A stretch of DNA of 64,000 nucleotides. Origin: Ewingella americana ATCC 33852. GTDB taxonomy: Bacteria > Pseudomonadota > Gammaproteobacteria > Enterobacterales > Enterobacteriaceae. This document shows, in pieces, positions 1-64,000 of this stretch (the stretch's first letter is position 1; each line of letters opens with the position of its first letter). The DNA is taken from the NCBI RefSeq assembly GCF_000735345.1, contig NZ_JMPJ01000025.1:1-64000 (forward strand), read 5' to 3'. The notes beneath the pieces are model-generated. The model was not told the DNA's origin and did not search any database. It saw only the letters and a list, made by a program, of their open reading frames with translations. A program made the position numbers and the translations under genes.

Positions 1-1
1 T

Positions 2-241
2 GCAAACAACGGTAACCTGCTGAAGCTTAGCTCTGCTGCTACCGCGACTGGCGTAGCTATTGCCCTGTTTGAAAACGACGGCGTAACTGCTATCCCTCTG
101 GGCAAGCCATCTGCAACTCACACCCTGACTCCTGCTGCTGACACGACGCTGACTTACTTCGCTAAGTACCAGTCTACCGCCGCAACAGTAGGCGAAGGTA
201 CAGCTGACGCTGCTGCAGACTTCACCATCCTGTACAACTAA
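2..241 (+). CDS. Fimbrial major subunit, C-terminal part (5' end outside window)
   Basis: The open frame runs in from the window edge for 79 codons to a TAA stop. The peptide is rich in Ala and Thr, has alternating hydrophobic beta-strand pattern, and ends in a Tyr-containing strand (FTILYN), as in type 1 pilins whose last strand carries a penultimate aromatic residue for the chaperone. It would be exported to the periplasm and polymerised through the chaperone-usher pathway. No usher or chaperone gene is in the window, so the rest of the operon must lie to the left. The family call is firm; which fimbrial type it is cannot be told from this fragment. Confidence 0.75.
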   Translation, partial: ANNGNLLKLSSAATATGVAIALFENDGVTAIPLGKPSATHTLTPAADTTLTYFAKYQSTAATVGEGTADAAADFTILYN

Positions 242-727
242 TACGTTATCTCCCCGGTTTAAATACCTCGCCCATGCTGCGGGTTATTTCTGACCGGGGA
301 AATAAATATGCCGGGAAATAAACATTAAGCAGTAGGAGAGAGGTGGATGATGAATTATTTTCTGAATAGGAAAATAAATATGAAGACGCTAAACCTTCTA
401 TTTATAAGACTCAGAATTCATTGGGGAAATAATACAGATTCGCTTGGGTGCTACTGGTCGTTTATACAGCGTCATTTTAAGTTGTAATATTGAGGAGATG
501 CCATGCTATTCGCTGTTAACCTTTCTCTGTTACTCATTCTCGCTGCTGCATGGCTATTGTAATGACATTTAACATACCATTCAAAAATTCCTATTGAGCT
601 GTAGTCCTTTTCCATTCCTCAAGTCAGGTATTGCTGAAACTCCTTACTTTGCGAGTTTACTTAAATTTACGATGGCGTTTTTTCTTATAATGGAGATTGC
701 AATGATATCGCCAGGAGGGCGAATTTT
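242..727. other. 486-bp gap after the pilin gene
   Basis: This stretch is AT-rich and holds an 8-bp inverted repeat (251-258 with 293-300, TCCCCGGT/ACCGGGGA) enclosing a 34-nt loop. No T-run follows it, so it is a weak terminator candidate. It also holds a possible 19-codon membrane peptide at 503-562 and the leader of the response regulator gene, with AGGAGGG at 713-719. Nothing else was recognised. Confidence 0.5.
503..562 (+). CDS. Possible 19-residue hydrophobic peptide
   Basis: The ATG at 503 follows GAGGAG at a suitable distance and opens 19 codons ending in TAA. The product, MLFAVNLSLLLILAAAWLL, is hydrophobic over almost its whole length and could form one membrane helix. It lies between a pilin gene and a fimbria-type regulator gene. 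No known small protein was recognised. Short hydrophobic frames also arise by chance in AT-rich DNA, so this is a candidate supported only by its ribosome binding site and composition. Confidence 0.3.
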   Translation: MLFAVNLSLLLILAAAWLL

Positions 728-1342
728 ATGGCGAGAAATAAAGTACTAATTGTCGACGATCACCCATTGATCCACTTTGCAGTGACTCAGCTTTTGCAAC
801 CCAAAGGTTTTACTATCGTTGGGCAGGCAGAGACGGGGATTGAGGGAATTCAGCTGGCGGAGATTTTACAGCCAGATATCGTGGTGCTCGACATTGGCAT
901 CCCAAAGCTCAATGGGTTGAGTGTCATAAAACACCTTAAGGCAATTCACCGCCCGCCTCAAATCGTTATTTTTACTGCTGAAGTCTCAGACTACTACGCC
1001 ACATTATGTATTTCACTCGGCGCTACGGGCTATGTGAGAAAATCGTCAGGGCTGGATACCTTAGTCCAAGCTATTTGCGCCGCACAAAGGGGCGAATACT
1101 ATTTCCCGACATTGACCCAACGTCATGCTGAACCTGTGTTTACCCACAAACCTTTCCAACTGCTCTCTGCCGCTGAGCTCGCGGTATTGGATCTGTTATT
1201 GGCGGGGAAAAGAAACATAGAAATAAGTCGGTTGCTCAATCGCAGCCAGAAGACCATCAGTACCCACAAAATGAATATCTTCCATAAGCTGAATATCCGC
1301 TCTATGGCCGATCTCGCCAGTATTTCCTCACTCGGTTTTTGA
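728..1342 (+). CDS. LuxR-type response regulator (BvgA/EvgA/FimZ-like)
   Basis: This is a 204-residue two-domain regulator. The receiver domain (about 4-120) has the acidic pair D10-D11, phospho-acceptor D55 in VLDIGIPKLNG, and a lysine in YVRKSSG. A LuxR/NarL helix-turn-helix occupies about 143-200 (AAELAVLDLLLAGK, NRSQKTISTHKMNIFHKL). The start is supported by AGGAGGG eight bases upstream. The gene follows a fimbrial operon with no kinase next to it, so control of the fimbriae is likely but inferred. It is a paralogue of the regulators at 18029 and 22564, and could take phosphate from the hybrid kinase at 18662. Confidence 0.85.
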   Translation: MARNKVLIVDDHPLIHFAVTQLLQPKGFTIVGQAETGIEGIQLAEILQPDIVVLDIGIPKLNGLSVIKHLKAIHRPPQIVIFTAEVSDYYATLCISLGATGYVRKSSGLDTLVQAICAAQRGEYYFPTLTQRHAEPVFTHKPFQLLSAAELAVLDLLLAGKRNIEISRLLNRSQKTISTHKMNIFHKLNIRSMADLASISSLGF

Positions 1343-1488
1343 TAGATAGGGGCGTTCGATAGCCTCTTTTTCATGCTATGAGTGATCGTCCTCATACGAT
1401 TAATCTTAGGTCCAGGCTTTTGTTTAAAAGTTTGTAATACTAAGGGCATCTTGAGGTTGAACATACATTGCTGTGAAAAGGAAAAACC

Positions 1489-1938
1489 ATGTCCGAACAG
1501 AAGAGTAGCCACAAAGGCCACTGCCGCTGTGGCAAAGTTGAGCTGACCATCACCCGCCCGCCAATCATGACCGCCGCCTGCCACTGCACCGGCTGCCAGC
1601 GTATGACCTCTAGCGCATTTTCCATGGGGGCTTTGGTCCCTGCCGATGCCTTTGCCGTCACGCGCGGCGAGCCTGAAATTGGCGGCCTGCACGGCGATTC
1701 CAATCACTATCACTGCGGCCACTGCAAAAGCTGGCTGTTCAGCCGCCCAACCGGCTTTGAATCCATCGTGATTGTCAAAACGGTGATGTTTGACGACCTG
1801 CGTGATTTGCCACCCTTTATGGAGACCTGGACCAGCGAGAAGCTGCCGTGGGCCAGCACGCCTGCTGCCCACAGCTATGCGCAATTCCCGCCGCCGGCTG
1901 ACTTGCCGAAGCTTATCCAGCAGTTTGCCAGCCGTTAA
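1489..1938 (+). CDS. GFA-family (CENP-V/GFA domain) zinc protein
   Basis: A 149-residue protein with the zinc-ligand pattern of the glutathione-dependent formaldehyde-activating enzyme fold: CRCGK near residue 13, CHCTGCQR near residue 31, and CGHCKSWLF near residue 76. These bind the structural and catalytic zinc sites of the family. Founding members were described as joining glutathione to formaldehyde, but many members have no proven substrate, so the reaction is left open. It appears monocistronic, with a ribosome binding site (AAAGG) before the ATG and an intrinsic terminator directly downstream. It is probably cytosolic. Confidence 0.85.
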   Translation: MSEQKSSHKGHCRCGKVELTITRPPIMTAACHCTGCQRMTSSAFSMGALVPADAFAVTRGEPEIGGLHGDSNHYHCGHCKSWLFSRPTGFESIVIVKTVMFDDLRDLPPFMETWTSEKLPWASTPAAHSYAQFPPPADLPKLIQQFASR

Positions 1939-1963
1939 TCGGCTGCGCTGAACGTGCCAAACA

Positions 1964-2003
1964 AAAAGGGCGCAGCCGGAATTGCCGACTGCGCCCTGTT
2001 TTT
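1964..2003 (+). terminator. Intrinsic terminator of the GFA gene; repeated element copy 1
   Basis: The stem AGGGCGCAG (1967-1975) pairs with CTGCGCCCT (1989-1997) and is followed by GTTTTTG. The 34-nt segment 1964-1997 recurs identically at 4613-4646, and a degenerate version lies at 3235-3268, so the same hairpin flanks both adhesin genes. Confidence 0.85.
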
Positions 2004-2069
2004 GCTGCCTGCTTCATGGACTTTTTATCCCATCTAGCGGCTGCCACAAAATGTAAAAATCTCTAATAC

Positions 2070-3020
2070 TCAGTTATATGCCATGGTAAAGGTCGCGGTG
2101 GCATTGGTCAGCCCAGCAACGATTGGTGCCTCAGTTTGGTAATATTGTGCCACCAGCGGAAGTTCTATATCCCCCGTCTTGCCTGCGGTACCTAAACCGA
2201 GCTGCTTGCCCAGCACCACTGGCGTGGTGCCTTTTAATACCTGAATACCAATGCCGCTGGCCTGATTGGGGCCCGTATTAATGCTAAGAACCCCATCAGG
2301 ACCTGCGCCATTACCCTCCAGCGTCAATTTGACATTTGTTCCCGCATCGCAATTAAGACCGATATTAAAGTCTTTCGGTTTAGCGGTGGAACCTACGCCT
2401 TTAAAATCAGAAGCATCTGCATCGTCAAGATTAACATTTATCACTGTAGTATTAACCGAACAGGCGACAGGCGTAATTGTACTGGTTCCGGTAAGCGCTA
2501 GAACCGTATGGAAACTTGGATCTTGTTGAGGGTAGTTTCTTACAATCTCGCCCGTCGTGATCGTGCCAGTACCCACACTACCTGTGGATGTTTTAATGAG
2601 CTCTATTGTGCGAGGATATAAGGATATCGGTTGTTTTGGCAATAAATCTATAGAGGTGGGGACATAGCCATAGGAAGTATTAATTCTTATGCCCACCCCT
2701 GCAATATTGGTATTATAGACATAATTGCCATAACTACTGAGCGTAGTAAAACGCACCATAGTGTCTACATCTTGCCATGCTTCAGTACAGGCAAAAAGTT
2801 TCTTACGGCCATCAATATCACCAGAACTGACTGATGCAATTACGCCACCGACGGGCGTGTCGCGCTGTACAATAACGTTACCAAAGCTAATATTATTGGT
2901 AATGACCTTCTGCGAGCCATTAGGGTCCCAATAGCAAGAGGCTAAAGTGGCTTTAGGGATTAATAAAAGAGGGCAAGCTGCAAGGCAGAGTAAAAATGCT
3001 TTATTGAATGTAGTCTTCAT
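2070..3020 (-). CDS. Two-domain fimbrial tip adhesin, copy 1
   Basis: This 316-residue secreted protein starts with a signal peptide (about 1-27; FLLCLAACPLLL, cleavage near ATLAS/C). An N-terminal domain of about 150 residues is probably the receptor-binding domain. A pilin domain follows from about 180 (PVACSVNTTVINVNLDD, then NIGLNCDAGTNVKLTLEGN) and ends in FTMAYN. This lectin-plus-pilin layout is that of usher-assembled tip adhesins. The ligand cannot be read from sequence. It is a tandem paralogue of the gene at 3435-4385: the pilin domains are nearly identical and the N-terminal domains diverge. No chaperone or usher is adjacent, so it may use the fimbrial system at the left edge. Confidence 0.8.
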   Translation of the reverse strand: MKTTFNKAFLLCLAACPLLLIPKATLASCYWDPNGSQKVITNNISFGNVIVQRDTPVGGVIASVSSGDIDGRKKLFACTEAWQDVDTMVRFTTLSSYGNYVYNTNIAGVGIRINTSYGYVPTSIDLLPKQPISLYPRTIELIKTSTGSVGTGTITTGEIVRNYPQQDPSFHTVLALTGTSTITPVACSVNTTVINVNLDDADASDFKGVGSTAKPKDFNIGLNCDAGTNVKLTLEGNGAGPDGVLSINTGPNQASGIGIQVLKGTTPVVLGKQLGLGTAGKTGDIELPLVAQYYQTEAPIVAGLTNATATFTMAYN

Positions 3021-3234
3021 TACTTAATCCCTATTCACAATGAGCATCTTATTGTCTGCGATGCCTTTCCCTTACATTAAGATGAAGTTATTAAAATTCA
3101 CATAACAAATATTAACAATGTTGTAACATCTGACATTGATGTGGGAAATTTCTCTTTATATTTTTTTATTGACAAGCTGCACCAGCAAGAAGCCGCGGTG
3201 ATTAACAGCCTGCTTTAATAGCGCCAAATAACAA

Positions 3235-3268
3235 GAGAGCGAAGCCGGGATTGCCCACTGCGCCTGAC
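3235..3268. repeat. Degenerate copy of the adhesin-flanking terminator repeat
   Basis: AGAGCGAAGCCGGGATTGCC and the bases after it (ACTGCGCC) align with the intact elements at 1964-1997 and 4613-4646, but several stem bases are changed, so the hairpin is weakened. It sits between the tandem adhesin genes and looks like a decayed remnant of the duplicated unit. Confidence 0.6.
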
Positions 3269-3308
3269 TGGTTCATGTATCGTTTTTAACGCAGTTTCTC
3301 TACTCAAT

Positions 3309-3333
3309 AAAAAACGCGCCAGGATAGGCGCGG
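3309..3333 (-). terminator. Terminator of adhesin copy 2
   Basis: CGCGCC (3315-3320) pairs with GGCGCG (3327-3332). On the minus strand the hairpin is followed by a T-run (complement of AATAAAAAA), as expected for a transcript coming from the gene at 3435-4385. Confidence 0.7.
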
Positions 3334-3434
3334 CGTGGCAATAAATATTTTTTTGAAAATTGCATTTCATAGATCTTCATGCACTTTTCTTCGCCCAGCT
3401 AAGCGGCTGCCACAAAAATAAAAATATCTAATAA

Positions 3435-4385
3435 TCAGTTGTATACCATGGTAAATGTCGCGGTGGCGTTGGTCAGCCCAGCAATAATTGATGCATCAGT
3501 TTGGTAATACTGAGCCACCAGTGGAATTTGCATATCCCCGGTCTTACCTGCGGTACCTAAGTCGAGCTGATTACCCAGCACCACTGGTGTGGTGCCATTT
3601 AATACTTGGATACCAATGCCGCTTGCCTGATGTTCGCCAGCATTAAGGCTAAGCACTCCCGCAGGGCCAGCACTGTTGCCATCCAACGTCAGTTTGACAT
3701 TCGTCCCTGCATCGCAATTAAGTCCAATATTAAAGTCTTTCGGTTTAGCGGTGGAACCCACGCCTTTAAAATCAGCAACAGCGGCATCATCCAGACTAAC
3801 ATTAATCACTGTATTATTAACTGAGCAGGCGACAGGAATAATAGTATTGGTGCCCCTTAGCGCAACTAGAGCCTTGTAACTAGAATCTGGCTGAGCGTAA
3901 GTTTGACTAATATCACCTACAGTTAAATTACCTGAGCCTACGCCGCCAGAAGATGTTTTAATAAGCTCGACCGTGCGCGGGCCAAGGGTAATGCTTTGAG
4001 TTGAAAGATAACTCGAAGTGAATGGCACTGCCTGGCTTACACCCGAAACTCTAATGCCAACCCCTGCAATATTTGTATTAAATACTTTATTTCCATAACT
4101 ACTTAGCGTGGTATAAAGCATGGGCTCGTGTGAAGCCGTCCATTCCTCGGTACAACTAAAAAGCGGTTTTCCGCCAAAAAAATCACCGCTAGTTGTGGAT
4201 GCAATAACACTGCCGATAGGTGTATCTCTCTGCACTATAACATTACCAAAGGTGACATCACTGGTAATTACCTTTTTGGGGCCATTATTATCCCAAGAGC
4301 AAGCGGCAAATGTATTTTCAGACATGAATAAAAGAGGGCATGCCGCAAGACAGAGTAAAAATGCTTTGTTGAATTTGATCTTCAT
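3435..4385 (-). CDS. Two-domain fimbrial tip adhesin, copy 2
   Basis: A 316-residue protein of the same length and layout as the one at 2070-3020. It has a signal peptide (FLLCLAACPLLFMSENTFA), an N-terminal putative receptor-binding domain, and a C-terminal pilin domain (PVACSVNNTVINVSLDD) ending in FTMVYN. The signal peptides and pilin domains of the two copies are nearly the same, while the segment at about 90-150 differs most, which suggests diversification of the binding face. It has its own downstream hairpin. Being on the minus strand, opposite to the pilin gene at the left edge, it is probably expressed separately from the fimbrial operon. Confidence 0.8.
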   Translation of the reverse strand: MKIKFNKAFLLCLAACPLLFMSENTFAACSWDNNGPKKVITSDVTFGNVIVQRDTPIGSVIASTTSGDFFGGKPLFSCTEEWTASHEPMLYTTLSSYGNKVFNTNIAGVGIRVSGVSQAVPFTSSYLSTQSITLGPRTVELIKTSSGGVGSGNLTVGDISQTYAQPDSSYKALVALRGTNTIIPVACSVNNTVINVSLDDAAVADFKGVGSTAKPKDFNIGLNCDAGTNVKLTLDGNSAGPAGVLSLNAGEHQASGIGIQVLNGTTPVVLGNQLDLGTAGKTGDMQIPLVAQYYQTDASIIAGLTNATATFTMVYN

Positions 4386-4609
4386 TACTTAATTCCTATT
4401 CACAATGAGCACCCTACTGTTTGCGATGCCTTTCCTTTATATTAAGATGGCGCTATTAGAGTTCATTCATCAAATACTAACAATGTCGGAATCTCTGGTG
4501 TGGATGTAGGAAAATTCTTGTTATATTTTTAATATTGAAACCTGAATCAACGAGAAGCGGCCTCTGCAGCAATTCTCCTTCGTTAACGACCTGTTTTTAA
4601 AGAACCAAA

Positions 4610-4647
4610 CAGAAAAGGGCGCAGCCGGAATTGCCGACTGCGCCCTT
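4610..4647 (-). terminator. Terminator of msrA; repeated element copy 2
   Basis: AGGGCGCAG (4616-4624) pairs with CTGCGCCCT (4638-4646). Read on the minus strand, the hairpin is followed by TTTTCTGTTT, so it ends the dipZ-msrA transcript. The core is identical to 1964-1997. Confidence 0.8.
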
Positions 4648-4670
4648 GTTATTGTTGCTAAACCCTTACA

Positions 4671-5390
4671 TTACAGCACCGGATCATCCTGATAGCGCGA
4701 GGCGAACAGTTTCTTCAACTGGCCCAGCTTCGGCATATCGTTGATGGCGATATAAGGGTTGTCCGGGTTCAGCGTCATAAAGTTCTGGTGATAATCCTCT
4801 GCCGGATAGAAGTGATTTTGGCTTTCGATTTTTGTCACCAGCGGCTTAGAAAACACATGGCTGGCGTCCAACTGGGCAATGTACGCCTTGGCGACTTTCT
4901 CCTGTGACGCGCTCAGTGGGAACAGCGCCGAGCGATACTGCGGCCCGCTGTCCGGCCCCTGACGGTTCAACTCGGTTGGGTTGTGCGCCACCGAGAAGAA
5001 CACTTGCAGCAGGTCGCCGTAGGAGACCTGCGTCGGGTCGAAGGTCACCTGTACCGACTCAGCATGCTCGGTTTTGCCACTGCTGACGGTCTCATAATCC
5101 GCCGTTAACGCCGTTCCGCCGGTGTAACCCGCCACCACGTTGGTCACGCCTTTCACATGCTGGAATACCCCTTCGACACCCCAGAAACAGCCACCGGCGA
5201 ACAGCGCGGTTTCACTGTGCGAAGTGGTAGCAGGCGCTTCATTCTGCACTGGCGGGGCAATGGCGACGGCCTCTTCCGCGCCGCCGAAGGACCAAGCAAT
5301 GCTGCACCACATCAGCGCGGTGATGGCGATAAAGACGCCCCAGACACCGGAGCGGCGCAGGGAGGAAAATCGTTTATGAGTCGTTTGCAT
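4671..5390 (-). CDS. msrA: Peptide methionine sulfoxide reductase MsrA, exported form
   Basis: This 239-residue protein reduces methionine-S-sulfoxide in proteins. The catalytic motif GGCFWGVEG lies near residue 67, with GPQYRSA and a conserved PAEDYHQ downstream. Unlike cytosolic E. coli MsrA it has an N-terminal hydrophobic segment (about 15-34, VWGVFIAITALMWCSIAWSF) followed by a Pro/Ala-rich linker, so it is probably periplasmic or membrane-anchored. It begins 20 bp after the dipZ-like gene in the same operon. That partner is the plausible source of electrons for recycling the reductase outside the cytoplasm. Confidence 0.9.
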   Translation of the reverse strand: MQTTHKRFSSLRRSGVWGVFIAITALMWCSIAWSFGGAEEAVAIAPPVQNEAPATTSHSETALFAGGCFWGVEGVFQHVKGVTNVVAGYTGGTALTADYETVSSGKTEHAESVQVTFDPTQVSYGDLLQVFFSVAHNPTELNRQGPDSGPQYRSALFPLSASQEKVAKAYIAQLDASHVFSKPLVTKIESQNHFYPAEDYHQNFMTLNPDNPYIAINDMPKLGQLKKLFASRYQDDPVL

Positions 5391-5410
5391 TCGGGTTGCC
5401 TCGTAGGTTT

Positions 5411-7150
5411 TTAACCAAAGGTGAAGGCATAAGCCGTCACGCCGCTGTCTAAGAATTCAATAGTAAAGGTATGATCGCCCTGATTATCTGACTGGCGGAT
5501 CAGCTGATATAAACGCTGGTCAGTCACCACGCCGTCACCCTCAGGGGAGACATCCGTGCCGTGCATCGCGCCCGGCGCTTTGCCGTCGAGTAGCACTTTG
5601 AAATGCACCGGTTTGCCGTTTTTCCCCGGACCCAGCACCAAGTGCAAATCACGCGCATGGAACTGGTAGGAGATGCGCCCGGCCGGGCCATTCAGCTGAA
5701 TGTTCTCGCCGCCGATGGTCCAGCGGCCTGCCAGCCCCCACGAGTTCAAATCCAGATGCGTTGGCAGGGTGTAATCCGCCGGGGCGTCGCTCACCGCGCT
5801 TTCAGAGACAAAGTTCTCGGCGCGCATATAGCCCAAATAGGTCTCTGGAGATAGCGGGGCGCTGTTCTGGTCAGCCGCCTGCTCGACGCCTTGCCCCTGC
5901 ACCTGACTGATGGTGGTGGTGACGTTTTTGGCTCCTGCTTCACGCAGCAGTTGTTGGATCACCTGCTCGGACTGAGCGTAATCCCCTTCACCGAAGTGGC
6001 TGTGGCGAATCTGACCCTTGGCGTCGATAAAGTAGTGCGCAGGCCAGTATTGATTGTTGAACGCGCGCCAGATGCTGTAGTTGTTGTCGATAGCAATCGG
6101 GTAGTCGATGCCCAGCTTCTGCGCCTCTTTGGTGACATTATTGATGTCGCGCTCGAAGGCGAACTCCGGCGCGTGGACGCCAATCACCACCAGTCCCTGA
6201 TCGCGATATTTGTCTGCCCAAGCTTTAACGTAAGGCAGGGCACGCAGACAGTTGATGCAGGAGTAGGTCCAGAAATCGACCAGCACCACCTTGCCGCGCA
6301 GAGACTCCGCCGTCAGCGGCGGCGAGTTCAGCCACTGCACCGCGCCGTCAAGGGAAGGCATCGGACCTTCATTATCCAGTAGCGGTGCGCCGTTTTCAGT
6401 GCTGGCCGAGGCGGTTTTCACCGGGCCATTGGCGCCGAACTTGTTGATTAAGCTCTGCTCGAAGCCACCCGTAGAGGCGGTGGAAATACGCGCCAGCACG
6501 CCGGTATCCAGCCCAAGGGAGATAGCCACCACGCCGAGCAGCATCGCGGCACCCAAACCACGGCGGATCCACTCGCCTGCGCCCAATGAGCGTTTCATGG
6601 CGCTAAACACTTTGCCGCCAATCAGCAGGGCCAGCGTCAATGAGGTCACGGCCCCCGCCGCGTAGGCCAGCAGCAGCAAGGTTGAGCCAACGTTAGCCCC
6701 TTGCAGCGCCGCGCCGGTCAACACCAAGCCTAAAATCGGTCCCGCGCAGGGTGCCCACAACAGGCCGGTGGCGATGCCGAGTAAAAATGACGTGCCAACC
6801 TGCGGCTTCTTGCCGACGGTCAGGGCATTGGTCATGCGATTTCCTGCGGACACCAGCGGGTGCATCATGCGTTCGCCAATGCTTGGGAACAGCAGCGTGA
6901 CGCCAAACACCGCCATCAGCACCAGCGCCAGCCAGCGACCATATTGGTTAGCCTGCACCACCCAGCCGCCGCCCACTGCCGCCAGCGTCGCCACCAGCGT
7001 GAAGGTCAGCGCCATCCCCGCCAATAATGGCAGACCGGTGCGGGCGAAGGATTGGTCTGAACGCGCAAACACGAAGGGCAGCACGGGTAAAATGCAGGGG
7101 CTGGCGATGGTCAGCACGCCACCGAGGTAGGCAAGGATCAGGATCAGCAT
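5411..7150 (-). CDS. DipZ-like CcdA-thioredoxin fusion protein
   Basis: A 579-residue membrane protein. Residues 1 to about 245 form a CcdA/DsbD-type transmembrane domain with the redox cysteines in IASPCILPVLPF and LLWAPCAGPI. About 265-400 is a thioredoxin-fold domain with CxxC at C298-C301 (YSCINCLRALPY). A C-terminal beta-rich domain of about 140 residues of unknown role completes it. The family carries electrons from cytosolic thioredoxin across the inner membrane to periplasmic partners. The start ATG has GAGG eight bases upstream, and the gene is the first of an operon with exported msrA, so the likely acceptor is MsrA. A candidate operator lies at 7247-7276. Confidence 0.88.
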   Translation of the reverse strand: MLILILAYLGGVLTIASPCILPVLPFVFARSDQSFARTGLPLLAGMALTFTLVATLAAVGGGWVVQANQYGRWLALVLMAVFGVTLLFPSIGERMMHPLVSAGNRMTNALTVGKKPQVGTSFLLGIATGLLWAPCAGPILGLVLTGAALQGANVGSTLLLLAYAAGAVTSLTLALLIGGKVFSAMKRSLGAGEWIRRGLGAAMLLGVVAISLGLDTGVLARISTASTGGFEQSLINKFGANGPVKTASASTENGAPLLDNEGPMPSLDGAVQWLNSPPLTAESLRGKVVLVDFWTYSCINCLRALPYVKAWADKYRDQGLVVIGVHAPEFAFERDINNVTKEAQKLGIDYPIAIDNNYSIWRAFNNQYWPAHYFIDAKGQIRHSHFGEGDYAQSEQVIQQLLREAGAKNVTTTISQVQGQGVEQAADQNSAPLSPETYLGYMRAENFVSESAVSDAPADYTLPTHLDLNSWGLAGRWTIGGENIQLNGPAGRISYQFHARDLHLVLGPGKNGKPVHFKVLLDGKAPGAMHGTDVSPEGDGVVTDQRLYQLIRQSDNQGDHTFTIEFLDSGVTAYAFTFG

Positions 7151-7246
7151 GGTGTTTCCTCACAGCAGGATAAGGGCACAAATTTTTATTGTTTTGGACG
7201 GTGACAACTTCGCACGCTGTTATCCTGCCAAACCAACAAGGGCCAA

Positions 7247-7276
7247 TGAATGACGGCTGAATGACAAAAATGTCAT
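7247..7276. promoter_or_regulatory. Candidate operator upstream of dipZ-msrA
   Basis: The octamer TGAATGAC occurs at 7247-7254 and again at 7258-7265, an 11-bp period. It is overlapped by a 16-bp inverted repeat, ATGACA-AAAA-TGTCAT (7261-7276). This lies about 100-125 bp upstream of the dipZ-like start. Direct repeats on one helical turn are typical of OmpR-family regulator sites. No regulator is identified. Confidence 0.4.
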
Positions 7277-7428
7277 AAACACCGCTCTGATTTTATTCTG
7301 CCTGCAATTGAGATGTTAAAGGGGGTTGTCACGAAAAGTTTAAGATTGTCACTGATGTATAAACGCTTGTTTTGGGGGGTATTTATGGCGCGGGGAATTG
7401 TTCAGGGAGTGATCGAAGGAGAGGGGAG

Positions 7429-7484
7429 ATTAAACAAAAAACTCACCCCAACATGGCTCGCCAAATGGCGAATGTTGGGATGAG
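7429..7484 (-). terminator. Compound terminator of the ycgZ-ymgA-ariR operon
   Basis: An outer stem CTCACCCCAACAT (7442-7454) with ATGTTGGGATGAG (7472-7484), one mismatch, encloses a perfect inner hairpin TCGCCA-AA-TGGCGA (7458-7471). On the minus strand a T-rich tract follows (complement of AAACAAAAAA). Confidence 0.8.
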
Positions 7485-7513
7485 TCTAGAATGACGTTGG
7501 GCTAGGCCCGCGA

Positions 7514-7849
7514 TCAAAATACCGCGTCGTCAGGCGTGATGCCGACCACCAGTTCCAGCGCGTTGCGCAGGATGTCGAGCTGAACGATATCGTTGGTGGT
7601 TTCAAGCTGCATAATCAGATGCAAAATAATGTCTTTATTTGTCACTTTGCCGCGTTGGGCCAAAATAGCGCGGATGGCGCCGCCCAGCGCTTCGGTTTCG
7701 GAGGAGTACATATCTCCTGACTTGGCAAAGTGTTGATAAACATGGTGCTGTGTAACTTCATCGGAAATCGACCCCATGCTGTGCGAGGCGTTGTTCTCGT
7801 GGTGCTCAAGCATATCCAAATCTGTGGCGTTAGTGCTTTTTACGTTCAT
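7514..7849 (-). CDS. ariR: AriR/YmgB-family connector protein
   Basis: This 111-residue protein resembles E. coli AriR (YmgB), with the family pattern SETEALGGAIRAILAQ and NKDIILHLIMQLETT near its end. In E. coli these small helical proteins act as connectors that feed blue-light and cold signals into the Rcs phosphorelay and so affect biofilm and acid resistance. The ATG at 7849 is chosen because AAGGG lies seven bases upstream and the preceding gene ends just inside it (20-bp overlap), which suggests coupled translation. The N-terminus is longer than in E. coli. Confidence 0.8.
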   Translation of the reverse strand: MNVKSTNATDLDMLEHHENNASHSMGSISDEVTQHHVYQHFAKSGDMYSSETEALGGAIRAILAQRGKVTNKDIILHLIMQLETTNDIVQLDILRNALELVVGITPDDAVF

Positions 7850-8123
7850 CGGATGGCCCTTCAGCATTAAAAAAGTGGCGCACGTTGTCCGTGCTATAGA
7901 TTTCGTAAGTGAACCGCCCCTGCTGGTCTTTCGCACCGTGGCGGATCTCGTTTATGACCTGTTCGCACATCCGTTTCCGTTGAGGGTCACTCTCGCGGCC
8001 AGCCATAAATTGCAGCTGGGTAAGGAGACGCTCAATGGAAATCGCGCTCTTAGACTTGAGCAGGGCGACGACGGCTTCGCCCAGAAGCAGGTCCGTCAGT
8101 TTTTCATCTTCACTTCTAAACAT
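7830..8123 (-). CDS. ymgA: YmgA-like connector protein
   Basis: A 97-residue protein with the YmgA pattern: an N-terminal helix (TDLLLGEAVVALLKSKSAIS), a second helix (IERLLTQLQFMAGRE), then a basic polar tail. GAGGT lies eight bases before the ATG. It overlaps ariR and lies 153 bp downstream of the ycgZ stop, the same order as the E. coli ycgZ-ymgA-ariR operon. The assignment rests on order and modest similarity. The product is a small cytosolic helical protein probably acting on envelope-stress signalling. Confidence 0.7.
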   Translation of the reverse strand: MFRSEDEKLTDLLLGEAVVALLKSKSAISIERLLTQLQFMAGRESDPQRKRMCEQVINEIRHGAKDQQGRFTYEIYSTDNVRHFFNAEGPSDERKKH

Positions 8124-8200
8124 AGTAATGACCTCTAATGCCTTACCTGGACAAACGCATATCGGTGTCAGGCTCAGAGTTGCTCTTTAGCCCATCTCCC

Positions 8201-8216
8201 TAACGCACGTGCGTTA
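8201..8216. promoter_or_regulatory. Perfect 16-bp palindrome between ycgZ and ymgA
   Basis: TAACGCACGTGCGTTA is a gapless perfect palindrome, 60 bp after the ycgZ stop and about 77 bp before the ymgA start. It has the form of a dimeric repressor site and could mark an internal promoter. The regulator is unknown. Confidence 0.4.
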
Positions 8217-8276
8217 ATGAGGGACGGTGCATCAAGAGGAAATACGGTCGTGCCAACATCTCAAAGTGGTTTGTTA

Positions 8277-8522
8277 CTAGGCGTCGCGCTCAAGTACCAG
8301 TTGCAGGCAGGAGAGATAATGCTTTTCCTGCTCGCCGGACTTGGCGGTTTCAATTCTATTTAACAGCTTATCGCACAGTGCTTTACGGTTAAGATTTCTG
8401 CCAGCCGTTAAAATCTCAACGACGATCTGCCCCATGGTTTCTTCTTCAGAAAACAGCACCTCTGTGGAGAAGTGTGCCGCGTCCATCACAGACAGATTTT
8501 GCTTCGAGTTTGATTGCTGCAT
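8277..8522 (-). CDS. ycgZ: YcgZ-like connector protein
   Basis: An 81-residue protein whose second half matches E. coli YcgZ well: EEETMGQIVVEILTAGRNLN then KALCDKLLNRIE and EQEKHYLSCLQLVL. YcgZ is the first gene of the BluR-controlled connector operon. The ATG at 8522 is preferred because GAGGG lies five bases upstream; a GTG four codons earlier is the alternative. Its place ahead of ymgA and ariR supports the call. A LOV/BLUF sensor or BluR gene is not in the window, so the upstream control here is unknown. Confidence 0.8.
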   Translation of the reverse strand: MQQSNSKQNLSVMDAAHFSTEVLFSEEETMGQIVVEILTAGRNLNRKALCDKLLNRIETAKSGEQEKHYLSCLQLVLERDA

Positions 8523-8743
8523 ATGTTCCCTCACCCTTAAAATATATGGCTAATAGTCACCTGCGTGACCACAAAGCTATACAACAATCTAAAAGCTGTA
8601 CAGGCTTGAACGCACTAAATGATCAAGATTTGTGCGCGGGTGGCGAGATTTGTAAGCAAAGTAAGTGTTTTATGTTTTTGAAATTATTAGAATAATTAAA
8701 ATTGGGACAGAATAGTCTTAAAGCGGGGAGATTCATGCTAACT

Positions 8744-8768
8744 GCCTTCTCCTTGTACAGGAGAAGGC
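8744..8768. terminator. Hairpin after the cyclic glucan synthase gene
   Basis: GCCTTCTCCT (8744-8753) pairs perfectly with AGGAGAAGGC (8759-8768) around a 5-nt loop, 29 bp beyond the stop of the large minus-strand gene. No T-run follows on either strand, so termination is plausible but not certain. Confidence 0.45.
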
Positions 8769-8796
8769 TGATTTAAGCCGATATTGCGTTACGAAG

Positions 8797-11700
8797 TTAC
8801 TCTGCCAGCCACACCTCCACCTGATGATTAACCCCATCGTCTTGCAACGGGATCATGCTGTCGGCCAGAGGTTGCCCGTCCATCATCACTTGATAACCAT
8901 TTTCGCCGCGTTTCACCATGATTTGATACTGGCTGCTGCCCTGTTGGTAGGTCAGGCTGACCTGCGGCCAGTCGGCGGGAAGGCGGGTGTGGATGGAGAT
9001 AAACTCGCCGTGGCGCTTGATGCCGAGCAGGGACTCGGTGATCAGGCGATAGGTCCAGCCCGCCGAGCCGGTGTACCAGCTCCAGCCGCCGCGCCCGTTG
9101 TGCGGATCGACGGTGTAGATGTCGGCGGTTATCACGTAAGGCTCGACCTTGTAACGCTCGACGCCTTCGCTATTTAGGCTGTGGTTGATTGGGTTGATGA
9201 GCGACATCAACTGCCACGCCCGCTCGATATCGCCCATTTCGGCGAAGGCCATTACCGCCCAGATTGCGCCGTGGGTATATTGCCCGCCGTTTTCCCTCAC
9301 GCCCGGCAGGTAGCCGCGAATGTAGCCGGGGTTTGGCCCGTCGCCGTTAAACGGCGGGGTGAGCAGGCGAATCAGTCCGGTCTGGTCATCCACCAAACGG
9401 TTATCCAACTGCTTCATCGCCTGCTGGCTGCGCTCGGGGTCCCCCGCGCCGGAGAGCACCGACCAACTCTGGGCGATGGCGTCAATCTGGCACTCATTGT
9501 TGAGATGAGAACCCAAGGTTTCGCCGCTGTCGAAGTAGCCGCGCAGGTACCACTCGCCGTCCCACGCGTTATCGTGCAGGTTCTGTTTCAGCGTTACCGC
9601 CTGCTGTTGGCACAGGGTGGCGATGTCGGCTTTGCCCAAGTGTTCGGCCAGCGCCGCAAAGCGCTGCAACACGTTGTAGAGGAAGAAGCCCAGCCAGACG
9701 CTCTCTCCCTGACCTTTGATGCCGACGTTGTTCATGCCGTCATTCCAGTCCCCGGCGCCCATCAGCGGCAGGCCGTTTTTGCCGAAGTTCAGGCCATGTT
9801 TGATGGCGCGCACCCCGTGCTCGAACAGTGACTCATTGAGGTGGCTGAGGGTCGGCTGCTCGTAGAAAGACTCCTCTTCCGGTGCCAGTAGCCGCGCTTC
9901 GATATAGCTCACAGGCTGGTCGGCAATCGCCACGTCGCCCGTCACATCTATGTAGTGGCACATTGCCAAAGGCAGCCACAGATAGTCGTCCGAGCAGCGC
10001 GTGCGCACGCCGTTGCCTGACGGCGGATGCCACCAGTGCTGGACGTCGCCTTCGGCAAACTGGCGTGACGCACAGAGCAGGATCTGCTCGCGCATCCGCT
10101 CAGGCGCGGCGTGGGTGAGAGAGAGGGTGTCCTGCAACTGGTCGCGGAAGCCAAAAGCGCCGCCGGACTGATAGTAGCCGCTGCGCGCCATAATGCGGCA
10201 GGCCAGCGTCTGATAAATCAGCCAGCCGTTGGTCAGCAGATTGACCGACGGCTCCGGGGTGTTGATCTGAATTTTATCCAGCACCTGATGCCAATGGTGA
10301 TGAATATTGTCCAGCTCGCGACGGGCGGCGTTTTCATCAAGGAACTGGCGCATCAGCTGTTCGGCATCCTGCGCGTTTTGCCCAAGGCCGAGGGTGAAGA
10401 CGAAGGTGCGCTGGTCGCCGTCAATCAGCGTGGTGGCTGACTGCACCGCGCCGCACGGGTCTAACCCCGCGCCGGTTTTGCCCGACAGGCGCTGAAGCTG
10501 CATCGCCGCCGGGGCGCGCGGAGAGCCGTTGCGCCCCAAGAACTCGCGACGGTCGCCACTCACCGAGCAGTGAACGCCGGTGACCGCGAAGAAGGCGGTG
10601 CGCTCCGAGCCATTGCTGCCGTAATAGTTGGTCGCCAGCACGCCGCAGCCTTTGTCCACCGAGGCGCTGCGCGTCATCACGTGCATGGCGGACTTCGCCC
10701 GCAGGTCGGCCATGATCCACTCGACATAGCCGGTGGCCGACAGCTTGCGCGGGCGGCCGGAGCTATTGCTCAGGGTGAGGATAAACAGCTTCACCGGCGC
10801 GTGTTCCGCCACCAGCACGGTTAATTCGCTGTCGATGCCGCTCTGGCGATGCTCAAAGCGGCTGTAACCAAAGCCGTGGCGCGTCAAATACTCGCCCTTG
10901 CCGCGAACTGGCAGCGGCATGGGTGACCAGACTTCGCCACTCTCTTCGTCGCGAAGATAGAAGGCTTCGCCCGATCCGTCGGTGACTGGGTCATTCTCCC
11001 ACGGCGTCAGGCGATATTCGTGAGCGTTTTCGAACCAGGTGTAAGCCTGCCCGCTTTCGGAAACCACCGTGCCGAAGTTGGCGTTGGCGATGACGTTGGA
11101 CCAAGGAGCAGGGGTGTTTTTGCCCTCTGACAGCAGGATTTGGTACTCGCGCCCATCCGGCGAGAAGCCGCCGAGGCCGTTGAAGAAGCTCAGGGAATGG
11201 GTGTCGAACTCGCGCGGCGCGTGGACGTTTTCCGGCAGAATTGACATTGGCACCAGCAGCGGCTGAATGTTCTGCGGCTGCTGCATCTTCTGATTGAGCT
11301 GGTCGAGCAAGCCGCCGTGTCGGTCGTCGAACCAAATGCTGGCGACGCTCATCAGCAGGGTGCGGTCTTCCGAGGTCATGTGCTCGCCTTTACGCACGAA
11401 GATGCCGCCCGGCTTGTCCATCAGGCTCGACTCGGCACCGGCCGCCACGCGGCTCATGATCTCATTGTGCAGCTCTTGCTGATAGCCGCCCTGATCGTTA
11501 CTCAGGATCACCAAATCCACGCTCAGCCCTTTCAGACGCCAGTAGTTATGGGCGCGGATCAGATGAGTGACCATCAGAATATTTTCCGCGCTGGTGACGG
11601 ACAGCAGCACGATCGGCAAGTCTCCGGACAGCGCGTGCCCCCACAGGCCGGACTGCCCGCGACGGTTGCGGCTCAGGGTTTGGGCGTCGGCGCGCAGTTC

Positions 11701-14700
11701 AGCACTCGGGAACAACACCGCGCTGGCAAGCCGGTTGTAGAGGTTGGCGTCATCCTCGTTGGCGTTGATTTGGCGCAGCGTCACCTGACTGTGCGACCAC
11801 GCCAGCTCGAACACGCGGTCGGCGATGTTGTGGTCGCGGTACTTCTCCATCATCGCCAGACTGAGGCTGCGCTCCGGCGTGATGCCGTAAACCATGTCGA
11901 TCACCAGCGGCACGCCGGGCTTGAGCACCACGCGCTGGCGAATGGCGACGATAGGGTCGAGCACCGGCCCGGCGCTGTTGCCCAGCGGACCGGGAGCTGC
12001 CAGCGCCTGCGGGTCGGCGGAAGTATGCCCACGGCCAATAAAGGCAGCGCGGTCGGTTTCAAACGAGGTTTCGCGGTCGGTCGGGCCATGAATCGCCAAC
12101 ATGTGGAACAGCCACGGGCAGGCCTCGTTCTCCTCACGCGGCCTGCGGTGGCACAGAATGCCTTCGCGGTCGGGCACTAATTCAGTCTGGATAAACAGAT
12201 TGCTGAACGCCGGATGGGTCAGGTCATTGGCGGCGGGGGCCAGCACTACTTCAGCATAGGTGGTTATCTCGATGACCCGCGGCTGGCGACCTCGATGAGT
12301 CAAGGTCATTCGGCGCAGTTCGACGTCATCTTCCGGCGAAACCACGATTTTGGTGTGCATGATCAGCTGGCCTTCGGTGCGCTTGAACTCCACGCTGGCG
12401 TCGGTAAACACCGCCTGATAGAGGCTAGCCTTCTGCCCCAGCGGCTGCCATGCGTTGCTCCACACTTCGCCGGTTTGCGGGTCGCTGATATAGCAGAAGG
12501 TGCCGCGCTGGTCACGGGTGGCATCTTCGCGCCAGCGAGTCAGCGCCAGATTGTGCCACGTGCTGTAGCCGCCGCCCGCCTGTGTCAGCATCAGGTGATA
12601 GTTTGTGTTCGACAGCAGCTGCACTTCCGGGATCGGGCTGTCCACGCTGTTGAACTCGCGAATATCGACATTCACCGCCTGTAGTGAACCATCCACGGAT
12701 TCAAACTGGCGGCGCGGGCTGTAGAGGTCCACGGCGTCAGGCACGCGCTCTTGCAGCAGCAGGCGCGCCGACTGGAACGAGGTATTGGCGGCGAAGCGAT
12801 CGACCATTGGTGCGTCGAGCAGTAAATGCGACAGCGCGAGGAAGCCCATGCCCTGATGGTGCGCCATATAAGAGCGCACAATCACATAGCTCTGCCCACG
12901 GTTGAGCCGCGACGGCGTATGGTCCAGCGCCTCGTAAAAACCATACTGGCCGCGCGCGCCCAGCGCCTCCAGCTCCAGCAGGTTACCGCAGGCTTTTTGC
13001 GGCTCCACCACCAGCGCCATCAACGTGGCATACGGCGCGATCACCATGTCTTCGCCCAAGCCGCGCTTCAGGCCAAGGCCCGGCACGCCAAACGCGTGAT
13101 ACTGATAGTTATGGTTCGGGTCGAAAGAGGCGTAGGCCGACTCAGAAATCCCCCACGGCACGCCGTGCTCGTTGCCCCAGTCAATCTGGCGTTTCACGGC
13201 GGCGCGGCACATCTGCACCAGCAAGGTGTCGGGGTAGCCCGGCATCACCAGCTGCGGCATCAGGTATTCAAACATCGAGCCGCTCCACGACATCAGCGAC
13301 GGCTGTTTATCTATCTGGGTGAACAGCCTGCCGAGGGCAAACCAACTTTTCAGCGGCAGCTGATTGGTGGCAATAGTGAAGTAATTGGTGAGGCGAATTT
13401 CTGAGGGCAGCAGGTCGTAATGGCCGCTGTCCAGCTTATTAATGTCGCAGTTATAACCCACGCTCAGCAGGCTGGTGGTGGCGTTATAGAGGAATTTGAA
13501 GTCCATCCGCGCATGGTCGGCGAGGCGCTTTTCCAGTTCGCTAATCAGCACCAGACGCTTACGCGCCAGCGTCACGGTCAGGGCAATTTTCGCCCGGTTC
13601 AGCCCCGGCACTTTGCCTTCTAGCTGAGAGAGCCAGACCAGCGAAGGCAGCACTTTGCCGCCCGGCTCCTGTTGTAGCCAGCCATAAAGCAGCGCCCACT
13701 CTTGGCAAAATTCGCTCAGTTGCACCTGAAGCGCACTCAGCCAGCGCACGTCGCCAGTGGCCTCTTGCAGCAGCGTCGAGGTCAGGGTCAGCATGGCGTT
13801 CAGCTCGTTGAACACCTGATGCTGCGGCAGGCCGCTGGCATTTAGCCAGTGCTGGCGCAGTGGTTTGAGGGTTTCTCGCTTGCCGGTGCCCGCGCCGCTT
13901 TCCACCAGATAAAGGGTGTCTTCAATGCCCGCCAGTACCTGTTTGACGTCAATCGCGGGCAGATGGCGCAAGGCCGCCAGCCCGGTGCTCAGGGTAAGTA
14001 AATGCCCGGCCAGATTGCCGCTGTCGACGCTGGAGATGTAGCGCGGATTGAGCGGCGCGAGGGTGCGGGTGTCATACCAGTTATAGAGGTGGCCGCGATA
14101 GTGCTCGAGCTTGTCCAGCGTATCCAGCGTATTGGTGGTGCGCAGCAGCAGCTCGCCCTGCGTGATGTAGCCGAAGTCCATCGCCGTCATGTTGGCCAGC
14201 AGCGACAGGCCGATATTGGTCGGCGAGGTGCGATGGGCAATCACCGGCTCCGGCACTTCCTGATAGTTATCCGGCGGCAGCCAGTTCTCTTGTTTATTGA
14301 CGAAGGTGGCGAAGAAGGCCCACGTCTCGCGGGCGGTCTGGCGCAGGAAGCGGCGCTGTTTCAGGTTGATATCCGCCTGCGGCTTGCCCGGCGTTTTACT
14401 CAACCAACTCAGCAGGCGCGGCGCGAGGAACCACAGCGCGCCCAGCGGCACGGCGAGGGTCATATACAGCGGGTTGAAGTGCAGGGTCAGCAGCACAAAC
14501 AGCACCCCGGCCAGCGGATTCACCCACATGGCGCGGTAGAAGTTTTCCGGCGACAGCGAATAGCGGGTTTTACTGGCGTCGAAGCTGGCCCACTCATTGA
14601 GATGCTTATGGCTGACAGCCAGTCGCCACAGGGTGACCACAATGGCTTTCAGGTTGTAATAGCTCTCGTGCGGCAGCGTGCTGAGGGTCAGCAGCAGGTG

Positions 14701-17364
14701 CGACAGGCGAGTCAGCGTAGAGCCTAAAACAGTTTTTATATGCTGCAACAGCGGGCGTCGCGGCCCTTTATTGAGCAGGTCCAGCAACAGCGCCACCGCC
14801 GTCGGGAACAGCAGTAGCGTAGCGATAAAGCCCAGCCAGTAGGCCGGGTTGGGCACCAGCGTGATGGTGCAAAACAGCATCACCAGCAGGCTTGGCGCCA
14901 CCAGACTACGACGCAGGTTGTCGAGCAGTTTCCAGCGCGACAATGTGCTTAGCGGATTGGCGTGGCGAGTGCCATCGGCCCGCCGCACCCGCAGGCGCAG
15001 CCAGTTGAGCAACTGCCAGTCGCCGCGGATCCAGCGCGAACGGCGCGCCGCGTCCACCAGATAGTTGGCCGGATATTGCTCATACAGCACCACGTCGCTC
15101 AGCATGCCGGAGCGGGCGTAGCAGCCTTCCAACAGGTCGTGGCTCAGCACCAGATTTTCCGGGCAGGTGTTGTGGGTGGCTTGTGAAAACATATCGACAT
15201 CGTAAATGCCTTTGCCGACAAAGGATCCCTCGCCAAACAAGTCCTGATAAATGTCGGAAGACATGGAGGAATAGGGATCGTTGCCCGGCTTGCTGCTGCT
15301 CAGCGCGGCATAGCGCCCCTGACCGTAGCGCGGGATCTCCTCGGCCAGTCGCGGTTGCAGGATGGCATAACCTTCCACCACTCGACCAAGTTCAGCGTCA
15401 AAAATCGGGTGGTTGAGCGGGTGAGCCATGGCGGCGACCAACTGATGGGCGGTGGCGCGGGGCAGCACGGTGTCGCTGTCCAGCGTGATGACATACTTCA
15501 CCACCGAAAGCTGCTGCTGGGTGGCACCAATCACCGTGGTGAACGGGTCACCTTTGCCGCGCAGCCAGTGGTTTAAGGCACTCAGCTTGCCGCGTTTGCG
15601 CTCATAACCCATCCACACGCCCTGCGAGGTGTTGAACTCGCTTTCGCGATGCAGCAGGCTAAACAGCCCGCTTTGTGCCTGCGGATAGCGGCGGTTGAGC
15701 AGTTCAATTTGCGCCGTGGCGTACTCCAACAGGCGATCGTCGGCGGCGCGATAGCGGGTGCTGCTGTCGTGGAAATCGGCGATTAAAGCAAAGTAGAGAT
15801 GAGCGCGGGTGTTGCCGAGATAGCAGACTTCGAGACTGTTGATCAGCGCGTCAATCCCGGCGCGGCTGCCGAGCAGGCAGGGGATCGCCACCAGCGTGCT
15901 GAAGCGTTCGGGGATCTCCTTGGAGAAATCCAGCCGGGGCAAAGGGTGTGGCGTGCGGCTGCGGGTAGTGGCCTCGCTCAGCAGGTTCATCACAAACTGG
16001 CTGCAGACAATCACAATCGGGATAGCCAGCAGCCACAGCGGCCAAGTCATGCCTCTATCGTGGGTGTGCAGCAGCAGATCGGCGGTGAGGGCGGTGATCA
16101 GCAGGCTCAGGCTGCCCAGCCATGACAGCAGGGGCGTTTTGTTGATTTGATGGCGAAAGCGGCTGAGCAGGGAGTAGTGAATGTTGAGATGCTGCTCCAG
16201 CGCGTCGCGGCCTTTATCCACCAGAAAATAGCCGACGTGGCGCATGCGGCTGCCGGTTGGCGCGGCCTCGGTCAGGGCAATCACCTGACGGGTGACGCCG
16301 GCTTCATCATAAATACAGTGGCGCGCCAGCATCTCAATCACGTGGCGATAATTATCGCGGGTATCGAAGTGCATGGTCGGGTAGATGCCCGCCGGGTCCT
16401 GATGCAGGATGCTTTCCACCAGACTCATGCTTTCGGCGAAGTCCGCCCAGTCCATCTCATTGAGCTGGCGCAGGCCGATAATGCTGTTACTGACCGAGAG
16501 CTGGCTGACTGCCAACTGCTGGTTGAAGCGGGCGATCAGCTCCGAGGTGGTCAAGCCGACCTCGGTCAGGCGCTGCTCAATCCAAGTCAGCGGCAGGGCC
16601 AGCATCGAGCCGTGGCCTTGCAGGCGGCGCACTAATTCAGCCACAAAGGCACTGGTGCGCGGCGGGTTGGTGCGGGCCATGTCGGCGATAACAATGATCA
16701 GCCGCGCGGGATCGTTTTCGGCGGCGTCCTGCATTTTGTTCACCCAGCGGTCGGCCAGATTGCGCTCCTGCTGGGCCTTCGCGACGTCAATACTCACTCG
16801 GCGCAGGTTCTCAATCAGCGCCAGACGCAACATGCCGGGCAAAGCCCACAGCTCGCCGAGTTTTAGCGGCGTGACCTTCTGGTAGGCGGCGATAAAGCGC
16901 GTCAGGGTAGTGGCGTCCCAGTGGCCGTCGCTGTGGGCGATAACCTCTGTGGCAATATCATAAATGCGCGGGCAGTTGTGCGGCGCGGCCAGCGCGGGCA
17001 AGCCTTTACCGAAGTTTTTCGGCAGCAGCTGCCGCACCAGGCGAATCTGTTCTTCAATCAAATAGAAGTTGTCGAGCAGCCATTCACCGGCTGGGGCAAT
17101 GCTTTTCTTGTCGCCGGTGCTGAGGATCTGGCAGTTACGCGTCAGCAGGGTTTCATTGGCCGCCAGCCGTTTGAGCAGATAATAGGGCGCTTTTTTGCTC
17201 GACAGCTTATGCGACTGCGCCAGCTTTTCGCCATAGCGCTCCATCTGATCCACAGAGAATAATTCCGCTTGAATGGCAGTGGTTTCCTGATTCTCTTTCG
17301 GGCTACCGGGCTGTACCGGCTGATCTTTATGACTTTTTAACCAATCACTAAACGGGATTTTCAC
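8797..17364 (-). CDS. Cyclic beta-1,2-glucan synthase (NdvB/ChvB family)
   Basis: A 2,855-residue inner-membrane enzyme, close to the length of rhizobial NdvB/ChvB. It builds cyclic beta-1,2-glucan from UDP-glucose. Membrane segments lie at about 410-465, 820-865 and 950-985. A GT84 glycosyltransferase domain at about 480-800 has the acidic motif VITLDSDTVLP (near 628) and the product-binding RWIRGDW (near 780). The C-terminal half holds GH94-type modules with AGDWNDGMNNVG near 2540, which set ring size and close the ring. The start codon is GTG with AAGGA upstream. The glucan is expected in the periplasm, for osmoadaptation and host contact. The gene stands alone; no transporter like NdvA/ChvA is adjacent. 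Confidence 0.9.
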   Translation of the reverse strand: MKIPFSDWLKSHKDQPVQPGSPKENQETTAIQAELFSVDQMERYGEKLAQSHKLSSKKAPYYLLKRLAANETLLTRNCQILSTGDKKSIAPAGEWLLDNFYLIEEQIRLVRQLLPKNFGKGLPALAAPHNCPRIYDIATEVIAHSDGHWDATTLTRFIAAYQKVTPLKLGELWALPGMLRLALIENLRRVSIDVAKAQQERNLADRWVNKMQDAAENDPARLIIVIADMARTNPPRTSAFVAELVRRLQGHGSMLALPLTWIEQRLTEVGLTTSELIARFNQQLAVSQLSVSNSIIGLRQLNEMDWADFAESMSLVESILHQDPAGIYPTMHFDTRDNYRHVIEMLARHCIYDEAGVTRQVIALTEAAPTGSRMRHVGYFLVDKGRDALEQHLNIHYSLLSRFRHQINKTPLLSWLGSLSLLITALTADLLLHTHDRGMTWPLWLLAIPIVIVCSQFVMNLLSEATTRSRTPHPLPRLDFSKEIPERFSTLVAIPCLLGSRAGIDALINSLEVCYLGNTRAHLYFALIADFHDSSTRYRAADDRLLEYATAQIELLNRRYPQAQSGLFSLLHRESEFNTSQGVWMGYERKRGKLSALNHWLRGKGDPFTTVIGATQQQLSVVKYVITLDSDTVLPRATAHQLVAAMAHPLNHPIFDAELGRVVEGYAILQPRLAEEIPRYGQGRYAALSSSKPGNDPYSSMSSDIYQDLFGEGSFVGKGIYDVDMFSQATHNTCPENLVLSHDLLEGCYARSGMLSDVVLYEQYPANYLVDAARRSRWIRGDWQLLNWLRLRVRRADGTRHANPLSTLSRWKLLDNLRRSLVAPSLLVMLFCTITLVPNPAYWLGFIATLLLFPTAVALLLDLLNKGPRRPLLQHIKTVLGSTLTRLSHLLLTLSTLPHESYYNLKAIVVTLWRLAVSHKHLNEWASFDASKTRYSLSPENFYRAMWVNPLAGVLFVLLTLHFNPLYMTLAVPLGALWFLAPRLLSWLSKTPGKPQADINLKQRRFLRQTARETWAFFATFVNKQENWLPPDNYQEVPEPVIAHRTSPTNIGLSLLANMTAMDFGYITQGELLLRTTNTLDTLDKLEHYRGHLYNWYDTRTLAPLNPRYISSVDSGNLAGHLLTLSTGLAALRHLPAIDVKQVLAGIEDTLYLVESGAGTGKRETLKPLRQHWLNASGLPQHQVFNELNAMLTLTSTLLQEATGDVRWLSALQVQLSEFCQEWALLYGWLQQEPGGKVLPSLVWLSQLEGKVPGLNRAKIALTVTLARKRLVLISELEKRLADHARMDFKFLYNATTSLLSVGYNCDINKLDSGHYDLLPSEIRLTNYFTIATNQLPLKSWFALGRLFTQIDKQPSLMSWSGSMFEYLMPQLVMPGYPDTLLVQMCRAAVKRQIDWGNEHGVPWGISESAYASFDPNHNYQYHAFGVPGLGLKRGLGEDMVIAPYATLMALVVEPQKACGNLLELEALGARGQYGFYEALDHTPSRLNRGQSYVIVRSYMAHHQGMGFLALSHLLLDAPMVDRFAANTSFQSARLLLQERVPDAVDLYSPRRQFESVDGSLQAVNVDIREFNSVDSPIPEVQLLSNTNYHLMLTQAGGGYSTWHNLALTRWREDATRDQRGTFCYISDPQTGEVWSNAWQPLGQKASLYQAVFTDASVEFKRTEGQLIMHTKIVVSPEDDVELRRMTLTHRGRQPRVIEITTYAEVVLAPAANDLTHPAFSNLFIQTELVPDREGILCHRRPREENEACPWLFHMLAIHGPTDRETSFETDRAAFIGRGHTSADPQALAAPGPLGNSAGPVLDPIVAIRQRVVLKPGVPLVIDMVYGITPERSLSLAMMEKYRDHNIADRVFELAWSHSQVTLRQINANEDDANLYNRLASAVLFPSAELRADAQTLSRNRRGQSGLWGHALSGDLPIVLLSVTSAENILMVTHLIRAHNYWRLKGLSVDLVILSNDQGGYQQELHNEIMSRVAAGAESSLMDKPGGIFVRKGEHMTSEDRTLLMSVASIWFDDRHGGLLDQLNQKMQQPQNIQPLLVPMSILPENVHAPREFDTHSLSFFNGLGGFSPDGREYQILLSEGKNTPAPWSNVIANANFGTVVSESGQAYTWFENAHEYRLTPWENDPVTDGSGEAFYLRDEESGEVWSPMPLPVRGKGEYLTRHGFGYSRFEHRQSGIDSELTVLVAEHAPVKLFILTLSNSSGRPRKLSATGYVEWIMADLRAKSAMHVMTRSASVDKGCGVLATNYYGSNGSERTAFFAVTGVHCSVSGDRREFLGRNGSPRAPAAMQLQRLSGKTGAGLDPCGAVQSATTLIDGDQRTFVFTLGLGQNAQDAEQLMRQFLDENAARRELDNIHHHWHQVLDKIQINTPEPSVNLLTNGWLIYQTLACRIMARSGYYQSGGAFGFRDQLQDTLSLTHAAPERMREQILLCASRQFAEGDVQHWWHPPSGNGVRTRCSDDYLWLPLAMCHYIDVTGDVAIADQPVSYIEARLLAPEEESFYEQPTLSHLNESLFEHGVRAIKHGLNFGKNGLPLMGAGDWNDGMNNVGIKGQGESVWLGFFLYNVLQRFAALAEHLGKADIATLCQQQAVTLKQNLHDNAWDGEWYLRGYFDSGETLGSHLNNECQIDAIAQSWSVLSGAGDPERSQQAMKQLDNRLVDDQTGLIRLLTPPFNGDGPNPGYIRGYLPGVRENGGQYTHGAIWAVMAFAEMGDIERAWQLMSLINPINHSLNSEGVERYKVEPYVITADIYTVDPHNGRGGWSWYTGSAGWTYRLITESLLGIKRHGEFISIHTRLPADWPQVSLTYQQGSSQYQIMVKRGENGYQVMMDGQPLADSMIPLQDDGVNHQVEVWLAE

Positions 17365-17520
17365 GCAAACATTCCTTATGCGTACGCAAAAGGACAGGCT
17401 TCGACACGGCGATGTGGGTACGCAAAGTGAGTGAAGAGATAGCGGAGAAGCTTCACGGATGGACGGCGGAGGGAATAACCGGTTGGTTTAAGCTTAGCAG
17501 TGATTGGCGAGGGGGCGCGG

Positions 17521-17745
17521 TTATATTACAGAGTTGCGAACAGGCTTGGCTTTGCCTTTGACGATTTTCAGCGCTTTGTCCGGGTCGCCCGCGACAAACT
17601 CAAAAGTTGGCGAATAATAAAAGGGCAGCCAGCCGCCGTAGCCACTTTCCCACTCCCAACGGACCGGGCAAGGCCACAAGATGTCTTCGTGCAGAATGTA
17701 GTAAGTCCATCGTCCGTGAGGGCGACGTGGTTTGGGTGTTTTCAT
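17521..17745 (-). CDS. Hypothetical small aromatic-rich protein
   Basis: A 74-residue frame starting at an ATG (17745). A GTG eight codons earlier is the alternative, and neither has a good ribosome binding site. The peptide is basic at both ends and unusually rich in Trp, Tyr and Pro (WTYYILHEDILWPCPVRWEW, then YGGWLPFYYSP), ending in GDPDKALKIVKGKAKP. The composition is protein-like and not low-complexity, so it is probably real. No family was recognised. It lies between the glucan synthase and the two-component cluster, reading away from the latter. Confidence 0.5.
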   Translation of the reverse strand: MKTPKPRRPHGRWTYYILHEDILWPCPVRWEWESGYGGWLPFYYSPTFEFVAGDPDKALKIVKGKAKPVRNSVI

Positions 17746-18028
17746 AAATTGGCCGGACGGAATTTTCACAGGACACAGGTTATATTTTGGACCCCAGAGC
17801 GGCAGGTTTCAAGCCTTGTCCCGCGCGCAGCCCTTGACGATCGGACGCGTCCTACAAGCTTTCAAGACCCATCTGTCTATTCAACAGGAATCTTTACCTG
17901 CAAAATCCCTCTCCCTGCGCGTGCAGTCCTAGGATTTTACTCAGTTAAGAACATAGGAACTCTGCACTTTCCGAACTATGCTTGAAACAATAAAACTGCG
18001 TTAAGCGGATAAAAACATTGAGGATCCT

Positions 18029-18658
18029 ATGTATAAAGCCTTAGTAGTCGATGACCACCCGGTAGTCAGGCTGGCTGTGGGGATGCTGTTGCAGCGTGGC
18101 GACATTGAGGTCGTGGGCGAAACGGGAAATGGTCTGGACGCCGTGCAGTTGGCGAAAAGCCTGCGCCCAGACATTGTGATCCTTGATATTTCCATCCCTA
18201 AACTTGACGGGCTAGAGGTGATTGGCCGCCTGCGCCTGCTGGATTTCCACGTCAAAGTGCTGGTGCTGACCTCGCAATCCGCCGCCTCTTTTTCTGCCCG
18301 CTGCCGTCAGGCCGGGGCGTCTGGGTTCATCACCAAGACCGAAGAGTTGAGTGACCTGCTCGACGCCATCAAAGCTATCCGCGCGGGCTATAGCTATTTT
18401 CCTCACGACCAATTGATCAACCGCCCGGCGGACAGCCGTCAGCGGGATGAAGTGGCCCAGTTGGCCAGCCTGTCTGACCGCGAAATGATGGTGCTGATTT
18501 ATCTGGCGAAAGGCTGGAGCAACATACAAATTGCCGACGAGCTGATGCTGAGCAACAAGACCATCAGCACCTACAAGACGCGCCTGCTGCACAAACTTCA
18601 GGCCACCACGCTGGTGGACCTGATTGAAATCGCCAAACGCCACGCGCTGGTTGAATAA
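18029..18658 (+). CDS. LuxR-type response regulator (EvgA/BvgA-like)
   Basis: A 209-residue regulator. The receiver domain has D8-D9, phospho-acceptor D53 in ILDISIPKLDG and a lysine in FITKTEE; the C-terminal LuxR helix-turn-helix (SDREMMVLIYLAKG, SNKTISTYKTRLLHKL) spans about 150-205. It is separated from the hybrid kinase gene by only 3 bp, so the pair is an operon and cognate partnership is very likely. By family it binds DNA as a dimer when phosphorylated. Targets are not evident; acid resistance and efflux (EvgA) or adhesins (BvgA) are the known types of regulon. Confidence 0.9.
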   Translation: MYKALVVDDHPVVRLAVGMLLQRGDIEVVGETGNGLDAVQLAKSLRPDIVILDISIPKLDGLEVIGRLRLLDFHVKVLVLTSQSAASFSARCRQAGASGFITKTEELSDLLDAIKAIRAGYSYFPHDQLINRPADSRQRDEVAQLASLSDREMMVLIYLAKGWSNIQIADELMLSNKTISTYKTRLLHKLQATTLVDLIEIAKRHALVE

Positions 18659-18661
18659 CTG

Positions 18662-21600
18662 ATGCAGCCCCTGAAGCATTTTTTACGCTCCTTCCTCAAT
18701 AAAAGCGTGCTGATGCTCTGTGCATTGGGGCTGCTATTGGTGTTTGATGAAACCTCTGCGCCAGCGGCGGAGAATGCCCAGCCGCTGCAATTACTCAGCC
18801 GTTCGCCGCAGCACGCGGTGATGCCCACCACGCTGCTCACTCCAGAGCAAGACGCTTGGCTGGGGCAGAAAAAGGTGCTCAAGCTTGGGGTGTCTAACCC
18901 GCAATACCCGCCTTTTGACATCATTAACAATAAAGCCGAATTCGAAGGCATTACCGCCGATTACGTCGGGCTGATTGAAGAGATGCTGCGGGTGAAAGTG
19001 GAAGTGCAAACCTTCCCGTCGCGCGCTTTGGCAATTAAAGCACTGCAAAATCATGAAATTGACCTGCTGAGCAGCGCCACCCAGTTTGACCAGCATGAGG
19101 GCAACATTCTGCTGTCGGAACCCTACGCCAGCGAGCAGTCGGTGCTGGTGACGCAGGCCAATGAGAAGCGTGCGATGGGCCACTATCTGGCCGGGCGCAC
19201 CTTGACCATGGCCGAGGGTTTCCTGCCTGAAGAGTGGGTCAGGGCGCAGTATCCGCAAGCCCGGCTGAAAATCTACCCGAACTATCAGGAAGCCGTGGGG
19301 GCCGTGGCCTTTGGCCGCGCCGACGTCTACCTTGGCGACTTATACCCCATCAGCAAGAACTTCCTCAACAATATGCGGGTGCTGAAATTCGCCGACTTCC
19401 CGCCAAAAACCTTCTCTTTTGCCACCGCTAAAGATGACGCGCAGTTGCAGGACATCATCAACAAAACGCTGGCGGCGGTGAGCACCGAGGAGCAGCTGAG
19501 TATTTTGCAGCGCTGGCACATTGGTCGCAGCTCGATGCTGCTCAGCCAGCAGATTTTCCAGCTCAGTGATGAAGAGAAGGCGTGGGTCGCGCGTCACCCA
19601 TTGGTGCGCGTGGCGGTGATTGATGGCTATGCGCCGATGACCTTTATTGATGATGACGGCAATTATCGCGGCATCACCATTGACGTGCTGGCGCAGATTC
19701 GCCTGCGTACCGGGCTGAGTTTTGAAATCCGCGAAGCCAGCAATGTGAACCAGCTTAAGCAGATGGTCAGCGACGGCGAGGCGGACATGATTGGCGCGCT
19801 GACCCCGAGCAGCGACCGCAAGCAGCAGCTGATGTTCACCCGCCCGTACATGACCAACGCCTTTGTGATGGTGGTGCGCCAGCAAAACGGCGGGCCAAAT
19901 CAGCCGCTGCCGCCGACCAGTCTGAGCGAGATGCAGGGCAAGCGGCTGGCGGTGATTGAAGGCACCGGCATGATTGAGAAGATCCGCAATCTCTACCCGC
20001 AGATTCAGCTGGTGATGGCTGACAACGCCACCGACGTGCTGTCTATGCTGCAAAAAGGGCAGGCCGACGCGGCGCTCAATACGCTGGTGAACTCGGAATA
20101 CCAGATAGCGCGTTTCTATCGCAACAGCCTGCGCATCACCTCGACCATCGGCAGTGCGCCGGCCTACCTCTCCTTCGCCGTGCCGACCAGCGACCCGACG
20201 CTGCTGTCGATCCTCGACAAAGTGCTGCTGAGCATTCCGCCGGACGAGCTGGACGTCATTGGCAACCTGTGGCGACCAAACAACATGGTGGCGGCGGACA
20301 ACTTCTGGCGCGAAAATCGCACCGCGATCGTCACCGCCGTGGCCTTCGCGCTGGCGCTGCTGCTGGTGTCATTCTTCTGGGCCAGCTGGCTGCGCAGGCA
20401 GGTGAAGCTGAAAGAGCGGGCGCAGAAAGCCCTGAATGACCAGCTGGCGCTGCGCAAGAAATTGCTTAGCGAGCTAAATCTGGCAAAAGATCAGGCCGAA
20501 GAGGCGAACCGGGCAAAAACCAGTTTCCTGTCCACCATGAGCCATGAGATCCGCACCCCGCTGAACGCCATTATCGGCATGCTGGAGATGTCGATCAAAG
20601 CCGCCGAGGAGCAGAAAGTAGACCGGCAGGCGCTGGACGTCGCCTTTAACTCCGCCAACGGCTTGGTCGAGCTGGTGGGCGACATTCTGGACATTGCTCG
20701 CATCGAGTCGGGCAAGCTGGAGCTGAATCTGGAACCCGCCAACCTGCGGGCGATTACCGAGTCGGTGATCCGCGTGTTTAACGGGCTGGCGCTGCAAAAA
20801 GGCTTAACGCTGGTGCTGAGGCTCAACGACGACAGCGACTGCGACGTCAGCATAGACCCGCTGCGCTACAAGCAGATCCTCTCCAATCTGATTGGTAACG
20901 CCATCAAGTTCACGGCGGTGGGCAGCGTGGTGGTGACGGTGGCGGTAGAGCCGCTGGCCGACGGCGAGAACTGCGAAATCGTGGCGGAAGTGCGCGACTC
21001 CGGCATTGGTATCGCGGCGGACGATTTGCAAAAGCTGTTCGCGCCATTTATGCAGGTGGGCGATCACGCCCCGCGCGTGCGCCAAGGCACTGGGCTGGGG
21101 CTGGTTATCAGCAAAACCCTGTGTGAGAAAATGGGCGGGTCGATTGATATCGAGAGCCAGCCGGGGCTGGGAACCAAGGTGACGGCGCGGGTGCAGGTGC
21201 AGCGTCTGTCGTCGGGTATGGATCACGCGGCTGTCGAGCTTGACGAAGCTCCGGCGGAAAACGGCCAGCCGCTGCGTATTCTGGTGATTGACGACTACCG
21301 CGCCAATCGCCTGCTGCTCACCAAGCAGCTGGGTTATCTTGGCCATCGGGTGACAGAAGCCGAGGACGGGGTCAGCGGGCTGGAAAGCTGGCAGCAGGGG
21401 CCGCGTTTTGACGTGGTGATCACCGACTGCAACATGCCGCGCATGAATGGCTACCAGTTTGCGCAGGCGGTGCGCGCCGCCGAGCAGCAACAGGGCGCTG
21501 AACCCTGCATGATCCTTGGTTTCACCGCCAATGCGCTGGCTGAGGAGACCGAGCGCTGCCTGCAAGCGGGCATGAACGGCTGCCTGTTTAAGCCCAGCAC

Positions 21601-22015
21601 GCTGAAAGATCTCAGCGACTGGCTGCGGCCTATTACTCCACTTGGTGGCGCAGAACCCCAGCCTGAGGCCGCCGACTTTATTCAGTCAATCGACAAGCTT
21701 ACCGGCGGCGATCCGCGTTTAGCCTCTCAGCTAATCACCGAGCTTCTGCGCAGCGGGCGAGAAGATTTACAGCTGCTACAACAGGCATTGCAGCAGCAGG
21801 ATGCCGGTCAACTGGCTGAATTGGCACACAAAATTTCCGGTGGCGCGCGAATTGTGGCGGCCAGCGAGCTAACGACAGCCTGCGTACAGTTGGAAAAACA
21901 GTGCCGCGCTGCCCCCCGCGATATGCCACAGATAGAGCGCGAGGCGAAGGTGGTGATCGCGCAATTAACCCATTTCAACCAACTATTGGCTGATGCTGCT
22001 AAGACGGAGAAATAG
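18662..22015 (+). CDS. Hybrid sensor kinase of EvgS/BvgS type
   Basis: A 1,117-residue phosphorelay kinase. After a signal segment (about 10-35) come two periplasmic Venus-flytrap (SBP_bac_3) domains, about 57-285 and 310-540, one membrane helix (about 554-577), HisKA with H628 in SHEIRTPLNAIIG, an HATPase domain with GTGLGLVIS, a receiver with D922 (ITDCNMPRMNG), and a C-terminal HPt with H1056 (ELAHKISGGARIV). The linker between the membrane helix and H628 is only about 50 residues, so the PAS domain found in BvgS and EvgS is absent. This makes it shorter than EvgS (1,197). The ligand is unknown. Phosphate should pass H628-D922-H1056 to the adjacent regulators. Confidence 0.92.
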   Translation: MQPLKHFLRSFLNKSVLMLCALGLLLVFDETSAPAAENAQPLQLLSRSPQHAVMPTTLLTPEQDAWLGQKKVLKLGVSNPQYPPFDIINNKAEFEGITADYVGLIEEMLRVKVEVQTFPSRALAIKALQNHEIDLLSSATQFDQHEGNILLSEPYASEQSVLVTQANEKRAMGHYLAGRTLTMAEGFLPEEWVRAQYPQARLKIYPNYQEAVGAVAFGRADVYLGDLYPISKNFLNNMRVLKFADFPPKTFSFATAKDDAQLQDIINKTLAAVSTEEQLSILQRWHIGRSSMLLSQQIFQLSDEEKAWVARHPLVRVAVIDGYAPMTFIDDDGNYRGITIDVLAQIRLRTGLSFEIREASNVNQLKQMVSDGEADMIGALTPSSDRKQQLMFTRPYMTNAFVMVVRQQNGGPNQPLPPTSLSEMQGKRLAVIEGTGMIEKIRNLYPQIQLVMADNATDVLSMLQKGQADAALNTLVNSEYQIARFYRNSLRITSTIGSAPAYLSFAVPTSDPTLLSILDKVLLSIPPDELDVIGNLWRPNNMVAADNFWRENRTAIVTAVAFALALLLVSFFWASWLRRQVKLKERAQKALNDQLALRKKLLSELNLAKDQAEEANRAKTSFLSTMSHEIRTPLNAIIGMLEMSIKAAEEQKVDRQALDVAFNSANGLVELVGDILDIARIESGKLELNLEPANLRAITESVIRVFNGLALQKGLTLVLRLNDDSDCDVSIDPLRYKQILSNLIGNAIKFTAVGSVVVTVAVEPLADGENCEIVAEVRDSGIGIAADDLQKLFAPFMQVGDHAPRVRQGTGLGLVISKTLCEKMGGSIDIESQPGLGTKVTARVQVQRLSSGMDHAAVELDEAPAENGQPLRILVIDDYRANRLLLTKQLGYLGHRVTEAEDGVSGLESWQQGPRFDVVITDCNMPRMNGYQFAQAVRAAEQQQGAEPCMILGFTANALAEETERCLQAGMNGCLFKPSTLKDLSDWLRPITPLGGAEPQPEAADFIQSIDKLTGGDPRLASQLITELLRSGREDLQLLQQALQQQDAGQLAELAHKISGGARIVAASELTTACVQLEKQCRAAPRDMPQIEREAKVVIAQLTHFNQLLADAAKTEK

Positions 22016-22130
22016 CGCGTCTGACCAGCTTGTAGGATAAGGATTATATTGACCAAACTTTGCGCAATTAGCGGGAGGGATTCCCGCAAATAGCGTAAGG
22101 TTAATCAATGCGTAACGATAAGGAATTATC

Positions 22131-22526
22131 ATGAAGAAAATAGTCGCTATCGAAAATGTCAGTCATACATTGTCGAAAATCTATTTTATTGCTGACGTGA
22201 AGAAACATCAGGTGATCACTCTGAATGATTTTAGCGAGGCAATAACCACGCTGCAAAAAGAGCTGCCGGATATTTTGATCATCAACTGTGATCTTTATAA
22301 AGGTCATCTAAACGACTTTATTGAACAGGTGAGAGGGCAACTCCCCGAACTCTACATTATTGGCTGCTCGTGGCGCATGGCCAAGACGGGCAAGGGGCGG
22401 ACTACTCCGCTGGCGCTGGATGCCTTTATAAAGATGCCGATGGATGTCAGAAAAATATCCTTAGCGCTGGAAGCCATTGAATATGGCTACACATTATTTC
22501 CGGCTGAAATGCTAAGTCATGGATGA
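22131..22526 (+). CDS. Stand-alone receiver-like domain protein
   Basis: This 131-residue protein corresponds to the receiver half of the neighbouring regulators and stops where their DNA-binding domain would begin; its end (YGYTLFPAEML) aligns with YSYFPHDQL of the regulator at 18029. D54 (IINCDLYKG) matches the phospho-acceptor and K101 (FIKMPMD) the conserved lysine. The usual acidic pair is E8-N9 and the conserved proline after the acceptor is missing. It could be a phosphate sink or an adaptor for the hybrid kinase, or a decayed regulator. The preceding bases (GATAAGGAATTATC) include AAGGA before the ATG. Confidence 0.7.
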   Translation: MKKIVAIENVSHTLSKIYFIADVKKHQVITLNDFSEAITTLQKELPDILIINCDLYKGHLNDFIEQVRGQLPELYIIGCSWRMAKTGKGRTTPLALDAFIKMPMDVRKISLALEAIEYGYTLFPAEMLSHG

Positions 22527-22563
22527 AATGAGCGAATTAATTTAAGGACGAAAAGTAGAAATC

Positions 22564-23196
22564 ATGAATAAACGCGTATTACTGGTTGATAACCACCCGT
22601 TGGTCAGGTTTGGCACGGCCTCATTTCTTATAGAGCAGGGTTGTCATATTGTTGGTGAAGCCGAAGACGGTGCTCAGGCATTATTAATGGCCGAAGAACT
22701 CAAACCAAATTGGGTTATTCTGGATATTGCCCTGCCGAAACTTAATGGCCTTCAGGTGTTATATCATCTATTAGCCGCAGACTGGCCGGTGAATATTATT
22801 GTCTTTACCGGACAGGAATTAAAACATTATGTGAATGCCTGCATTCAGGCCGGGGCCTGCGGATTTGTGCGCAAAACCGCGCCGCTGGCAAGCTTAATGT
22901 GCGCTATGGAGTCGGCCGCCATGGGCCACGTCTGGCTACCGGCTTCCCGCGTTCAGGGGATAAGAGGCGAGCAGGCTAGCCCGCACAGCCTGACTCATCG
23001 CATCAGCGATCGCGAGCGCAAGGTGATAAGCCTGCTGCTTCAGGGCAAATCAAATAACGAGATCAGCCAAATCCTCAATCGCAGCCCGAAAACCACCAGT
23101 GCGCAGAAGAAAAGCGTGCTGCAAAAACTCAATGTGAGCAGCATTGCAGAGCTGATTTCCGTCACCACGATTAATCGGCGGATGAATCCGCTCTGA
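22564..23196 (+). CDS. Second LuxR-type response regulator of the cluster
   Basis: A 210-residue regulator of the same family as those at 728 and 18029. D54 lies in ILDIALPKLNG and the LuxR helix-turn-helix spans about 145-205 (SDRERKVISLLLQGK, NRSPKTTSAQKKSVLQKL). The acidic pocket reads D9-N10 instead of D-D, which may weaken metal binding and phosphorylation. It follows the lone receiver by 37 bp with AAGGAC upstream, so it is probably co-transcribed with it. Having two output regulators and one lone receiver with one kinase suggests a branched relay. Confidence 0.87.
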   Translation: MNKRVLLVDNHPLVRFGTASFLIEQGCHIVGEAEDGAQALLMAEELKPNWVILDIALPKLNGLQVLYHLLAADWPVNIIVFTGQELKHYVNACIQAGACGFVRKTAPLASLMCAMESAAMGHVWLPASRVQGIRGEQASPHSLTHRISDRERKVISLLLQGKSNNEISQILNRSPKTTSAQKKSVLQKLNVSSIAELISVTTINRRMNPL

Positions 23197-23259
23197 ATTT
23201 AAAAATGCTATCCTTATTGGACTCACTTAACCGCCAGTCTGATAGAGGAGGGCAAAACG

Positions 23260-24090
23260 ATGCAGGGCGTACCGGAGCTTTTCCCCTACGACAAGGACTG
23301 CGCGCAGTTTAAGACCTTGCCGCAACTTCCCGGCGTGGAGCTGTATCACGCGCACATTGACCGCTACGCTTTTGAGCCTCACTCCCACGAGGCTTTTGGC
23401 ATTGGCGCGATTGAACACGGCGCCGAGCGTTTCCGTTATCGCGGGGCCGAGCATCTGGCGTCGGCGGGTTCGCTGGTGATGATGAATCCTGATGAAATCC
23501 ACACCGGCCAGTCGGAAACCGAAGGCGGCTGGCTCTATCGCATGATTTACATTGAGCCGCAGATGTTTGAAGCGCTGTCCGGCGAACGCGCTCGCTGGTT
23601 CACCGACGCCGTGCGCCACGACCCGCGCGCCGCGCGCCAGCTGTCGCAACTGCTGTCCGGGCTGTGGGAAACCGACGACCCGCTGGCCCGCGACGGCCTG
23701 ATGCTGGCGGTGACCGACCTGCTGCGCCCGCACTCTCACGTTGGGCGTCGGCTGCGCTCTGAAGCAGCCCACCGTTTTGACCGGGTGACTGATTACCTGC
23801 GGGAAAACTTCGCCAACAACATCACTTTGGATGAGCTGGCGTCGCTGGTTAGCCTCAGCCCGTACCACTTTCTGCGTAAATTCAAACAGCAGATGCACGT
23901 CACGCCGCACCAGATGCTGATGGCTATTCGCCTCAACGAAGCCAAGCGCATGCTGAGTTTCGGCCTGCCTGCGGCACAAGTCGCCTTTAGCGTCGGCCTG
24001 ACCGATCAGGCACACCTGACCCGCGCCTTCTCCAACCGTTATGGCTCGACCCCGGTGCGCTATCAAAAGCAGGTCGCGGCCGGTAAATAG
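23260..24090 (+). CDS. AraC-family transcriptional regulator
   Basis: A 276-residue regulator with an N-terminal cupin-like AraC ligand domain (about 15-150; HSHEAFGIGAIEHG, MMNPDEIHTGQ) and two helix-turn-helix motifs at about 185-275 (ITLDELASLVSLSPYHFLRK; PAAQVAFSVGLTDQAHLTRA). GAGGAGGG precedes the ATG. It lies 119 bp upstream of a DMT-type exporter gene in the same direction. This pairing is common for AraC regulators that control amino-acid or drug export, so the exporter is its likely target, though the effector is unknown. Confidence 0.88.
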   Translation: MQGVPELFPYDKDCAQFKTLPQLPGVELYHAHIDRYAFEPHSHEAFGIGAIEHGAERFRYRGAEHLASAGSLVMMNPDEIHTGQSETEGGWLYRMIYIEPQMFEALSGERARWFTDAVRHDPRAARQLSQLLSGLWETDDPLARDGLMLAVTDLLRPHSHVGRRLRSEAAHRFDRVTDYLRENFANNITLDELASLVSLSPYHFLRKFKQQMHVTPHQMLMAIRLNEAKRMLSFGLPAAQVAFSVGLTDQAHLTRAFSNRYGSTPVRYQKQVAAGK

Positions 24091-24209
24091 CCCGCCAGCG
24101 CGCCACTTCCTCGCTTCATCTCTGCGCGCCAAGTGCGCAATTTCCTACAATACAGTGCCCACGCCTCTCTCTACCCTGAGGACATGTAAATGTTTTCTAG
24201 AGGTTAAAA

Positions 24210-25184
24210 ATGTTAAAAGGCGTCTTGTTCGCCCTGGCTTCGGGTTTAATGTGGGGACTGATTTTTGTTGGGCCGATGATTGTGCCGGACTATCCGGCGT
24301 CAATGCAGTCGACGGGCCGTTATGTGGCGTTTGGCGCGATTGCGTTGGTGGTGGCGTGGATCAAACGTGACGCGCTGCGCGACCTGTCGCGCGCCGACTG
24401 GATTGAAGCGCTGAAGCAGACGGTGATTGGCAACCTTATCTATTACTTCTTCCTCGCCAGCGCCATTCAGCGCACCGGCTCGCCGATTTCTACCATGATT
24501 ATCGGCACGCTGCCGGTGGTGCTGTCGGTCTCGGCCAACCTGTTTTATGGTCAGAAGGAAGGCAAGCTGTCGTGGCGCAAACTCACTCCGGCTCTGCTGG
24601 TGATCGCGCTCGGTCTGGGGCTGGTTAACGTGGCCGAGCTGAAGGGCAACACCGAGCCGTTTGACGCGTGGCGCTACGGCACGGGTATCGCCATGGCCTT
24701 AGCCGCGCTGGCCTGCTGGACGTGGTTCCCACTGCGCAATGCCCGCTGGTTGCGCGAAAACCCAGACAAGTCGCCGATCACTTGGTCTGCGGCACAGGGC
24801 GTCGTGACTTTGCCTCTGGCGACGCTGGCGTTCCTGCTGGTCTGCGCCCAGCTCTCGTTTAGCAACTCGGGCATCGCGCTGCCGTTCGGCCCGCGCCCTT
24901 GGGTGTTTATCGGCCTGATGATCGCCATTGGCGTCTTCTGCTCGTGGGTCGGCGCACTGTGCTGGAACGAAGCCAGCCAGCGCCTGCCAACCGTGCTGCT
25001 CGGGCCGCTGATCGTGTTCGAAATTCTGGCCGGTCTGGGCTACGCCTTCCTGCTGCGCCACCAGTGGCCGCCGCTGATGACCCTAGCCGGTATCGCCTGT
25101 CTGGTGATTGGCGTCATTGTCGCGATGCGCATTAAACCTGAGCCAGTGAAACCACTGGCACAAGAGAATCTGGATACGCCATAA
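24210..25184 (+). CDS. EamA/DMT-family transporter
   Basis: A 324-residue inner-membrane protein with about ten hydrophobic segments in two EamA halves, starting LFALASGLMWGLIFVGPMIV and ending LAGIACLVIGVIVAMR. It resembles E. coli YtfF. The family exports small metabolites or amino acids, and the substrate here cannot be told. AGAGG lies seven bases before the ATG. The upstream AraC regulator probably controls it. Confidence 0.85.
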   Translation: MLKGVLFALASGLMWGLIFVGPMIVPDYPASMQSTGRYVAFGAIALVVAWIKRDALRDLSRADWIEALKQTVIGNLIYYFFLASAIQRTGSPISTMIIGTLPVVLSVSANLFYGQKEGKLSWRKLTPALLVIALGLGLVNVAELKGNTEPFDAWRYGTGIAMALAALACWTWFPLRNARWLRENPDKSPITWSAAQGVVTLPLATLAFLLVCAQLSFSNSGIALPFGPRPWVFIGLMIAIGVFCSWVGALCWNEASQRLPTVLLGPLIVFEILAGLGYAFLLRHQWPPLMTLAGIACLVIGVIVAMRIKPEPVKPLAQENLDTP

Positions 25185-25312
25185 TTAAGCGTCAGCCCGC
25201 TTGCGCCCTGATGTCACCTTGCTGTCAGGTCGCTGTCGGGCTTCTGTCGTGTTGCTTTTTAGCGCCCGGCGGCATGCTGTTGCGGTGTCCTGCATTTTCT
25301 AAAGGTGAAATG

Positions 25313-25786
25313 ATGAATCAGAACCGTATTAAGCAATTGAGACTCTCCCGCGCTTGGTCGCAGGAGCAGTTGGCCGAGCTGACTAGCCTCAGCGTGCGCA
25401 CCATTCAGCGTATTGAGAATGGCGAGCAGGCCAGTCTGGAGACGCTGGGCGCGCTGGCCGCCGCTTTTGATATTAAAGTGGCCGATCTGGTGGGTGAGCA
25501 GGGGGCTGCGAGTTCGCCCGACAACGCGCTGGACCTGAATATCGAAGCCGCGCGTCATCAAGTGCGCAGTGAAAGTCGCTTTTACCGAGGCATGATTATT
25601 TATCTGCTGGTCAGCGTTCTGCTGATTGTCATTTGCCGCGTGACCTCGCCCGAATACAATTGGTTCTGGTGGCCGGTGGGTATTTGGGGCGGGCTGATGG
25701 TGGTCCGCGGTTTGCGAGTATTTGTCCTGCGCGGCTGGTTTGGTCGCTGGGAGCAGGCGCGGCTACAGAAAATTTTGCGTAAATAG
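25313..25786 (+). CDS. XRE helix-turn-helix protein with a 2TM membrane domain
   Basis: About 157 residues. An XRE-type helix-turn-helix lies at about 5-60 (IKQLRLSRAWSQEQLAELTS, VRTIQRIENGEQ). A C-terminal pair of membrane helices (FYRGMIIYLLVSVLLIVICR, then FWWPVGIWGGLMVVRGL) matches the 2TM-domain family. The ATG at 25313 fits AAAGGT best; an ATG one codon earlier is possible and a longer upstream frame lacks a start signal. It is likely a membrane-tethered transcription regulator of unknown target. Confidence 0.8.
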   Translation: MNQNRIKQLRLSRAWSQEQLAELTSLSVRTIQRIENGEQASLETLGALAAAFDIKVADLVGEQGAASSPDNALDLNIEAARHQVRSESRFYRGMIIYLLVSVLLIVICRVTSPEYNWFWWPVGIWGGLMVVRGLRVFVLRGWFGRWEQARLQKILRK

Positions 25787-25871
25787 CCGCTTTTTGCACA
25801 TTTCCTTCCTGCTTTTTTTCTCATTCTGCATAAACTGCTTACAGGGCAGTGAGTTAAATGACGGGGGAGAG

Positions 25872-26369
25872 ATGGCGGCAGAGAGCAAAGTGACGATAGC
25901 GCGGTTCGAACCGGAGGATTCTCCGGCGGTCACCGCGCTTATTTTACCGATTCAGAATCAAGAGTTCGGCGTGACGATCACTGCCGAACAACAGCCCGAT
26001 TTAAGCGACATTCCCGGCTTTTACCAGCAAGGTCACGGGGATTTTTGGGTCGCGAAGGTTGAAGATGAGGTTGTCGGCTGCATTAGCCTGAAGGATATTG
26101 GCCAGCAGCAGGCGGCGCTGAGAAAAATGTTTGTAGCCAAGCCGTGGCGGGGCAGCGAATATGGGGTGGCGAGTCGCTTACTTGAGGCTCTGCTGGACCA
26201 CGCGCGAACGCAGAAGCTGCGGGATATTTATCTCGGTACTACTGAGAAATTTCTCGCCGCACATCGTTTCTATGAGAAAAAAGGCTTTGCTGAAATCGAT
26301 GTTTCAGCGCTTCCGGCGGCTTTTCCTCGCATGTCCGTGGACGTGAAGTTTTATCATTTTTCACTTTGA
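25872..26369 (+). CDS. GNAT-family N-acetyltransferase
   Basis: A 165-residue protein with the GNAT acetyl-CoA fold. The central segment (WVAKVEDEVVGCISLKDIG) forms the core strands and LRKMFVAKPWRGSEYGVASR matches motif A with an altered pyrophosphate loop (RGSEYG). The C-terminal part (YLGTTEKFLAAHRFYEKKGF) is typical of motif B. GGGGGAGAG lies immediately before the ATG at 25872; the longer upstream frame overlaps the previous gene and is not favoured. The acceptor substrate is unknown. Confidence 0.85.
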   Translation: MAAESKVTIARFEPEDSPAVTALILPIQNQEFGVTITAEQQPDLSDIPGFYQQGHGDFWVAKVEDEVVGCISLKDIGQQQAALRKMFVAKPWRGSEYGVASRLLEALLDHARTQKLRDIYLGTTEKFLAAHRFYEKKGFAEIDVSALPAAFPRMSVDVKFYHFSL

Positions 26370-26379
26370 GAATTGAGTG

Positions 26380-26547
26380 ATGTTCAGTTGGCGTAGGATT
26401 CAGGCAAGAAAAGCGTTGTTGTTGCTGGTAGGAGCGATGATGTTGACGGGGTGCGTGGCGGATAGCCGTTTGTGGGGATTGATCCCTAGCTCGTCGGATG
26501 TTTGTGCCCACGGTAAAGACAGTATCACCGGGAATTGCCGCGATTAA
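26380..26547 (+). CDS. Small predicted lipoprotein (55 residues)
   Basis: A 55-codon gene 10 bp after the acetyltransferase. Basic residues (RRIQARK) are followed by a hydrophobic core (ALLLLVGAMM) and a lipobox LTGC with the lipidated Cys at residue 25. The mature part is about 30 residues with two further Cys (C42, C53). An intrinsic terminator follows 6 bp after the stop, which supports it as the last gene of a transcript. The ribosome binding site is weak, so it may be coupled to the upstream gene. Confidence 0.6.
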   Translation: MFSWRRIQARKALLLLVGAMMLTGCVADSRLWGLIPSSSDVCAHGKDSITGNCRD

Positions 26548-26552
26548 TCATT

Positions 26553-26592
26553 AAAACGTCAGGCCAGCAGCCAAGCAGCCTGACGTTTTTTT
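26553..26592. terminator. Bidirectional intrinsic terminator
   Basis: AAAACGTCAGG pairs with CCTGACGTTTT around a 17-nt loop, with a T-run after it and an A-run before it. It serves the small lipoprotein gene and the opposing minus-strand gene at 26608. Confidence 0.85.
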
Positions 26593-26607
26593 ATGCATCG
26601 CAATGGC

Positions 26608-26883
26608 TTAGGCTTTGGTGCCCGGAAGCAGAGATTGTGCGCATTTGAACACGTCGTCGCGGAACTTCTTCGACGCGTCGTCAAGGTCAGGCGTGTTGGC
26701 AAGCTCGGCTTTGCCCGCGTCGATCGTCTCATTAACCGCGATGGTGAAGGCATTTTCACTCTCTTGGTTAATGACGCTACCCGCAACGCCGAACAGAATG
26801 CGCATGGCAGAAATCTGAACCAGCAATTCGCGGTTTACGCGCTCAAGTTGGTCAATACGTTTTGACTGAATATCGTCGCTCAT
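26608..26883 (-). CDS. Hypothetical 91-residue cytosolic protein
   Basis: The ATG at 26883 has AAGGAGAG five bases upstream, a strong site, so this start is preferred over a longer frame. The protein begins with a predicted coiled-coil stretch (IDQLERVNRELLVQISAMRI), followed by a hydrophobic patch (LFGVAGSVIN) and an acidic helical half. It has no signal peptide. It resembles in style the small enterobacterial DUF proteins such as YecF, but no family was confidently recognised. Confidence 0.65.
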   Translation of the reverse strand: MSDDIQSKRIDQLERVNRELLVQISAMRILFGVAGSVINQESENAFTIAVNETIDAGKAELANTPDLDDASKKFRDDVFKCAQSLLPGTKA

Positions 26884-26973
26884 GGTGCTCTCCTTCAAAG
26901 TAGTGGCGCACACCTTAACAAAATTGGGCGGCCAAAAAAAACCGCCTTGGGCTGCAACCGGCCGGGTGCGCGA

Positions 26974-27714
26974 TTAATGCACCATTTTCTGCATTTCGGC
27001 GCTGAGCTTAATTAGCTCGGCATTCAGCGGCACCAGTTGCTGCTGAATGGCATTGTATTTGTCGAGGGTGGCCTGTTTATCAAATTGCAGGCGATTGCCC
27101 GAAATAGTGACATTTTTGCCCTGCGCCTTGATGAAATCAGCTTTGGCGACCACCAGAGTCAGCACCTTAGGCAGCAAAGTGAAAGCCTGCTCGGCAACGG
27201 CGCTAGGCTGCACCACCACTTTCTCGTAAGCTTGGTCATACACCTTTTTCAAATCATCCGGCTGTTTCAGCGCGGCGTGGCGGGTGTCCGCCTGTTTGCG
27301 CAGCACCACCAATTTCTCCCGCCAGTTTTTGCTGCTTTCAGCCATTTTTTGCAGCTCATCGCGTTTCTCCAGCAGCTTGTCCACCGTCACGGTTTCATTC
27401 AGGCTGGCAAACACCGGCCCCAGCGATCCGTTCATTTCTTCATTCATCTGGCTGTGGAAATCAGTGATCAGTCCATAGTCATCGCTGTACTTGCCGAAAT
27501 CCTTGCGCTCTTTCTCCGTCAGCTGCGGCACGGCGATGGTTTGCAGGTTGAGAATTCGGGTCTGGAGGAAGTCGATGAAAGCTTTGCGCTGCGCGGGTTC
27601 TTTATCGCCACAGCCGCTAAGGGCCAAGATCAGAGCCAACATAATGAAGGGCAGCAGCAGAAAGCGCAGGGCGTTGTCCTGACGAGATGCCAGAGGGAGA
27701 GATGACGTGTGCAT
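26974..27714 (-). CDS. yiaF: DUF3053 lipoprotein (YiaF-like)
   Basis: A 246-residue lipoprotein. The signal region (RFLLLPFIMLALILALSGC) ends in lipobox LSGC and the mature N-terminus GDKEPAQRKAFIDFLQ matches E. coli YiaF (DUF3053). The rest is helical and charged (ALKQPDDLKKVYDQAYEKVV). The ATG at 27714 has AAGGAAG upstream; an ATG nine codons earlier is the alternative. The residue after the lipid Cys is Gly, so outer-membrane sorting is expected. The function of the family is unknown. Confidence 0.82.
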   Translation of the reverse strand: MHTSSLPLASRQDNALRFLLLPFIMLALILALSGCGDKEPAQRKAFIDFLQTRILNLQTIAVPQLTEKERKDFGKYSDDYGLITDFHSQMNEEMNGSLGPVFASLNETVTVDKLLEKRDELQKMAESSKNWREKLVVLRKQADTRHAALKQPDDLKKVYDQAYEKVVVQPSAVAEQAFTLLPKVLTLVVAKADFIKAQGKNVTISGNRLQFDKQATLDKYNAIQQQLVPLNAELIKLSAEMQKMVH

Positions 27715-27862
27715 TGAAATTTTCTTCCTTATTTGAAACATTCCAACCTACAAACATAGACTATAACTTCTGCAACGCGTATTGCGTTGTGCATTCCTGC
27801 CAGTGGGGAAAGGGTTTGAATGCCTCCCTCGGCGGGATAACGCGATGATCAACAGGGAAACT

Positions 27863-28960
27863 ATGATCCGACGTAAAAGTAAGTACTGGCTTTCACTCAC
27901 GGCCTTGCTGGTTCTGGCGGGCTGTAGCACCAAGAAGCCCTCGGAGACGGCAGTAAGCCGCCCGGCGGACACCAAAGCGCAGATAGTTCGATTGATGCCA
28001 TCCAGCGTGCCAGACCGGCAGGGCTGGGCGACGGATATCACGGCGGCTTTTAGTGCGCAGAACATTGCGCCAACCACCGAGAACATCTGCTCGGTGCTGG
28101 CGGTGGCGCAGCAAGAGTCGAATTTTAGCGTCGATGCGCCGGTGCCGGGGCTGGGAAAAATTGCGTGGAAAGAGATAGATAGGCGCGCTGACGCGGTGCA
28201 TGTGCCCAATTTTCTGGTCCACACCGCGCTGCTGATTAAGTCGCCAAATGGCAAATCCTACAGCGAGCGGCTGGATAAAGTGCGCAGCGAGAAAGAGCTG
28301 AGCGCGATTTTCGATGATTTCATCAGCATGGTGCCGATGGGACAGAAGCTGTTTGGCAATCTCAATCCGGTACACACCGGAGGGCCAATGCAGGTGAGCA
28401 TTGCCTTTGCCGAAGCCCACGCCAAGGGCTATCCGTACCCAATCGACGGGACCATTCGCCACGAGGTGTTTAGCCGCCGTGGCGGGATCTACTTCGGCAC
28501 GCTGCACCTGTTGGGCTATCCGGCCAACTACAGCCAGATGCTCTATCGCTTCGCGGACTTCAACGCCGGTTGGTACGCCAGCCGCAATGCAGCCTTCCAG
28601 AGCGCGGTGAGCCGCACGTCCGGCATTCCGCTGGCGCTCGACGGCGATGTGATCAATTACGGCACCGACAAACCCGGTTCTACCGAGCTTGCCGTGCGTG
28701 TACTTGGCAAACGGCTGGGAATGAGTAATTCTGCTATTCGCCGCGCCTTGGAGAAGGGCGACTTGCCGGAGTTTGAGCAGACCTCCCTCTATAAGCAGGT
28801 GTTCGCGCTGGCCGATAAAACAGTGGGTAAGCGCTTACCTCGCGAGATGCTGCCGGGTATTCAGCTAGAAAGCCCGAAAATTACCCGTAAGCTCACCACG
28901 GCGTGGTTTGCCAAACGGGTCGATGAGCGTCGGCAGAAATGCGTCGCCAGCGCAGGCTAA
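27863..28960 (+). CDS. yaiW: DUF1615 lipoprotein (YaiW-like)
   Basis: A 365-residue lipoprotein with a lipobox (LLVLAGC) and a body characteristic of DUF1615: VAQQESNFSVDAPVPGLGKI, then GGPMQVSIAFAEAH and RRGGIYFGTLHLLGYP. E. coli YaiW is a surface-exposed outer-membrane lipoprotein that helps uptake of the peptide Bac7. The GPMQVS stretch near a catalytic-looking QES motif recalls lysozyme-like transglycosylases, but activity is not established. The ATG at 27863 has AGGG at good spacing. The gene appears monocistronic, divergent from the YiaF-like gene. Confidence 0.85.
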   Translation: MIRRKSKYWLSLTALLVLAGCSTKKPSETAVSRPADTKAQIVRLMPSSVPDRQGWATDITAAFSAQNIAPTTENICSVLAVAQQESNFSVDAPVPGLGKIAWKEIDRRADAVHVPNFLVHTALLIKSPNGKSYSERLDKVRSEKELSAIFDDFISMVPMGQKLFGNLNPVHTGGPMQVSIAFAEAHAKGYPYPIDGTIRHEVFSRRGGIYFGTLHLLGYPANYSQMLYRFADFNAGWYASRNAAFQSAVSRTSGIPLALDGDVINYGTDKPGSTELAVRVLGKRLGMSNSAIRRALEKGDLPEFEQTSLYKQVFALADKTVGKRLPREMLPGIQLESPKITRKLTTAWFAKRVDERRQKCVASAG

Positions 28961-29070
28961 AACAATAATTTTATTCGGCTGGTTTTGTGATAACGCAGTG
29001 CGATAGGTCCATGGGCGCCTGCATAATGATCGTGTTGGTTTGAACCTCAATCCTTAATCGAGAATTTTAC

Positions 29071-29796
29071 ATGAAGAATGTCGCCGCCCTGACGTTATCC
29101 ACGCTGTTCCTTTATGGATGTGATACGCAAGCCAGCCCTGAGCCGGTAAACCCGATTTTTGCCAGCTACTCCAATATTTTTGGCTTCGAGCCGATTCGCG
29201 GCAAAGTTAAAAGCTTCCTGCAACAGCAGCATGACGAGCAGGGCAAAGTCAGTTCGCTGTTTCAGGGGGCGCTAACGGCGGCGGGCTGTTTTACCGAGCT
29301 GAAAGTGGTGGCTCCGCTGATGGGGCTGGATGTGGATCTGCTCAAAGAGGGCGACTTTCTGGTCAATCGGGGCGACAAGCAGAAGCGTTATGCATTAAAA
29401 GACAACTGCTTACCTGAGAGAAATCTTGCTGACGACACGCGCTATGAAAGCAATGATAAAGGCTTTGTCACTGCCGCTATCAATGAGAAAGACGCCGGGA
29501 AAAACAGTTATTTTGAGTATGACGCCTCGGGATTCCCGTCGAAAATTTCCCAACCGACGCCCACCGGGCCTTTTGTCGCCATCATTAAAGCGACCGAATC
29601 CGAAGAGAAAAAACGCAATAACACCATCGAAACTCGAGTCAAAGATGTGCTGCTCGGCGAGGTCATTACGCGCTGCGAGTACGATGACCATTTCAACGCA
29701 ACTGACTGTAAGATAACCAGTAAGGCGGCCGAGAAGGACAAGCCTTTGCCGAAAAGACTCGATGACCCCGAGAGCACAAAAATAGAGTATTACTAA
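29071..29796 (+). CDS. ynfC: YnfC-like lipoprotein
   Basis: A 241-residue lipoprotein with signal peptide and lipobox LYGC. The mature protein aligns in pattern with E. coli YnfC: FASYSNIFGFEPIRGKVKSF matches the YnfC segment of the same layout, followed by paired Cys (AAGCFTEL, KDNCLPE) and CEYDDHFNATDCK near the end, finishing in IEYY. It is somewhat longer than YnfC. The function is unknown. It is probably monocistronic. Confidence 0.8.
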   Translation: MKNVAALTLSTLFLYGCDTQASPEPVNPIFASYSNIFGFEPIRGKVKSFLQQQHDEQGKVSSLFQGALTAAGCFTELKVVAPLMGLDVDLLKEGDFLVNRGDKQKRYALKDNCLPERNLADDTRYESNDKGFVTAAINEKDAGKNSYFEYDASGFPSKISQPTPTGPFVAIIKATESEEKKRNNTIETRVKDVLLGEVITRCEYDDHFNATDCKITSKAAEKDKPLPKRLDDPESTKIEYY

Positions 29797-29926
29797 AAAT
29801 ACCAGAGGCTGAGATAAGGTAAAGCGCGGGTGAAAACGCTTGATTTATTTTTGGCAATTAGCCGTCTGGCGGTATATATCGCTGAAGAATAAAAAGCAGC
29901 TAAATAAAGTTAATCTGAAATAAAGC

Positions 29927-29956
29927 TTGCGTCTAAAAGTTATCTATGTGTAAATA
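29927..29956 (+). promoter_or_regulatory. Promoter of the cold-shock gene
   Basis: TTGCGT (29927-29932) and TAAATA (29951-29956) are spaced by 18 bp and would start transcription near 29963, where the cspA-like leader begins. Assigned from spacing and from the position of the leader. Confidence 0.5.
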
Positions 29957-29962
29957 GCGTCA

Positions 29963-30147
29963 ACGGTTTGTCGTTAAGACCTATTTATGTAAGACATTTT
30001 AGTAAAGCAGTTCCTAGTTCAAGTGATATAGCAAATCTCTTCTCCGACGAATTTTCTTCTCTAGTGCCCCCATAAGTAACTCATAATAAAAACAGACCCT
30101 CATTGCCCTATGGCATCTAAAAAATAAAATTCAAGAAGGTATTTCTT
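29963..30147 (+). ncRNA. cspA-type 5' leader (thermosensor and cold box)
   Basis: A leader of about 185 nt precedes the cold-shock gene. Its start, ACGGTTTGTCGTTAAGACC, closely matches the E. coli cspA cold box ACGGTTTGACGTACAGACC. The middle contains AAAGCAGTTCCTAGTTCAAG and TAGTGCCCCCAT, which parallel further cspA leader elements. In cspA this RNA refolds at low temperature to expose the start region. Confidence 0.75.
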
Positions 30148-30360
30148 ATGTCTAATAAAATGACTGGTTTAGTAAAATGGTTTGACGCTGGTAAAGGTTT
30201 TGGTTTTATCAGCCCTGCAGACGGTAGCAAAGACGTGTTCGTTCACTTCTCTGCAATCCAGAGCAACGATTTCAAAACCCTGGATGAAGGCCAAAACGTT
30301 GAATTTACCATTGAAAATGGTATGAAAGGCCCTTCAGCTGGCAACGTAGTCGTACTGTAA
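30148..30360 (+). CDS. Cold-shock protein of the CspA family
   Basis: A 70-residue single OB-fold nucleic-acid chaperone with both RNA-binding motifs, KGFGFISP (RNP1) and DVFVHFSAI (RNP2), and the family start [12 protein letters not shown]. It melts RNA structure and keeps transcription and translation running in the cold. The long cspA-like leader shows that it is a cold-inducible member, not a constitutive one such as CspE. AAGGT precedes the ATG and a perfect hairpin lies 97 bp after the stop. The exact Csp letter cannot be assigned. Confidence 0.93.
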
Positions 30361-30456
30361 CAATCGTCTGTCATAATGGTTTTAACCTGCAATAGCGATG
30401 ATGGGCCAGACCCGGAGCAGACAGGAAAATAATTAAGACAGCGTTACAACGATACA

Positions 30457-30486
30457 AATAAACCTCGATGAAAATCGAGGTTTATT
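30457..30486 (+). terminator. Terminator of the cold-shock gene
   Basis: AATAAACCTCGAT (30457-30469) pairs perfectly with ATCGAGGTTTATT (30474-30486) across a GAAA tetraloop, a stable 13-bp stem. The end of the stem supplies the U-rich tail. Confidence 0.75.
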
Positions 30487-30803
30487 GCTCTCTGGAGCAG
30501 AGTGAAAAAATTAAAATTATTATTTACTGTTCATTCAATAAAAGTAACGTTTACCAAAAGAAAAGACGATTTACGAATTATCCTAACGACGCGCTATTTT
30601 TTAAATAAATTGGGTTTCTAGGAAATTGCCGGAAATAGGCAAAGTCGATTTTTCTGTTGTGAAACAGTTTTGCTCAGACTGCGCAATGTTGGAGTGTTCG
30701 ATGGACGCTTGCGCCACAATATGACGGCCGGGAAAGTAACCGGCACTCAATTTCACTCACGTTCTTGCCGCCTTCTTGGCGTTCGACTCTTAGGTGAAAT
30801 CAC

Positions 30804-30828
30804 AACCGCACATGGATGCGGTTTTTTT
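30804..30828 (+). terminator. Intrinsic terminator of an unassigned plus-strand transcript
   Basis: AACCGCA (30804-30810) pairs with TGCGGTT (30817-30823), followed directly by seven T. No protein gene ends here, so it may end a small RNA whose body lies in about 30660-30828. Confidence 0.7.
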
Positions 30829-30871
30829 GTGCCTGAAAATCGATGCTGGCCTTGGTTTGGGCAAAAAACAG

Positions 30872-30898
30872 ATAAAAAAAAGCCCGCACGAAGCGGGC
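30872..30898 (-). terminator. Intrinsic terminator on the minus strand
   Basis: GCCCGC (30882-30887) pairs with GCGGGC (30893-30898). On the minus strand the loop is TTCGT and the stem is followed by a run of eight T. It lies about 170 nt downstream of the 28-residue peptide gene. Confidence 0.8.
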
Positions 30899-31066
30899 AA
30901 AATAACAGGGTTCTACAGGGGTTTTCTACACAGGGACATCACACAACATCTTGATGGCTCTAAGGTATCAAACGCTCTGTATGGTTTTGTCATCGCTCGG
31001 TAAGGTTAGGGCAGGAGTTGTAAAATCCAGCGTTACTCGAACGATTAACGCGATGCGTGAGACGAA

Positions 31067-31153
31067 CTACAGCAATTCCATCAGCATGGCCATCACATAA
31101 CCTATTGCCATCGAACCGCCAGCCATCGTCAGCCAGAATACTGTTGCTTTCAT
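31067..31153 (-). CDS. 28-residue membrane peptide
   Basis: The ATG at 31153 is preceded by a near-perfect ribosome binding site, GGAGGGAGTT. The 28-codon product begins MKATVFWLTMAGGSMAIGYV and continues with eight more hydrophobic or acidic residues to MELL. It would form one membrane helix with a GG/G-xxx-G-like face and a short charged end. It has a structured leader upstream (31170-31223) and a strong terminator downstream (30872-30898), so it looks like a complete small gene. It does not match small proteins I know, such as YnhF, MgtS or CydX. Confidence 0.65.
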   Translation of the reverse strand: MKATVFWLTMAGGSMAIGYVMAMLMELL

Positions 31154-31169
31154 AACTCCCTCCATGAGA

Positions 31170-31223
31170 CGGGGAAAGTGGCCCCGGTGTCTATCGAGCT
31201 TTGGCGTGGTACCCGTGCCAAAG
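31170..31223 (-). promoter_or_regulatory. Two-hairpin leader of the small membrane peptide gene
   Basis: CTTTGGC (31199-31205) pairs with GCCAAAG (31217-31223), and CGGGG (31170-31174) pairs with CCCCG (31182-31186). The second hairpin ends 16 bases before the start codon and close to the ribosome binding site, so folding could affect translation. No known riboswitch class was recognised. Confidence 0.45.
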
Positions 31224-31367
31224 TCCTACTGAACTCGCGAATTAATATTCATTTCGCAAATTCATGATAGCAAACCCATACAAAAAGCGGATGAATAGAC
31301 GGCATTTCTTTGACCTGCCCCGTGCTTTTGCTGGCTGAGGGGCGTTGTCGCCGAATTCAGAAAGGGA

Positions 31368-31568
31368 TTAATTCAGGTAATCAGTCTGTGCTGACAGCTT
31401 GTTGTAAGCGCTTGCTTCAACTGTCGTGCAGTGCGGGCGGCCGCCTTCTTTAGCTTTGCGGCTGAGTTCGGAAGCAACATCTTTCGCGTTTGTTGGCTGT
31501 GCCGCGGCGAGATTGAAACTCAGGGTGCCGATAAACAGGGAGATGATAATCAGGGTGATGCGGTTCAT
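31368..31568 (-). CDS. Small secreted protein of unknown function
   Basis: A 66-residue protein with a clear signal peptide (ITLIIISLFIGTLSFNLAAA, cleavage after Ala about residue 23). The mature part is about 43 residues, charged, with one Cys (GGRPHCTTVEASAYNK). It is therefore periplasmic or secreted. The start ATG follows GGACAGCTTTAC, with only GGA as a ribosome binding site. No family was recognised. It lies between yhjX and the small membrane peptide, all on the minus strand, but the terminator after yhjX separates the transcripts. Confidence 0.65.
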   Translation of the reverse strand: MNRITLIIISLFIGTLSFNLAAAQPTNAKDVASELSRKAKEGGRPHCTTVEASAYNKLSAQTDYLN

Positions 31569-31640
31569 GTAAAGCTGTCCGGTTAATGCGAGATCCTTAA
31601 AGGTGCAGCCAGCTTCTAGTCATAACAGTTGCAACAATAA

Positions 31641-31668
31641 GAAACGGGAGCGATTTATGCTCCCGTTC
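31641..31668 (-). terminator. Terminator of yhjX
   Basis: AACGGGAGC (31643-31651) pairs with GCTCCCGTT (31659-31667). On the minus strand TTCTTATTG follows. It lies about 30 bp after the yhjX stop. Confidence 0.75.
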
Positions 31669-31696
31669 ATCATTTTAACTGCATGTAAGAACTGTG

Positions 31697-32935
31697 CTAC
31701 ACGTGCTGGAGCGCATTATGCCCTTGTTCGGCTTTGTTCGGAAGGCGAATTGTGGCAGAAAGCACCAAAGAGAGCACTAAAAGTACAGCGATGAAGCTGA
31801 AGGTTACCAAGAAGCCGCCGAACAGGGAGGCGATGAGTGAACCCATGACGCTGCCGATGCCGAAGCCGAGGTACAGCAAACCGTAGTTTTTGGTCAGGTT
31901 GTTCAGCCCGAAGAAGTCACTCACCAGCGATGGGTAGACGGTGATGGTGCCGCCGAAGCTGAAGGCCACGCAGGCTACGGAGATAAAGAACAGCGTTTCA
32001 TTCATGTTGGAGAACAGCAGGATGCTCATGCCCACCAGTGAGATGACCTGTGCCATGGAAATCACTCGAATGCGCGCCATCTTGTCTGACAAGACGCCAA
32101 GGATCAGGCGGCCGCTGAGGTTCGCAATAGCAATTACGGTCACGGCGTTGGCGGCGGTGGCCGCGTTGAGATGCACCAGACCTTCGCCGATATCTTTCGC
32201 TACGCCGATAACGTACAGGCCGCTCATGCAAGAAGTGAGGAACATCATCGCCAGCATCCAGTATTGAGGCATGCGCACGGCTTCTGGCAGCGTGAAGTCG
32301 CGGCTGCTGGTCAGGTTGTCTTCATTACAGTTGATGGTCTGAGGCGCCTGCTTAGGCGCGTCTGTCATCATCAGGCCGCCGATGATTATCATGCTCATCG
32401 CCAGCAGTCCCCAGATAATAAAGGTGCTTTCCAGTGAATAAATGCTGAGTAGGTGGCCGCAGATGAATTTGAAACCTAGGCTGCCGAGGCCGTAAGCGCC
32501 GATGGCACAGGCTGAAATCACCCCTTTACGCTCCGGGAACCACTTCACGCAGTTCGACAGGGTCATCAGATAGCCCGCGCCGTCCGCCAGCCCGACCAAC
32601 ACACCCGCGCTGAGATACAGCATGATCAGGTTATTGGACTGGGAGGTGAGTGCGAAACCAATCGCCATCACCACGCCTGCCGCCATGGTGACTTTCTTCA
32701 CGCCGAACTTATCTTGCAGCTTGCCCGCGACAGAAGAAGCAATCGCCAGACCAAGGCTTAATAGGCCGAAGGAGAAAGCCACGCGGCTGATAGGTTCATC
32801 CAGTTTTTGCGAAAGCTGCCCGTTAAACAAACTCCACGTATAAACAGAGCCAAGAGCAAATTGGGTAATGATGGTGCCGAACAGCGTTAGCCAGCGTGTG
32901 CGGTTGTCGTTCTGCATTCCAGATTTGTCACTCAT
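31697..32935 (-). CDS. yhjX: OFA-family MFS transporter YhjX (pyruvate-inducible)
   Basis: A 412-residue, 12-helix major facilitator close to E. coli YhjX (402). Segments such as RTRWLTLFGTIITQFALGSV, GLADGAGYLMTLSNCVKWFP and YLGFGIGSVMGSLIASLFGG are near identical. In E. coli the gene is switched on by pyruvate through the YpdA/YpdB system and is the main YpdB target; the transported substrate is not settled. GGGAG precedes the ATG at 32935. A site matching the YpdB motif with exact spacing lies about 80-110 bp upstream, so the same control is expected. Confidence 0.93.
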   Translation of the reverse strand: MSDKSGMQNDNRTRWLTLFGTIITQFALGSVYTWSLFNGQLSQKLDEPISRVAFSFGLLSLGLAIASSVAGKLQDKFGVKKVTMAAGVVMAIGFALTSQSNNLIMLYLSAGVLVGLADGAGYLMTLSNCVKWFPERKGVISACAIGAYGLGSLGFKFICGHLLSIYSLESTFIIWGLLAMSMIIIGGLMMTDAPKQAPQTINCNEDNLTSSRDFTLPEAVRMPQYWMLAMMFLTSCMSGLYVIGVAKDIGEGLVHLNAATAANAVTVIAIANLSGRLILGVLSDKMARIRVISMAQVISLVGMSILLFSNMNETLFFISVACVAFSFGGTITVYPSLVSDFFGLNNLTKNYGLLYLGFGIGSVMGSLIASLFGGFLVTFSFIAVLLVLSLVLSATIRLPNKAEQGHNALQHV

Positions 32936-33437
32936 AGTGGGTTCTCCCGAGCGAAATAAAGTCAATTAAACTGTTTGTATGATAAATCTTTCGCCGCCCA
33001 GCGATCGGTTTCAGGCATGAGATGCCTTGGTAGAGGAATGAAATGCACGGAGGAGGGTATGAAACACATTTTTTAGTGGAAATCGGGCAGGAAATTGCGC
33101 TTAAAACGTCTTTCTAGCCCAGTCAGGGCGCGGGTTTTGTTTGATCTGGGTCATGATTTTAGCTTTTATTTTTTCCCTCCTCGAAGCCTGCTCTGCGAAG
33201 AGAGTTTTACACCTGCCTAAGTCACTTCATTTATGTCACTTGATTGAAAGTTGAACAGCTCGGACTGGCTACCGCAGCAGTGTATGAAGCTTTGATTAAA
33301 CATAGATTAAGTAGTTTGGTTTTTCTTATTAACCTGCTTCTTATTAAGATGTCAGGAATTTTTTGAGTTTAAAAGAATACAGGGAATATATGATTTTTTA
33401 TAAATCATTAATCGATTCTAATAGGGATATAAATGTG
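32936..33437. other. Divergent intergenic region yhjX / FKBP operon
   Basis: About 500 bp, AT-rich towards the right. It holds the YpdB-type site (33017-33047) for yhjX and the promoter region of the lipoprotein-FKBP operon. The frame from 33363 upstream of the lipoprotein start lacks a ribosome binding site and is treated as leader. Confidence 0.5.
33017..33047 (-). promoter_or_regulatory. YpdB binding site of yhjX
   Basis: On the minus strand TGCATTTCAT (33047-33038) and GGCATCTCAT (33026-33017) form a direct repeat with exactly 11 bp between them. The E. coli YpdB motif at yhjX is GGCATTTCAT-N11-GGCATTTCAT, so each half has one mismatch. Confidence 0.8.
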
Positions 33438-33797
33438 ATGAATAAAAATAGAGTTCGCGTGTTAATTCTTTTGCCATTTCTTACTTTACTGGGATGCACC
33501 GCGCCGAAATCAGAAATAAAAGGAAAAGTGGCGAGCGCCAATGAGCAATCCTGCATTAATGAATTTAAAGCGCTGAAAAATATTGATCCCGCCTCTTATG
33601 TAATCTATCAGCAACAATTCTCTAAGGTAAACCAAGCTTACGAGGTCTACCGCACCAATAGCTTGAATGTTAACAAGGACTCAAAAGAGATCCTTGGTAT
33701 GCAGTTGAATAATAAGCTTAAGTTGATCTGTGCGCGGGTTAAGGATGCCTCTTTCAAAAACATGGAAAAAAGATCACAGGAAATTAACAGTCTATGA
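33438..33797 (+). CDS. Lipoprotein coupled to the FKBP coiled-coil gene
   Basis: A 119-residue lipoprotein. The signal sequence (VRVLILLPFLTLLGC) ends in lipobox LLGC with Thr next, so outer-membrane sorting is likely. The mature part is helical and charged (FKALKNIDPASYVIYQQQFS, YEVYRTNSLNVNKD) with two further Cys (C53 region and LICARV). The stop overlaps the next start by four bases (ATGA), so both proteins are probably made together and may form a complex. AGGGAT lies upstream of the ATG at 33438. No family was recognised. Confidence 0.7.
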   Translation: MNKNRVRVLILLPFLTLLGCTAPKSEIKGKVASANEQSCINEFKALKNIDPASYVIYQQQFSKVNQAYEVYRTNSLNVNKDSKEILGMQLNNKLKLICARVKDASFKNMEKRSQEINSL

Positions 33798-35599
33798 TGA
33801 AACATACGCTGTATGTCTGCATATTTCTTGCTTTGGCAAATATGCGAGGGGCGGTGGCGGAAGATGACACTAACAATCTTAGCCTTCTAAATAAGCTGCG
33901 AGAGGAAAACCTAGTTCAGTCCGAGCTTAAGCCAATATTTACTTCTTCCGCTAATAATGAGCAGGATTCTACTAAGGAATTAACCAAGAATATTCCTGCA
34001 AATAAAGTTAAGTCGCAGAATAACCCATTAACAGCGCAATGGTATAAGCAGCAACTTTCTGAGTTAAATAACAAGAATAAGAAGCTTCAGTCTGAAATTA
34101 TTGCTGTAAGGAAAAAGCTTTCGGCGATAACCAACGAGCCGGTCCCTGAAACGCTCGAAGCGCAAGCCAGAGAGACTGCCCGTCAGTTAAGTGACACCCA
34201 GCAAGCTCTGCATAAAGCCAATGAGGAAAACGCCCGTTTGTCAGCGTCGGTGCAGCAAGCCGAGCAGGACAGAGCCAAGCTAGATGCACAAATCGCAAAG
34301 CTGGCGTCACAGCAGATGCAAAGCGCGTCACAGGCGACTAAGCAATTGGCTGATGCCCAGGCGATGGAGAAAAAAGTCAGCGATGAAAATAGTCGCCTAC
34401 AGGCGGCCTTAAAGCAGGCGACTCAGGATAAAACCAAGCTGGACGCGCAAATAGCCACGCTGACGGCGCAGCAAACCCAGAGCCTGTCGCAGTCCGCCAA
34501 GCAATTGGCGGATGCCCAAGCTGCGGCCAAAAAGGCGGCGGATGAGAGCCTTCGTCTGCAAGCCGAGGTCAAACAGGCCGCGCAAGATAAGGCTAAGGTG
34601 GAAGCTCAGACCGCAACTCTTAGCGCCCAGCAAGCTCAGATGACTAAGCAATTGGTGGAGGCACAGGCCGCTGAGAAGAAAGCCAGTAATGAAAATCTTC
34701 GCATACAGGCGGTGGAGAAACAGGCTGCGCAAGATAAAACCAAGGTTGAGGCGCAAATTACTGCACTCACGGCGGAGAAAAACCAGCTTGCTGCTCAACT
34801 TGCCAAACAACAGGCAGATGCACAGTCTGGCAGCAAAAAGTGGGCTGATGAGCAAGCCGCGCTGACGGCTGAATTAGCCAATGTGAAGAAACAGCTGGCT
34901 GAGAAGCCAGCGGCTGATGCGACCACGGGCATTCCGAGCAGTGAGCAAGTCAAAACGGCCATTTCTGCTGATAGCAAGGCGGGGCGCCTAGCCAAGCGGG
35001 CTTACTCGTTGGGGTATTTCATCGGCCTTGAATCTGAACAGGAGCTGAGAAAAATCACCGCGTTTACGGCAGAAGTGGATCAAAAGATTGTGCTAAAAGG
35101 CTTATTGGATCGCTTTAACCACACGCCGCTGCTGACCGATAAAGAGATCGAAGCTTCATTGGCGGTGATCGACAAAGAGATCAATGATAACGCCACTGAT
35201 AAAGGTAATAAAAACAAAGTGCTCAATGAGCAACTTATGGCCAAAGCTGCAAAAATGAAAAACGCAGTTAAAGCCAAAAGTAACTTTATTTACCTGATTC
35301 ACAAGCCGGGTTCTGTATCAAAAGTCGCGTCAACGGACAGCATCCGACTGCGCATTGTTGAGAAGCTGGGCGACGGCACGGTGATTGCCAGCGAAAAAGA
35401 CAACAATGTGATTGCCGCTGCGGTTAAAGATATCCCTCATACTTTGCAAGAAGTGGTTGTGAAGCTGGGGATTGGCGGCGAGGCCACTCTCTATATTCCT
35501 CCTAAGTTAGCCTATGGTGAAAAGGGCGTGGCAGGGAAAATTCCGCCTAACTCCTTGTCCATTATGACAATTAAGGTTCTCGGCATTAAAGAGCGTTAA
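33794..35599 (+). CDS. Periplasmic coiled-coil protein with degenerate FKBP domain
   Basis: A 601-residue secreted protein (signal peptide about 1-22). From 146 to 353 it is four tandem repeats of 53, 53, 49 and 53 residues (146-198, 199-251, 252-300, 301-353), each of the type xxRLQAxxKQAxQDKxKxxA and forming a long Ala/Gln/Lys coiled coil. An FkpA-type N-domain (about 405-470, AKRAYSLGYFIGLESEQ) and an FKBP domain (about 495-601) follow. The FKBP end is recognisable (TLYIPPKLAYGEKG, KIPPNSLSIM), but the VHYTG, FD and Trp active-site positions are lost. It is therefore more likely a chaperone or scaffold than an active prolyl isomerase. No homologue with this layout is known to me. Confidence 0.8.
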   Translation: MMKHTLYVCIFLALANMRGAVAEDDTNNLSLLNKLREENLVQSELKPIFTSSANNEQDSTKELTKNIPANKVKSQNNPLTAQWYKQQLSELNNKNKKLQSEIIAVRKKLSAITNEPVPETLEAQARETARQLSDTQQALHKANEENARLSASVQQAEQDRAKLDAQIAKLASQQMQSASQATKQLADAQAMEKKVSDENSRLQAALKQATQDKTKLDAQIATLTAQQTQSLSQSAKQLADAQAAAKKAADESLRLQAEVKQAAQDKAKVEAQTATLSAQQAQMTKQLVEAQAAEKKASNENLRIQAVEKQAAQDKTKVEAQITALTAEKNQLAAQLAKQQADAQSGSKKWADEQAALTAELANVKKQLAEKPAADATTGIPSSEQVKTAISADSKAGRLAKRAYSLGYFIGLESEQELRKITAFTAEVDQKIVLKGLLDRFNHTPLLTDKEIEASLAVIDKEINDNATDKGNKNKVLNEQLMAKAAKMKNAVKAKSNFIYLIHKPGSVSKVASTDSIRLRIVEKLGDGTVIASEKDNNVIAAAVKDIPHTLQEVVVKLGIGGEATLYIPPKLAYGEKGVAGKIPPNSLSIMTIKVLGIKER

Positions 35600-35772
35600 T
35601 TAACAGCAATGCGTTTAAGCAGGCTAAATTACCGGCCTGCTTAAACCAAAGTGGTTTAATTGCCGACTTAATCCAAATTTGGCTGAGACTTGCGCTTTTT
35701 TTCTCAGACCTCTTCCTATAAAAAACGCAGGTGATAGGATGTGCCGCAACTTTACAGGGTAGGATTATTCTC

Positions 35773-36138
35773 ATGTTCAGGTTGGGTACTTTCGTTGCAA
35801 TTTTGCTGGCGCTGACTTCCTTTTCAGCGTCTGCCGTAACGGCCTATAAATGTGTCTTAACGCATAACGTACAAGCAGCGGACGGCACAGAAACCGCCGA
35901 CGTTATTAACAAAGATGCGCATGTGTTCGACGCAGGCAATACGTTCACCTTCTCCCCAGACGGCACCAAGATGATCACCAGCCCGGAGCTGACGGATATC
36001 ATTGGGCAGAATAACCAGCCAATGAAAGCCGGTGCGGAAGATAACCTGATGTATATCCACGTGAAAAACAACTTCGTGGTCGCCACCGAAACTGACGGCT
36101 ATGTCTACGGTGACTGTGTAGAAGTGCCAACTAAATAA
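35773..36138 (+). CDS. Periplasmic protein of unknown function
   Basis: A 121-residue protein with a signal peptide (GTFVAILLALTSFSASA) and a mature domain of about 100 residues with two Cys (YKCVLTHN near 26 and YGDCVEV near the end) that could form a disulfide. AGGGTAGGA precedes the ATG at 35773. A hairpin (36163-36194) follows the stop, so it is probably monocistronic. No family was recognised. Confidence 0.7.
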   Translation: MFRLGTFVAILLALTSFSASAVTAYKCVLTHNVQAADGTETADVINKDAHVFDAGNTFTFSPDGTKMITSPELTDIIGQNNQPMKAGAEDNLMYIHVKNNFVVATETDGYVYGDCVEVPTK

Positions 36139-36162
36139 CCCTTCCCACGTATTTCCTTGTTC

Positions 36163-36194
36163 TGCGAATCTGGCTTTTAACAGCGAGATTCGCA
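36163..36194 (+). terminator. Probable terminator
   Basis: TGCGAATCT (36163-36171) pairs perfectly with AGATTCGCA (36186-36194), followed by a broken T-rich tract (ATTTGTTTT). Confidence 0.6.
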
Positions 36195-36377
36195 TCTCAA
36201 TTTGTTTTAACTGTTACAGTTCCTTCTTACATTTTCATAAATAGAAACATTACTGCCAGTTCATTAGCACACTTCTGATAGTCGGGTCTTGCCTTAGCCG
36301 ATAGACTTGCGGCCTTTTCACCATTCCGTTTTCCGCCACTTGCTTTATAAGCCGATTAGAAAGGGTTTTGCGCGCCT

Positions 36378-38327
36378 ATGGCTCTACTTAATGACGAAAT
36401 TCGCGACCATACCGCTGAGTCCGTCCTTTTTGTCCGCCGTGCCGTCATCGCCTTTGTGGTCGTGGTGCTGCTCTCTTCCGTGTTGGTTTACAACCTGTAC
36501 CGTTTACAGATTGGAATGCATGATTTTTACCAGACGCGCTCCAATCAAAATGACATCAAAATGCTGCCGATCGCCCCGAGTCGCGGGCTTATCATGGACC
36601 GCAATGGGGTCATTCTGGCGCAGAATATCACCCTGTATCAGATTGAAATTATCCCCGGCAAAGTGGACGACCTTAAGGCGACGCTGAAGGCCCTGACGCC
36701 AATTGTCGATCTGACGCAGGACGATCTGGATAACTTCCACGACGCGATGATCCACGGCCGCAGGTTTGCTGAGATCCCACTGAAGCTGGCGCTGACTGAC
36801 GTCGAAGTGGCGCGGTTCTCCGTCAACCAATTTAACTTCCCTGGCGTGTCGATCAGCACCTACCAGCAGCGGCAATATCCTTACGGGGCGGAGCTGGCCC
36901 ACGTGGTCGGCTATGTGTCGAAAATCAATGATAAAGATGAGAAACGCCTTGAGAAAGAAGGCGTTGCTGAGAACTACGCCGCTGACCATGACATCGGCAA
37001 GCAGGGCGTCGAGAAGTATTACGAAAATATTCTTCATGGCCGCACTGGCTACCAAGAAGTGGAAGTTGACAACCACGGCCACGTGGTTCGCCTGCTGCGT
37101 GAAGTGCCGCCGCAGGCCGGGCAAAATATCTATCTGACACTGGATCTCGGCCTTCAGCAGTACATCGAAAAGGTGTTGAAAGGCCAGCGCGCCGCCGTTG
37201 TGGTGATGGACCCGCGAGACGGCGGCATCAAGGCGATGGTTTCCAGCCCGAGCTACGATCCCAATCCGTTTGTTAACGGGATTTCCAGCAAACAGTACAG
37301 CGCGCTGCTGAAAAACCCTGACCTGCCGCTGATTAACCGCGTCACTCAGGGGCTTTATCCGCCAGCTTCGACGGTGAAGCCTTTTATGGCGACTTCGGCG
37401 CTGTTTGCCGGGGTTATCACGCCACAAACCACCTTCTTCGGCGCGCCGACCTGGACGCTGCCGGGCACCGAGCGCCGCTACCGTGACTGGCTGAAAACCG
37501 GCCACGGCATGCTGAATGTCACCAAAGCTATCGAGGAGTCGGCGGATACCTTCTTCTATCAGGTGGCCTACGAGATGGGGATTGACCGCATTCACGAGTG
37601 GCTGAGCAAGTTCGGCTACGGGCAATCCACCGGCATTGACCTCGACGAGCAGTACAATGGCGTGCTGCCAAGCCGCGAGTGGAAGCAGAAAGTGCATAAG
37701 AAAGGCTGGTATCAGGGGGATACGGTTTCCGTGGGTATCGGCCAAGGCTATTGGGTGGCGACGCCGATTCAGATGGTGAGAGCACTCAGCGCCTTGGTGA
37801 ACAACGGCAAATTGCAGACGCCGCACCTGCTGTACTCCAGCCAGAGTGGTAAAGTGATCACGCCTTACGTGCAGCCGCCGACCACGCAGATTGCGGATCC
37901 TAAATCACCTATCTGGGGAATTGTGCGCAACGGCATGTTCGGCATGGCCAACTTCCCTAATGGTACGGGCTACAAACTGTTCCACACCGCCCCTTATCAA
38001 ATTGCTGCGAAATCAGGGACATCGCAGGTGTTCAGTTTGCGTGAAAACCAGATCTATAACGCCAAAATGACCCCAATCAGGCTGCGTGACCACATCTTCT
38101 ATACCGCCTTTGCGCCCTACAAGAATCCAAAAGTGGTGATGGCGCTGATTCTCGAAAACGGCGGGGGAGACGGCGTGGTGGCGGGTCCGACGGCGCGTGC
38201 GATCCTCGACCACATCTTCCTGCCACCGGAAGTGGTGGCGAAATGTGACCCGGCGAAGGTCGATAATCCGGCAAACTGTGAGCAAGATGTGCCTGTTCCG
38301 AATGCGCTTGGCTTCAGTGAACATTGA
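36378..38327 (+). CDS. PBP2-type peptidoglycan transpeptidase, stand-alone copy
   Basis: A 649-residue class B penicillin-binding protein very similar to E. coli PBP2 (MrdA): membrane anchor at about 22-42, N-terminal dimerisation domain (NDIKMLPIAPSRGLIMDRNG), and a transpeptidase domain with S331 in PPASTVKPF, S388 in ESADTFFYQ and K545 in AAKSGTSQV, so all three catalytic motifs are intact. PBP2 cross-links lateral-wall peptidoglycan with RodA. Here there is no rodA, rlmH or rlpA next to it. It is probably a second PBP2, as in Salmonella PBP2SAL, but the primary mrdA cannot be excluded. AAAGGG lies 13 bases before the ATG, a long spacing. Confidence 0.9.
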   Translation: MALLNDEIRDHTAESVLFVRRAVIAFVVVVLLSSVLVYNLYRLQIGMHDFYQTRSNQNDIKMLPIAPSRGLIMDRNGVILAQNITLYQIEIIPGKVDDLKATLKALTPIVDLTQDDLDNFHDAMIHGRRFAEIPLKLALTDVEVARFSVNQFNFPGVSISTYQQRQYPYGAELAHVVGYVSKINDKDEKRLEKEGVAENYAADHDIGKQGVEKYYENILHGRTGYQEVEVDNHGHVVRLLREVPPQAGQNIYLTLDLGLQQYIEKVLKGQRAAVVVMDPRDGGIKAMVSSPSYDPNPFVNGISSKQYSALLKNPDLPLINRVTQGLYPPASTVKPFMATSALFAGVITPQTTFFGAPTWTLPGTERRYRDWLKTGHGMLNVTKAIEESADTFFYQVAYEMGIDRIHEWLSKFGYGQSTGIDLDEQYNGVLPSREWKQKVHKKGWYQGDTVSVGIGQGYWVATPIQMVRALSALVNNGKLQTPHLLYSSQSGKVITPYVQPPTTQIADPKSPIWGIVRNGMFGMANFPNGTGYKLFHTAPYQIAAKSGTSQVFSLRENQIYNAKMTPIRLRDHIFYTAFAPYKNPKVVMALILENGGGDGVVAGPTARAILDHIFLPPEVVAKCDPAKVDNPANCEQDVPVPNALGFSEH

Positions 38328-38339
38328 TTTTGCGACATG

Positions 38340-38357
38340 TGTCGGAAAATAGAGACA
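38340..38357 (+). promoter_or_regulatory. GlrR binding site 1 of glmY
   Basis: TGTC (38340-38343), ten bases, GACA (38354-38357): an exact match to the GlrR motif TGTC-N10-GACA known from E. coli glmY. It begins 13 bp after the PBP2 stop codon and about 240 bp upstream of the glmY start. Confidence 0.85.
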
Positions 38358-38372
38358 AATGCCTAAGAATGG

Positions 38373-38390
38373 TGTCTCCAAAAGGAGACA
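38373..38390 (+). promoter_or_regulatory. GlrR binding site 2 of glmY
   Basis: TGTC (38373-38376), ten bases, GACA (38387-38390). The centre lies 33 bp from that of site 1, about three helical turns, so both face the same side of the DNA. The site is also a 7-bp hairpin with an AAAA loop and may double as a transcript end for the PBP2 gene. Confidence 0.85.
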
Positions 38391-38529
38391 TTTAAATCCA
38401 TGATATGTATGTATTTTGTAAAGATTCCTCTAAGGTGTTGTTTTTTAGCGACGCTTTGTTGAATTATTAGGCTCGTTTCCACGCGAGTGCTGAGGCCGTC
38501 AAAATGAATGAAACTATTTTTTAGTTATG

Positions 38530-38542
38530 AATCAATCATTTG
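38530..38542 (+). promoter_or_regulatory. IHF site of the glmY promoter
   Basis: AATCAATCATTTG fits the IHF consensus WATCAR-N4-TTR exactly and lies between the GlrR sites and the sigma-54 promoter, where DNA bending is needed. Confidence 0.7.
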
Positions 38543-38560
38543 TTTTTGAAGTTTTATTCT

Positions 38561-38576
38561 TGGCACGAAGCATGCA
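38561..38576 (+). promoter_or_regulatory. Overlapping sigma-54 and sigma-70 promoters of glmY
   Basis: TGGCACGAAGCATGCA matches the sigma-54 consensus TGGCAC-N5-TTGCW with one mismatch and correct -24/-12 spacing. A sigma-70 type -10 box CATAAT (38575-38580) overlaps it and would start at the same base, about 38587. Overlapping promoters are known for E. coli glmY. Confidence 0.85.
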
Positions 38577-38586
38577 TAATAAGCGC

Positions 38587-38789
38587 AGTTGCTCATTCAA
38601 TTGATTATGACAGCCTGCGCTAATCCGCAAATTGTGCCCATAATGCCCGAATGACGCCAAAGCAAGGTGCCTACCGTTCACCAGACCGATAATCGTTGCG
38701 CAAGCACGTTATCAAGCATCGAACGACACGTTGAGTGAGGCACCACCTATTCTGGAACACTGAACATCTTCGCCTGAAGGTGTTCAGTG
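38587..38789 (+). ncRNA. glmY: GlmY small regulatory RNA
   Basis: An RNA of about 200 nt starts at AGTTGCTCATTCAATTG, matching the GlmY/GlmZ start (GCUCAUUC), and contains the family segments AATGACGC and GACACGTTGAGTGAGGCACC. It ends in a 14-bp hairpin (38758-38789). It sits directly upstream of glrK, the same relative position as in E. coli. GlmY mimics GlmZ, sequesters the adaptor RapZ and so stabilises GlmZ, which raises GlmS synthesis and amino-sugar supply for the cell envelope. The 3' end is approximate, because the hairpin lacks a clear T-run. Confidence 0.85.
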
Positions 38790-38896
38790 CCCCTCCTAAA
38801 GTGCTCCGAAAATCCCTTAAATTTGACTCTTTTCTGGCTGTAAATCAGTTACTCAGTTAGCATTTAACCCATCGGTCTGCGAATGAGATAAATGCG

Positions 38897-40327
38897 TTGA
38901 AAAGAGGAAGAATATTTCCCGGCTCCCTGCGCCAGCTAGTGCTGATGGCCTTCCTGTTTGTGCTTTTACCCCTGCTGGTACTGGCCTATCAGGCTTATCA
39001 AAGTCTGGATCACCTCAGTTCACAAGCCGCCGAAATCAACCGCACGACGCTAACCGATGCGCGCCGCAGCGAAGCCATGTCCAGCATTGCTTTGGAAATG
39101 GAACGCAGCTATCGGCAATATTGCGTGTTGGATGACCCGACGCTATCTCTTTTATACGACAGCCAGCGCAAGCGTTACTCGCAGATGCTTGACGCCCATG
39201 CCTCGGTGCTGCCCGACGTTCGTTATTATCAATCGCTGCGTGGCTTACTGACCCAGCTCGCGCAGTTAAAATGCCAGAACAACAGCCCCAATGCGGCGAC
39301 TTCAGCCCAACTTGAGGAGTTCGCTCACGCCAATGCCCAAATGGTTCAGGCCACGCGAGAAGTGATCTTTAGCCGCGGTCAGCAGTTGCAGCGCGCTATC
39401 GCTGAGCGCGGCCAGTTCTTTGGCTGGCAGGCGCTGGTGCTGTTCTTACTCAGCGGCGCGCTGGTCTTGCTGTTTACGCGGATGATTATCGGCCCGGTCA
39501 AGCGAGTCGAGCGGATGATTAACCGGCTGGGCGAGCGCGGCACCTTGGGCAATGCGGACAAGTTCAAAGGGCCGAGGGAAATTCGCTCGCTGGCCCAGCG
39601 CATCGTCTGGCTCAGTGAGCGACTGGCGTGGCTGGAATCCCAGCGTCACGAATTTTTACGCCATATTTCTCATGAACTTAAAACGCCGCTGGCCAGCATG
39701 CGCGAAGGCACCGAGCTGTTACAGGATGAAGTCGCAGGCCCTCTAACGGCGGACCAGAAAGAGGTGGTGGCTATCCTTGATGGCAGCAGCCGCCACTTGC
39801 AGACGCTGATTGAACAGCTGTTGGACTACAACCGCAAACTGGCCGATGCGCCGATGGATAAAGAGCGGGTGGATTTGGCGGCCATGGTCGATAGCATCGT
39901 GGCCTCTAACAGCCTGCCGGCGCGAGCCAAGCAGATCCGCACCGAGGTCAACATGGCGGCGCAGTTCTGTTGGGCGGAACCGACGCTTTTGATGCGGGTG
40001 CTGGATAATCTCTACTCCAATGCGGTGCACTATGGCGCTGAATCCGGTACCATTTGGGTCCGCAGTCGGCAGTCACAGAACCAAGTGATCATCGACGTTG
40101 CCAACACGGGAAATACTATCCCTGAGGCCGAAAAAACGATGATTTTTGAACCATTCTATCAGGGAAGTCAGCAGCGCAAGGGCGCCGTCAAAGGCAGTGG
40201 TTTGGGGCTGAGCATTGCACAGGATTGCATCCGCCGAATGCGCGGAGAATTACGGCTGGTCCAGATTGACGATGCCGACGTGTGTTTTCGTATCGAATTG
40301 CCATTAACTGCTGAGAAAAATGATTAA
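38897..40327 (+). CDS. glrK: Sensor histidine kinase GlrK (QseE)
   Basis: A 476-residue membrane kinase: membrane helices at about 12-33 and 180-200, HAMP-like segment (RMINRLGERG), HisKA with H259 (FLRHISHELKTPLASMREG) and HATPase with GSGLGLSIA. It closely follows E. coli GlrK. The frame starts at TTG (38897), because the ATG five bases earlier is out of frame and stops at once. It phosphorylates GlrR in response to envelope signals and so drives glmY. It overlaps qseG by 8 bp. Confidence 0.93.
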   Translation: MKRGRIFPGSLRQLVLMAFLFVLLPLLVLAYQAYQSLDHLSSQAAEINRTTLTDARRSEAMSSIALEMERSYRQYCVLDDPTLSLLYDSQRKRYSQMLDAHASVLPDVRYYQSLRGLLTQLAQLKCQNNSPNAATSAQLEEFAHANAQMVQATREVIFSRGQQLQRAIAERGQFFGWQALVLFLLSGALVLLFTRMIIGPVKRVERMINRLGERGTLGNADKFKGPREIRSLAQRIVWLSERLAWLESQRHEFLRHISHELKTPLASMREGTELLQDEVAGPLTADQKEVVAILDGSSRHLQTLIEQLLDYNRKLADAPMDKERVDLAAMVDSIVASNSLPARAKQIRTEVNMAAQFCWAEPTLLMRVLDNLYSNAVHYGAESGTIWVRSRQSQNQVIIDVANTGNTIPEAEKTMIFEPFYQGSQQRKGAVKGSGLGLSIAQDCIRRMRGELRLVQIDDADVCFRIELPLTAEKND

Positions 40328-41141
40328 AAAACGCCAAATTAAGCGGAATGGCCTGTTAAAGGGCGCCGCGTCTTTTATATCCCAGATTCAGCATTGGTTG
40401 AAAACCTCAGTATGCCGCACGGCCATTGCCGTCATCGCCGCGCCCGCGCTCCTCGCGGGCTGTAACTTGCACTCTTCCAGCGACAGCTATTATCGCCCGG
40501 TCGACGATGTGATCCCGACCACCAAAGTGGTGGATTTCCGCCTCGCGCCTTGTGAAACCCTGTGGGCGCTGGATGATAATGAAGCTATTACTAACTCGCT
40601 GTACTGGCTGCGGGCGATGGATTGCGCGGACCGAATGAATGACACTCAGGCGCGCTATCAGGCTGACCAAATCAAGGCTCACTCGTGGGATACCGTGTTC
40701 AAGCAGAGCATTCTGCGCTCCGGTGCTGACCCCGACCAGCAGCAGCGCCGCGCGCTGTTAGCTCGCGTCAATGAGTATCGCGCGCAGATGCCGGGTTCTA
40801 TTCGCTCCTTGGTGCAGCTGTGGCGCGAGCGGCAGACGCTGCAAGTCACCTTGGGTGATGAAAAAGCGCGTAATGCGCGGCAGGCCGCGGTGTCTGAAAG
40901 CAAAATTGAGCAGATGTCCCAGCAGCAAGTGGCGCTACAAAGCAGCCTAGCGGATACTCAACGTAAGCTGAAAAATCTGACGGACATTGAGCGTCAGCTC
41001 TCTTCGCGCAAGCAGATGCAGGGCGATTTGCCGGACAGCGATGCGACGTCGCCTGCGGGCAAAAGTGACAGCCCGGCTGCGGCGACGGTCAAACCGGAAG
41101 AGACTTACCAGCCACCGATTAAAGGGCAGAATAAACCATGA
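40320..41141 (+). CDS. qseG: Outer-membrane lipoprotein QseG (YfhG)
   Basis: A 273-residue lipoprotein with lipobox LLAGC. The mature protein carries VVDFRLAPCETLWALDDNEA, a long helical region (MSQQQVALQSSLADTQRKL) and a Pro/Ser-rich tail. In E. coli QseG contacts the kinase in the periplasm and is needed for its proper activity. It overlaps the kinase gene by 8 bp and glrR by 4 bp (ATGA), so the three are translationally coupled. The N-terminal region before the lipobox is long (about 48 residues). Confidence 0.9.
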   Translation: MIKKRQIKRNGLLKGAASFISQIQHWLKTSVCRTAIAVIAAPALLAGCNLHSSSDSYYRPVDDVIPTTKVVDFRLAPCETLWALDDNEAITNSLYWLRAMDCADRMNDTQARYQADQIKAHSWDTVFKQSILRSGADPDQQQRRALLARVNEYRAQMPGSIRSLVQLWRERQTLQVTLGDEKARNARQAAVSESKIEQMSQQQVALQSSLADTQRKLKNLTDIERQLSSRKQMQGDLPDSDATSPAGKSDSPAAATVKPEETYQPPIKGQNKP

Positions 41142-42475
41142 CGTTACGCAAAGCCGCCAGCCTGTTGCTGGTCGATGACGATCCTAGCCTGCTGAAATTG
41201 TTAGGCATGCGCCTGACCAGCGAAGGTTTTCGCGTCACTACCGCCGAGAGCGGCGCTGAAGCTTTACGTCTGCTCAATCGCGAGCGTTTTGATTTAGTGA
41301 TCAGCGACTTGCGTATGGATGAAATGGACGGCATGGCGCTGTTCGCCGAAATTCAACAGCACCAGCCGGGCATGCCGGTGATTATCCTTACTGCTCACGG
41401 CTCCATCCCCGACGCCGTCGCCGCAACCCAGCAGGGCGTGTTTAGCTTCCTTACCAAGCCGGTTGATCGCGACGCGCTGTATAAAGCTATCGACGCCGCG
41501 CTGTCTCTCTCTTCGCCGAGTGGTGATGAGAGCTGGCGTGAAGCCATTGTTACCCGCAACCCGGTGATGCTGCGGCTGCTGGAGCAGGCCAATATGGTAG
41601 CGCAGTCTGACGTCAGCGTGCTGATTAACGGCCAAAGCGGCACGGGCAAAGAGGTACTGGCGCAGGCGATTCACGCTGCCAGCCCGCGAGCCAAAAAAGC
41701 CTTCACCGCCATTAACTGTGGCGCGCTGCCCGAGCAGCTGCTTGAGTCTGAGCTGTTTGGTCACGCCAAAGGGGCTTTTACCGGCGCGGTCAGTAGCCGG
41801 GAAGGGCTGTTTCAGGCGGCGACGGGTGGCACGCTGTTTCTGGATGAAATTGGCGATATGCCCCTGACGCTACAGGTTAAACTGCTGCGCGTGCTGCAAG
41901 AGCGCAAAGTGCGCCCGGTGGGCAGTAATCACGACATAGATGTGGATGTGCGCATCATCTCCGCGACCCATCGCAATTTGCCGAAAGCCATGGAGAAGGG
42001 CGAGTTTCGCGAAGACTTGTTCTATCGCCTGAATGTCGTTAGCTTAAAATTACCGGCATTGAATGAGCGCGCGGAAGATATCCCCTTGCTGGCGAACCAC
42101 CTGCTGCGGGTCGCCGCTCAGCGCCACAAACCCTTTGTGCGCAGCTTCTCAACCGATGCCATGCGACGCTTAATGGCCGCCAGCTGGCCGGGCAATGTTC
42201 GCCAACTGGTTAACGTGATTGAGCAGTGCGTGGCGCTGACCTCCGCGCCGGTGATTGGCGAAGCCTTGGTACAGCAGGCTTTGGAAGGAGAGAACACTGC
42301 GCTTCCGACCTTCGTCGAGGCGCGTAATCAGTTCGAACTGAATTACCTGCGCAAGCTGTTGCAGATAACCAAAGGCAACGTGACCAACGCGGCGCGCATT
42401 GCTGGGCGCAACCGAACCGAATTCTACAAGCTGCTTTCTCGTCACGAGTTGGAAGCGACCGATTTTAAAGAGTGA
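41138..42475 (+). CDS. glrR: Sigma-54 activator GlrR (QseF)
   Basis: A 445-residue NtrC-family regulator. The receiver domain has D13-D15 and phospho-acceptor D57; the AAA+ domain has Walker A GQSGTGKE, the sigma-54 contact loop GAFTGA and Walker [13 protein letters not shown]; a Fis-type helix-turn-helix ends the protein ([20 protein letters not shown]). It activates glmY through TGTC-N10-GACA sites, two of which lie at 38340-38390. It is the last gene of the glrK-qseG-glrR operon; glnB follows after 124 bp. Confidence 0.95.
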
Positions 42476-42590
42476 GCACGACGCTCTTTGACTATGTTAC
42501 CTTTACCGTCTGCCTGTGCATTGCCGCTGGCAATCAGAATGTGAACCACGCTGCCGCTCAGGAAGGCGGAGAGCAAATGAATGATTATAA

Positions 42591-42938
<348 letters not shown>

Positions 42939-42975
42939 TTGCCGTTTTCAGTCTTATGACCAGAAAGCGCCAATA

Positions 42976-43007
42976 AAAAAGGCTGACGCGATGTCAGCCT
43001 TTTTTTA
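42976..43007. terminator. Bidirectional terminator between glnB and hmp
   Basis: GGCTGAC (42981-42987) pairs with GTCAGCC (42993-42999), with an A-run before and seven T after, so it can end both convergent transcripts. Confidence 0.9.
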
Positions 43008-43021
43008 TGCATTCTATTACA

Positions 43022-44212
43022 TTACAGCACTTTATGCGGGCCGAAGCATTCGTAATGAATGCGGTCGACCACCACCCCAAGGGCTACCAACTGCTGGGCG
43101 GCGAACTGCATAAAGCCGACCGGGCCACAGAGATAGAATTCGGTCGCTGGGTCAGCGAGCTGGCTTTTCAGCAGCCTGAGATCCATCAAACCCTGAGATT
43201 GATACTGCTCGCCCGGCAAATCTTTCGCCTGCGGCTGGTTATACCAAACGTGGCTTTGCAGCTGCGGCAGGCGATTTCCCAATGATTTCACTTCATCCGC
43301 GAAAGCGTGAACCCGGCCATTTTCAGCGGCGTGCAGCCAGTGGATCGGCGCCTGATGCTGGTTAGCTGCTAGCACGTTGAGCATGCCGAGCATTGGCGTT
43401 TGGCCGACACCGGCGGAGATCAGCGCGACGGGCATTTTTGGCGCGACGTCGAGGAAGAAATCACCGTGCGGCGCGGCCAGATACACCACATCGCCTTCCT
43501 GTGCTTGGTTATGCAAGAAGTTCGACACCTGACCTTGCTCTTCACGCTTCACCGCAATGCGATAGGTCTTGCCGTTCGGGGCCTGAGTCAGAGAATACTG
43601 GCGAATTTCCTGATTTTCCAACTGTTGGCTGCGAATATACACTGCCAGATATTGCCCGGCGTTGAAGTCGGCTACCGGCTGGCCGTCTACCGGCTCCAGT
43701 ACAAAACTGGTGATCAACTCACTCTGCGGGCGCTTCTCTTTGATACGGAATTCGCGCGTGCCAGACCAGCCACCGTTCTTCTCGGCACTCTCTTTATAAA
43801 TATCGGCTTCACGCTGAATAAACACCCCGGCCAGCACGCCGTAGGCTTTGCCCCAAGCATCCAGCACTTCCTGACCCGGACTGAACATCTCATCCAGCGT
43901 CGCCAGCAGGTGGGTGCCCACAATGTTGTACTGCTCGGGCTGGATGGTGAAACTGGTGTGTTTTTGCGCGATACGCTCGACGGCAGGCAGCAGCGCGGCG
44001 AGGTTTTCAATGTTAGCGGCATAGGCGCAGATGGCGTCGAACAGCGCCTGACGCTGGTCGCCATTGCGCTGGTTGCTCATGTTGAACACGTCTTTCAGCT
44101 CGGGATTATGCGCGAACATGCGGTCATAAAAGTGGGCGGTTAATTTCGGCCCGGTGGCGGCGAGTAAAGGGATGGTGGACTTAACGGTGGCGATAGTTTG
44201 GCTGTCTAGCAT
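43022..44212 (-). CDS. hmp: Flavohemoglobin Hmp (nitric oxide dioxygenase)
   Basis: A 396-residue enzyme of the usual length with a globin domain (about 1-140), an FAD domain with RQYSLTQAP (about 150-260) and an NAD(P)H domain with [14 protein letters not shown] (about 265-396). It oxidises nitric oxide to nitrate using O2 and NAD(P)H in the cytosol. It is divergent from glyA as in E. coli, and a good NsrR site lies about 50-70 bp upstream, so it should be derepressed by NO. Confidence 0.96.
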
Positions 44213-44259
44213 GGTGTTAGCTCCCTGGGCTTCAGCCCGTATTTCAGCAGTAAATTTTA

Positions 44260-44282
44260 AACATGTATTTTTAATGCATCTT
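44260..44282 (-). promoter_or_regulatory. NsrR operator of hmp
   Basis: On the minus strand AAGATGCATT and AATACATGTT form the two halves of an imperfect inverted repeat of 11-1-11 layout (AAGATGCATTT type), closely matching the E. coli hmp NsrR site. Confidence 0.8.
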
Positions 44283-44440
44283 ATAGCGCGGAATTATTGT
44301 TGTAAATAGCCATGCCGCAATCATGGGTTTCATAAAGCGTGCGGGCGCGGTCACAAAGCTGAAAAATATGCATGATGTGCTGAGGAAAACTCCCTTGATA
44401 ACGCTAAGTCCCTAACGGATAAAAGCCTTGCGGCGTCTGG

Positions 44441-44456
44441 AGCCAAACGATTGCCT
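44441..44456 (+). promoter_or_regulatory. PurR operator of glyA
   Basis: AGCCAAACGATTGCCT fits the PurR consensus ANGCAANCGNTTNCNT with one mismatch and lies about 105 bp before the glyA start, matching the known PurR control of E. coli glyA. Confidence 0.75.
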
Positions 44457-44561
44457 AAAAACCTTAAACAGGCTCTATCCGCAGGCGTCTTAAACATTTA
44501 CACTGTTGCGCAGAACCCGGAAGGGGCATTTTTTTTTAGTTTGTTGAGTCAGGAGATGCGG

Positions 44562-45815
44562 ATGTTAAAGCGTGAAATGAACATTGCCGATTATGATGCT
44601 GAGTTGTGGGCAGCAATGGAGAAGGAAGTTGTTCGTCAGGAAGAACATATCGAGCTGATTGCGTCAGAAAACTACACCAGCCCGCGCGTTATGCAGGCTC
44701 AGGGTTCGCAACTGACTAACAAATATGCCGAAGGTTATCCGGGCAAACGTTATTACGGCGGCTGCGAATACGTGGATATCGTAGAGCAGTTGGCTATTGA
44801 CCGTGCGAAAGAGCTGTTTGGTGCAGACTTCGCTAACGTGCAGCCACACTCTGGCTCACAGGCTAACTTCGCGGTGTACACCGCGCTGCTGCAACCGGGC
44901 GACACCATCCTTGGGATGAACCTCGGCCACGGCGGTCACCTGACTCACGGTTCTCCAGTGAACCTGTCCGGTAAGCTGTACAACGTGGTGCCTTACGGCA
45001 TCAACGAAGCTGGCGACATCGACTATGAAGACGTTAAACGTCAGGCCGAAATCCACAAGCCAAAAATGATCATCGGCGGCTTCTCTGCATTCTCAGGCGT
45101 GGTTGACTGGGCCAAGATGCGTGAAATCGCAGACAGCGTTGGCGCATACTTCTTCGTCGACATGGCGCACGTTGCCGGTCTGATTGCCGCAGGCGTCTAC
45201 CCGAACCCAGTGCCACACGCACACATCGTTACCACCACCACCCACAAAACGCTGGCGGGTCCACGCGGTGGTTTGATTCTGGCGAAGGGTGGCAGCGAAG
45301 AGTTCTACAAAAAACTCAACTCAGCCGTATTCCCAGGTGGTCAGGGCGGCCCGCTGATGCACGTGATTGCCGGTAAAGCGGTAGCACTGAAAGAAGCGAT
45401 GGAACCAGAGTTCAAAACTTACCAGCAGCAAGTGGCTAAAAACGCCCAAGCCATGGTCTCCGTGATTCTGGACCGTGGTTACAACGTGGTTTCTGGCGGT
45501 ACGCACAACCACCTGTTCCTGATGGACTTGGTTGACAAGAACCTGACCGGTAAAGAAGCCGACGCCGCGCTGGGCCGTGCTAACATCACCGTTAACAAAA
45601 ACTCCGTGCCAAACGATCCGAAATCTCCTTTCGTGACCTCTGGCGTGCGTATCGGTACTCCGGCGGTAACGCGTCGCGGTTTCAAAGAAGCCGAAGTTCG
45701 CGAACTGGCTGGCTGGATCTGTGACGTTCTGGACAACGTTAACGATGAAGCCACTATCGAACGTGTGAAGAAAAACGTGCTGGATATCTGCGCACGCTTC
45801 CCGGTTTACGCGTAA
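44562..45815 (+). CDS. glyA: Serine hydroxymethyltransferase GlyA
   Basis: A 417-residue PLP enzyme, identical in length to E. coli GlyA, converting serine and tetrahydrofolate to glycine and methylene-tetrahydrofolate. The PLP lysine is K229 in [20 protein letters not shown] at 44551 fixes the start at 44562; the frame is open further upstream but that part is leader and overlaps the PurR site. An intrinsic terminator follows. Confidence 0.98.
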
Positions 45816-45873
45816 TTTCGCGACCGGCCTGAGTCTTACTGCTTAGGTTTTACCGCGTTTTGATATGAGTAGA

Positions 45874-45899
45874 TAAACCCGCTTCGGCGGGTTTTTTGT
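45874..45899 (+). terminator. Terminator of glyA
   Basis: AACCCGC-TTCG-GCGGGTT followed by TTTTT, a compact tetraloop terminator. Confidence 0.92.
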
Positions 45900-46013
45900 T
45901 AATAGTCAGCCATAACTGTGAGCCGCCTTACATTCCTCTCTTATCAGCTCTACTCCTGATTGCTAGCTAGTGTGACCTCTGTCAAAGTATCGGCCATAAA
46001 AACCGGAGGAACT

Positions 46014-47162
46014 ATGGTACTGCGTTCAACGTATTGGCTGGGACTTAGCTATTTCACCTACTTTTTCAGCTACGGAATTTTTCTGCCTTTCTTTGGGGTT
46101 TGGTTAAAAGGCGAGGGTATCTCTTCTGAAAATATCGGTTTATTGCTGGGGGCTGGCTTAGTTTCGCGTTTCCTCGGTACCTTAATCATCTCTCCCGCCA
46201 TTAAAGATCCCGCACACTTAGTGACCGGCCTGCGAATTTTGGCATTGCTGACCTTGGCCTTCGTGGTGGGCTACTGGTTTGGCAACGGCTGGGCGTGGTT
46301 GATGATTAACATTGCCGGATTCAGCATCTTCTTTGGCCCGCTGGTGCCACTGACCGACGCACTTTCCGGCACCCTCCAGCGCCAAATCACCATGGATTAC
46401 GGCAAAGTCCGCGTCTGGGGTTCAATCGCCTTTGTGATTGGCTCGGCGCTGACCGGCAAGCTGGTGTCAGTCTATGGCCATAACGCCATTCTCTACACGC
46501 TGACCGTCGGCATCGCCGCCATGCTGCTGGGCATGCTGTTCCGCCCGAGCGTCAAGCCGGTGGGAGCCAAACGTGAAAATAACGAACCGGCCATTTCGTG
46601 GAAAGCCTTGCTGAGTGAAACGCCGGTCTGGCGCTTCTTGCTCTGCGTCTCCCTGCTGCAAGGCGCGCACGCGGCTTATTACGGTTTCAGCGCGATTTAC
46701 TGGCAGGACCAAGGCTACTCCGCCTCAGTGGTTGGCTATCTGTGGTCGTTGGGCGTGGTGGCGGAAGTGCTGGTGTTCACCTTCAGCAATAAGCTGTTCC
46801 GCCGCTGGAGCGCGCGCGATCTGCTGTTGCTCTCCGCCTGCTGTGGCGTGGTGCGCTGGGCATTGATGGGGGCATTCATCGAGCTGCCTTGGCTTATCCT
46901 GATTCAAATCCTACACTGCGGCACCTTCACGGTGTGCCATCTGGCGGGTATGCGCTTTATTGCCTCGCGCCCTCGGGATCAGGTGATTCGCCTGCAATCG
47001 GTGTATTCGGCTTTAGCCATGGGCGGCGGCGTGGCGGTGATGACCATGATTTCCGGCTTCTTGTTTGAACATCTGCACGCCGGGTTATTCTTCGTGATGG
47101 CGCTGGTGGCGGCACCGGCCATTTTCTTGCGGCCAAAAGTGACGCCAGTCGCGGCGGATTAA
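46014..47162 (+). CDS. hcaT: 3-phenylpropionate transporter HcaT (MFS)
   Basis: A 382-residue, 12-helix major facilitator similar to E. coli HcaT (379), beginning YWLGLSYFTYFFSYGIFLPF and containing PLTDALSGTLQRQITMDYGK. HcaT is the presumed importer of 3-phenylpropionate, although no hca degradation genes are nearby. GGAGGA precedes the ATG at 46014. It ends tail-to-tail with csiE, sharing 4 bp, as in E. coli. Confidence 0.92.
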   Translation: MVLRSTYWLGLSYFTYFFSYGIFLPFFGVWLKGEGISSENIGLLLGAGLVSRFLGTLIISPAIKDPAHLVTGLRILALLTLAFVVGYWFGNGWAWLMINIAGFSIFFGPLVPLTDALSGTLQRQITMDYGKVRVWGSIAFVIGSALTGKLVSVYGHNAILYTLTVGIAAMLLGMLFRPSVKPVGAKRENNEPAISWKALLSETPVWRFLLCVSLLQGAHAAYYGFSAIYWQDQGYSASVVGYLWSLGVVAEVLVFTFSNKLFRRWSARDLLLLSACCGVVRWALMGAFIELPWLILIQILHCGTFTVCHLAGMRFIASRPRDQVIRLQSVYSALAMGGGVAVMTMISGFLFEHLHAGLFFVMALVAAPAIFLRPKVTPVAAD

Positions 47163-48454
47163 TGGGCTTCGAGCAGCGAGCGAATGCGTTTTCGCTGCTC
47201 TTTGGCTAGCGGCAGTTGGGTATGAATGACCAAGGGGTCAGCGTCGGTGATTTGGGTGGCGTAGGGCGTGACAATCATGGCGACACCGGCCGGTGCGCCG
47301 AGCTGCTGGAACTCCGCCAGCGTCTGATATTGAATATTGAGTGGCAGCAGGGTCGCCTCGCGGATCTGCTGCTCCACCGCCTCTTCAAGCTGCGGGTTGT
47401 CGTCGGTCAGCAGCAAAATCTGCTTCTCGTGCAAGGCGTTACCCTGCATCAGCCACGCGCCGAAGGTCACGGCGACTAATCCCACTTCTTCTTCCGAAAG
47501 TCGAATTTGGTACTCAAGCTGGAAATCCTCCAACGCCTCGCGGGTGGTGCGCACCAGTCTTGGGTACATGCGGGTGACTTCATCTTGCAGCAGATTGTCG
47601 ATACCAATCGCAAAATGGCAGCGTTCAATCGCCGGGCCGAGATGGGCAAACAGTTGGCGAGTTAACCCTTCATCGCTGCTGAACTTCATCCCGGCAACTT
47701 CTTGAAAATTTGCAATTAATCGCGCCACTTGCTGAGTGAGCTGCTCATCTTCCGACGAGCCGCTACTGCTGTACTGATGGTTTTTCAGTAGTCTCAGCAG
47801 CAGGGTGAAAAAGTCGCGTTCGCCCTCGGCTAGCTGCCCGCCGCTGATGTGCTGTAGCTGAGTGAACAGGCGACTGGCGGCGGTAAACTCCGGTTTTTCG
47901 CGCAGCCACTGGCACTGTAAATCAGTCAGTTTGGCCGGTTCGAAGCTGTTATCCCCTTGAGACAGGTTCTGCCACAGGCAATACTGCAAATAGACGCGCA
48001 AAAAAGTCTGGTCGCGCTCGCTGAACTCCCGGCTAAGCTGGGCGGCGCACTGGCTTATCAGCCGATTCAGTTCGTGCTCGTAAAAATGGCTGTCGGCGAA
48101 GCGATAGGGCGCCAGTGCCTGTTGTAGCCACGGCGAGAAGTGCTGATTAATAAAGGCCGGAGAGGTGCGCAGGGCGCGGCGCAGGCCGTGAAACAGACAC
48201 AGACGCAGGTCAAGCAGTTCGCCTTGTAACTGGCATGCAGACTCGCCAAACTCCAGAATATTCAAACGATGCAGGCGGTTGATATCGCGGTGAACATCGG
48301 CAAGATCCTGCCGAGTAGTGGGGAGGTCAGTGCCATTTATTTGGCTGATCGTCTCCAGTTGCATTGCCGGTAACGGCGCATACAGCATCAACAAAACATG
48401 GCAGCGTCGTTGTTGACCGGAGAGCTCAGGCACGGGGGCTGTGTCTAGGCTCAT
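47159..48454 (-). CDS. csiE: Stationary-phase protein CsiE
   Basis: A 431-residue protein with an N-terminal winged-helix-like region and PRD-type regulatory domains, in the E. coli CsiE position and length range (426). In E. coli it is induced by sigma-S and cAMP-CRP on carbon starvation; its biochemical role is unknown. AAGGTC before the ATG at 48454 supports this start over one 16 codons upstream. It overlaps the hcaT end by 4 bp. Confidence 0.88.
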   Translation of the reverse strand: MSLDTAPVPELSGQQRRCHVLLMLYAPLPAMQLETISQINGTDLPTTRQDLADVHRDINRLHRLNILEFGESACQLQGELLDLRLCLFHGLRRALRTSPAFINQHFSPWLQQALAPYRFADSHFYEHELNRLISQCAAQLSREFSERDQTFLRVYLQYCLWQNLSQGDNSFEPAKLTDLQCQWLREKPEFTAASRLFTQLQHISGGQLAEGERDFFTLLLRLLKNHQYSSSGSSEDEQLTQQVARLIANFQEVAGMKFSSDEGLTRQLFAHLGPAIERCHFAIGIDNLLQDEVTRMYPRLVRTTREALEDFQLEYQIRLSEEEVGLVAVTFGAWLMQGNALHEKQILLLTDDNPQLEEAVEQQIREATLLPLNIQYQTLAEFQQLGAPAGVAMIVTPYATQITDADPLVIHTQLPLAKEQRKRIRSLLEAH

Positions 48455-48602
48455 AAGACCTTCTATATACTTACGCGTGAAATTATATGCAAAGCATAGC
48501 AAACCACGGGTTGAGCGACGCGGCGAAGCTCACGGTTTTACACCGGCTTACAACTCTGATCACAGTTATTTTTCTCATCCGCTTAATTGCACCAGCAAAA
48601 AC

Positions 48603-48617
48603 TGTTACTTTGTAACA
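48603..48617 (+). promoter_or_regulatory. Zur-like palindrome upstream of zevA
   Basis: TGTTACTTTGTAACA has the arms TGTTA and TAACA with the same spacing as the core of the Zur box (TGTTATANTATAACA), but differs in the centre. It lies 39 bp before the start of the zinc-uptake-like pair, a position suited to repression. Confidence 0.5.
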
Positions 48618-48656
48618 ATTAACAGCAGGTATTCACTGACTTTACGGGCCTTAACC

Positions 48657-49328
48657 ATGGAAAAGACCTTTATTCGCGCCAGGAACCGGCGTTCTTCCTG
48701 CCTGAAATTAAGCTTATTGGCGAGCAGTCTGTTACTGCCGCTGGCAGCTCAGGCGCATCCGCACAGTTTTATTGATATGCAAACCACGCTGGTGACCAAG
48801 GATCAGCAGCTGACCGGTCTGAAAATGGTCTGGACGATGGATGAAATCACCTCGGCGGACCTGCTTTATGACGCGCAGAAAGCCAAATCGGATTCTACCG
48901 TGTGGAAGAAACTGGCCGCCGAAGTCATGGCGCGAGTGCTGAGCCAGCACTACTTCACCGACTTCTACCGCGACGGCAAGCCAATTAAATATCTCGATTT
49001 GCCGAGCGAATATCAGCTGTCGCGCAAAGGCGATCAGGCGGTGCTGGAGTTTGTCATGCCTTTGGCGGCCCCGCAGCCGCTGTCCGGCGCGCCGATGATC
49101 TTCTCCACTTTCGATCCAAGCTACTTTGTCGACATGACCTATAAAGATAAAACCGCGCTGCACATCCCGCCGGAGCTGGCGCAGAGCTGCAGTCTGGCGC
49201 TTTTCACCCCGAAGCCTGATGCGTCGCTGCAAAGCTACGCGCTATCACTGGATAAAGCCGACGCGCCGCCGGAAGACATGGATTTGGGCCAGCAGTTTGC
49301 GCAGAAGGTGACCCTGCAATGTCATTGA
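48657..49328 (+). CDS. zevA: DUF1007 periplasmic protein, ZevA-like
   Basis: A 223-residue exported protein: signal peptide (LSLLASSLLLPLAAQA) followed at once by HPHSFIDMQTTLVT, the His-rich mature start typical of DUF1007/ZevA. The domain continues with LKMVWTMDEITSADLLYD. In Haemophilus, ZevA with ZevB is needed for zinc uptake. The ATG at 48657 is chosen because the signal peptide starts there, although the ribosome binding site is poor. It overlaps zevB by 10 bp. Confidence 0.8.
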   Translation: MEKTFIRARNRRSSCLKLSLLASSLLLPLAAQAHPHSFIDMQTTLVTKDQQLTGLKMVWTMDEITSADLLYDAQKAKSDSTVWKKLAAEVMARVLSQHYFTDFYRDGKPIKYLDLPSEYQLSRKGDQAVLEFVMPLAAPQPLSGAPMIFSTFDPSYFVDMTYKDKTALHIPPELAQSCSLALFTPKPDASLQSYALSLDKADAPPEDMDLGQQFAQKVTLQCH

Positions 49329-50338
49329 ATTTGATGGAAAACCGCAAGCGCCACTGGGCGTGGGATCTCTGGCCGCTGGCGGTATTCCTGCTGCTATTGG
49401 CCGTCGGCGCGGCTGCCCTGTGGCAATACTGGCCGCGCATTCTGCTCAACAGCATTATCTGGCAGCGAGAGTTGCATCAGGAGCTGGCTGGGCTATTGCA
49501 GCAGGTGAAAGCCAATCCGCAAAAAGCCGGGCTGACTTTGATGGGCTTCAGCCTGATCTACGGCGTTGTCCACGCTATTGGGCCGGGCCACGGCAAAATC
49601 GTCATTACCACTTATCTGGCGACTCACCCCTCGCGGCTGAAAAACAGTTTAAAGCTGACCTTCGCCTCCGCCGTGGTGCAGGGCTTAGTGGCGGTTTTAC
49701 TGGTGACACTGATGCTCGGCGTGTTGCAGCTCTCCTCGAGGCAGCTGCATCAAAGCAGCTTCTGGCTGGAGCGGGGGAGTTTTATTCTGGTGATGCTGCT
49801 GGGCGTTTTGCTTTGCTGGCGGGCGCTCAAGCGTTGCTACTTCACGTTGAAAAGCTTGAAACCGCGCCGAGGGTTGGCCATTAACAGCCTGCGCCCGCTG
49901 GCTGATAACCACGTCCACGATGAGCACTGTGGCTGCGGGCATCAGCATCTGCCGACTGACCAGCAGCTGCAGGCGGGGAGCGACTGGCGCACTCAGGCGA
50001 CAATTGTGCTGGCTATGGGGCTGCGACCTTGCTCCGGGGCCATTATGGTGCTGCTGTTTTCCAAGGTGATTGGTGTCTATTTGTGGGGCGTGCTATCCGC
50101 GCTGGTGATGGCGCTCGGCACGTCGATTACCGTTTCGTTGATTGGCTTGCTGGTGTTTTATAGCCGAGCGATGGCAGTGAAGCTGAGTGCCAAACGCACC
50201 CCTGCCGCGTGGCAGACTGTGGCGTGGTCGGCGCTGGCACTGGCGGGAGGCTTAATCTTGCTGTTGGCCGGCGTTCTGCTTTACACCGCGGGCGGCGCAG
50301 CGCCTGATGGCGGTATCGGGCCATTTGGCCGTGGCTAA
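49319..50338 (+). CDS. zevB: NicO-family metal transporter, ZevB-like
   Basis: A 339-residue membrane protein of the NicO/RcnA superfamily with HAIGPGHGKIVITTYLATHP, the family metal-path motif, and a His/Cys-rich loop at about 197-211 (NHVHDEHCGCGHQHLP). A second signature, LAMGLRPCSGAIMVLLF, follows. With the upstream DUF1007 protein this forms a ZevAB-like pair; zinc is the likely metal, nickel or cobalt the alternative. It ends at a terminator before suhB. This pair is not at this place in E. coli. Confidence 0.82.
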   Translation: MSLNLMENRKRHWAWDLWPLAVFLLLLAVGAAALWQYWPRILLNSIIWQRELHQELAGLLQQVKANPQKAGLTLMGFSLIYGVVHAIGPGHGKIVITTYLATHPSRLKNSLKLTFASAVVQGLVAVLLVTLMLGVLQLSSRQLHQSSFWLERGSFILVMLLGVLLCWRALKRCYFTLKSLKPRRGLAINSLRPLADNHVHDEHCGCGHQHLPTDQQLQAGSDWRTQATIVLAMGLRPCSGAIMVLLFSKVIGVYLWGVLSALVMALGTSITVSLIGLLVFYSRAMAVKLSAKRTPAAWQTVAWSALALAGGLILLLAGVLLYTAGGAAPDGGIGPFGRG

Positions 50339-50357
50339 CGGCGGAAAGTAAACATAA

Positions 50358-50386
50358 AAAAACGGACGCGCAGGGCGTCCGTTTTT
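50358..50386. terminator. Bidirectional terminator between zevB and suhB
   Basis: AACGGACGC (50361-50369) pairs with GCGTCCGTT (50375-50383), flanked by an A-run and TTT. Confidence 0.9.
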
Positions 50387-50405
50387 CATGGCGAGGCGGA
50401 AGGAA

Positions 50406-51209
50406 TTAACGCTTCAGGGCTTCGCTCAGTTCTTCACGCATGGTATTCAAAATACCTTTAACAACGCGCGGGTTGCCAGCAACTACGTTGCCTGACAGGT
50501 AGTGGTTGTGGCCGCCAACGAAGTCAGTCACCACGCCGCCAGCTTCACGAACCAGCAGCTCGCCACCGGCGAAATCCCAAGGTTTCAGGCCGATTTCGAA
50601 GAAACCGTCAACGCGGCCAGCTGCCACGTAAGCCAGGTCCAGCGCAGCAGAACCAGTGCGGCGGAAGTCAGCGCACTCGTTGAACAGCTTGCCCAGCACG
50701 TTGATGTAGCTGTTGGCGTGTTGTTTGGATTTGAACGGGAAACCGGTGGCCAGAATGGTGCCATCGAGATCTTTTGCATTGGTGCCGCGCAGGCGATAAC
50801 CGTTGAGCTGTGCGCCCTGACCGCGAGTGGCGGTGAACAGTTCGTTACGCATTGGGTCGTAAACTACCGCAACTTCAGTGCGGCCTTTGATGCGCACGGC
50901 GATAGAAACAGCAAAGTGAGGGAGACGTTTAACGAAGTTGGTTGTGCCATCCAGTGGGTCGATAATCCATTGTACGTCTTTGTCTTCGCCAGCCAGTTCG
51001 CCACATTCTTCACCAATAATGGTGTGTTTTGGGTAGGACTTGCGAATAACGTCAATAATCAGATGCTCAGCATCGCGATCAACGTTGGTAACGAAATCGT
51101 TAGTGCCTTTCTGAGTGGTTTCGACAGAATCAGGCGTTTCATAATGTTTGGCAATTAAGTTACCGGCCTTGCGCGCAGCGCGCACGGCGATGGTTAGCAT
51201 CGGATGCAT
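50406..51209 (-). CDS. suhB: Inositol-1-monophosphatase SuhB
   Basis: A 267-residue protein of the usual length with the Mg-phosphatase motifs IIGEECGE, WIIDPLDGTTNF and KPWDFAGGELLVREAGG. It hydrolyses inositol monophosphate and, in E. coli, also joins the Nus complex for rRNA transcription. It is divergent from trmJ, as in E. coli. Confidence 0.96.
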   Translation of the reverse strand: MHPMLTIAVRAARKAGNLIAKHYETPDSVETTQKGTNDFVTNVDRDAEHLIIDVIRKSYPKHTIIGEECGELAGEDKDVQWIIDPLDGTTNFVKRLPHFAVSIAVRIKGRTEVAVVYDPMRNELFTATRGQGAQLNGYRLRGTNAKDLDGTILATGFPFKSKQHANSYINVLGKLFNECADFRRTGSAALDLAYVAAGRVDGFFEIGLKPWDFAGGELLVREAGGVVTDFVGGHNHYLSGNVVAGNPRVVKGILNTMREELSEALKR

Positions 51210-51336
51210 GGATATCTTCCAACTAGGATGTTAAAGAACGGGAATACGGGAAACGGCGCGCAGTATAGCAGGGGTTCTGAAAATTGACTACCGTTGTGTT
51301 AAGCTGCTGTGATTTTCCGCTACGCTTAGAGTCTGT

Positions 51337-52074
51337 ATGCTGCACAATATCCGCATCGTTTTAGTAGAAACGTCCCACACGGGCAATATGGGTTCCACCG
51401 CTCGTGCCATGAAAACCATGGGCTTATCGAATTTATATCTGGTAAATCCGTTAGTTAAGCCGGATTCCCAAGCCATTTCTTTAGCTGCCGGTGCCAGTGA
51501 TGTCATTGGTAACGCCACCATCGTCGACACCCTCGACGAAGCGTTGGCGGGTTGTAGTCTGGTGGTAGGGACCAGCGCCCGATCGCGTACCCTGCCTTGG
51601 CCGATGCTCGAACCGCGCGAGTGCGGCGAGAAAAGTGCCAAAACCGCAGAAACCGCCCCGGTCGCCTTGGTATTTGGCCGCGAGCGCGTCGGCCTGACCA
51701 ACGAAGAGCTGCAAAAATGTAACTACCACGTCTGCATTCCTGCTAACCCGGAATACAGCTCGCTGAATTTGGCGATGGCGGTACAAATCATCGCTTATGA
51801 AGTGCGTGTGGCTTACCTTGCTCTGCAAGAGGCTGGCAAACCTCAGGTCGAATATGAAGAAACGCCATATCCTTTGGTCGACGACCTCGAGCGTTTTTAC
51901 CAACATTTGGAGCAAACCTTGCTGCAAACAGGGTTTATTCGCCAGTCTCATCCCGGTCAAGTAATGAGCAAATTGCGCCGATTATTTACCCGCGCGCGCC
52001 CTGAATCTCAGGAGCTAAACATCCTTCGCGGCATTTTGACCTCGATCGACAAGCAGCATAAAGACGCGGAATAA
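51337..52074 (+). CDS. trmJ: tRNA (cytidine/uridine-2'-O)-methyltransferase TrmJ
   Basis: A 245-residue SPOUT methyltransferase with the N-terminal [20 protein letters not shown] and the knot motifs [15 protein letters not shown] and [18 protein letters not shown]. It methylates position 32 of several tRNAs using S-adenosylmethionine. It lies between suhB and iscR in conserved order. Confidence 0.96.
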
Positions 52075-52173
52075 GCCTGAAATTAGCAAGGTTTACTCAA
52101 TTTAATGTATATAAATCAACGGATTGATTTTTTCTTGCGGGCGGCGAAAAAGACGCGCTGCCCGTAAGGAATA

Positions 52174-52223
52174 ATACTTGAGTAAATTACTAGGTTAAAT
52201 AGTTGACTGAAATACTCGGGAAT
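52174..52223 (+). promoter_or_regulatory. Tandem type-1 IscR sites and iscR promoter
   Basis: Two adjacent 25-bp segments, 52174-52198 and 52199-52223, match the type-1 IscR consensus (ATASYYGACTR-WWW-YAGTCRRSTAT) at about 20 and 23 of 25 positions by eye. The second contains the -35 box TTGACT. This is the layout of the autoregulated E. coli iscR promoter. Confidence 0.82.
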
Positions 52224-52279
52224 GGCAGACTCGTTTGCATGTTCTACCCCCAACGTATTCTTCAACAGGTAACCATGCT

Positions 52280-52774
52280 ATGAGACTGACATCCAAAGGC
52301 CGTTATGCCGTAACCGCTATGCTTGATGTAGCACTGCATTCACAGGAAGGTCCGGTTCCTTTAGCCGATATCTCCGAACGCCAGGGCATCTCTCTTTCTT
52401 ATCTGGAACAGCTGTTTTCGCGTCTGCGTAAAAACGGTCTGGTTGCCAGTGTGCGTGGTCCGGGCGGTGGTTATCTGCTGGGTAAAGACGCCAGTGAAAT
52501 CGCAGTAGGTGCGGTGATCACGGCTGTTGACGAGTCAGTCGACGCAACCCGTTGTCAGGGTAAAGAAGGCTGCCAGAACGGCGAACGTTGTCTGACCCAC
52601 ACCTTGTGGCGTGACCTGAGCGAGCGCATTAGCGGCTTCCTCAACAACATTACGCTGGGTGAACTGGTGAACAACCAAGAGATTCTGGAAGTGGCGGATC
52701 GTCAAAATGGCGAAACGCGTCGCCAGCCTTCAGGCCGTATCCTTGAAACGATTAATGTGAATTTAAGAGCTTAA
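52280..52774 (+). CDS. iscR: Fe-S cluster-sensing regulator IscR
   Basis: A 164-residue Rrf2-family regulator (E. coli 162). The winged helix ([40 protein letters not shown]) is intact, and the cluster ligands C92, C98, C104 and H107 are all present at E. coli numbering. As [2Fe-2S]-IscR it represses its own promoter; as apo-protein it still acts on type-2 sites such as suf. The start at 52280 matches the conserved N-terminus. A strong terminator follows the gene, so it is probably monocistronic, unlike in E. coli. Confidence 0.96.
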
Positions 52775-52810
52775 GCCCTGCACTAAATGGCTTGAGGTCG
52801 AAAATCGCGA

Positions 52811-52837
52811 AAGGGCTGCCATTGGGCAGCCTTTTTT
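52811..52837 (+). terminator. Intrinsic terminator between iscR and iscS
   Basis: GGCTGCC (52814-52820) pairs with GGCAGCC (52825-52831), loop ATTG, then six T. It would separate iscR from iscS transcriptionally. A promoter for iscS must then lie in 52838-52950; no strong box was recognised there. Confidence 0.88.
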
Positions 52838-52963
52838 ATTCCTCTAGAGAATGCCAGTAGGGCACTATTTTCCTTTTAAGATTCAGTGCAGCCGTTTTAA
52901 ACTAGCCCTCGTTTTTAAACTCTCTCGTTCGCTCTCGAACGTGCAGTACGGAGCATGCCCGCC

Positions 52964-54133
52964 ATGAAATTACCTATTTATCTGGATTATTCAGCCACCA
53001 CGCCTGTTGACCCGCGGGTAGCCGAGGCCATGATGAAATGTCTGACCTTTGACGGTACTTTTGGTAATCCAGCATCCCGTTCCCACCGTTTTGGCTGGCA
53101 GGCGGAAGAGATTGTCGATGTCGCTCGCAACCAGATTGCCGAGCTGATTAATGCCGACCCGCGCGAAGTGGTGTTCACTTCCGGCGCAACCGAGTCCGAT
53201 AACCTCGCCATTAAAGGCGCAGCGCATGCCTATCGCGACAAGGGCAACCACATCATTACCAGCCAGACCGAGCACAAAGCGGTGCTCGACACCTGTTTGC
53301 AGCTGGAAAAAGAGGGTTTTGATGTCACCTATCTGGCCCCCAATGCTCAAGGCGTGATCACCCCAGCGGCCATTGAATCCGCACTGCGTGAAGACACCAT
53401 TTTGGTTTCAATCATGCATGTAAACAACGAGATAGGCGTGATTCAGGATATCGCGGCAATTGGCGAACTCTGCCGCAGCCGTGACATCATCTTCCACGTC
53501 GATGCTACCCAAAGCGTCGGCAAACTGCCGGTCGATCTCAGTGAGTTGGCAGTCGATCTGATGTCCTTCTCCGCGCATAAAATCTATGGTCCGAAAGGCA
53601 TCGGTGGCCTGTATGTTCGCCGCAAACCCAAAGTCCGGATTGAAGCGCAGATCCACGGCGGCGGGCATGAGCGCGGTATGCGCTCCGGGACTCTGCCGGT
53701 GCATCAGATTGTCGGCATGGGCGAAGCTTTCCGCATCGCTAAAGAGGAGCTGGCGAATGAAGCGCAGCGCCTGAATGCATTGCGTGACCGTCTGTGGCAA
53801 GGTATCCAGCAATTAGAAGGCGTGCAGATTAATGGCTCGCCTGAGCATAGCGCGCCGAACATTCTTAACGTCAGTTTTAGCGGCGTTGAGGGCGAGTCGC
53901 TGATTATGGCGTTGAAAGATTTGGCCGTCTCTTCTGGCTCTGCCTGTACTTCGGCAAGCCTCGAGCCATCTTATGTTTTACGCGCTCTGGGGTTAAGCGA
54001 GGATCTGGCTCACAGTTCTCTGCGTTTTTCTCTGGGACGTTACACCACGGCGGAAGAGATAGATTACGCTATCGACCTGATTGTGAAATCAGTCAGTCGT
54101 TTACGCGAGCTACCGCCGGTATTCTCGTCTTAA
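52964..54133 (+). CDS. iscS: Cysteine desulfurase IscS lacking the C-terminal tail
   Basis: A 389-residue PLP enzyme that moves sulfur from cysteine to an active-site persulfide. K206 ([10 protein letters not shown]) binds PLP and C328 ([10 protein letters not shown]) carries the sulfur, both at E. coli numbers, so the enzyme should be active. After SRLRELPPV the protein ends in FSS-stop, whereas E. coli IscS continues for about 18 residues with the tail that docks IscU. GGAG lies 10 bases before the ATG at 52964; an ATG three codons earlier is too close to it. iscU and the rest of the operon are absent: pepB follows after 102 bp. Confidence 0.95.
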
Positions 54134-54235
54134 GTGACCCGAACACAGCAACATTATGTTAGAGAACGTCAGGGCTAAACGCCTGTAATTGAAGACAATA
54201 CTTTCATTGAAAAATAAAAAAGCAGGAGTGCAGTT

Positions 54236-55546
54236 ATGAGTTCCGAAGTCACCACCAATGAATCCATGCCGATTTTCTTGTCTTCTCAGCCTGCCGACGC
54301 ACGCTGGGGCGAAAAAGCGACATTAAGCACTAATGCCGAAGGCATGACTATTCATCTGACCTCCGACAACCCGCTGGTGACCATCGCCCGCGCAGCTCGC
54401 CGTATCGACGGTCAGGGTGTGAAAAACGTAGCGCTGGCCGGTGAAGGCTGGGATCTGGAAAACAGCTGGGCGTTCTGGCAGGGCTTCCGCGGGCCAAAAG
54501 GCAGCCGCAACGTTGAGTGGGCTGAACTGTCAGCTGAAGACACTCAAACCCTGCAACAACGTCTAAAAATTATCGACTGGGTTCGCGACACCATCAACCT
54601 GCCAGCAGAAGAGTTAGGGCCAGAGCAGTTGGCAACTCGCGCGGTGGACCTGATGTGCGAATTCGGCAATGGCCACGTTCACTATCGCATCACCAAGGGC
54701 GACGACCTGCGCCAGCAAAATTACGCCGGTATCCACACCGTGGGCCGTGCTTCAGACCGCGCACCGGCATTCTTGGCGCTGGATTACAACCCAAGCGGCA
54801 ACGCCGATGAGCCTGTTTATGCCTGTCTGGTCGGTAAGGGCATCACCTTTGATACCGGCGGCTACAGCCTGAAACCAAGCGCGGGCATGGATTCGATGAA
54901 GTCCGACATGGGCGGCGCGGCGACGCTGACCGGTGCTCTGGCACTGGCTGCGGCCAATGGCCTCAACAAGCGCGTTAAGCTCTACCTGTGCTGCGCGGAC
55001 AACATGGTCGGCGGCAACGCGATGAAGCTGGGCGATATCATTCGCTACCGCAATGGCAAAACGGTTGAAGTGATGAACACCGACGCCGAAGGCCGTCTGG
55101 TACTGGCTGATGGCCTGATCGACGCTTCTGAGCAGAACCCTGAGTTGCTGATTGATGCAGCAACCCTGACCGGTGCCGCCAAAACCGCGCTGGGCAACGA
55201 TTACCACGCTCTGTTCAGCTTCGACGACGAGCTGGCCGCTGAGTTGCAAAACAGCGCGAAAGAAGAGTTCGAACCCTTCTGGCGCCTGCCTCTGGCTGAG
55301 TTCCACCGTTCTTACTTGCCATCTAACTTCGCGGAATTGAACAACATGGGCAGCCCGTCACACACTGCCGGTGCCAGCAACGCAGCGGGCTTCCTGTCCC
55401 ACTTCGTTAAGAACTACAAAAAAGGCTGGTTGCACATTGACTGTTCAGCCACTTACCGCAAAGGCGCTGTTGACCAGTGGGCCGCTGGCGCGACCGGTAT
55501 CGGTGTGCGTACCGTCGCTAACCTGCTGTTGGCGAAAGCAAAATAA
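54236..55546 (+). CDS. pepB: Aminopeptidase B (PepB)
   Basis: A 436-residue M17 leucyl-aminopeptidase (E. coli 427), with the metal site [15 protein letters not shown] and the signature [14 protein letters not shown]. It releases N-terminal residues from cytosolic peptides. In E. coli it lies directly after iscX; here it follows iscS directly. AGGAG lies upstream of the ATG and a terminator follows. Confidence 0.96.
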
Positions 55547-55572
55547 ATTTATCGGTAAGATAGAAAGACCAT

Positions 55573-55600
55573 AACGGGGCGCTGAGAAGCGCCCCGTTTT
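55573..55600 (+). terminator. Terminator of pepB
   Basis: AACGGGGCGCT (55573-55583) pairs with AGCGCCCCGTT (55588-55598), loop GAGA, then TTAT. Confidence 0.85.
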
Positions 55601-55616
55601 ATCGGAGTGAAACAAC

Positions 55617-56477
55617 ATGAGTGTCCCGCACGATCACCTGCCAGCGGCAGCCGCAGCCAATAATGGCGAGAATGAACTTGAGCGTTTGTTGCGCCTTTCT
55701 GTGACAGAAGCGGCCTATCGCCCGGCGTTTTACCAGACTCTTTTAGAAGCCACCGTCTACGTGCTGGGCGATGCGGGTCAGGAAGAAGAGGGCGCGGGTG
55801 AAGTCGCTATCCACGCGGGCAGCGAGTTGAACTTGCTGCATTGGGAAAAGCAGGATGGCACGTCAATCATCCCGCTGTTCTCATCGCTTGAAGTGCTCGA
55901 GCGCGCCAGTGCGGGTGAAAGCCCGGACGAGCAGGCTTTTGTGGCTCTTCCTGCACGCGTGTTGTTTGAAATGACGCAGGGCGAGGAGCTTTTCCTCAAT
56001 CCGAAGTCAGAATACGGCAAAGAATTCACCCCAAGTGAAGTGACGCTGCTGCTGAATACCGGCGGTTTGACCGCACCGGCCGAGCTGGTGTTGGACAAAG
56101 AGAGCCAGATAATGATTGGTCAGCCGGAAGAGTATCCTTCGGCGATGATTGACGCGCTGACCACCTTGTTCAGCCAGAAAAAACCGGTACGCCGTGCCTT
56201 CTTGGCGCTGATTCACGATAAAGCGGTCGATGAGCTGCCGAACCTGCTGGTGGGCGTTGAAGCGGATGGCACCGAGGCCGAAGTGGACGCGCTAATTCGC
56301 GAGGCGGGCAACGTGGCGAGCGAGACGTCGCCAGACGACCAACCGGTTGATTTCTGCATTGTTTCTGAGAAAGAGCGCGGCATTAGCCACTATCTCATCA
56401 GCCATACCCAGCCTTTCTATCAGCGCAAGTGGGGCAGTTGGCTGCGCAATATTATTCCGTCTTCCGGCAAGGCGTGA
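55617..56477 (+). CDS. sseB: Enhanced serine sensitivity protein SseB
   Basis: A 286-residue protein with the SseB N-domain (LERLLRLSVTEAAYRPAFYQ) and C-domain (QPFYQRKWGSWLRNIIP). In E. coli its overexpression causes sensitivity to serine; the mechanism is not known. It follows pepB as in E. coli, but sseA, yfhM and pbpC, which separate it from ndk in E. coli, are absent here. Confidence 0.9.
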   Translation: MSVPHDHLPAAAAANNGENELERLLRLSVTEAAYRPAFYQTLLEATVYVLGDAGQEEEGAGEVAIHAGSELNLLHWEKQDGTSIIPLFSSLEVLERASAGESPDEQAFVALPARVLFEMTQGEELFLNPKSEYGKEFTPSEVTLLLNTGGLTAPAELVLDKESQIMIGQPEEYPSAMIDALTTLFSQKKPVRRAFLALIHDKAVDELPNLLVGVEADGTEAEVDALIREAGNVASETSPDDQPVDFCIVSEKERGISHYLISHTQPFYQRKWGSWLRNIIPSSGKA

Positions 56478-56653
56478 TCATCATGAAAGTGGGCTTTAGG
56501 TTACAGATGTAGTCTCAGCTCACTTTTTTTTAACGAAATGTTGTGATTCGGGTAGGCAAGCGTAACTTCGCCCCCTATAATCGGCGCCATTTTACGGCAG
56601 GTATAACATTAAATTAACCGGCCCTACCTATAAGAGTCAGCCAGAGGTTTTTC

Positions 56654-57079
56654 ATGACTATCGAACGTACTTTTTCCATCATCAAGCCAAACTCAGTAGC
56701 TAACAACGACATCGGCGCAATCTACGCGCGTTTCGAACGTGCTGGTTTCACCATCATCGCGTCTAAAATGCTGAAACTGACTAAAGAGCAGGCTGAAGGC
56801 TTCTACGCAGAACACAAAGGTCGTCCTTTCTTCGACGGTCTGGTTGAGTTCATGACTTCTGGTCCAATCATGGTTCAGGTTCTGGAAGGTGAAAACGCCG
56901 TTCAGCGTAACCGTGACATCATGGGCGCAACTAACCCAGACAACGCACTGGCTGGTACTCTGCGTGCTGACTTCGCTGACAGCTTCACTGCTAACGCCGT
57001 TCACGGTTCTGATGCAGTTGAATCAGCGCAGCGCGAAATCGCTTACTTCTTCACCGAAAGCGAAATCTGCCCGCGTTAA
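56654..57079 (+). CDS. ndk: Nucleoside diphosphate kinase Ndk
   Basis: A 141-residue enzyme with the phospho-histidine H117 in NAVHGSDAV and the N-terminal [12 protein letters not shown]. It transfers the terminal phosphate between nucleoside triphosphates and diphosphates. AGAGG precedes the ATG and a strong terminator follows. Confidence 0.98.
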
Positions 57080-57183
57080 GATTTTCTGGCCGGACTTTTT
57101 TGCCACTGTTCACCCATATGTACAATAAATATGTGGGTGAGACGCTGCAAACATAGCAACCCAGCCTTAAAATTTGTACAATG

Positions 57184-57226
57184 TTGCGCCCCGAATGAGT
57201 CAGTCTCTTCGGGGCGCAAGTATTTT
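57184..57226 (+). terminator. Terminator of ndk
   Basis: A perfect 12-bp stem, TTGCGCCCCGAA (57184-57195) with TTCGGGGCGCAA (57208-57219), followed by GTATTTTTG. Confidence 0.9.
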
Positions 57227-57342
57227 TGAAGTCCAGAGCTTAGTAATAAGCGACTTTGGAATACACTACATTGCAGGTCGCCACTCAATGACTCTGCACT
57301 TCCCTGACGCCATAACGTGTAACAACGAGGCTAATTCGAATT

Positions 57343-58551
57343 ATGTTTGAAACAAACACGCCTGAGCAAAACTTGTCTGATATGACTGCACAACCGACTC
57401 CACAGCCAGCCGATGCAGTGAATACTGTCAAGCCTGACGCTGCCAAAATTAACCTTCTTGACCTTAACCGTAAGCAAATGCGCGAGTTCTTCATCAACAT
57501 GGGCGAAAAACCGTTCCGTGCTGATCAGGTCATGAAGTGGATGTACCACTATTGCAGCGATGATTTCGAGCAGATGACCGATATCAACAAAGCGCTGCGT
57601 GAGAAGCTGGCCCGCGTTGCTGAAATTCGCGCACCGGAAGTGGCTTCCGAACAACGCTCCACCGATGGCACCATCAAATGGGCCATTCAGGTTGGCGGGC
57701 AGTTGGTCGAAACCGTTTATATCCCTGATGGCGATCGCGCCACGCTCTGCGTCTCCTCGCAAGTAGGTTGTGCCCTCGAGTGTACTTTCTGCTCCACGGC
57801 GCAGCAGGGCTTCAACCGTAACCTGCGCGTGTCCGAAATTATCGGGCAAGTCTGGCGTGCGGCGAAAATCATCGGTGCCGCCAAGGTTGCCGGTACGCGT
57901 CCAATCACCAACGTGGTGATGATGGGCATGGGTGAGCCGCTGCTTAACCTGAACAACGTGGTTCCAGCGATGGAAATCATGCTGGATGACTTCGGTTTCG
58001 GCCTGTCAAAACGTCGCGTTACGCTGTCAACCTCAGGCGTGGTGCCTGCGCTGGACAAGCTGGGTGACATGATTGACGTTGCGCTGGCCATCTCTCTGCA
58101 CGCGCCGAATGACACCATTCGCGATGAAATCGTGCCGATCAACCGTAAGTACAACATCGACACTTTCCTCGCCGCCGTTGAGCGTTACATTGGCAAATCC
58201 AATGCTAACCAAGGCCGCGTGACCATTGAGTACGTGATGCTGGACCATATCAACGATGGCACCGAGCACGCGCACGAACTGGCTGAACGTCTGAAGAACA
58301 CGCCGTGCAAGATCAACCTGATCCCATGGAACCCGTTCCCCGGCGCGCCGTATGGCCGCAGCTCCAACAGCCGTATCGATCGCTTCTCTAAAGTGTTGAT
58401 GGATTACGGATTTACCGTCATTGTGCGTAAGACCCGTGGTGACGATATCGACGCCGCTTGCGGTCAGTTAGCAGGTGATGTTATCGACCGTACTAAGCGC
58501 ACGCTGAAGAAAAAGATGGCCGGTGACGCCATCGCGATTAAAGCCGTTTAA
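57343..58551 (+). CDS. rlmN: 23S rRNA/tRNA adenine-C2 methyltransferase RlmN
   Basis: A 402-residue radical-SAM enzyme with the cluster motif CxxxCxxC in [16 protein letters not shown] and the SAM segment GMGEPLLNL. It methylates A2503 of 23S rRNA and A37 of some tRNAs. It needs a [4Fe-4S] cluster, so some Fe-S assembly machinery must exist elsewhere in this genome. Confidence 0.97.
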
Positions 58552-58703
58552 ATTCAGCAGCTTGTGGGTAAAGGCGAGTCATTTGTTGTGTTTTCTGGAG
58601 CCCGGTCGGCAACGTCGCCGGGCTTAATCTGAACAGCATCTGCTGGAGCCAATAGGCTTCGCCAAGATGAAACGTGGTCGGTGGCAGAATAAAGGGATTT
58701 AGC

Positions 58704-59471
58704 ATGACGATTAAAACCAGATGGACCAAGGCAATTGCGCTAAGCTTTACTGTCTGCCTGTTGGCGAGCTGCTCCAGTTCGCCAAAAGAGTCAGAACAGG
58801 CCGCAGCGGGCAGTGCTTCGCAGACCCGTTTGCAGCTGGGCATGGCCTATTTGTCTCAGGGCAATATGTCCGGCGCGAAGCAGAATCTGCAAAAAGCCGT
58901 CGATAGCGCGCCAAACGATTATCGCACCCAGTTGGGCATGGCGCTTTACGAGCAAAAAAACGGCGATAATGGCGCAGCAGAAAGCCGTTATCAGCAGGCT
59001 TTGAAGCTGGCCCCGCAAAATGGAACCGTGCTTAATAATTACGGTGCGTTTTTGTGTGGTTTAGGGCAGTATGTACCGGCACAACAGCAGTTTAGCGCCG
59101 CTGCCAATGTCCCTGATTACGGTCAGGTGGCTGACAGTCTGGAAAACGCAGGCTACTGTTTTCTGAAGGCCAATCAGAATGAGGAAGCACGTGTGTTACT
59201 GAGTCGGGCATTGAAAATTGATCCTGATAAAGGTGCGCCTTTGCTCACTGAGGCAACCAAACAGTTTGCTGCAGGGAACCGCGCACAAGCGCAAGTGTTG
59301 CTCGATGTCTACCAACATGTTCTGCCAGCCAGTGCTGAAAGCCTCATGTTACAAATTCGTTTCGCTGCGTTAGCAAGCAACCCGGTTAGCGTTCAACGCT
59401 ACGGCAAGCAGCTGGCGCGAAGTTTTCCACAATCCCAACAGTACCAGCAGTTCTTAGCTAATGAATACTGA
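58704..59471 (+). CDS. pilW: TPR lipoprotein PilW-like
   Basis: A 255-residue lipoprotein with lipobox LLASC and several tetratricopeptide repeats ([58 protein letters not shown]). PilW proteins support type IV pilus assembly in species that make such pili; in enterobacteria the role is uncertain. AAGGG precedes the ATG at 58704. It overlaps rodZ by 11 bp, so the two are coupled. E. coli has no gene here. Confidence 0.88.
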
Positions 59472-60453
59472 AGCCTCTCAAGAAAATAAAGCCACAATGA
59501 CGACAGGCGAACGCCTACGTCAAGCTCGTGAACAGCTGGGACTTAGTCATCAGGCCGTTGCAGAACGCCTATGCCTGAAAGTCTCGACTATTCGCCAAAT
59601 TGAAGAAGAAACCACGCCGGCCGACCTCGCGCCGACTTTCCTGCGTGGCTATATTCGCTCGTACGCTAAATTAGTTCACGTTCCTGAAGAAGAGCTTTCA
59701 AGCATGATTGGCAAGCAAGCGCCAATCAAAGTGCCGAAAGTTGCCTCGATGCAAGGGTTCGCACTCGGCAAATCTCGCAAGAAGCGCGATGGCTGGTTGA
59801 TGGGCTTTACTTGGCTCGTGGTGTTCGTGGTGATTGGCTTGACGGGTGCATGGTGGTGGCAAAATCATCAAGCCCAGCAGCAAGAAATCGCCACCATGGC
59901 TGACCAGTCAACGGCTCAGTTGAATCAGGACAATGGCCAGGGGCAATCTATTGCACTGAACACGGGTGACAACCCAAATTCAGCCCCGGTTGAAACCACG
60001 CCAACGCAAGGCACGGCTCCTGCTGATGCTACAGCAGGCGCGGCGTCTTCTCAGCCAGCTAATTCAGTGCCATTAGACACTTCAAGTGCAGCCAATGCGT
60101 CAGCCAGCAATACTGAGCAGGCTCCTGCTGCCGTATCGCCAAGCCAGCCAGTTGCACAAAACGGCCTGCCGACGGCAAATGCCGATTCGACAACGCCTGC
60201 GGCAGATGCGGACGCTGTTGCCATGACCTTTAAGTCAGACTGCTGGTTGCAGATTGACGATGCCTCTGGCAAGACCTTGTTCAGCGGCATGAAGAAGGGC
60301 GGTGAAACCTTGAGCGTTAAAGGTACTGCGCCTTACAAATTAAAAATCGGGGCACCTGCTGCTGTTGAAATTCAGTATCAAGGTAAGCCGGTTGATTTAA
60401 GTCGTTTTATCAAGTCCAGCCGTGTTGCTCGTCTGACTTTGGCTGCCGAATAA
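59461..60453 (+). CDS. rodZ: Cytoskeletal protein RodZ
   Basis: A 330-residue protein with a cytoplasmic Cro-type helix-turn-helix (about 15-85, [20 protein letters not shown]), one membrane helix (about 117-139, [19 protein letters not shown]), a Ser/Thr/Ala/Gln-rich periplasmic linker and a C-terminal DUF4115 domain ([18 protein letters not shown]). It binds MreB and keeps rod shape. It works in the same elongation machinery as PBP2. Confidence 0.95.
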
Positions 60454-60495
60454 TCGGCAGCTGTTCAGATTCTTTGCAACTGTGGAGAGTAAGTA

Positions 60496-61617
60496 ATGCA
60501 TAACCAAGCACCCATCACCCGTCGGAAATCAACCCGGATTTACGTCGGCAAGGTGCCTATCGGTGATGGTGCGCCGATTGCTGTGCAATCAATGACCAAC
60601 ACCCGTACCACCGATGTCGCCGCAACCGTGGCACAGATCAAAGCCCTTGAACGTGTTGGCGTTGATATCGTCCGTGTTTCTGTTCCTACCATGGACGCCG
60701 CCGAAGCATTCAAGCTCATCAAGCAGCAGGTTAACGTCCCGCTGGTCGCCGATATCCATTTTGACTACCGTATCGCGCTGCAAGTTGCCGAGTACGGCGT
60801 TGACTGCTTGCGCATCAACCCGGGCAATATCGGTAACGAATCGCGCATTCGCTCGGTAGTGGATTGCGCGCGCGACAAGAATATCCCGATCCGTATCGGC
60901 GTTAACGGCGGCTCGCTCGAAAAAGACATTCAGGAAAAGTACGGCGAACCAACGCCGGAAGCCCTGCTTGAGTCTGCGATGCGCCACGTTGATATCCTTG
61001 ACCGCCTGAACTTCGACCAGTTTAAAGTCAGCGTGAAAGCCTCCGACGTGTTCCTTGCCGTGCAGTCTTATCGCTTACTCGCCGCGCGCATTGATCAACC
61101 TCTGCACCTCGGGATCACCGAGGCGGGTGGCATGCGCAGTGGATCGGTTAAGTCAGCGATCGGCTTGGGTATGCTGCTTTCTGAAGGGATCGGCGACACG
61201 CTGCGTATCTCTCTGGCGGCGGATCCGGTGGAAGAAGTTAAAGTGGGCTTCGACATCCTGAAGTCACTGCGCATTCGTGCGCGCGGCATTAACTTTATTG
61301 CCTGCCCGACCTGCTCGCGTCAGGAGTTTGACGTCATTGGCACCGTGAATGCGTTAGAACAGCGCCTTGAAGATCTGATCACGCCAATGGACGTGTCGAT
61401 CATTGGCTGCGTGGTTAACGGTCCGGGCGAAGCGCTGGTATCGACCATTGGCGTGACCGGCGGTCATAACAAAAGCGGTTTCTATGAAGATGGCGTGCGC
61501 CAGAAAGATCGTTTCGACAACGAGCGAATGATCGACCAGCTCGAAGCGAAGATCCGCGCGAAAGCCGCCATTATGGATGAGAGTAAACGTATCGTTATCA
61601 ATCATCTTGAAAAGTAA
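60496..61617 (+). CDS. ispG: 4-hydroxy-3-methylbut-2-enyl diphosphate synthase IspG
   Basis: A 373-residue enzyme of the MEP isoprenoid pathway with a TIM barrel and [4Fe-4S] ligands in [14 protein letters not shown] and [11 protein letters not shown]. It reduces the cyclic diphosphate intermediate. It is essential in E. coli and depends on Fe-S assembly. GGAGAG precedes the ATG; a terminator follows. Confidence 0.97.
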
Positions 61618-61654
61618 CATCGGTTGCAGGCGCCCATCCGCGCCTGCATTATAT

Positions 61655-61683
61655 TGAACCCGACTATCGGGTTCATTTTTTAT
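61655..61683 (+). terminator. Terminator after ispG
   Basis: TGAACCCGA (61655-61663) pairs with TCGGGTTCA (61667-61675), followed by TTTTTTA. A second GC-rich hairpin (61626-61647) precedes it. Confidence 0.85.
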
Positions 61684-61703
61684 AAAAACGATAGAGAATT
61701 GAC

Positions 61704-62978
61704 GTGGCAAAGAATATCCAGGCCATCCGTGGCATGAACGACTACCTGCCGGAAGATACCGCGCTGTGGCAACGTGTCGAAGGCATCCTTAAGCAGGTGC
61801 TGGGTAGTTACGGTTACAGCGAAATCCGTATGCCGATTGTAGAGCAGACCCCGTTATTCAAACGCGCCATCGGTGAAGTTACCGACGTGGTCGAAAAAGA
61901 GATGTATACCTTCGAAGACCGCAATGGTGAAAGCCTGACCTTGCGCCCGGAAGGGACTGCTGGCTGCGTGCGCGCCGGTATTGAACATGGTCTGCTGTAC
62001 AATCAAGAACAACGCCTGTGGTACATCGGCCCGATGTTCCGCTATGAGCGTCCGCAAAAAGGCCGCTATCGTCAATTCTTCCAGATGGGTGTTGAAGTCT
62101 TTGGCCTGCAAGGCCCGGACGTTGACGCAGAACTGATCATGATGACCGCCCGCTGGTGGCGTGCGCTGGGTATCGCCGATCACGTCGCGCTGGAGCTGAA
62201 CTCTATCGGTTCTCTGGAAGCTCGCGCTAACTACCGTGACGCGCTGGTGGCTTTCCTTGAGCAGCATAAAGAGAAGCTGGACGAAGATTGCAAACGTCGC
62301 ATGTACACCAACCCGATGCGCGTTTTGGACTCGAAAAACCCAGACGTTCAACTGTTGTTGAATGACGCGCCGGAGCTGGCGGATTATCTTGATGCGGAAT
62401 CTAAAGAACACTTTGCTGGCTTGTGTGAACTTTTAGAGCAAGCAGGTATCCCATATACGGTTAACCAGCGTCTGGTTCGCGGCTTGGATTACTACAACCG
62501 CACCGTGTTCGAATGGGTAACGACTAGCCTTGGCTCACAGGGTACTGTGTGTGGGGGCGGCCGTTATGATGGTTTGGTCGAGCAACTGGGTGGTCGCGCA
62601 ACGCCAGCCGTCGGTTTTGCGATGGGGCTTGAGCGTCTGATCTTGTTGATTCAGGCTGTTAACCCAGATTTTAAAGCACCTGCGACAGTAGATGCTTATG
62701 TGATTTCTGTCGGTCCTGGTACTCAGGGCGCAGCAATGCAAGTTGCCGAGTCACTGCGTGATGAGCTTCCTGCATTGAGAGTGATGACTAACTACGGCGG
62801 CGGTAATTTCAAAAAGCAATTTGCCCGCGCTGATAAATGGGGAGCGCGCGTCGCTCTGGTATTAGGTGAAAACGAAGTCGCGGCCCGTCAGGTAGTGGTT
62901 AAAGACCTGCAAAGCGGTGAGCAAGAAACGCTGGCGCAAAGCGAACTCGCTGCGCGCTTGGCCTCGATGATAGGTTAA
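61704..62978 (+). CDS. hisS: Histidyl-tRNA synthetase HisS
   Basis: A 424-residue class II synthetase (E. coli 424) with motif 2 ([17 protein letters not shown]), the histidine motif [14 protein letters not shown] and motif 3 ([13 protein letters not shown]). It charges tRNA-His. The start codon is GTG, read from GACGTGGCAAAG after a short leader; the product begins with the conserved [15 protein letters not shown]. Confidence 0.97.
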
Positions 62979-62991
62979 GGAGAAGGACCAC

Positions 62992-63612
62992 GTGGAAGTC
63001 TATACCACTGAAAACGAACAAGTTGACGCTGTACGTCGTTTCTTTGCAGAAAACGGTAAAGCGCTGGCGATTGGCGTTGTACTCGGCATCGCCGCTCTGG
63101 GTGGCTGGCGTTACTGGCAGTCCCACGAGAGCACAGCCATGGCTGACTCTTCTGTGGCTTTCCAGCAGGCCAATCAGGCCGTGACGGATAAGAAAGCGCA
63201 GGGCGTTGAAGATTTAGAGAAATTCGCGCAGAGCAATAAAAATAACTATGGTGTGTTCGCTTCACTCCAGCTGGCTGACCATTTCGTGGAAGCGAAAGAT
63301 TTCGCTAACGCGGAGAAGCAGCTGGTCGCCGCACAATCTCAGGCTAAAGAAGAGAATTTGCTCTCTCTGGTCAGCCTGCGTTTGGCTCGCGTTCAGTCGC
63401 AGCAAAAGAAATTTGATGACGCACTCAAAACGCTCGACGGCGTGAAGGGTGAAGGCTGGATTGCACTGCAACAAGATGTTCGCGGTGACGTTTTGCTGGC
63501 GAAAGGCGATGCCAAGGGCGCGCGTGAAGCCTTCAGCAAGGGCCTTGATTCTAAACCTTCTCAGACGCTTCAGAACGTGTTGCGTATGAAATTGAACAAC
63601 TTATCCAGCTAA
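62992..63612 (+). CDS. yfgM: Ancillary SecYEG translocon subunit YfgM
   Basis: A 206-residue single-pass membrane protein with the helix at about 25-43 (LAIGVVLGIAALGGWRYW) and a periplasmic TPR-like domain. It associates with SecYEG and PpiD and takes part in handing exported proteins to periplasmic chaperones. The start is GTG (62992) with AAGGAGAAGG just upstream; hisS ends 13 bp before. Confidence 0.95.
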   Translation: MEVYTTENEQVDAVRRFFAENGKALAIGVVLGIAALGGWRYWQSHESTAMADSSVAFQQANQAVTDKKAQGVEDLEKFAQSNKNNYGVFASLQLADHFVEAKDFANAEKQLVAAQSQAKEENLLSLVSLRLARVQSQQKKFDDALKTLDGVKGEGWIALQQDVRGDVLLAKGDAKGAREAFSKGLDSKPSQTLQNVLRMKLNNLSS

Positions 63613-63623
63613 GGGGAACCCCG

Positions 63624-64000
63624 ATGCAATTGCGTAAAACACTCTTGGTAGGATGGGTTTCCGTTGCCCTGTTGAGTGGCTGTTCTTTGTTTAACAGCGA
63701 AGAAGACGTCGTTAAGATGTCCCCGTTGCCGAAAGTTGAAAATCAGTTCACACCAACAAAAGTGTGGAGCACGTCGGTGGGTGATGGCGTAGGCGATTTC
63801 TACTCTCATCTGCGTCCAGCTTGGCAGGACAACACCATCTTCGCAGCCGATCGTTTCGGTATTGTGAAATCTCTTGATGCTGACAGCGGCAAAGAGAACT
63901 GGAAAGTGAACCTGTCGGAAAAAACCGGTTTCTTCTCCAAAAATCGTCCTGCATTGCTGTCTGGCGGCGTGACTGCTGCTGGCTCACATATCTATGTGGG
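63624..64000 (+). CDS. bamB: Outer-membrane assembly lipoprotein BamB (3' end outside window)
   Basis: The first 125 codons are present. A signal sequence (TLLVGWVSVALLSGC) ends in lipobox LSGC, and the mature part starts the beta-propeller (VWSTSVGDGVGDFYSHLRPA, ADRFGIVKSLDADSGKENWK). BamB is part of the BAM complex that inserts beta-barrel proteins. AAGGGG lies upstream of the ATG, 11 bp after yfgM. Confidence 0.96.
   Translation, partial: MQLRKTLLVGWVSVALLSGCSLFNSEEDVVKMSPLPKVENQFTPTKVWSTSVGDGVGDFYSHLRPAWQDNTIFAADRFGIVKSLDADSGKENWKVNLSEKTGFFSKNRPALLSGGVTAAGSHIYV

Follow-up and report, generated by a model that had tools for sequence, protein, structure and literature searches.

The window, meaning the whole 64-kb stretch of DNA that was analysed, carried the genes suhB, trmJ, iscR, iscS, pepB, sseB, ndk and rlmN (suhB and ndk are presumed names, based on their sequences). 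The features of the locus were as follows:

52203..52224, + strand: conserved iscR promoter element (TTGACTGAAATACTCGGGAATG)
52280..52774, + strand: iscR, Fe-S cluster-sensing regulator (NCBIfam NF008110, 331 bits, cut-off 275)
52814..52837, + strand: terminator-like hairpin and T-run in the iscR/iscS gap (GGCTGCC-ATTG-GGCAGCC-TTTTTT, -13.4 kcal/mol)
52964..54133, + strand: iscS, cysteine desulfurase of 389 aa (NCBIfam NF010611, 711 bits, cut-off 548)
54089..54133, + strand: truncated C-terminus of IscS, from E. coli residue 376 (alignment to 1p3w)
54134..54235, + strand: iscS-pepB spacer of 102 bp, the place of iscUA-hscBA-fdx-iscX in relatives that have these genes (ISC+)
54236..55546, + strand: pepB, aminopeptidase B, right flank of the deletion (NCBIfam NF003450, 742 bits, cut-off 437)

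The promoter element occupies the position that the type 1 IscR site presumably has in E. coli. The open frame of iscS opens at 52955, upstream of 52964.

Searches by tblastn (E ≤ 1e-3) were carried out with ten reference proteins from a Kluyvera locus (isc operon members and flanks), and none of IscU, IscA, HscB, HscA, Fdx or IscX was found in the 64-kb window. Together with the profile matches of IscR (331 bits) and IscS (711 bits), this agreed with the original prediction, made from the sequence, of an isc operon cut down to iscR and iscS. The prediction was also correct in placing pepB 102 bp downstream of iscS (iscS closes with its stop at 54133, and pepB opens with an ATG at 54236) and in describing the spacer as free of isc remnants: no isc similarity was detected in it by tblastn (E ≤ 0.05) or blastn (E ≤ 1e-3). 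Among 53 spacers of loci lacking the ISC genes (ISC-), nine contained isc fragments by tblastn, and a few further ones were found by blastn. The distance from iscS to pepB was 3.7-4.4 kb in 31 of the 32 ISC+ loci of the same family and 7.4 kb in the remaining one (L169).

The assembly that contains the window (G000, contig C25) comprises 4.87 Mb in 92 contigs, with a completeness of 100%. The NifU_N domain (IscU, NifU, SufU) was matched neither in this genome nor in the five other searched genomes of the genus (0 in 6/6), and no isc-type [2Fe-2S] ferredoxin, IscX or frataxin domain was matched genome-wide in G000. No HscA match exceeded the cut-off of 709 bits in G000 (top match 624 bits); the best match to this profile was a 633-aa frame, DnaK-like by length and score. 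Three A-type carriers were present, compared with four in the 27 ISC+ genomes with SUF. The sufABCDSE operon was intact (L175), with six adjacent genes in the order A-B-C-D-S-E, as assigned by Pfam domains. All five further genomes searched in the genus had the same iscR-iscS-pepB junction, on a 4.66-Mb contig in one of them, which excludes an assembly collapse for practical purposes. Neither a collapsed assembly nor a peculiarity of this one genome accounts for the reduced isc operon. The original prediction had called for a search for ISC genes elsewhere, had named SUF as the candidate replacement and had left the junction to be confirmed: iscU, hscA, isc-fdx and iscX were absent from the genome, a complete sufABCDSE was found, and the junction showed no sign of a collapse.

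Repeated loss of ISC and of cyaY

The family, as defined in the database used, was represented by 392 genomes, and NifU_N was unmatched in 115. Many of these are small and symbiont-like, and the analysis was therefore restricted to large genomes. At least 52 genomes of about 2 Mb or larger were without intact IscU: 47 without any NifU_N, and five, spotted by eye, with only NifU-type matches or an iscU fragment. IscS was present in 51 of these 52. Four genomes (G013, G079, G201 and G387) were excluded ahead of counting, and the remaining 48 ISC- genomes were compared with 32 ISC+ genomes of the same family (n = 80, chosen).

SufB/SufD was found in 48/48 ISC- and 27/32 ISC+ genomes. HscA and the isc-type ferredoxin each exceeded their cut-offs in 0/48 ISC- and 32/32 ISC+ genomes, and IscX was detected in 0/48 and 30/32, respectively. 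Sub-threshold isc-ferredoxin matches occurred in four ISC- genomes; the one in G067 was a fragment with stops, 3.5 kb past iscS. Each ISC- genome had three A-type carriers, compared with four in 27 ISC+ genomes and three in the five SUF-less ones. ThiI exceeded its cut-off in 45/48 ISC- and 32/32 ISC+ genomes, the ISC- exceptions being a split gene in G175 and G389 and a match under the cut-off in G218. At least 48 full-size genomes of the family are SUF-only by gene content.

Intact CyaY (frataxin) was found in 0/48 ISC- and 31/32 ISC+ genomes. The gene is unlinked to isc and sits in the cyaA-dapF interval, which measured 848-865 bp in three CyaY+ genomes and 445 bp, without cyaY, in G000. 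Twenty ISC- genomes were fetched for this comparison and none had an intact cyaY; of the 18 that could be measured, 16 had an interval of 384-506 bp, one of 689 bp and one (G067) of 3643 bp, the last with a CyaY-like fragment of 25 residues. An intermediate state was seen in G375, with an iscU fragment behind iscS, cyaY in two pieces and a nearly intact IscS tail. In the text of PMC4440780, every prokaryotic genome with cyaY also had iscU. The same rule holds here; what differs is the repeated joint loss within Enterobacterales and the decaying intermediate G375. A regulatory role of CyaY on SufS as well has been proposed (PMC11446229, 2024). The lack of intact cyaY in all 48 SUF-only genomes argues against an important role of CyaY in SUF; it does not disprove an effect of CyaY on SufS in E. 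coli.

A marker tree was built by a quick method from SuhB, TrmJ, IscR and PepB of 54 ISC- and 51 ISC+ loci (105 rows, some on long branches). It requires nine changes of ISC state, at least six of which are forced by well-supported (starred) branches. The window falls inside a clade of 19 rows with a support of 98, which is entirely ISC-; whether a clade shares the loss was a question that the original prediction had raised. The tree alone is blind to direction; loss rather than gain is indicated by several ISC- lineages in which pieces of IscU, HscA and IscX survive at the ancestral site. The sequences thus show repeated ISC loss in Enterobacterales. Sisters of both states occurred within one genus in g165 and g138, and in g165 ISC was retained in one of the four examined genomes (G263). 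A contig scan, from which 80 loci were retained, included eight named ISC- loci: Pantoea anthophila, Pantoea stewartii, two more Pantoea, Erwinia persicina, an uncultured Erwinia, Lonsdalea quercina and an unclassified Enterobacterales bin. In searches of the open-licence literature, no account was found of full-size Enterobacterales losing ISC repeatedly or of IscS eroding to match.

Erosion of IscS, and state of the iscR and suf promoters

In a gap-free alignment the window IscS covered residues 1-387 of chain 1p3w_B, which we take to be E. coli IscS; the active-site loop with Cys328 was intact. E. coli numbering was used directly, because the Kluyvera reference IscS aligned to 1p3w over 404/404 residues without gaps. 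The window protein ends with 11 residues where 1p3w has 26, and the C-terminal segment 376-404, which binds IscU in E. coli, is missing. At least 6 of 7 tail motif residues were kept in 51/51 ISC+ rows and in 1/54 ISC- rows (G375). G375 apart, the ISC- tails varied by clade, and the protein ended between residues 382 and 405.

The partner footprints were taken from a published mutant table following initial inspection of the alignment. According to the data given in PMC2854127, IscU contacts E. coli IscS at residues 309-316, 347 and helix 379-391, and IscS cut at 374/376 binds IscU poorly; TusA needs W45, E49 and D52; ThiI depends strongly on R220, R237/M239 and R340; and CyaY and IscX need R116, R220, R223, R225/E227, G234, R237/M239, A327 and R340. 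Ferredoxin needs R220/R223/R225, and R112E/R116E weaken its binding (as described in PMC3750173); binding of the acyl carrier protein (ACP) involves R112 and R116 (as described in PMC13343975).

All TusA-contact residues were kept: W45, E49, D52 and R55, as well as R220 and the C328 of the SSGSAC loop, were found in 56/56 ISC- rows. The twelve residues of the CyaY/IscX table, each present in 50/50 ISC+ rows, were retained unevenly in the ISC- rows: R39, R220 and A327 in 56/56; G234, R237 and M239 in 55/56; R340 in 48/56; R225 in 45/56; R223 in 35/56; E227 in 30/56; R116 in 23/56; and R112 in 7/56.

For sites invariant in ISC+ rows, retention was averaged over 12 ISC- groups (our own grouping from the tree, with two rows lacking a tree place treated as one group). 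The fractions kept were 1.00 for the TusA set, 0.91 for the strong ThiI set, 0.91 for the catalytic loop, 0.91 for the other sites of residues 1-375, 0.74 for the IscU helix 8 set, 0.58 for the CyaY/IscX/Fdx/ACP set minus the strong ThiI residues, 0.52 for helix 12 and 0.37 for the whole tail. Compared with random sets of ISC+-invariant sites (20,000 draws), the CyaY/IscX/Fdx/ACP set was kept less (P 0.0003), as was the IscU helix 8 set (P 0.017), and the TusA set was at the maximum (P 0.055).

The split between partners was imperfect: R39 and G234, which serve CyaY/IscX and not ThiI, were kept, R116 and R223, with a weak ThiI effect, eroded, and F89, also with a weak ThiI effect, was often changed. 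Some eroding sites, among them E138, E286, N306 and Y307, had no known partner. IscS core sites matched the ISC+ consensus at a median of 82% in ISC- and 95% in ISC+ rows; this wider divergence across the whole protein in ISC- lineages means that some of the erosion is attributable to general relaxation. Across six supported pairs, differences with and against ISC state were 5.0 and 0 for the tail, 5.5 and 0 for CyaY, 4.0 and 0 for R112, 2.1 and 0 for R116 and 1.0 and 0 for R237, and W45 and R220 never differed; with only six independent well-supported contrasts, sign tests cannot be strong. The sequences indicate that ISC loss is followed in IscS by loss of the C-terminus that docks IscU and of some of the residues at the CyaY/IscX/ferredoxin/ACP site.

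The iscR promoter element (at least 14/17 positions) was kept in 53/54 ISC- and 51/51 ISC+ loci, and the CX5CX5C cluster ligands of IscR in 53/54 and 50/51; all three cluster-ligand cysteines are present in the window protein. Retention of the promoter element in 53 of the 54 ISC- loci suggests that IscR probably still measures cluster supply. Clusterless IscR is reported in PMC12594620 to activate suf in E. coli, and in a SUF-only cell this activation would amount to simple feedback.

The hairpin and T-run between iscR and iscS were present in all 11 fetched genomes of the window's genus (six) and the sister genus g59 (five), and could release iscS from IscR autorepression in these two genera. 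A generic scan did not list this hairpin, and in the stretch from iscR to iscS it gave no sigma-70-like promoter. Such a terminator was rejected as a marker of uncoupling in general: an automatic count gave 12/54 ISC- and 4/51 ISC+ loci. One of the 12 (L111) was unconvincing.

No claim is made for a type 2 IscR site at sufA: with a presumed consensus, the matches in four suf promoters were unconvincing, as shuffled sequences scored as well in 33/300 (L175), 300/300 (L177), 128/300 (L176) and 57/300 (L178) cases. A candidate element resembling C[CT]CT...GGTTGAAG was found upstream of sufA in 32/37 ISC- and 19/27 ISC+ promoters.

For the Fur box at sufA, GATAATNATTATC, presumed to be the consensus, was matched against the promoters of 37 ISC- genomes (of the 48) and of every SUF-bearing ISC+ genome (27). 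The best match averaged 8.8/12 in ISC- and 10.8/12 in ISC+ genomes (Mann-Whitney P 5e-8, kinship ignored). With a 19-base version the means were 11.8/19 and 14.1/19, and shuffled sequences gave 10.6 and 10.7. Over six independent pairs, 3.4 differed in the expected direction, 0.1 in the opposite one and 2.5 not at all, which is not significant. Three ISC- sufA promoters still scored 11, and the ISC+ sisters G133, G158 and G263 were already weak. These scores are no more than suggestive of a Fur box that is weaker on average before sufA in ISC- genomes.

Interpretation and comparison with known systems

The reading that we favour, at a probability of roughly 0.87, is that the window comes from a SUF-only enterobacterial lineage in which the ISC genes and cyaY were lost, IscS was kept as a sulfur donor for tRNA and thio-cofactors and its old interfaces were eroded. 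The lineage is presumably free-living, given its full-size genome. Gene presence and absence, the recurrence of the loss and the residue erosion were observed, and we infer what each component does and the order in which the changes took place. An ancestor would have lost the isc scaffold, carrier, chaperone and ferredoxin genes and the unlinked cyaY, and Fe-S cluster assembly would have passed to sufABCDSE. IscR would stay as cluster sensor and autoregulator, and IscS as sulfur donor for tRNA thiolation (through TusA and ThiI) and for thio-cofactors. Freed of its old partners, IscS would then lose the segment at its C-terminus that docks IscU, along with some of the arginine/lysine patch that serves CyaY, IscX, ferredoxin and ACP, and would retain the residues for TusA and most of those on which ThiI strongly depends. 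The suggestion in the original prediction that IscS is kept for sulfur transfer, tRNA thiolation included, gains support from this conservation of the TusA and most of the strong ThiI contacts, and from the presence of ThiI. That prediction did not extend to recurrence across Enterobacterales, the co-loss of cyaY or erosion of IscS at the lost interfaces.

Several other explanations were weighed. A collapsed assembly or a strain-specific deletion, with the isc genes really present, would be in keeping with an assembly in 92 contigs; the junction shared by the genus's five other searched genomes, the wholly ISC- clade of 19 rows and the absence of IscU, HscA, Fdx, IscX and CyaY at 100% completeness, even though cyaY is unlinked, make it extremely improbable. 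Scarcely more credible is a replacement of the unit by an iscR-iscS pair acquired horizontally from another bacterium: no supporting point was found for it, the genes occupy the ancestral trmJ-pepB interval, where several ISC- lineages still carry IscU, HscA and IscX fragments.

The two remaining explanations concern IscS itself. It might still feed Fe-S assembly through SUF (via SufE or SufBCD directly), the lost surfaces being merely ISC-specific, as could be argued from its retention in 51 of the 52 large ISC- genomes (about 2 Mb and upwards) and from a catalytic loop kept at 91% (clade average); but SufS and SufE are encoded in the suf operon itself, and the best-conserved residues of IscS are those for TusA, with no pointer to a SUF contact, and we consider this route unlikely. 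A little less unlikely, though still doubtful, is a general increase in surface rate after the end of the Fe-S role, without interface specificity. Higher divergence of the whole protein in ISC- lineages and the erosion of invariant sites outside known footprints (E138, E286 and N306) are what it would lead one to see, whereas the other invariant sites of residues 1-375 are 91% kept and the TusA contacts, which are also on the surface, 100%, against 58% for the CyaY/IscX/Fdx/ACP set and 37% for the tail (clade-averaged).

The odds lean slightly towards a broader statement: that repeated ISC loss dissects the IscS hub, the IscU, CyaY/IscX/ferredoxin and ACP surfaces eroding and cyaY going, with TusA/ThiI docking staying. 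If this is true, CyaY would have no function worth keeping outside ISC, contrary to the role proposed on SufS, the ACP-IscS contact would serve ISC only, and weakened Fur repression at sufA would promote SUF to housekeeping.

In E. coli, iscRSUA-hscBA-fdx-iscX occurs beside sufABCDSE. The suf gene set is the same in the window's genome, and the ISC+ relatives compared share with the window the trmJ-pepB place and the iscR promoter element, as E. coli presumably also does. In contrast to the two-system state of E. coli, the window has no ISC-specific genes after iscS, its genome has no cyaY, and its IscS has no IscU-docking tail. M. tuberculosis is described in PMC10848736 as having SUF and a stand-alone iscS, with SUF depletion being bactericidal; the likeness to the window is an isc operon reduced to a lone cysteine desulfurase beside SUF. 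M. tuberculosis is, however, a distant actinobacterium, and in the present case IscR has been retained and losses recur inside one order that includes ISC+ sisters.

These ISC- and ISC+ sisters are matched natural pairs for asking why two systems persist, and bear on the purpose of frataxin/CyaY, on the assignment of IscS residues to partners and on any importance that the newly described contact of ACP with IscS has beyond ISC. As set out in PMC11559095, bacteria with one Fe-S system mostly have SUF, ISC is the housekeeping and SUF the stress system in E. coli, and the two-system state is given for E. coli and other Enterobacteriaceae. By gene content, SUF is the sole system here too, as in the single-system bacteria. 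Against that picture of the Enterobacteriaceae stand at least 48 full-size genomes that are SUF-only by gene content: full-size genera of E. coli's own family live without the supposed housekeeping ISC.

IscS positions outside the partner footprints

The IscS residues E138, E285, E286, E294, N306, Y307 and K260 (E. coli numbering) were invariant or nearly so in genomes with ISC (ISC+), and were frequently altered in lineages without intact IscU (ISC-). All of them fall outside the IscS footprints drawn from papers (published partner-contact residues), and they may mark contacts within the ISC complex that have yet to be described.

ThiI, CyaY and IscS in individual genomes

ThiI was present as two adjoining pieces in the following ISC- genomes:
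G389, contig C1:1441331-1442427
G175, contig C1:612686-613800

In a further ISC- genome (G218), the ThiI search returned only a weak match (27.9 bits). In the ISC- genome G375, where cyaY was in two pieces, one further open frame was located between cyaA and dapF:
locus L240, 5929-7101, 390 aa, transporter-like as judged by eye

Genome searches of G387 (4.6 Mb) gave no match for IscU or for IscS. Other genomes of its genus (g163) do have IscU, and the absence in G387 is perhaps an assembly gap.

Accessory and SUF genes in ISC+ genomes

In searches of the 32 ISC+ genomes, no match was obtained for CyaY in G027 or for IscX in G035 and G096, all of which retained ISC. SufB/SufD were missing from 5 of the 32 (G154, G019, G062, G126 and G139), each of which carried three A-type carriers. 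The reverse loss, of SUF instead of ISC, is thus also found within the same family.
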